From positions 1-21,693 of IMG/VR virus record IMGVR_UViG_3300037231_000065: a stretch of 21,693 nucleotides of DNA. One strand, 5' to 3'. The stretch's first letter is position 1; the number at the start of each line of letters is the position of its first letter. Shown one piece after another: positions 1 to 21,693 of the stretch. Position numbers and translations under genes: made by a program. Below the pieces are notes generated by a model. That model did not search any database. It saw only the letters and a list, made by a program, of their open reading frames with translations, and was not told where the DNA came from. The stretch comes from a virus.

Positions 1-10
1 AAATAGCGAA

Positions 11-36
11 GGGCCCCGGACTCGCGTCCAGGGCCC
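11..36 (-). terminator. Probable intrinsic terminator of the leftmost operon
   Basis: An inverted repeat pairs GGGCCC (11-16) and GGAC (18-21) with GTCC (26-29) and GGGCCC (31-36), around a TCGC loop and one C/A mismatch. Read on the minus strand, the stem is followed by TTCGCTATTT, a moderately T-rich tail. It lies about 35 bp past the stop of the last minus-strand gene, the expected position for an operon terminator. The T-tract is imperfect, so the call is moderate. Confidence 0.5.
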
Positions 37-70
37 CTCGGTCCGTCAGTCTTCAGGGGTGGTGAGGAGA

Positions 71-403
71 TCAGGCGACCGGGTCGGCCGGCTCGACCGG
101 GGCCGCCTTCGTGGCCGGCGCAACCGGGGCGGTGACGACGATCGGGATGGAGACGTACTTGCCGATCTCGTTCATCCCTGCGACGAGGAAGGCGTCAGCG
201 AGCGGCGCAACGTCGGCTCCGAGGCCAAGCGGGGCCATGGCGAGGAAGGGGGCGATGCCCGCTTCCGCCATCGTCACCAGTTGGGTCTCGACGGTCTTCA
301 GGCCGCTGTTGAGTTGGTTCACGGCGGCCACGCCGGCCGGGTTTCCCTCCACCTGCGTCAGGACGCCGGTGAAGAATGCCTGCAGTTTCGAAAGAAAGGT
401 CAT
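71..403 (-). CDS. Hypothetical phage protein, last gene of late operon
   Basis: A 110-residue protein that I do not recognise. The N-terminal half is amphipathic (starts MTFLSKLQAFFTGVLTQVEG). A hydrophobic, Ala/Leu/Gly-rich stretch covers about residues 45-75, and the C-terminal 25 residues are Pro/Ala-rich (ends VEPADPVA). The ATG is preceded at good spacing by GGAG, in the leader ccaaacGGAGactatcct. It is the last gene before the terminator-like hairpin and follows two small membrane-protein genes and the endolysin unit. A lysis or membrane-associated role is possible by position only. No catalytic motif is visible. Confidence 0.75.
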   Translation of the reverse strand: MTFLSKLQAFFTGVLTQVEGNPAGVAAVNQLNSGLKTVETQLVTMAEAGIAPFLAMAPLGLGADVAPLADAFLVAGMNEIGKYVSIPIVVTAPVAPATKAAPVEPADPVA

Positions 404-438
404 AGGATAGTCTCCGTTTGGTGAGGGGGTTGAGGGGT

Positions 439-609
439 TCAGCCGGCCGCCGGCGGGGCCGGGGGCGTAGGGCGGACCTGGGCCAGCGCGAACAGGCCCG
501 TTACGACGGGCATGAGCATCGCCGGGTCCCGCCGGATGATGAGGTCCGCAAGGGACAGGACGATCACCCCGCCGATGGCGAGGGGCGTCGCGAAAGCGGC
601 AAGGTTCAT
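439..609 (-). CDS. Small two-TM membrane protein, holin candidate
   Basis: A 56-residue protein beginning MNLAAFATPLAIGGVIVLSL. It has two predicted hydrophobic segments (about residues 7-25 and 31-44) separated by a short charged turn (IIRRDP), and a Pro-rich tail ending PPAPPAAG. I chose the ATG at 609 over an earlier in-frame start because it follows the stop of the upstream 37-residue gene by one base (TGACATG), which suggests translational coupling. Two TM segments, very small size and location in the endolysin operon fit a holin or other small lysis membrane protein. No family signature supports this, so the function is inference. Confidence 0.65.
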   Translation of the reverse strand: MNLAAFATPLAIGGVIVLSLADLIIRRDPAMLMPVVTGLFALAQVRPTPPAPPAAG

Positions 610-610
610 G

Positions 611-724
611 TCAGGTGTCCTTGAGAGCGGCCGGCGCCGGCCGGCTCGATGTGACGGCAAGCCCGGCAAGGAAGCCCAAGCTGAAGCCGAAGGTGATCGA
701 CAGCGCGATGACGGCAGCAATCAT
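611..724 (-). CDS. Tiny single-TM membrane protein (37 aa)
   Basis: A 37-residue reading frame, MIAAVIALSITFGFSLGFLA followed by GLAVTSSRPAPAALKDT. Its ATG overlaps the stop of the upstream gene (ATGA at 721-724), and its TGA lies one base from the next ATG. Residues 2-25 form one hydrophobic membrane segment with a short, mostly polar tail. The tight coupling on both sides is the main evidence that it is a real gene. It could be a holin, antiholin or spanin-like component, but nothing in the sequence is diagnostic. Confidence 0.6.
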   Translation of the reverse strand: MIAAVIALSITFGFSLGFLAGLAVTSSRPAPAALKDT

Positions 725-888
725 TCGTTGATCTCCTCGATATCCAGCTCACCGGGCGGAGGTCTGAGGTCTTCATCCGAGTAGGGACGCCCGATGTGCT
801 TGGCCCAGGCTCGGCGTTTGCGGACGTAGGCTTTCTGAAGGGCGGACGCGGCGGCTACAGCCGTGTGGTCCGGCTCAGATGGAGTCAT
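721..888 (-). CDS. Small charged hypothetical protein
   Basis: A 55-residue soluble protein starting MTPSEPDHTAVAAASALQKA. The middle is basic (AYVRKRRAWAKHIGRPYSDE) and the C-terminus acidic (ends GELDIEEINE). I do not recognise the family. I chose the ATG at 888, which overlaps the upstream DUF6378 gene by 14 bp. An alternative ATG at 927 would add 13 residues and overlap by 53 bp, and neither start has a strong Shine-Dalgarno. The stop overlaps the start of the next tiny membrane gene. Confidence 0.6.
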   Translation of the reverse strand: MTPSEPDHTAVAAASALQKAYVRKRRAWAKHIGRPYSDEDLRPPPGELDIEEINE

Positions 889-1201
889 CGCCCTGTCGAG
901 CGACGTGGGCGTCAATGGCGCAGCCATGCCCCAGGATGGTGTAGATCGCGCCGTCCAACGCGGAGTCGGCGTGGGTCGGGGACTCGGCCAGCCGCGCGGT
1001 CTTGATCAGGGCCGACATCTGGCCGACATCATGGCCGTCGATCGGAACGTCGACGTTGTGCCTGGCCTTCAGCCACGCCCGCCAGAAGGCGGCGATATTG
1101 GCGAAGTTGACCTCCGGGGGGCCGTAGTTCGCGCCGCGGCCTTCGACGGTCTGAGCGATCTTGGCCGCCATGTCCGCAGCGGTACGGCGGGCGATGCTCA
1201 T
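875..1201 (-). CDS. DUF6378 domain-containing phage protein
   Basis: A 108-residue protein with the pattern GRGANYGPPEVNFANIAAFW at about residues 21-40, followed by VGQMSALIKTARLAESPTHA. This matches the DUF6378 family of small phage proteins as I know it. The reaction is unknown; the conserved helical architecture superficially resembles MazG/dUTPase-like helical bundles, but that is not shown here. The ATG at 1201 overlaps the DUF1937 stop (ATGA), which rules out the longer upstream reading frame. It sits in a coupled string: endolysin, metallophosphoesterase, DUF1937, DUF6378. Confidence 0.8.
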   Translation of the reverse strand: MSIARRTAADMAAKIAQTVEGRGANYGPPEVNFANIAAFWRAWLKARHNVDVPIDGHDVGQMSALIKTARLAESPTHADSALDGAIYTILGHGCAIDAHVARQGDDSI

Positions 1202-1527
1202 TCCGGGTCCATGAATCTGACGGGCCTGCCGACGCCTTCGAAGAACTGCCGTTCCAGCGCGACTCCGCGACTGACATCCCAGCCCGGCAGGCGCAGGATC
1301 ACCAGCTCGTCGGCCATCTGCATGAACGGCATGTCGAGACGCATCCACCACTCGGTGTCGTGGACGTCGCCCATGTGCTCTTCGATCGGGTGAGAGTGCG
1401 CGATCGGCGAGAACACGGCCTCGCCGCGCTCCATCAGTTGCGCCGCAGCCCGGCAAGCGGCTTCGAAGCGTCGACGGCGGACGTGGGCGTCATCGTGGCT
1501 GTAGGGAGATGCGAGATAGACGGTCAT
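1198..1527 (-). CDS. DUF1937 family protein (deoxyribosyltransferase-like fold)
   Basis: A 109-residue protein beginning MTVYLASPYSHDDAHVRRRR. It also carries FSPIAHSHPI, a WWMRLDMPFMQMADELVIL stretch and GWDVSRGVALE. This is the typical DUF1937 layout: an N-terminal beta strand with LASPYSH, a central acidic/aromatic helix, and a C-terminal S-x-G helix. The family is related by fold to nucleoside 2-deoxyribosyltransferases and nucleotide-handling proteins; its biochemical role in phages is unknown. The ATG at 1527 overlaps the upstream stop (ATGA). A longer frame starting at 1572 would add 15 residues unlike the family. Confidence 0.85.
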   Translation of the reverse strand: MTVYLASPYSHDDAHVRRRRFEAACRAAAQLMERGEAVFSPIAHSHPIEEHMGDVHDTEWWMRLDMPFMQMADELVILRLPGWDVSRGVALERQFFEGVGRPVRFMDPE

Positions 1528-2663
1528 GCCGCGCGCTTCCGCTTCGCAGCCTTCCAAAGGCCCCGCCGCCACGTCAGGTACTCGGCGGTCTCCTCGATGG
1601 AGAACAGCGTTTTGACGAAGCGCACCGGATCATGGGCGAAGGCCGGGTCGATGACGACGCCCATTGACCGCGCCCAGTTCTCGCCGTGGAAGTGCTTCTC
1701 CTTGCTGTACTCGTCGAAGTCCTTGTAGGCGCCGATGCGGAGCCCTTGGCAGAGCCGCGCCGGGTCCTTGTGGTAGATCGGGATGTACCCGGCCTGATGC
1801 CTGTGGCCACAGACCAGGATATGATCACGGAAGCCGAACAGGGTTTCGCGGACCAGAGCGTGAGCGGGGTTGAACTGCGAGCCGCCCGGGAAGTCATGGC
1901 GGATGTGCATGATCGCCGAATGGCCGGACGGCAGGTTCAGCCGAAGCCGGGCTCCGTGGTCTTGGTAGACGCCAGGAACATTCCGAAGTCGATGGATGAT
2001 CTCTGCGGCGTCGCCGTGCTGGTTGCCCCACCGGTCGTGGTTGCCGCCCAGAGTGAGGAGCCACGGAAGCGAGGCGAAGAACCACTCGACCAGGGTGAGC
2101 GATTGACGGGCCGTCACCTCCTGGTTGGCGTAGAGCCCCATGAGGCGCCCGACCCAGTTGTTGCGGTGATCTCCGACAGAAACCGCGAACATCCCCTCGG
2201 TATCGCGGCAGGTCTCGACGTCTCTGCGCAGGGCGAGCGCCGCGAAGCCGGGATCATCCAGGTGCGGATCGCCGAAGAAGCCGACCGCGATGGGCCCGTC
2301 GATCCCGATGCGGACGTCGTACAGGTCCTTCGCGGTGTCGATGGCCTTGCGTTCGGCCCACCGCTCGGCTTGAGCATCCAGGAGTTGCTCGGCTGAAAGG
2401 TCATCGCCCGTGGGAAGCGGGTCCACCGTGAACGCCGCCGGCGGCCGATAGTGCGACATGTCGACTTCAAGCCCGTAGTGGTTCTTGATCGACGACAGGC
2501 GGTTCTGCAGCGCAGCCCGGCCGATGCCGAGGCGCCGAGAGGCTTCCGAGAACCATGTCTTCTGACCGCCGCCTCTGTTCTCGCCGAAGCCCTCCTCCAG
2601 CGCCTCGTGGCACGCTGCGATGGTGCGATCGGCCTCCTCGCGACGGAGGGGCGGGGCGCTCAA
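1524..2663 (-). CDS. HTH plus calcineurin-like metallophosphoesterase
   Basis: A 379-residue protein. Residues about 10-62 look like a helix-turn-helix (ASRRLGIGRAALQNRLSSIK). The rest is a calcineurin-like phosphoesterase with its metal-binding motifs in order: GDPHLD (131-136), VGDHRNNW (163-170), GGNHD (206-210), RHDF (255-258) and GHRH (286-289). The second motif has GDHRNN where GDxxD is usual. The family cleaves phosphomono- or diesters with a di-metal centre; the substrate is unknown, and DNA or nucleotide is plausible given the HTH. The start is TTG at 2661-2663, overlapping the endolysin TGA, with GGAG seven bases upstream. No suitable ATG precedes residue 69. Confidence 0.85.
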   Translation of the reverse strand: MSAPPLRREEADRTIAACHEALEEGFGENRGGGQKTWFSEASRRLGIGRAALQNRLSSIKNHYGLEVDMSHYRPPAAFTVDPLPTGDDLSAEQLLDAQAERWAERKAIDTAKDLYDVRIGIDGPIAVGFFGDPHLDDPGFAALALRRDVETCRDTEGMFAVSVGDHRNNWVGRLMGLYANQEVTARQSLTLVEWFFASLPWLLTLGGNHDRWGNQHGDAAEIIHRLRNVPGVYQDHGARLRLNLPSGHSAIMHIRHDFPGGSQFNPAHALVRETLFGFRDHILVCGHRHQAGYIPIYHKDPARLCQGLRIGAYKDFDEYSKEKHFHGENWARSMGVVIDPAFAHDPVRFVKTLFSIEETAEYLTWRRGLWKAAKRKRAA

Positions 2664-3151
2664 GCGGCGGCTCCGGTCGGCGGCGTTTCTGGCCCGTCGT
2701 ACTGCGTCAGGTCCGAGTCGCGGACGATTTCCATGAGCAGAGGGCCATAGTTCGGGTTGGTGGAGTAGCTCGGCTTCTGTGGCGTCCCGCCGCCCAAGGC
2801 GTCGCAGAACCCCGCCACGTCCGGCAGGCAGGCCCGCGCCGGGACGTAGAACCGGGACGTGGCCAAGTGCTGCGCGTGGAAATCGAAGGCGTCGGCGATC
2901 GACAGGAAGGCCCGGAACGGCTGCGTCAGCTTGACGACATTGCCGCCGAGGTCCTCGGTCGTGAGCGCGGACACACCGCCCTGGCCGGGAAGTGACTTGT
3001 CGCCGAACGGATTGTTAGAGCCGCCGGGCATGTGCTGGCCCCAGCCCGATTCCAGCGCCCACTGCGCCAGCATCACAGAGGCCGGGATATGCCACTTGGT
3101 ATCGGCAGCTTGGGCCGCCCGGACGATGTCCGGCGGGGGTTGTCGACCCAT
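2660..3151 (-). CDS. Glucosaminidase-family endolysin (FlgJ-like)
   Basis: A 163-residue peptidoglycan hydrolase of the glucosaminidase family (the FlgJ/LytG muramidase group), expected to cut the glycan backbone at lysis. The signature IPASVMLAQWALESGWGQ spans about residues 22-39 with the presumed catalytic Glu at 34, followed by NNPFGDK (46-52). There is no signal peptide or TM, so release would need a holin or another export route. The ATG at 3151 has a strong Shine-Dalgarno (ctGGAGGAcacc). The gene leads a coupled string that continues with the metallophosphoesterase. Confidence 0.88.
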   Translation of the reverse strand: MGRQPPPDIVRAAQAADTKWHIPASVMLAQWALESGWGQHMPGGSNNPFGDKSLPGQGGVSALTTEDLGGNVVKLTQPFRAFLSIADAFDFHAQHLATSRFYVPARACLPDVAGFCDALGGGTPQKPSYSTNPNYGPLLMEIVRDSDLTQYDGPETPPTGAAA

Positions 3152-3178
3152 GGTGTCCTCCAGTGTTTCGGTGGATGG

Positions 3179-3619
3179 TCAGTGGGCGCCAGATGCGGCG
3201 AGGATCGCCCTGCCAGCTGCCAGGAGTGCCCGGCCGGCCGCTTCGATCGTGGGCCAGGCGGTCGTCTGGTGATCGATCCAGGCCAGGAGCGTCACGGCCG
3301 CGCCGCCGGCCCCGATCCAGGCCAGGGGACGCCCGTTCTTGATCTCGCCCTTCTTGCCGGCCCCAACTCGAGCCGCCACCTGGTCCATGGTCGCCCCGAA
3401 GGCGTCCAGCCGGGTTCCCATTCCGTCGAGCCGGGCTCCGAAGCCATCGAGCCTCTCATTGGCCGATCGGATCTCCGTTCGAGCGCCGTCAAGACACAGG
3501 TGGAGGTCGGCTTGCCCCTTGGCCAAGTCGGCGTTCGTCGGCTCTGCCGGAATGGGGCTGGGCTTCATCGGAGCCTTCTCGCTGAGGGGAAGCTTGCGGA
3601 CGGTCGCGGTGCGAGCCAT
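3179..3619 (-). CDS. Coiled-coil, single-TM protein (possible lysis accessory)
   Basis: A 146-residue protein with a Pro-rich N-terminus and a coiled-coil-like region (about 30-86). That region holds near-perfect heptads: RLDGFGA, RLDGMGT, RLDAFGA, TMDQVAA (56-83). A basic stretch and one hydrophobic membrane segment follow (about 98-115, PLAWIGAGGAAVTLLAWI), then an Ala-rich amphipathic tail. The layout recalls the hemolysin XhlA-like phage proteins, which have a coiled coil followed by a membrane anchor near the endolysin, but there is no decisive match. The ATG at 3619 has GAGGA a few bases upstream. It lies 27 bp before the endolysin gene. Confidence 0.75.
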   Translation of the reverse strand: MARTATVRKLPLSEKAPMKPSPIPAEPTNADLAKGQADLHLCLDGARTEIRSANERLDGFGARLDGMGTRLDAFGATMDQVAARVGAGKKGEIKNGRPLAWIGAGGAAVTLLAWIDHQTTAWPTIEAAGRALLAAGRAILAASGAH

Positions 3620-3659
3620 CGATCCTCGGTCGGGTTCAGAGGTGGTCCAGATGTGCGAA

Positions 3660-3679
3660 GGGCGGCCCGTGGACCGCCC
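3660..3679 (-). terminator. Weak hairpin after the Rha gene
   Basis: GGGCGG (3660-3665) pairs with CCGCCC (3674-3679) around an 8-base loop, in the 90 bp between the regulator stop and the next gene. On the minus strand the tail is TTCGCAC, which is poor for an intrinsic terminator; on the plus strand the tail is CTCTTTAG. It may separate the regulator unit from the lysis operon, but the evidence is only the stem and its position. Confidence 0.3.
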
Positions 3680-3709
3680 CTCTTTAGATCAGCCAAGAAC
3701 CGACGCTGA

Positions 3710-4498
3710 TTAGGCGGCGAGGCTCATTGCCGGCGGGAACTCCTGCGCCAGCCGCGTCAGGCCCTTCGCAGTCACCCGGACCTGCGTCGTCACCTTCTCG
3801 CTCCCATCGGAGCGGTGAACGGTCGTGGTCTTGTGCTCCAGCAGGCCCGACGTGAGCTTGCTCTGATAGCCGATGTAGCCCGACGTCCCGGCCCGCTCGT
3901 AGATCCATCCGTGCGACCGCAGGAACGAGAAGAGATCCTTCGGCCGGACCTGCAGCGTCTTGGCCGCGTCGGTGACGCAGAACGACCCGTCGGCGTCGGC
4001 GATGCGATCCAGGGCATCGCCCTTGACCGCCAAGACCTCGTTCTCCGCCTGGAGCGCGAGCACCTTCTCCGTGTAGCTCAGGAGCAGGCCCCGCATAGCC
4101 GCTGGGCTCTCGAAGAACGCGGCGGGATCGAACGCGGAGCGGGCTTCCAGTTCCTGCCAGCGATCGATGATCCTGGTTCGGAGCGGGAGGCTGTAGCCCG
4201 AGACCAATATGAGCGTCTCGCGCTTCGGGAGAGCGAGGACGGGCGACTTGAGGGGCCGGCCGCCGCTGGGGTTGGGACGCTCTACCGTCCCCCCAAAACT
4301 GGGGAGACGGTCGGGGCCGTGCAGTTCGGCCAGCATGAAGCGGGCGTCGCGCATGACGTGGTCGTGCCGCTTGCCGGTCAGTTCGGCGATCTCCAATGTG
4401 GACATCGTCTGGGCGCCAGAGGTGGGGTCGCCTAGGCCTCCGTTCGACGTGAGGGCGAGTTCGCCCGAAGTTGAGTTGACGAAGTGGTCTGTGCCCAT
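3710..4498 (-). CDS. Rha/KilAC antirepressor-type phage regulator
   Basis: A 262-residue predicted DNA-binding regulator. Residues about 30-120 match the phage Rha N-terminal domain: TMSTLEIAELTGKRHDHVMR, then VLALPKRETLILVSGYSLPL and RIIDRWQELE. A helical linker (about 140-157) leads to a KilAC/ANT C-terminal domain (about 160-255) with FCVTDAAKTLQVRPKDLFSF, LRSHGWIYER and RVTAKGLTRLAQEF. Such proteins act as phage antirepressors or lysogeny regulators. The ATG at 4498 has GGGAG as Shine-Dalgarno (4506-4510), and that site is complementary to an upstream structured RNA. An in-frame start at 4588 would run through the RNA element and is rejected. Expression is therefore probably controlled post-transcriptionally. 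Confidence 0.88.
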   Translation of the reverse strand: MGTDHFVNSTSGELALTSNGGLGDPTSGAQTMSTLEIAELTGKRHDHVMRDARFMLAELHGPDRLPSFGGTVERPNPSGGRPLKSPVLALPKRETLILVSGYSLPLRTRIIDRWQELEARSAFDPAAFFESPAAMRGLLLSYTEKVLALQAENEVLAVKGDALDRIADADGSFCVTDAAKTLQVRPKDLFSFLRSHGWIYERAGTSGYIGYQSKLTSGLLEHKTTTVHRSDGSEKVTTQVRVTAKGLTRLAQEFPPAMSLAA

Positions 4499-4505
4499 GT
4501 TAGGG

Positions 4506-4550
4506 CTCCCGTGTGGTCGGACGCGCCTCACACGTCCGGTTCCCGGACGT
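4506..4550 (-). promoter_or_regulatory. Antisense target and ribosome-binding region of the Rha gene
   Basis: The leader just before the Rha ATG contains GTGAGGCGCG (4522-4531) and ACACGGGAG (4506-4514), the latter including the Shine-Dalgarno GGGAG. The first is perfectly complementary over 10 bp to 4602-4611. The second pairs over 9 positions, one of them U-G, with CTTCCGTGT at 4669-4677. The leader can also fold on itself: CGTGTG/CACACG (4510-4515 with 4529-4534) or ACGTCCGG/CCGGACGT (4532-4539 with 4543-4550). These folds are mutually exclusive with antisense pairing, as expected of a regulated ribosome-binding site. Confidence 0.65.
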
Positions 4551-4592
4551 CGGGGTGCGGCGCAAGGCCGGGAAACCCATGGCCGCACCCCG
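4551..4592 (-). terminator. Long GC-rich hairpin between C4-like RNA and Rha leader
   Basis: CGGGGTGCGG (4551-4560) and CCGCACCCCG (4583-4592) are perfect 10-bp arms. The 22-base apical region contains a smaller GGG-AAA-CCC pairing. There is no T-tract, so it is not a classical intrinsic terminator. It directly follows the antisense core and may define its 3' end by processing or by stalling transcription. Confidence 0.4.
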
Positions 4593-4684
4593 ACGAGCCG
4601 CGTGAGGCGCGGCTATCCCCTGCCGGGGATCTCTACCCATGTCCCTTGGTTCGCCTGGGCGCGCAAGGACACGGAAGTTCTCGT
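4593..4684 (-). ncRNA. C4-like phage antisense RNA
   Basis: This roughly 92-base region is heavily base-paired. A closing stem ACGAG/CUCGU (4680-4684 with 4593-4597) encloses three hairpins: CCUUG/CAAGG (with one bulge extending it to 4640-4648 and 4664-4671), AUCCCC/GGGGAU (4615-4620 with 4625-4630), and GCCGCG/CGCGGC (4597-4602 with 4608-4613). The loop of the last hairpin and its flank form segment a' (4602-4611); segment b' is at 4669-4677. Both are complementary to the Rha ribosome-binding region about 80-160 bases downstream in the same transcript. Phage P1/P7 C4 RNA silences the antirepressor gene ant in this way, and related C4 RNAs precede antirepressor-type genes in other phages. 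Extents are my estimate. Confidence 0.72.
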
Positions 4685-4697
4685 ATCGTTCTGCGGT

Positions 4698-5162
4698 TCA
4701 GGCGACTCCCGCCAGCGAGCGCACGATCTGGCGCGCCAGACGATCAGTGAGAAAGCCTTCGCCCCAATCTTCGAGTTGGCCCTCGTAGATCTGGGTGATC
4801 GCCCGCGCCTTGAGCCGGGCCGTCTCGGCGGTCGGCGGAAGCGCCTCGACCTCGCGGAGAAATACCTTTTCGCGCTCGCTCCAGTCCGACCACTCCTTCG
4901 CGGTGACGTCGTCCCGAGCGTTCAGGGACGCCGTCAGGGTGCGAAGGGCGGTCGCCTCGTGGTTGAGGCGGCTCAAGTGGGACGGCGGTGCGGCGGCAAC
5001 GGCTGGGATGGCCAGGGCGCCGAAGCCGATCGCACCTGCCGCGATGCCGCGGCGTGTGACGCCCTTGCGGATCTGCGCCCTCGCCTCTTCCCGAGAGGAC
5101 GCGGTGATGACGCCTGCAAAAGGCGTGTCGAAAGTGGTAGGGGTAGAGCTAGCTTGGGCCAT
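4698..5162 (-). CDS. Hypothetical protein with Tat-like or TM segment
   Basis: A 154-residue protein that I do not recognise. A polar N-terminus with an Arg/Ala-rich helix (SSREEARAQIRKGVTRRG) precedes a hydrophobic stretch at about 40-58 (IAAGAIGFGALAIPAVAAA). The twin Arg at 37-38 makes it look like an internal Tat-type signal or a single membrane anchor. The remaining 95 residues are helical and charged (AKEWSDWSEREKVFLREVEA). The ATG at 5162 is chosen because it has GAGGAG upstream and avoids overlap with the divergent gene at 5251; a longer frame from 5300 is rejected. It is the gene just before the C4-like RNA and may share its transcript. Confidence 0.7.
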   Translation of the reverse strand: MAQASSTPTTFDTPFAGVITASSREEARAQIRKGVTRRGIAAGAIGFGALAIPAVAAAPPSHLSRLNHEATALRTLTASLNARDDVTAKEWSDWSEREKVFLREVEALPPTAETARLKARAITQIYEGQLEDWGEGFLTDRLARQIVRSLAGVA

Positions 5163-5240
5163 GACGATTACTCCTCGTCGGGTTCGGGTCAGGGCCGTTG
5201 CGAGGGTTGGCGCCCTTGCTTCGGCCCGTCTTTTCTGCCA

Positions 5241-5273
5241 CTGACAATTCATGTCGTCAATAGGTAATGTCAG
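5241..5273. promoter_or_regulatory. Candidate operator palindrome over the RHH start
   Basis: CTGACA (5241-5246) and TGTCAG (5268-5273) are perfect inverted arms, with partial alternating symmetry between them. The palindrome covers the start codon of the ribbon-helix-helix gene and the upstream side of the divergent minus-strand gene. Ribbon-helix-helix proteins commonly bind such repeats and autoregulate. CTGACA with a 17-base spacer also resembles a -35 box on either strand, but no good -10 is present. Confidence 0.3.
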
Positions 5274-5430
5274 AAAATCACGGGGGAGACCGGCGATCAA
5301 TGCGACGCCGGTGACCGTGCGATTGCCTCCCGACCAACTCGCTCGTCTCGACGCCTGGGTCGGCTCCCAGGCCGACGCCCCCTCCCGACCAGAGGCTATC
5401 CGGCGACTTATTGACCGCCTACTGCGCTAG
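5251..5430 (+). CDS. Ribbon-helix-helix (CopG/Arc-like) DNA-binding protein
   Basis: A 59-residue protein with a basic N-terminus (NVRKSRGRPA), a beta-strand segment TPVTVRLPPDQLARLDAWVG (about 19-38) and a second helix SRPEAIRRLIDRLLR to the end. This is the classic ribbon-helix-helix pattern: alternating residues in TVRLP, then two helices with SRPEAIRRLI. It should bind DNA as a dimer and act as a small transcription factor or antitoxin. No toxin gene adjoins it; the next gene encodes a small secreted-looking protein. It is divergent from the minus-strand hypothetical gene, with 88 bp between starts. Confidence 0.82.
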   Translation: MSSIGNVRKSRGRPAINATPVTVRLPPDQLARLDAWVGSQADAPSRPEAIRRLIDRLLR

Positions 5431-5467
5431 GACTGGACTGGCGCCCAGCCATCGGCCACTGTACGCG

Positions 5468-5668
5468 ATGCAGACGATTTTCGCTCTCTTTATGTGCATA
5501 GCGTCGCCCAACGGGCCCGTTTGCAGCGGGCCGCTAATCACCTTCCCAAGCGCCGCCGGATGCCATGACTACGCGACATCGCTCGTCCGGCGCCAGAAGG
5601 CAGAGGGCGTTGTGCGTATCCCGCAGTACCAATGCCTCAAGAAAACGATCTCGGTCTGGTCACCCTGA
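5468..5668 (+). CDS. Small Cys-containing secreted protein (putative)
   Basis: A 66-residue protein starting MQTIFALFMCIASPNGPVCS, with a short signal-peptide-like N-terminus and Cys at about 10, 19, 31 and 55. The spacing (C, PSAAGCHDYA, QYQCLKK) resembles small host-type secreted proteins with one or two disulfides. There is no clear Shine-Dalgarno at the ATG. A TTG at 5411 gives a longer version but overlaps the preceding gene by 20 bp. It lies between the RHH gene and the PEP-CTERM gene, in the same direction. Function unknown. Confidence 0.5.
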   Translation: MQTIFALFMCIASPNGPVCSGPLITFPSAAGCHDYATSLVRRQKAEGVVRIPQYQCLKKTISVWSP

Positions 5669-5706
5669 CCGTGCAAAACTTGCCGATCTAGCGCCACGTT
5701 CTGCTG

Positions 5707-5735
5707 TTGCCGACAACCCCGCTTTAGACCACAAT
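5707..5735 (+). promoter_or_regulatory. Possible promoter of the PEP-CTERM gene
   Basis: TTGCCG (5707-5712), a 17-base spacer and CACAAT (5730-5735) resemble a sigma-70-type promoter about 25-50 bases ahead of the PEP-CTERM start. The match is partial, so this is tentative. Confidence 0.3.
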
Positions 5736-5760
5736 CCCCTGTGATTTTGGAGGGGTTGAC

Positions 5761-6294
5761 ATGCTGAAGACCGCCGCGGCCGTGGCCGCCGTATCGCTCA
5801 TAGCCGGGTCGGCATGGGCAACCGCCTACACCGACACGATCGACGTCGACACCTCGTCGCTGACCGTCACGTACAACGCCCACGATGTGCTCACGCGGAT
5901 CGCGGGAACGCTCGACCTGGGCCAGATCTATGATCTCGCGCCAGGAGATAGCCTGATCGTCATTGCCGATCTGTCGTCGGCGATCCCTACGCCTGTTCAG
6001 CCGGTAGAGACCCAGGTTGTAACGGCGACTTCATATGGAACAGGTGACATCACCACCACAAGTCAACTGTGGCAATACGGGTACGGGACTGGTGAACCCT
6101 TCACACAGGTCGGATCGATCAGTCTGACGTTCGATTATGACGCTCCGGTCGGCTCACCCGACTACACCGTCGCCGAGATCCAGAGTATCAGCCTGACCCC
6201 CAACGTCCCCGAGCCCGCGACCTGGGCCCTCATGCTCGTCGGCTTCGGCGCCATGGGTGCAGCCCTGCGGCGCAGGCGCGCGATCCCCGCCTAG
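5761..6294 (+). CDS. PEP-CTERM (PEPxxWA) sorting-domain surface protein
   Basis: A 177-residue exported protein. A Sec signal peptide covers residues 1-21 (MLKTAAAVAAVSLIAGSAWA). The mature part is a Thr/Asp/Ser-rich, beta-type domain. The C-terminus has the sorting signal: VPEPATWA (149-156), a hydrophobic segment LMLVGFGAMGAAL, and the basic tail RRRR (170-173). PEP-CTERM proteins are processed by a host exosortase and end up at the envelope or in exopolysaccharide. The ATG has a strong Shine-Dalgarno (GGAGGGG). It reads against the phage genes, and its stop overlaps the fibre gene's stop (CTAG at 6291-6294). It is probably cargo acquired from a host chromosome. Confidence 0.88.
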   Translation: MLKTAAAVAAVSLIAGSAWATAYTDTIDVDTSSLTVTYNAHDVLTRIAGTLDLGQIYDLAPGDSLIVIADLSSAIPTPVQPVETQVVTATSYGTGDITTTSQLWQYGYGTGEPFTQVGSISLTFDYDAPVGSPDYTVAEIQSISLTPNVPEPATWALMLVGFGAMGAALRRRRAIPA

Positions 6295-7724
6295 GGGTTC
6301 ACGTCGTTCCCGAGGCGGGCCCCATTGCAGCGGGAGCCGCCGTCCCATGTCGTCAGCGTGCTGCCGTCATAGAGGTCGATGACGTGATTGTAGGTCGGCG
6401 TCAGGCCGGGACCGGCATCGCCGCCGCCTCCGTTCAGCGTGCACGCATAGGCCCCATTCGGGTCGATGAAGACATAGTTCCCCGTGACCGAGACGAAGTA
6501 TCCGTAGCTGATTTCCCACCCAGCCGCCGACACGGTGGCGTAGTATTGGCCGGCGATCAGCGTGCCCTGGTTCGCCGACTGGTAGATGGCATTGGTGATC
6601 AGGTACGTATAGTCAATCTCTGCCGTGATTTGAGGATATTCGTTGCCCGACGAAAAGTACACGAGCGCCGTTGAATTGCCACCGGACGCACACGTATCCG
6701 GACATCCCGTATCTACGTCGCTAACTTGCTCGGTGTCCGGGTATAGGATCGTGTCAAATTTCAATAGCAACTTTATCGCCAGCCCGGCGTGCGCAGTCCC
6801 TGATGGCACGTTTGGAAGATCGATTTCACCGTGTATGCCGGAGTCCTGGACATCGAGGTTTACACCCTCGATGTAATCATACTCTGACGTTATGCTGGCG
6901 GCAGATGTGTTCCACACACGCCCCTGGTTGTTGAGGTAGACGTTATAGTAACTGTTGACCTGCACAGCGCCCGATGCGACGTAGGTATCGCTATCCGAGA
7001 TGGCGCCGATCATTGACCCGGTCAGGCAGTTGGTACAGCCCGGAGGATTGCCGTTGAAGCTGTTGTTCCAATAGTTCTCGACGGTGATGGTTGTCGGCGA
7101 CACCACCTTGATGAACCATCCGTTGGCAAATCCGACGCCGGCCGGGCCCTGGCACGGCGAGACGCCGCTTGGACCATAGGCGCCGAAGATGTTGTCTTGA
7201 ATGGTCAGCGTTCCCGAGGCCGTCCCGCCAATTTCAATGCCGATGCAGGTCGTGCCACCGTCCGTGAAATCCCAACCGGCGATGCTGGGACTAGCCCCGT
7301 TGCACCGAATGTACGGCGCCCCTGGCGCCGTAGCTCCAGCCGAACTGACGCCGCTCCCCCCGGCCGAATTATAACTGCAACCGGACGGGTGATTGGCCGA
7401 TGTCACCCAGGGGTGAAAGAAGTTGCCGGGCCCAATGCGGTAGGTCGCCCCCGCCTGGTTCCAAAGGAGCGCAAGCGTGGGAAGAATGCTGCGGTGCGTC
7501 AGGCCGTTGACCGACTGCGTCGCGTAGAGCGCGAAGTTCGGACGGATGAAGGTCGGCTCGGTGTTGCCCAGCGTGTATTGCTTGCGTCCCGCGCAGCCGT
7601 CGTTGTCCAGGCCCCAGGTAATCGGGCATGGATCGATCAAGCTGGGGACGCCGCGCACGGGCCGGGCGTGGGCGCCAACAGCGATCGTGAGCGCCATGAG
7701 GGCGAGGAGGGCGGCCTTCAGCAT
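6291..7724 (-). CDS. Secreted beta-helix-like tailspike/surface protein
   Basis: A 477-residue protein with a clear Sec signal peptide (MLKAALLALMALTIAVGAHA). The body is rich in Gly, Asn, Tyr, Thr and Ser with short repeating beta-strand patterns, for example GTLTIQDNIFGAYG, VVSPTTITVENYWNNSFNG and VYLNNQGRVWNTSAAS. This suggests a right-handed beta-helix of the pectate-lyase/tailspike kind. At least ten Cys, some in pairs such as CTNC, fit an exported protein. No catalytic motif is identifiable. The start overlaps the upstream gene by 7 bp. The middle (about 6440-7010) has visibly lower GC than its neighbours, suggesting a different origin. Confidence 0.75.
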   Translation of the reverse strand: MLKAALLALMALTIAVGAHARPVRGVPSLIDPCPITWGLDNDGCAGRKQYTLGNTEPTFIRPNFALYATQSVNGLTHRSILPTLALLWNQAGATYRIGPGNFFHPWVTSANHPSGCSYNSAGGSGVSSAGATAPGAPYIRCNGASPSIAGWDFTDGGTTCIGIEIGGTASGTLTIQDNIFGAYGPSGVSPCQGPAGVGFANGWFIKVVSPTTITVENYWNNSFNGNPPGCTNCLTGSMIGAISDSDTYVASGAVQVNSYYNVYLNNQGRVWNTSAASITSEYDYIEGVNLDVQDSGIHGEIDLPNVPSGTAHAGLAIKLLLKFDTILYPDTEQVSDVDTGCPDTCASGGNSTALVYFSSGNEYPQITAEIDYTYLITNAIYQSANQGTLIAGQYYATVSAAGWEISYGYFVSVTGNYVFIDPNGAYACTLNGGGGDAGPGLTPTYNHVIDLYDGSTLTTWDGGSRCNGARLGNDVNP

Positions 7725-8470
7725 GGGCCGACGCCCATGATGCCCAGGGTGCAGACGCCGCCCCCACCGCCCCCGCCACTGCCAGCTGGAGAGAAGGTGA
7801 CGTAGTTGACCCCCCAGACGTCGCTGGCGCTCAGGGTGGCTGCGTAGCTGGCTGAGGCGGCCGCCGTCTGGAGCTGATAACTGAGGGTCGCGAGCGGGGC
7901 GGAGCCATCGTTCTTGGTGTAGAGGTTGGTGAAGCCGGCGCTCTCGGTGAAGGTCGCCGAGAGGTTGTCGTTGCTCAACACGAGCACGAGCTCGCCGGCA
8001 TAGTTGGGCGTCGCGACGCTGATCGCGGGGGACGTGCTCGTGCCGGTGGCGCCAGATCCCTTCAGGTCGACGGCGCCGGCCCCAGAGAACGTGATCGCGA
8101 AGGCGAAGAGGGCCGCGCTGCTGTTCGAATAGGTGCAGGTGATCGTCGTCCCGCTCGGCGTGCCGGCGGTCGATGTCGTCCAGTAACCGGCGACTTCGTG
8201 GCCGGTCCCGTCGTAGACCGAAAGGGCCGTCGCGTAGGTCCCGTTGACTGGGTCCGTGCAGCCGGTCGGCGCCCGCGAGGCGTTGGAGCTGGAGCCGACG
8301 AAGATGGCATTGCCGGCGGGAACGGCTGCGGTCGTGGTGATCAAAACCTGCGAGGAGCTGCCGCTTGGCAGGACCGCCCACCCGATCGGCGTCGGCGTGC
8401 TGATCGCCGCCGCAACCGGCGATACGGCCAGCGCCAGCGCGGCTGCGGCGCAGAGAAGGGTCCTGCGCAT
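7718..8470 (-). CDS. Secreted fibre-like beta-sandwich protein
   Basis: A 250-residue protein starting with a Sec signal peptide (MRRTLLCAAAALALAVSPVA). The mature region is Ser/Thr/Ala-rich beta-sandwich-like sequence (QVLITTTAAVPAGNAIFVGS, PNYAGELVLVLSNDN). It ends in a run of seven Gly and a Cys-flanked tail, CTLGIMGVGPC. The pattern resembles modules seen in phage tail-fibre and accessory proteins, but I cannot assign a family. Its ATG overlaps the preceding stop by one base (TGATG), so it belongs to the fibre operon. Confidence 0.7.
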   Translation of the reverse strand: MRRTLLCAAAALALAVSPVAAAISTPTPIGWAVLPSGSSSQVLITTTAAVPAGNAIFVGSSSNASRAPTGCTDPVNGTYATALSVYDGTGHEVAGYWTTSTAGTPSGTTITCTYSNSSAALFAFAITFSGAGAVDLKGSGATGTSTSPAISVATPNYAGELVLVLSNDNLSATFTESAGFTNLYTKNDGSAPLATLSYQLQTAAASASYAATLSASDVWGVNYVTFSPAGSGGGGGGGVCTLGIMGVGPC

Positions 8471-9342
8471 CAGAAGTCCAGGAAGCCCTGGACGTTGCAG
8501 CCGAAGACACCGCCGCCGCTGGGCGCCGCGGAGGGCGTTGCGGTGAGAGCCGTATTGATCGCCGTCCCCACCAAGGGCACGACGAACGTCGGATTGTTAC
8601 CGCTCCCGGTCGGGACGATGATGACCGTTGAGGCGGTGTCGTTCAGGGCGATCGTGAGCGTGGCCGTGCCGGTGTTCCAGCACTGCGCCGAGACGACGCG
8701 GTGCTTATAGAGGGTGCTGGCCGCCAGAAGCGTGATGGCGCTGGATGTCGAGCCGCTCGCCGAACCGGTTTCCTGCGTGGCGCCAACCGCATAGGGGGTG
8801 ACGACCAGGCGGCCGGCCGACGTGCATTGCAGGACGACCTTCTCGCCGTCGGTCACCGTGACAGTGATCGGAAGCGTTGTCGCCCGACAGCCATCGGCAA
8901 GCGGGTTTTCGGTAATCGAAGCGCCCTGGGCGGTAATGCCCTCGATGCCGCCGATGTTGATGCCGTGGCTGGTCTGCGCCGGAAGGGCGGACTGCGCCGC
9001 CAAGTAGATGGCCCAATCCAGGGCGCAGAGGCTCGGCACGCCGGTGCCCGGATAGGGCGTCGTGGTCGCGCAGTCGCCGACATCGGGTGAGAAGCCGGCT
9101 GCGTAGGTGTTTTCAGCGGCAGTGACCGCCCCGCCGCCCCCACCCCCACCGGCGCCACAGTTGCCGCCGGTCTTGAAGTTGCACAGCGTCCCGTCGGTGT
9201 TCTCGATCACCACGGGCGCTGGGTCGACACGCTGTCCGCCGGACGTCGTCGGGCCGCCGGGCAGTTGCGTCTGGGCGCAGACCGAGACAGCGCAGAACAG
9301 GGCCGCAGCGCTCAGCGCTGCGGCCGAAAGGCGTCGGATCAT
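8470..9342 (-). CDS. Secreted fibre-like protein with poly-Gly hinge
   Basis: A 290-residue protein with a Sec signal peptide (MIRRLSAAALSAAALFCAVS, cleavage near VCA-Q). A Cys-containing N-terminal part (TDGTLCNFKTGGNCGAG) leads to a run of seven Gly, followed by a long Thr/Ser/Ala beta-rich region (STLYKHRVVSAQCWNTGTAT). The C-terminus ends FGCNVQGFLDF. It looks like a virion-type beta protein with a flexible hinge, not an enzyme. The ATG has GAGGGA upstream and lies 28 bp after the preceding stop. Confidence 0.7.
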   Translation of the reverse strand: MIRRLSAAALSAAALFCAVSVCAQTQLPGGPTTSGGQRVDPAPVVIENTDGTLCNFKTGGNCGAGGGGGGGAVTAAENTYAAGFSPDVGDCATTTPYPGTGVPSLCALDWAIYLAAQSALPAQTSHGINIGGIEGITAQGASITENPLADGCRATTLPITVTVTDGEKVVLQCTSAGRLVVTPYAVGATQETGSASGSTSSAITLLAASTLYKHRVVSAQCWNTGTATLTIALNDTASTVIIVPTGSGNNPTFVVPLVGTAINTALTATPSAAPSGGGVFGCNVQGFLDF

Positions 9343-9370
9343 GAAAATCCCTCAATTCGGGGGTAAAGCG

Positions 9371-9760
9371 TCAGCAGCCAGAAGTGATCAACACGCTGAC
9401 CTGGACCGTCACCGTCGAGCCTGCGGCGTCGGTCACTAGGTCCTGCCATGTCCCATCCACGTTGGGACAGATGCCGCCGCTGTAGGCCCAGGCGGTGCTG
9501 GCCCCGGTCGGGCTGGTCGCGGTCGTATCGGTGCTGCTGCCAGACACCAGCGACCATGCGTGTGTGTATCCGCCCGCGCCGCCCTGCGGTGTCGTGGTGA
9601 CCGCTCCGGTGCTGCAGGAATGGCCGCTCGTACCGGTGCTGCAGAACGCGGACAGGGGGGAGACCGTAGCGGTGAGCGGGTCGCCCGGAACCGTCCAGGC
9701 CCCGGGAACCGCCGCCGCCGGACCCGCCAGCAGAGCCAGGGCAAGGGCGAGCCACTTCAT
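9371..9760 (-). CDS. Secreted Ig-like domain protein
   Basis: A 129-residue protein with a Sec signal peptide (MKWLALALALLAGPAAAVPG) and a single Ig/PKD-like beta domain. Visible elements are DPLTATVSPLSAFC, GGYTHAWSLVSGSS, TSPTGASTAWAYSGG and a C-terminal strand VTVQVSVLITSGC. The GYTHAWSLVSG motif is typical of Ig-like modules in phage tail proteins. The ATG at 9760 overlaps the upstream stop (ATGA), which excludes a longer frame starting at 9826. It may be an accessory adhesion domain for the fibre complex. Confidence 0.75.
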   Translation of the reverse strand: MKWLALALALLAGPAAAVPGAWTVPGDPLTATVSPLSAFCSTGTSGHSCSTGAVTTTPQGGAGGYTHAWSLVSGSSTDTTATSPTGASTAWAYSGGICPNVDGTWQDLVTDAAGSTVTVQVSVLITSGC

Positions 9761-11103
9761 GATAGACCGGGCCCCGTGATGATCCAGCGGGTCACCGAGA
9801 CCTTCGTGGCGGTCGCCTCGCCGCACGCCGCCAGGGTGCGCGACCCGGTCGACCCGCCCGGAAACATGACCAGTGTGTCTGACGTGATCGCGATCGTCAG
9901 CGTCCCAGCCGCGCAGTCGTTGACGAAGTCGATCTTGGTTCCGACGCTGAAGGCCACTGTGGCATTGGCTGGGATCGTCCAGGTTCGAGCCGTGGTGTCG
10001 CTCGAGGGATGATAGACTTGGCCGCCAGCGTCGCTCAGCGCCAGGGTGTAGGCGGCCGACTGGCTGTTCTGCATCGGGCCGTAGAAGCGCGAGTCATCGC
10101 CCGCCGCGACAGTCCCTGACGTGGTCCCGATATTCGATGGAGTCAGATAGTCCGTCCCCACGACGGCGATCCCGAGCGTGTTCGCTCCGGTTCGCTTGAT
10201 GATGCCGGTCGAGCCCAGGCCGGTGATTGTGTCCTGGCTGATCGATCCGCCGAGACTCACCGAGGTCCCGGCGACCGTCACTGCGCTGTTGGCCAGGTCG
10301 GAGTTTGGGATGCCTGAGGGGAGATCGGCGACGACCAGGCTGCGGAAGGTCGGCGCGGAGGCCGAGCCGCTGCTTGGGCCGGTGAACACCGTATTGGCGC
10401 TCTGCGTGGCCAGGGTCTCGGCCAAGGTCCCTGCGCCGGTCACTGGAGAGCCGGCGACGTTGAAGATCGCCGGCGCCGACAGGCCGACGCTGGTGACGGT
10501 GCCCCCACCACTGCTGGAGCCGTTCGACGCCGTGGTCACCCGGCCATCGGCGCCGACGGTGATGTTGGCGTTGGTGTAGCTGCCGCCCGTGACACCGGAT
10601 GCGGCGACCGCGATCGCACCGCCGGTGATGCTGATGCCACTTCCGGCGGTGTAGGAGCCGCCGCTCGACCCGTTCGCGGCGGACGTCAGGCGCCCATAGG
10701 CGTCCACGGTGATGTTGGCGTTGGTGTAGGCGCCCGCGGTGACGGCGGTGGCCGCCAGAGCGACCGCGTTGCCAGACAGACTGATCCCCGACCCGGCGGT
10801 GTAGATAGGCGCGCAGGGCGCCCCGAAGTCGCTGAGCTTGGGCCCGGCGATCCATTCGGCGCAGTTGCCTGTCGCCGGGGTTCCGGAGACCAGTTGACCT
10901 TGCGTGAAGGTGCTGGCTTGGCAGAGGCTGACCCACTGCAGGGTCGTGCTGTCCTGCGGCTGGTCAGGGATGTAGTCGCTGCACGCCGGGCTGGGGTTTT
11001 GTGCCAGATCCGGCAGTGAGATGCTGGTCTGAGCCTGAGCGGCCGCACATGAGACGGCCAGCAGCGCGGCGATCGCCAGCGCGCCGGTGAGGCAGCGGAT
11101 CAT
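9757..11103 (-). CDS. Tail fibre-like protein with signal peptide
   Basis: A 448-residue protein beginning with a Sec signal peptide (MIRCLTGALAIAALLAVSCA, likely cut after AQAQA-Q, about residue 24). A short Cys-rich domain follows, then two tandem 50-residue repeats with YTNANITV and DGR/YGR turns. The remainder is fibre-type beta sequence (TFRSLVVADLPSGIPNSDLA, GTVAAGDDSRFYG). These repeats and the FRSLVVADLP element are hallmarks of phage tail-fibre shafts. The ATG has GGAG six bases upstream. Carrying both a signal peptide and virion-fibre repeats is the notable feature. It leads the five-gene secreted block. Confidence 0.82.
   Translation of the reverse strand: MIRCLTGALAIAALLAVSCAAAQAQTSISLPDLAQNPSPACSDYIPDQPQDSTTLQWVSLCQASTFTQGQLVSGTPATGNCAEWIAGPKLSDFGAPCAPIYTAGSGISLSGNAVALAATAVTAGAYTNANITVDAYGRLTSAANGSSGGSYTAGSGISITGGAIAVAASGVTGGSYTNANITVGADGRVTTASNGSSSGGGTVTSVGLSAPAIFNVAGSPVTGAGTLAETLATQSANTVFTGPSSGSASAPTFRSLVVADLPSGIPNSDLANSAVTVAGTSVSLGGSISQDTITGLGSTGIIKRTGANTLGIAVVGTDYLTPSNIGTTSGTVAAGDDSRFYGPMQNSQSAAYTLALSDAGGQVYHPSSDTTARTWTIPANATVAFSVGTKIDFVNDCAAGTLTIAITSDTLVMFPGGSTGSRTLAACGEATATKVSVTRWIITGPGLS
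10504..10803 (-). repeat. Tandem 150-bp (50-aa) fibre repeat, two copies
   Basis: Two adjacent 50-codon units inside the fibre gene, at 10654-10803 and 10504-10653. Both begin YTAGSGIS and contain GGSYTNANITV or GAYTNANITV, then GR(L/V)T and NGSS. They have diverged moderately. Such units form trimeric shaft segments and expand or contract by recombination. Confidence 0.85.
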
Positions 11104-11159
11104 GCTGTGCTCCGGGGTTGAGATCGGCGCTGTAAGCGCGCCGGTGAGGCGGCGGATCA
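11078..11159. repeat. 25-bp direct repeat flanking a signal-peptide start
   Basis: Copies at 11078-11102 and 11135-11159 match at 24 of 25 positions, offset by 57 bp. The left copy encodes the start of the signal peptide (ATGATCCGC on the minus strand). The right copy reads cTGATCCGC and supplies the TGA stop of the upstream fibre gene. This is a relic of a local duplication at a gene junction. Confidence 0.85.
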
Positions 11160-12014
11160 GGTGTGGCCGTTGATCTCGACGTACCAGGACGTCAGGGTGC
11201 CATCGTTGTCGGAGTTCTGGTTCGTCACCACGGTCTGCGCCGTGGTCAGGGACATGACGATGCAGGTCGAGCGGGTGCTGTTGGCCCCCTGCCCCGCCCA
11301 GGCGCCGAGGTTCTGCGACTTGATTCCCGAGACCTTGGCCAAGGTGACTCCGCCAGGCAGGATGGCGGCGAAACCGATCGTCGAGGGCGTGTAGACGCCG
11401 TTGCCGGCGTCCTCACACTGGATGACGGCCCAGATCCGGACGTCACCGCTCGGCGAGATGTCGTAGCCATGCGAAGCGATGGTCCCGACGGCGTCGGATA
11501 CACCGTTTGGAGCGACACTGGCCCCGCTGGTCTGCGCCGCCGTTCCCGTAGAGATCGCGGTGACGACGCCCCGAGCGCTCACGGTTACCGTCGCGTTGAT
11601 GTAGGTCCCGGCCGCCAGGCCGCCCTGGGCGGGAAGATCGACCGTCAGCGTGCCGCTGTTCGTGATGGGGCCGCCGCCAACCGAGATCGTCCCCAGGGGT
11701 GACGAAATCCCCACGGAATGAACGGTACCGCAGACCGCCAGGGCCGCCGCTTCGATGGCGTCGGTCAGGTTGGTAACGAAGTTGCCGAGATTCCCGTCGT
11801 CGGCGATGTTGGCCGAGAGCGTGTTGGCAACGAAGGTCGCGACGCCCGCAGCAATGAAGCTGGACTGTCTCCAGGCCTTGTTGCACTGCGCGGACTGCGC
11901 AGTGCCCGTCGAGAACCCCGTCGCCGCCGCGGCGAGCGCGACCCATGAGGCCTGCGAAATGACGTTGGCCCCGGCGCCGGTGGCGAAAGGGATGAAGTCG
12001 GTCGATCCGGCCAT
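11157..12014 (-). CDS. Tail fibre / tail collar-type protein
   Basis: A 285-residue protein without a signal peptide. The N-terminal part (STDFIPFATGAGANVISQAS, GFSTGTAQSAQCNKAWRQSS, ANIADDGNLGNFVTNLTDAI) follows the usual baseplate-attachment start of phage tail-fibre proteins. A shaft-like region (GTYINATVTVSARGVVTAIS) follows, then a beta-rich tip ending WYVEINGHT. Following the DUF2612 and baseplate J genes, it is in the canonical fibre position and probably anchors the receptor-binding apparatus to the baseplate. The stop lies in the duplicated 25-bp segment. Confidence 0.82.
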   Translation of the reverse strand: MAGSTDFIPFATGAGANVISQASWVALAAAATGFSTGTAQSAQCNKAWRQSSFIAAGVATFVANTLSANIADDGNLGNFVTNLTDAIEAAALAVCGTVHSVGISSPLGTISVGGGPITNSGTLTVDLPAQGGLAAGTYINATVTVSARGVVTAISTGTAAQTSGASVAPNGVSDAVGTIASHGYDISPSGDVRIWAVIQCEDAGNGVYTPSTIGFAAILPGGVTLAKVSGIKSQNLGAWAGQGANSTRSTCIVMSLTTAQTVVTNQNSDNDGTLTSWYVEINGHT

Positions 12015-12018
12015 GCGT

Positions 12019-12675
12019 CTACGGTCCGATCTGCTGGACGCCGCCGGGGCGGAAGCTGATGAGCTGCTGGCGCAGCAGGGCGGTGACGATCGGGTTCACC
12101 GAGCCAGCAAGGGTTACCGTGATGGTCATGTTGGTGTTGTCGGTGATCGTGATCGTGCCGGGTGAAACCAGCGGATCCAGGGCCTCGTAGGCCATGGCCA
12201 CCGTTCCATCCCACCGGTTGAGCAGGGCCTTGGCCTCCAAGGCGAGCCGATAGACGTCGTCGGACATCGACTCGACCGCGATCCCCGGGTCTTCGGGCGA
12301 CTCCCAGGCCGCCTGGTCAAACCCGAGGCCGGCCATGTCGAAGGAGAAGAAGACGCCCGTTATGGGCACGTCCACGGCCCGGGACAGGCCAATCCAGAGC
12401 CCGACCGCATCGAGCTGCGCTCCGACCGCTGCGTCCAGATCGAACAGGGCCGGCAGGGCCATGGCGACGGTCGTCGTGTCGAAGAACGGCTGGCAGGTCG
12501 CGGCCACCATGGCCATGTAGTTGGGCTGGGCGTTGTGCTCCGATGTGATCAGCTTGATCTGGACCGCGGACAGCGGAACCAGGGAGCCGGTGACCTGAAG
12601 GATGTCGCCCGAGGAATCGACCTGCAGGACGTCGCCGCCCGGGTCGACCTGTAGGCCCGTGCCCAGGATCGCCAT
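12019..12675 (-). CDS. DUF2612 baseplate protein (gpI-like)
   Basis: A 218-residue protein matching the DUF2612 phage family, which occupies the P2 gpI position next to baseplate J and connects baseplate to fibres. Recognisable pieces are QIKLITSEHNAQPNYMAMVA, GAQLDAVGLWIGLSRAVDVP, FSFDMAGLGFDQAAWESPED and DDVYRLALEAKALLNRWDGT. The N-terminus has an unusual short repeat, LQVDPGGDV LQVDSSGDI LQV (about residues 8-28). The ATG at 12675 overlaps the baseplate J stop (TGATG), which excludes a much longer frame that runs antiparallel through the J gene. Confidence 0.88.
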   Translation of the reverse strand: MAILGTGLQVDPGGDVLQVDSSGDILQVTGSLVPLSAVQIKLITSEHNAQPNYMAMVAATCQPFFDTTTVAMALPALFDLDAAVGAQLDAVGLWIGLSRAVDVPITGVFFSFDMAGLGFDQAAWESPEDPGIAVESMSDDVYRLALEAKALLNRWDGTVAMAYEALDPLVSPGTITITDNTNMTITVTLAGSVNPIVTALLRQQLISFRPGGVQQIGP

Positions 12676-13871
12676 CAGGTCGACGGGGTGACGGTCAGGT
12701 TGACGTCGGTCGCCGCCAGCCCGGGTTGACCGTTGAACGGGATCGAGACGTCCGCGGCCGCAGCGGCCGAACCGTAGATCCCAGCCGTCAGGGCCGTGAT
12801 GTTGTAGGTCGCGGCCAGGGCCGGATCGGACAGCACTGCGGCGGCGGCGAGGTCGCCGAAAAACTCGACGTTCTGGCCGATCCCGAGAGCAGCCACAGCG
12901 GCCTGAAGCGCCGCGATGATCGCCGCCCCGGTGCTGGCAAGATAGCCGGCCTTGGCCTGGATCGTCAGGTTGACGACGATCCGTTCCTGGGTTGTCTCGA
13001 AGTAGTTGACCGTCTTGGTCGCGCCGTTCGGATCGGTATAGACCCCATTGGTCGTGCCATAGGTCGGCTGGCCCAGGGTGCGGGCGCCGATGGCGTTGAC
13101 GATGTCCTGAACCGCCCCGCCGGTGGCGACGATGTAGACCGCGCTCGCCGGCGCTCCGTTGCCATCGACCCCGCCGGTGACGTTCTCGTAGCCCTGCACC
13201 GCGGAGACACCCGCGACGGCGCCGACCGCGCCGATGATGGCCGCGAGGGTCGACTGAGCCGGCTGGGACGTCGAGATGGCCTGGCGGGCCCGAAGCTGTG
13301 CGTCGGTCTCCACCGGCGCCCCGGGCTCGGCTACCGCGGCCGTGGCGGCGGTCTGCCATCCCCGTGTCGGGGTGAGGATCGTCATCACCACCCCGGAGGC
13401 GAGCGTGATCGCGCCCGGCAGCTGCGCCGTGGCCGTGACCTCGATCGAACCGGAGTCGGGGATGTTGACGGAAGCCGGGAGCAGCCAGACGTTGTTGTTC
13501 GGATCGCTCAGCGCGGCGTTGGTGAGCGGCGCGCCCGCGGTCCCGCCCACTGTGATCACGACCGTCGAGTTCGAGGAAGTGTCACGCTCCAGACCGTTGA
13601 TCTTGACGTTCGAGGACAGCGCAGCCCCGACCGCCGTGGCGGGCGAGAAGCTGTTGTAGGCCGCAATGACCATGCTGTTGCATTGGTTATAGTAGTAGGC
13701 AAGCACCGCCAGCCATTGGCCGTCCTGGCTGTCAGGTTGTAGATAGACGTCGGCGCCGTAGATGTTCTGGAAACTGGCCTGCATCGAGGCCAGGATATCG
13801 GCGTATATCGGCGCGGAGATGCCGGTTTCGCTGATCGTGCATCCAAGAGTGGCAAGAGGGTAGGTCGTCAT
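12675..13871 (-). CDS. Baseplate J family protein
   Basis: A 398-residue baseplate wedge protein of the gpJ/Mu gp47 family. Signature regions are the N-terminal ISETGISAPIYADILASMQA and IYGADVYLQPDSQDGQWLAV, the central VETDAQLRARQAIS with PAQSTLAAIIGAVGAV, and the C-terminal VSIPFNGQPGLAATDVNLTV. In contractile tails the protein forms the wedge periphery to which the gpI-like protein and fibres attach. The length fits the family. The ATG lies one base after the preceding stop. Confidence 0.92.
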   Translation of the reverse strand: MTTYPLATLGCTISETGISAPIYADILASMQASFQNIYGADVYLQPDSQDGQWLAVLAYYYNQCNSMVIAAYNSFSPATAVGAALSSNVKINGLERDTSSNSTVVITVGGTAGAPLTNAALSDPNNNVWLLPASVNIPDSGSIEVTATAQLPGAITLASGVVMTILTPTRGWQTAATAAVAEPGAPVETDAQLRARQAISTSQPAQSTLAAIIGAVGAVAGVSAVQGYENVTGGVDGNGAPASAVYIVATGGAVQDIVNAIGARTLGQPTYGTTNGVYTDPNGATKTVNYFETTQERIVVNLTIQAKAGYLASTGAAIIAALQAAVAALGIGQNVEFFGDLAAAAVLSDPALAATYNITALTAGIYGSAAAAADVSIPFNGQPGLAATDVNLTVTPST

Positions 13872-13872
13872 C

Positions 13873-14223
13873 TCAGAGCGACACCGACACAGAGGTCTCG
13901 CCGTAGATTGTCATGATGGTGGCGTTGACGGCCCACGCACGGCCGGCGCTGAATGAACTGGAATAGGAGACGATCGACGAGACGCCCTGAGTTCCGAGAA
14001 TGCAGGCTCTGGCCGCCTGATCGGCGCTGTACTTCCCCCCTTCCACGAACACCTCCGTCGACCACGGCATTCCAGCTGTCGTATCGAGGAACCATTCGCC
14101 CTGAAGCAGCTTCAGGCGGGTTATGACGGCTTGGCCTACCGCTGCAGGCGAGTTCACGAGGTAGTTCGCGGAACCCTGGCCGAAGGTGAAGTCGCCCGTG
14201 GGCGAGAGAGCGCGGTATCGCAT
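13873..14223 (-). CDS. gp25-like baseplate wedge protein
   Basis: A 116-residue protein starting MRYRALSPTGDFTFGQGSAN with VGQAVITRLKLLQGEWFLDT, GMPW and a C-terminal strand VNATIMTIYGETSVSV. Size, the RLKLLQGEWFLD core and its place immediately before baseplate J identify it as the gp25/gpW-type wedge protein. It forms the inner baseplate ring and nucleates sheath assembly. The ATG has a strong Shine-Dalgarno (GGGGGAG). Confidence 0.82.
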   Translation of the reverse strand: MRYRALSPTGDFTFGQGSANYLVNSPAAVGQAVITRLKLLQGEWFLDTTAGMPWSTEVFVEGGKYSADQAARACILGTQGVSSIVSYSSSFSAGRAWAVNATIMTIYGETSVSVSL

Positions 14224-14242
14224 CGGCGCTCCCCCTATTCGG

Positions 14243-14653
14243 TCAAATCGAACAGAAAGGCGCCACGGAAGGAAAGTTGATCGTGATGCCCGGAAATTTG
14301 GCTGAGGCGACTTCCTCGGCCAGCGCAGTCAAGGCCGCGATCTGAGTGATGATGCTTGCGAGTTGCGCCGTCAGCTGGATCTGCGGGGCGTAGTACGGTC
14401 CCAGAAATCCAGTGATGAAGTTGCTGACCCAGGTGATGACTTCGGCCGGGTTCAGCGGGGCCGTGAGGAGGGCCTCTATTGGAGCGAGATATGCTAGCTG
14501 GCTCTCGATCGTGCTGTTCAGGGGCGCGATATCTGCAAAAGCAGTGCTTATGATCTGCTGAAGTTCTTCGGCCGTTCCTGCGCCGCTGATGGACGCCTGG
14601 ACGTTCAGAAACCACTGCAGGTTGAGATTGGGAAAGCAACTCGGCATTCCCAT
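14243..14653 (-). CDS. Hypothetical baseplate-region protein
   Basis: A 136-residue, strongly helical protein that I do not recognise, starting MGMPSCFPNLNLQWFLNVQA. Leu/Ala/Ile-rich helices follow (EELQQIISTAFADIAPLNST, LTAQLASIITQIAALTALAE), ending FPSVAPFCSI. The start overlaps the spike gene's stop by one base (TAATG), so it is certainly co-translated. Position between spike and wedge suggests a structural or chaperone role in the central baseplate. Cys near both ends may be coincidental. A competing frame at 14235-14639 reads as shadow sequence. Confidence 0.75.
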   Translation of the reverse strand: MGMPSCFPNLNLQWFLNVQASISGAGTAEELQQIISTAFADIAPLNSTIESQLAYLAPIEALLTAPLNPAEVITWVSNFITGFLGPYYAPQIQLTAQLASIITQIAALTALAEEVASAKFPGITINFPSVAPFCSI

Positions 14654-15336
14654 TAGCCTATCCCCGATGCGATGTTGGTTATGATGCCATTCTGAACCGT
14701 TACGGTCTGCCCCGTCGGCGTCGTAAGGGTCCCGGTCGCTCCCGAGCCGGCTACGATATTTCCTTCTACCGAGAGGTTGCCGGTGATGGTGACGTTGGCC
14801 GTGATCGTCGAGCCGCCCGGCGCGGTGATGTCTACTGTCTTGGCGGTCGGGTTGAGGTCGATGACCGTTGAGCCGTCGTCGCTGCGGAGCTGCGCCGAGA
14901 CGGTCGAGATGTCCGAGATCACCCGGGGTTGAGAGCGGAAGCCCAGCAGGACGAAGCCGTCCGACAGGTCGTGCATCCTGGCTTCGACCGGAGGCTGTAC
15001 ACCCCCGGACTGCCACCAGCCGTCGATCGCGCGCGAGGCGAAGACAACAAGGCACTCATCCCCTTCCTCGACCGGGAATGTCAGCGTCACCCCTCCCCCG
15101 CTTGGGAACTGGCAGGGGCAGTTGAGGCAGAGCGGGAGCGTCACCAGGGCGACCGAGGTGTTCGGATACGGGAAGGTCCGCTTGGCCTGGATCGTCGTCT
15201 GCACGACGCAGGTCATCGCCGCGGCGTTGAAGCTCTCGATGACGCCCGGCAGGGCCGTCCACATCTTCGCCTGGCGGCCATCGAGGGCTGTGCGGATGGC
15301 CTCTTCGAACTCGCCGGCGCGTTCCCTGCGGTCCAT
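14653..15336 (-). CDS. Baseplate spike protein (Gp138 N-terminal OB domain)
   Basis: A 227-residue tail spike of the gpV/Gp138 type, the membrane-piercing needle. Residues about 25-135 form the OB-fold domain: MWTALPGVIESFNAAAMTCV, GGVTLTFPVEEGDECLVVFA, SRAIDGWWQSGGVQPPVEAR and HDLSDGFVLLGFRSQP. The C-terminal part is short-strand beta-prism or helix sequence (TITANVTITGNLSVEGNIVA, TVTVQNGIITNI). Three Cys lie close together at about 70, 73 and 75 (LCLNCPC), which is unusual and could bind a metal. The ATG abuts the hub gene's stop. Confidence 0.88.
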   Translation of the reverse strand: MDRRERAGEFEEAIRTALDGRQAKMWTALPGVIESFNAAAMTCVVQTTIQAKRTFPYPNTSVALVTLPLCLNCPCQFPSGGGVTLTFPVEEGDECLVVFASRAIDGWWQSGGVQPPVEARMHDLSDGFVLLGFRSQPRVISDISTVSAQLRSDDGSTVIDLNPTAKTVDITAPGGSTITANVTITGNLSVEGNIVAGSGATGTLTTPTGQTVTVQNGIITNIASGIG

Positions 15337-16260
15337 TCAGCCGTATCCCCGCGAGACCAGGCCCGGGGTCGCGCCCTGCCCTACAGCGATGCAGATCAGG
15401 TCCGAGTACCACTCCTGGCCCCGGGTATCTCCGGAGTGCTCGCAGACGACCACCTTGTAGACGCCATCGTCCGTGATCGACGGGAGGAACGAGTTCTGAT
15501 TGGCGCCCGAGACGCCCAGGTTTAGTTGCGCCTGCTGGATGTCTGCGTTGTTGATCTGCACCTGTCCGCCCACCTTGATCTGTGGATTAAGAAGGCAGCG
15601 GACCTGAATGCCCTCTTCGGTCTGTTCAGGAAATCCAATCATGCCGGTGGCGGAGTTCAGCACGACGGCCGTTCCCGGGAGCGAGCCGGTCAGCGGAACC
15701 AGCTGGAGAACCCCGTTCTGGATCGACCACGTCATGTCCGAGGCGAAGGCGAGGTCGCGGAGATGATCCCGCGCCATGCCGAACATGGTCTTGCCCCTGG
15801 GGAGCACCCCCGAGGGAAGCGGGCCCACATAGCCCAGGGTCACACCCGAGCCACCCATGGCCTGTATCAGGGCGTTGATGCGGTCCGAGAAGGAACTTCC
15901 CGCGGCCAGGGCCGTATTGACGACCGCGAAGTTGAGCGCCTCGTCGCCGTCAGCGCCCGAGATGTCGACGTAGGTGTCGACCGGGCTTTCGCGCCCCTTG
16001 CGGGCCTGGACCAGCGTTCCGGCGAAGATCGTTCCGAGGTCGCCGTCTTGATAGCCGCACTGAAGGATGACCTGGCTGAACTGCTTCTGGATCTTGTTCG
16101 CCGTCTGGTCTGAGACGTTGTAGACCCTGATCTGGCAGGTATTTGGGGTCTGCAGGTCCCATTGCTTGATGCTGAACTTGAAGTGCAGACTTGACAGATC
16201 GAGGCCGGTTGCCCGATCCGCCACCACCAACGAGGCGGCGCGAAGGAATTGCTGGCCCAT
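15337..16260 (-). CDS. Baseplate hub protein (gp27/gpD-like)
   Basis: A 307-residue protein beginning MGQQFLRAASLVVADRATGL, with FKFSIKQWDLQTPNTCQIRV, QVILQCGYQDGDLGTIFAGT and SDRINALIQAMGGSGVTLGY. The C-terminal part (GFPEQTEEGIQVRCLLNPQI, YKVVVCEHSGDTRGQEWYSD) fits hub proteins that form the trimeric platform for the spike. Order plug-hub-spike is as expected. The ATG at 16260 overlaps the plug gene's stop by one base, and a longer frame starting at 16473 is excluded by that overlap. Confidence 0.85.
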   Translation of the reverse strand: MGQQFLRAASLVVADRATGLDLSSLHFKFSIKQWDLQTPNTCQIRVYNVSDQTANKIQKQFSQVILQCGYQDGDLGTIFAGTLVQARKGRESPVDTYVDISGADGDEALNFAVVNTALAAGSSFSDRINALIQAMGGSGVTLGYVGPLPSGVLPRGKTMFGMARDHLRDLAFASDMTWSIQNGVLQLVPLTGSLPGTAVVLNSATGMIGFPEQTEEGIQVRCLLNPQIKVGGQVQINNADIQQAQLNLGVSGANQNSFLPSITDDGVYKVVVCEHSGDTRGQEWYSDLICIAVGQGATPGLVSRGYG

Positions 16261-16577
16261 CAGTCGGCAACCCAATAGAGGTTGCAGTCGGTACCGAGGT
16301 TGGTGAAGGTCGGTGTCGCGTCCGGGTTTTGCACTGTCTGGACGTAGAGCGATCCTCCGAAGCCGAGATACCCGTACTGCGCCAGCAGATCGGCCCCCGT
16401 GACCATGGGCAGCCCCCGGATGATCGGGTTGTTGTTGGCGTCGCCGATGTCCAGGAACCATCCCGGGTTGCACGGCGCGTTCCGCCAGGCCAGCGTGAAG
16501 GTGTAGGTCGTTCCCCCCAGCGTGATGCCGAAGGTCTCCGGGACGCCGGCCAGGGGGATCAGGTAGGGCGTGCTCAT
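16260..16577 (-). CDS. Baseplate plug protein (DUF6983-like)
   Basis: A 105-residue protein with IPLAGVPETFGITLGGTTYT, a WFLDIGDANNNPIIRGLPMV core, LLAQYGYLGFGGSLYV and the C-terminal LGTDCNLYWV. This is the pattern of the small phage baseplate plug family found between the Dit-like protein and the hub in this tail type. It would sit on the tail axis under the tube. ATGA overlap with the upstream gene. Confidence 0.82.
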   Translation of the reverse strand: MSTPYLIPLAGVPETFGITLGGTTYTFTLAWRNAPCNPGWFLDIGDANNNPIIRGLPMVTGADLLAQYGYLGFGGSLYVQTVQNPDATPTFTNLGTDCNLYWVAD

Positions 16578-17113
16578 GTCGTCTGCACCGCCCAGCTAGG
16601 CACGGTCGTCGTCACCGCCTGCGGCTGCTTGGTCCCGCTTTGGGCCTGTGACTGGGTATCTGCGGGGCTCGTCTGGTCGCTGGCGGGAGCAGAGACGGCC
16701 ACGACGGACGTCGAGACGATGATGATCTGTTTGCATATCACGACCAGGGCGAGCGACGTTTCGGTCTTCTCGTCCGTCGTCAATTCCACACTGGTCGCCA
16801 GCATGCTCGTGTAGAGACGCTTGCCGGTCTGTATCGAGAACGTCGTCCGGCTCTGCTGGAGCGCCATGACCTGATTGTAGATGTTGGTGACGTAGCCCTC
16901 GTCGCCCCCTGCCGCGGCGCTGGAGTTGCTGGCCCCGAAGCGGATCGTGGCTTCGGCCGGCTCCTGGTAGGCGTGATCGGTGATCTGCGCGCCCTGCTCC
17001 ACAGGATGCGACGTGATGGTCTGGCGGTCGATTCCCCGCTCTTCGAAAGTGACCAGAGCGGTGATCGAGCCGAAATAGCGGCCCGGGCTGATCGTGATCG
17101 TTTCCTGGGCCAT
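16574..17113 (-). CDS. Dit-like baseplate protein
   Basis: A 179-residue protein. The N-terminal 130 residues match Dit-like phage baseplate proteins: GSITALVTFEERGIDRQTIT, HPVEQGAQITDHAYQEPAEA, QVMALQQSRTTFSIQTGKRL and TTDEKTETSLALVVICKQII. The C-terminal 45 residues are Ser/Thr/Gln/Pro-rich and look unstructured. Dit proteins join the tail tube to the baseplate hub. The ATG overlaps the tape-measure stop by one base. Confidence 0.85.
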   Translation of the reverse strand: MAQETITISPGRYFGSITALVTFEERGIDRQTITSHPVEQGAQITDHAYQEPAEATIRFGASNSSAAAGGDEGYVTNIYNQVMALQQSRTTFSIQTGKRLYTSMLATSVELTTDEKTETSLALVVICKQIIIVSTSVVAVSAPASDQTSPADTQSQAQSGTKQPQAVTTTVPSWAVQTT

Positions 17114-18819
17114 CAGGCCACCGCGGTCTTGAGGTTCCGCACCAGGTTGCCGTTCACGCGCTCCAGGCTCGCGGTCACGACGCGGCCAGCCGCCACGGGG
17201 TCATGGACGCCGCTGATGTGGATGTCGGTCTTCTGGTTGACCCCGACGCCGCCATGGGCGCCCGCGCTCGCCAGCGGGGCTGAGCCGATGACGCCACCGG
17301 ACTCCACTCCCGCCATGAGCGACATCAGCCGCTGCAGCGTCGCGGGGTCGGTGGAGAATTGCGCGTCGGCCGAGATGCCCAGACCTTTGGCGAGCCGGTC
17401 GACGTAGGCCGAAGCCGAGGCGTGGCTGTTGCCGGGCGCCCACTCGCTCGACCATCCATGCTTGGGATCGTCGATCAGCGAGCGGATGGTGCGCTGGCCA
17501 TGGGTCCAGTAGTCCCGCAGGATCTGGGCCTGCATCGCAGTGTAGCCCTCGGCCATGGTGTCGAAGTGGCGGAACTTGCCGTCCGATCCGACCAGATTGC
17601 CGGGATTGTTGTTGCGCACCGACACCGGCTGGTTTCCGCGGATCGGGTCGTGGCCAGCAGCCGAGCCCTCCGGGTTGGCCCCCGGCGCACCGAGACCGCC
17701 TTGCGCGGCCGCGCCGGGGATCTCGATGCTCGGGACCGGCTCGTTGGGGTGGAAAAGCCTGTGAGCAGCCTTGTAGACCGCCAGGATCACGTTCCAGAGA
17801 CCGCCGACCATGTCCTTGATCGTGTCGATGAATGAACCGAACGTTCCCTTCGCCGCGGTCCAGGCCGCGCCCCATTTGCCGGTCAGCAGGTCGGCGACGG
17901 TGGTCAGCAGGCCGCCGATGATGTGCAGGGCGTCGGCGAGGAGCTTCAGGGTCTGCGAGGCCAGCGCCCCGAGCACGGGACCGGCGACGCGCGAGACGAC
18001 TTGCGCGATCGTCTTGAGCGCGGAGACGACCGGCTCGGCCGCGGCGGCGATGTTCGTCAGCTCCCGGCCGAGACCCTGGTCCTTGATGCTCTCGAACCAT
18101 ACAGGGATGCGCGAGAGCCAGTCCACGAAGCCCTGAAGCATTGGCATCAGCTGGGTGGCGCCGGCCGTGAACAGCAGGCCGAACTCGGCCTTGAGGTCGC
18201 GAACCTTCTCGGCGAACTTGTTCGAGGCGTCCGCCCCGGCGTCCATGCCGAGGCCAAGCCGTTGGGCGAACTCGCGGTACTTGTCCGCCCCGGCGCCGGG
18301 GCCTTGGATCAGGGCCAGCAGGGTCTTCTCGTCGATGCCGAGCATCGCCGCGCGGACCTTGGCCATGTAGAACGGCATCTTCGCGAACTGCTTGCCGAGA
18401 TCCTCGGCGATCAGCTCGGTGTCGCGCAGCTTGCCGTTGGCATCGCGCGTAGCGACGCCGAGGCCCTGGATGAAGCGCTCCCCTCCAGGGTTGCTCCGCA
18501 TGAACGAGGCGATGCCTTCTAGGGCCGACTGGGCGCCCTTGGCGTCGCCGCCCAACTGCTCGATGGAGAAGCCGAACGCCTTGACGTTCTCGGCGGCGGA
18601 GTTGACCCGGCGGGAGGTGAAGTAGAGTTGATCCAGGTCCTGGACCATCTGAACGACGGCTTTGGCGACCTTCTCGGCCGCCTTCTCGATCACTTCGCCC
18701 AGGGCGACTGCTGCGGCGGTGACGCCCGTGATGCCCTTCTGCATCTGGGCCTGCCCCTTGGCGTCAAGCTTGAAGCCGAGGGCGACCAAAAATTCCTTGA
18801 TGATCGAGGCATCGCTCAT
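17113..18819 (-). CDS. Tail tape measure protein with muralytic domain
   Basis: A 568-residue tape measure. The N-terminal part is helical (KEFLVALGFKLDAKGQAQMQ onward), and hydrophobic segments lie around 270-345. From about residue 399 there is a lysozyme-like P5-type domain: VSVRNNNPGNLVGSDGKFRH, EGYTAMQAQILRDYW, TIRSLIDDPKHGW and AYVDRLAKGLG. A typical tape-measure tail with RNGNLVRNLKTAV-like ending follows. The muralytic domain probably helps the tube cross peptidoglycan on infection. At 568 residues it is short, implying a tail of at most about 85 nm by the usual length rule. The ATG overlaps the stop of the frameshifted chaperone (ATGA). Confidence 0.9.
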   Translation of the reverse strand: MSDASIIKEFLVALGFKLDAKGQAQMQKGITGVTAAAVALGEVIEKAAEKVAKAVVQMVQDLDQLYFTSRRVNSAAENVKAFGFSIEQLGGDAKGAQSALEGIASFMRSNPGGERFIQGLGVATRDANGKLRDTELIAEDLGKQFAKMPFYMAKVRAAMLGIDEKTLLALIQGPGAGADKYREFAQRLGLGMDAGADASNKFAEKVRDLKAEFGLLFTAGATQLMPMLQGFVDWLSRIPVWFESIKDQGLGRELTNIAAAAEPVVSALKTIAQVVSRVAGPVLGALASQTLKLLADALHIIGGLLTTVADLLTGKWGAAWTAAKGTFGSFIDTIKDMVGGLWNVILAVYKAAHRLFHPNEPVPSIEIPGAAAQGGLGAPGANPEGSAAGHDPIRGNQPVSVRNNNPGNLVGSDGKFRHFDTMAEGYTAMQAQILRDYWTHGQRTIRSLIDDPKHGWSSEWAPGNSHASASAYVDRLAKGLGISADAQFSTDPATLQRLMSLMAGVESGGVIGSAPLASAGAHGGVGVNQKTDIHISGVHDPVAAGRVVTASLERVNGNLVRNLKTAVA

Positions 18820-19459
18820 TTCGCCGCCTCCGTCAGCCGCCGGTCGTTTTCGTCTTTGACGTCGAGCGCATCGTTGGCGTCGCCGAAGCGAGCCAGATCC
18901 ACTTCAGAATCGTGCATGTCCGCTTCGCGCATGACCCCCGCGAGGATGGGCCGCCACAGGAAGCCCTCGCCGTCCGGCATCGAGACGAGGCGCACCTTCG
19001 GCGCGGGGCGAGAGCCGGTTAGGCCGGCGCCCCGGCGGGAAAAAAACCGGTCAGGTTCGCCCGCAGGACGTGCCAGACGATCTGGATCATCATCTGCATG
19101 GTGATCCAGTCGAACATCAGGGCGCCGCCCGGCGCCTGGACCCGGGCCCAGCCGCGGTCACCATCCATCTTCACCGAGACGGCCCTGAGGCAGGCGTCCA
19201 TGATGTAGTCGGAGTCGTCCTCCGGCATCCTGGCCAGGGCCTGCGCGATCGGCTCGAACACGGTGGCGGCGTTCTCGAACACCGCCTCGTCGCTCGATCC
19301 CTCGGCCGGGCTGCGGAGCATGACCAGCATCGTCGGCAGGGCTTCCTTCAAGCCGCCGAAGACCGGCGCGAGCCGGCGCGTGACATGCCATGCCTTCTTC
19401 GGCGCCAGACCCTCGGCCTTGAAGGTGTGGCCGCCGATCTGGAACTCGGTCGTGGTCAT
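18816..19459 (-). CDS. Tail assembly chaperone, frameshifted (GT-like) form
   Basis: The predicted -1 frameshift product, 214 residues: 140 from the zero frame through the FF of LTGFF, then 74 from the -1 frame. The extension starts SRRGAGLTGS and contains EGFLWRPILAGVMREADMHD, EVDLARFGDANDALDVKDEN and DRRLTEAAK. Its stop TGA (18816-18818) overlaps the tape-measure ATG. DANDALDVK with a following EN-x-RR is typical of chaperone extensions, which recruit tube protein to the tape measure. The join runs from 19459 to 19040, re-reading base 19040 in the new frame, then down to 18816. Confidence 0.82.
19019..19459 (-). CDS. Tail assembly chaperone, short (G-like) form
   Basis: A 146-residue zero-frame product between tube and tape measure, the position of gpG-type chaperones. 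Sequence landmarks are FQIGGHTFKAEGLAPKKAWH, LPTMLVMLRSPAEG, DDSDYIMDACLRAVSVKM and MMIQIVWHVLRANLTGFF. Chaperones of this type coat the tape measure during tail assembly. The frame ends six codons after a T7 slippery run (FFPAGAPA, TAA at 19019-19021), leaving 200 bp before the tape measure that is open only in the -1 frame. The ATG at 19459 lies eight bases after the tube stop; Shine-Dalgarno is weak. Confidence 0.85.
   Translation of the reverse strand: MTTTEFQIGGHTFKAEGLAPKKAWHVTRRLAPVFGGLKEALPTMLVMLRSPAEGSSDEAVFENAATVFEPIAQALARMPEDDSDYIMDACLRAVSVKMDGDRGWARVQAPGGALMFDWITMQMMIQIVWHVLRANLTGFFPAGAPA
19040..19046 (-). promoter_or_regulatory. Slippery heptamer for -1 programmed frameshift
   Basis: Seven consecutive T on the minus strand in the setting GGT TTT TTT CCC. 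In frame this is T TTT TTT, a heptamer on which two Phe tRNAs can re-pair after slipping back one base. The GC-rich stretch just downstream (CCCGCCGGGGCGCCGGCC) can form strong secondary structure that would pause the ribosome. The -1 frame stays open for 74 codons from here to the tape measure start. Confidence 0.8.
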
Positions 19460-19467
19460 GGGCTATC

Positions 19468-19923
19468 TCAGACCAGGGACGGCGAGCCGGAGCCGAGCAG
19501 TTCGTCGTTGGTGACGCAATCGAACTCCCATTCCATCGTGCCACCCTCGGTCGCGTAGACGACCTTCGCCTGCTTGGCGAAGGCGCATTGCTGCAGCGTG
19601 ATGCTGTCGCCGGTGGCCAGATTGCCGATGGTGATCAGGTTCTGCCCCCAGTTCGCGCTCGATGCCGACTGCGTGTTGTAGAGCGCATTGAGCAGGGCGT
19701 TCGTGGGCGACGTCTTCAGCAGAGTCACCGTGGCCTTCGCGGCCTTGGAGGCGTGCAGCGAATGCATGCCGGTTCCGTCGGCCCCGATGGTCATGGTGTT
19801 CTTCTCGCCCACCATGTCGACGGTGATGCCCTCCTCGGCTGCGCCGGCGCCGGCGCCCATGGAGAAGGAGCCGCCAGGGCCCGAAATCGAGCACTGGACG
19901 TCGAGGAAGGAATATGTTCCCAC
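19468..19923 (-). CDS. Tail tube protein (DUF3277)
   Basis: A 151-residue tail tube protein. The pattern GTYSFLDVQCSISGPGGSFS, EEGITVDMVGEKNTMTIGAD, GTGMHSLHASKAAKATVTLL, SPTNALLNALYN and DSITLQQCAFAKQ matches the DUF3277 family, paired with DUF3383 sheaths. Subunits stack as hexameric rings inside the sheath. The start codon is GTG at 19921-19923, supported by AGGAG six bases upstream; no in-frame ATG gives the conserved N-terminus. Confidence 0.9.
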   Translation of the reverse strand: MGTYSFLDVQCSISGPGGSFSMGAGAGAAEEGITVDMVGEKNTMTIGADGTGMHSLHASKAAKATVTLLKTSPTNALLNALYNTQSASSANWGQNLITIGNLATGDSITLQQCAFAKQAKVVYATEGGTMEWEFDCVTNDELLGSGSPSLV

Positions 19924-19958
19924 TGCAGTCTCCTATACTTTGCGTTGCTGAAGCGGGA

Positions 19959-21482
19959 TCAGGGATTGACGGTGAACGAGATATTGGCGGACTGGGTCGC
20001 CCCGGCCGTCTTCCCTGCGACCTGGTAGGGAACCGACTGCCGCGCCTGGCGCGGAGCCTGCGCCTGACTGGCGATCAGCGGCGTGTAGACGTAGTAGCCC
20101 TTTGGCAGGAACTGCCCGGTCGCGAGTTGGCCGAAGCCGCCGCCGTTCCAGGTTCCGGGGCCGAGATAGCCGTTGCCGACGAAGCTCGTCAGGGCCGCTT
20201 CAATCGCATTGGCCCCGAGATGGTTGCCGGCGTCGGTCTGTGGCAGCTTGTTCAGGCTGGCCAGGAGATCGAAATAGTTGGTCTGCATCTGGCTGGCGAG
20301 CGCCAGGGCGCCGTAGATTTCGTCGATGAAGACTTCGTTCGCGCCTTCGCCCTGCTGCACGATGGACGAGCAGATGCAGCACCCATTGGTGATGATCGCG
20401 ACACCATTGTTGTATGTGGCGAAGTAGTTGTAGCCTTTGGAGTCCAGGACCGCCGCCTGACTGTCGGTCAAGGCATCCGGCGTCATGGCGGCCACGGTCT
20501 TGTACGCCAGGGTGATCGTGGTGTTATTGCCGGCGAAGTTGGTCGTCAGCAGGCGGCCGAAATAGCCGCAGGCCTGATAGGGCGCGGTCTGGCTCCAGCA
20601 GACGAAGATCTGCTGATAGCCGCCGGCCTGGAGCACGGACCCGATGTCGGTGCTCGTGGACGAAACGAGCACTCCAGCCTCTCCGGACGTGAATCCGTAG
20701 AGGTGCGGGTGAGCTGCAGCCTCGATGTACGCGGCGATCGCCTCATGGTCGGCATCCGCGATATTCGGACAGGCGTCGTCGTTGAGGCCGAACCATTGGG
20801 TCGACAGGCTGTCGAGGATGGTCACCGCCGTCAGGGCGCTCTCGGCGGCGATGCCGTCGACTTCGCGCGCACCGGTGGCGAGCGTGCCGGCCAACTGGGC
20901 GGATATGTCCTGCGCGCCGCCCGCAGTGAGCGGCTTGACCTTGGAGTTCACGCCGGTCGTGGAGGACGTGAAGACGAACGCGGAACCGGTCCAGACGCAC
21001 GTCGCGCCGACGTCGGCGGTGACCATGGCGGCGTTGATGATCGTCGCGACGGCGTTGAGGTTCCCCGCCCCCGCCATCGTTCCGCACGTCACCAGCACCG
21101 GTGCGCCGGCGGCGTCGACCTGGATATTGAACTCCGCCGCGGTATGCGTCGTCCAAAGCCCCATGGCCTGCTCGGTGGGCGTCAGAGCGCCGCAGAACAG
21201 GATCCCAGCTGTCGCGGTCTGCGCCCAGCGGCCGATATAGAGCTGCGTCGGCTGCGGCGTCTGGCCGAAGTAGGCCTCGGCCGCCAGGTACTCCGGATCG
21301 GTCGTGCCGAAGACCGCGGCGACGTCTTCCAGGCTGTTGAACGACATGATGCGAGTGCCGACGTCGATGACGTTGGACTCGCCCAGGACGAGCAGGGAGT
21401 TGAAGTTGGCGTACTGCGCTCCAGCCGAGGAGAGGCTGAGGCTGAGCGCGATCAGCCGCGAAACGGACAGGCCATTGGGCAT
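19959..21482 (-). CDS. Contractile tail sheath protein (DUF3383)
   Basis: A 507-residue protein whose features match DUF3383 sheath proteins: N-terminal LSVSRLIALSLSLSSAGAQY and NSLLVLGESNVIDVGTRIMS, central FVCWSQTAPYQACGYFGRLL, and a C-terminal domain EVFIDEIYGALALASQMQTN with LNKLPQTDAGNHLGANAIEA and LPKGYYVYTPLIASQAQA. It forms the outer contractile cylinder, establishing a myophage-type tail (or tailocin). Length fits the family. The start ATG is 12 bases after the preceding stop. Confidence 0.92.
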   Translation of the reverse strand: MPNGLSVSRLIALSLSLSSAGAQYANFNSLLVLGESNVIDVGTRIMSFNSLEDVAAVFGTTDPEYLAAEAYFGQTPQPTQLYIGRWAQTATAGILFCGALTPTEQAMGLWTTHTAAEFNIQVDAAGAPVLVTCGTMAGAGNLNAVATIINAAMVTADVGATCVWTGSAFVFTSSTTGVNSKVKPLTAGGAQDISAQLAGTLATGAREVDGIAAESALTAVTILDSLSTQWFGLNDDACPNIADADHEAIAAYIEAAAHPHLYGFTSGEAGVLVSSTSTDIGSVLQAGGYQQIFVCWSQTAPYQACGYFGRLLTTNFAGNNTTITLAYKTVAAMTPDALTDSQAAVLDSKGYNYFATYNNGVAIITNGCCICSSIVQQGEGANEVFIDEIYGALALASQMQTNYFDLLASLNKLPQTDAGNHLGANAIEAALTSFVGNGYLGPGTWNGGGFGQLATGQFLPKGYYVYTPLIASQAQAPRQARQSVPYQVAGKTAGATQSANISFTVNP

Positions 21483-21494
21483 CGGGTCGGCCTC

Positions 21495-21693
21495 TTAGTG
21501 CTGGGGCTCTTGGGCCGGCCCGGGAGCCGGAGGGGGCGGTGCGGGAGCCTGCGCCGGCTGTGGCGCTGGCTCGGCGGCTTTGGGCTCAACGGGCGCAACC
21601 GGCTCCGCGTCCCAGTATCGCTGCATCGTCGGGTTGTTCGCGACCTCGTCCGGATAGCTCCGGCGGCCAGCCATCACCTTCAGCTTGCGATAG
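21495..21693 (-). CDS. Pro/Ala-rich small phage protein, truncated by window edge
   Basis: The frame ends at 21495 and stays open to the right edge, reading YRKLKVMAGRRSYPDEVANN onward, so the true start may be outside the window. Internal candidate starts are ATG at 21674 and GTG at 21677. The last 35 residues are almost pure Pro, Ala, Glu and Gln (PQPAQAPAPPPPAPGPAQEP). I do not recognise it. Position before the sheath suggests a head-tail or tail-associated gene. Confidence 0.55.
   Translation of the reverse strand, partial: YRKLKVMAGRRSYPDEVANNPTMQRYWDAEPVAPVEPKAAEPAPQPAQAPAPPPPAPGPAQEPQH

Follow-up and report, generated by a model that had tools for sequence, protein, structure and literature searches.

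Tailed phages are known to encode some proteins with export signals. The lambda Lom gene lies between the tail-spike and tail-fiber genes (PMC12309495), and exported endolysins of tailed phages have been described (PMC6116005). The five proteins reported here share an export signal with Lom and with the Sec-exported and SAR endolysins, but Lom is an outer-membrane barrel and the endolysins are lysis enzymes, and none of these is a fiber module. We found no description of Sec-exported tail-fiber cassettes in the open-access full-text literature.

Two cultured phages encode a large tail protein that carries a signal peptide (SP) just downstream of the J and fiber genes. Burkholderia phage BgManors32 gp48, annotated as “tail protein,” starts MKKIVFTLTAAFALLFSFVPRVAVA/QFVPGQVL, is spike-like, and matches tail-fiber and appendage PHROGs. 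Shewanella phage vB_Sb_QDWS has an SP-bearing, spike-like open reading frame (ORF) of 687 aa with a pectate-lyase-like beta-helix match below the Pfam cutoff. Both resemble our five proteins in this placement, but each is a single gene rather than part of a five-gene cassette, and no homology to our proteins was detected. At the position of the vB_Sb_QDWS spike ORF (L318:3447-5510), the record annotates an ORF on the reverse strand plus a shorter gene; the start of the full-length ORF was apparently overlooked. The same match was obtained from OK094664.1 (L318) and OP650936.1, both 47,902 b long, with Shewanella baltica and a Tenericutes bacterium given as the respective hosts; these are probably one genome, with one host label doubtful.

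The window analyzed here is the whole 21,693-nt stretch of IMGVR_UViG_3300037231_000065. Its PHROG matches are those of a tailed contractile phage and cover the sheath, the tape measure, the baseplate hub and wedge, an antirepressor, and an endolysin. Between tape measure and tail fiber, the gene order is similar to that in Burkholderia phages Magia and BgManors32. A search with the window J protein as the sole query found no relatives. Five consecutive SP genes (SP1 to SP5, encoding P1 to P5) lie on the minus strand, co-directional with the structural genes. An earlier sequence-only reading had placed them next to baseplate and fiber genes with starts at 11103, 9760, 9342, 8470, and 7724. Both points were correct, and the other side of the block is flanked by the antirepressor and endolysin genes. 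Its claim of translational coupling holds for three of the four junctions, because P1/P2, P3/P4, and P4/P5 overlap (by 4, 1, and 7 nt), while P2 and P3 are separated by a gap of 28 nt. Consensus scans of the minus strand found no promoter-like site in the block region (sigma-70 consensus only) and no terminator-like site between the block genes.

The gene that ends 53 nt before the P1 start, P0006 (11157..12014, minus strand), encodes an ordinary tail fiber (PHROG 11303, “tail fiber protein,” E 6e-32) that is negative by our SP rule. Its residues 4 to 91 form a known N-terminal tail-fiber module, and its position equals that of the fiber genes in Magia and BgManors32. A 25-nt near-copy (96%) of the coding start of the P1 signal peptide lies over the stop of this fiber gene (direct repeat D6, minus strand, copies at 11078-11102 and 11135..11159, the upstream copy offset by 57 nt). 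The repeat is probably a recombination scar, and it looks as if modules had been swapped at the signal peptide. On the far side of the block, a plus-strand gene with an SP-like start (5761-6294) encodes a PEPxxWA-CTERM protein (NCBIfam NF035944, 2e-13). It stands tail to tail with the P5 gene, and an exosortase-type sorting signal is carried here inside a phage. A small minus-strand ORF (4701-5162) has TRRGIAAGAIGFGALAIPAVAAAP near its start, which is Tat-signal-like by eye, and gave no NCBIfam match.

Signal peptides were called with a home-made heuristic that looks for a charged n-region, a hydrophobic core, and a small-X-small cleavage site. As the sequence-only reading had proposed, all five N termini have the features expected of a Sec-type signal (a positive n-region, a hydrophobic core, and a small-X-small site), with scores of 5.3 to 6.2 by a rule that was written with these N termini in view. 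The only other window ORF to score at least 5 was the PEP-CTERM gene (5.0), and the tail sheath reached 4.3. Since the rule was tuned on the window, the comparative evidence weighs more than these scores. The first version overlooked the signal peptides of L147 and BgManors32 gp48, and the rule was widened.

P1 (448 aa; 9757..11103, minus strand; SP score 5.9) consists of a signal peptide, a cysteine-containing N-terminal part, a shaft, and a C-terminal phage-appendage domain (residues ~346 to 448) with a cysteine pair at about residues 397 and 427. Shaft repeats had been claimed for at least one of the genes, and the P1 shaft indeed holds two 147-nt repeats (direct repeat D1, 10508-10804). 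P1 also carries a weak lipobox-like AVSC, which makes a lipoprotein possible. P2 (129 aa; 9371..9760, minus strand; score 5.3) is a signal peptide followed by a short domain with a mature start of VPGAWT and an Ig-like pattern by eye, and it has a homologue in a similar block of another phage. P3 (290 aa; 8470..9342, minus strand; score 6.1) has 8 cysteines in its mature part. P4 (250 aa; 7718..8470, minus strand; score 6.2) is beta-rich by eye and ends in CTLGIMGVGPC, and P5 (477 aa; 6291..7724, minus strand; score 5.9) has 12 mature-part cysteines. In Pfam and PHROG scans, P3 and P4 had no family match, P5 had no significant one, and a known N-terminal virion anchor of the kind found in P0006 was not seen in any of the five. 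Searches found no homologues of P2 to P5 in the phage collection and none of P3 or P5 in the viral contigs.

The C-terminal domain of P1, its last 103 residues, also occurs at the C terminus of other phage proteins, SP-less fiber ends included. It follows repetitive low-complexity sequence in XLZ15559 (Limnohabitans phage YIMV22061) and UOF77653 (Manatee Spring podovirus MW202483), which, unlike P1, lack both a signal peptide and the cysteine pair of the domain. Among 385 alphaproteobacterial genomes there was one match to this domain, again with neither feature. The sequence-only reading had suggested structure prediction for the set, which succeeded in part: the P1 domain was modeled at a mean pLDDT of 91, while the P5 model (pLDDT 31) was discarded as unusable. 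The best fold match of the P1 domain was the Pa223 capsid spike (Z 12.4, rmsd 2.1, 95 aligned), followed by a KP1-variant baseplate protein (Z 12.1), the N-terminal part of CBA120 TSP4 (10.4), T4 gp9 (9.6), and T4 gp10 (8.8). The model thus points to the fold of virion spike and connector domains, a likeness that proves no function. The Pa223 spike, TSP4, gp9, and gp10 share this fold with P1 but are themselves ordinary virion parts with no known export. All five proteins had been described as fiber-like. By homology and predicted fold this applies to P1, and P2 to P5 have no such support.

A survey of related phages for the same block, which the sequence-only reading had put forward, did find it elsewhere. 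L227, a diverged contig of a Mu-like phage, carries five SP genes arranged in the order seen in the window. The first (8993-10312) is similar to P1 (5e-54), and the second (10309-10914) matches P2 at E 2e-5 over the first 26 residues, mostly signal peptide. The third (13938-15254) is the counterpart of P3 by position only, with no significant sequence match. The fourth (15256-16011) matches P4 (BLASTP, 2e-8) and was again the sole match in a P4 profile scan. The fifth (16005-17831) matches the C-terminal 119 residues of P5 weakly (E 0.001 for a single comparison), and it was unmatched among plasmids. The end of the fourth gene contains the start codon of the fifth in L227 and in the window alike. 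SP-less genes separate SP2 from SP3 in L227, and its SP1-SP2 pair sits between the Baseplate_J (PF04865) and Phage_Mu_Gp48 (PF10076) genes, i.e., inside the baseplate operon. In a further contig, L229, the corresponding region holds five SP genes, of which the first scored 4.4 by the wider rule and was accepted partly by eye; its second SP gene matches P2 (phmmer, 3e-5).

The SP1-SP2 pair alone is present in L228, L231, and L264. In L228 it has head genes on one side and other structural genes on the other; in L264 it follows portal and tail-like genes (ORFs read by eye). The mature N terminus of L228 SP1 resembles the extreme N terminus of an SP-less L202 ORF (E 8e-7), and L228 SP2 carries Pfam Gly_rich_2. 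A survey centered on J found large SP-bearing proteins downstream of it in L013 and its near-copies, L014, L026, L072, L074, L083, and L084; the L084 protein is beta-helix tailspike-like (Pfam pectate-lyase-like, 2e-10). In L083 (13748-16203), two SP-like genes with a 4-nt overlap follow J and a fiber-like gene, an arrangement resembling SP1-SP2. The bare count of signal peptides was only mildly enriched downstream of J: by the wider rule, 17 of 222 proteins of at least 180 aa were SP-like, versus 10 of 288 upstream, near-copies included. Around J in prophages of cultured bacteria, 4 of 190 downstream proteins of at least 180 aa were SP-like, none of them fiber-looking by eye.

The products had also been noted to contain cysteine. 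Their mature parts hold 6, 4, 8, 4, and 12 cysteines, all even numbers, and cysteine makes up 2.29% of the SP proteins against 1.01% of 18 other window genes (p 0.005), which fits an oxidizing compartment. For the P1 C-terminal domain, two viral-contig scans gave 80 loci each, which together with the window left 126 distinct domains. At least two cysteines were present in 7/7 SP-bearing proteins versus 1/109 SP-less closed ORFs (Fisher 1.7e-10, with kinship ignored). Two choices made by hand favor this association: the L231 start was re-chosen after the rule had failed on a mis-extended ORF, and a rule match in L191 was set aside as an internal start. The pair NDC...CG occurs in six proteins (P1 of the window, L147, L148, L178, L228, and L231), all six with a signal peptide, and L155 has a signal peptide with a different cysteine pair. 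In the tree, the six grouped together (99/88 support) apart from L155, which requires two or more changes of the SP label. The SP carriers fall into two distinct lineages with a different cysteine pair in each, and the exported versions of the domain have gained paired cysteines.

The matching five-gene block in a distant phage and the gain of cysteines with the signal peptide strongly support the proposed export: P1 to P5 very probably do not stay in the cytoplasm, contrary to what textbook tail assembly would predict. We are confident, on these comparisons, that P1 to P5 would leave through Sec, lose their signal peptides, and form disulfides in the periplasm. The N termini could instead be chance hydrophobic starts, or belong to ordinary fibers that stay in the cytoplasm. 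The rule is a heuristic that also gave weak or false matches (the tail sheath and the internal start in L191), but chance would have to account for five consecutive SP genes, their recurrence at the same position in other phages, and the association of the signal with cysteine pairs gained twice, and we regard this as highly improbable. The best explanation is that the five genes form, within the late structural region, a cassette for Sec-exported phage proteins, P1 at least being a fiber protein. A Sec signal alone brings a protein of a diderm host to the periplasm only. In keeping with this, the secreted or surface-displayed fiber complex of the sequence-only reading survives as export, and nothing indicates surface display.

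What the exported proteins would do is a more tentative matter. In the explanation that we rank first, the late virion attachment that the sequence-only reading had listed among its options, they would be expressed late, held in the periplasm until lysis mixes it with the cytoplasm, and then attached to newly released tails as extra receptor- or glycan-binding modules, acting beside the ordinary cytoplasm-assembled fiber P0006. This is suggested by the position of the genes in virion gene clusters and by the fiber-type N-terminal module in L228. Tailed-phage virions assemble in the cytoplasm, so attachment would need lysis, which counts against it, as do the SP-less fiber that the window, L227, and BgManors32 each encode as well and the failure of the Pfam and PHROG scans to show a virion anchor in P1 to P5. 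T4 tail fibers can be joined to fiberless particles in vitro, which makes attachment at a late stage physically feasible. We put the whole chain, from completion of virion parts in the periplasm to their attachment at lysis, at somewhat less than an even chance. The proteins may never become virion parts at all. Released by lysis or secreted, they could bind receptors or cut surface glycans, masking receptors on debris and sibling cells or clearing exopolysaccharide as spike-like depolymerases. The tailspike-like beta-helices of the L084 and vB_Sb_QDWS proteins (the latter match below cutoff), the fiber and appendage matches of BgManors32 gp48, the glycine-rich L228 SP2, and the SP-less fiber already present in the phages examined are all consistent with free proteins, and the PEPxxWA-CTERM neighbor suggests that the host is diderm and has an export system of the exosortase type. 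However, SP genes inside baseplate and head-tail clusters and the module kept in L228 point to virion ancestry, and a decoy with the specificity of P0006 would have to share a domain with it, whereas none was recognized between the C-terminal half of P0006 and P1 to P5, the shaft motif alone being similar. Such free proteins are possible, and in our view only slightly less likely than late attachment. The cassette could also encode adhesins that serve the surface of a lysogen rather than the lytic cycle, since the antirepressor gene fits a temperate phage and the exported PEP-CTERM gene adjoins the block. This is unlikely, as the block is co-directional and mostly overlapping, lies among structural genes in other phages, and has no minus-strand promoter-like site in its region by the sigma-70 consensus.

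Late attachment, still our first choice, would amount to a two-compartment virion assembly, a dedicated route in which some tail fibers mature in the periplasm with disulfides and are loaded at lysis; we put this forward as a conjecture that may well be wrong. Textbooks have tailed-phage virions assembled wholly in the cytoplasm. A recurrent cassette of exported, cysteine-paired fibers would mean that there is another compartment for virion assembly or, alternatively, a group of free proteins that bind receptors and are set free together with the virions. Either would matter for adsorption and superinfection, and either is testable in cultured phages.
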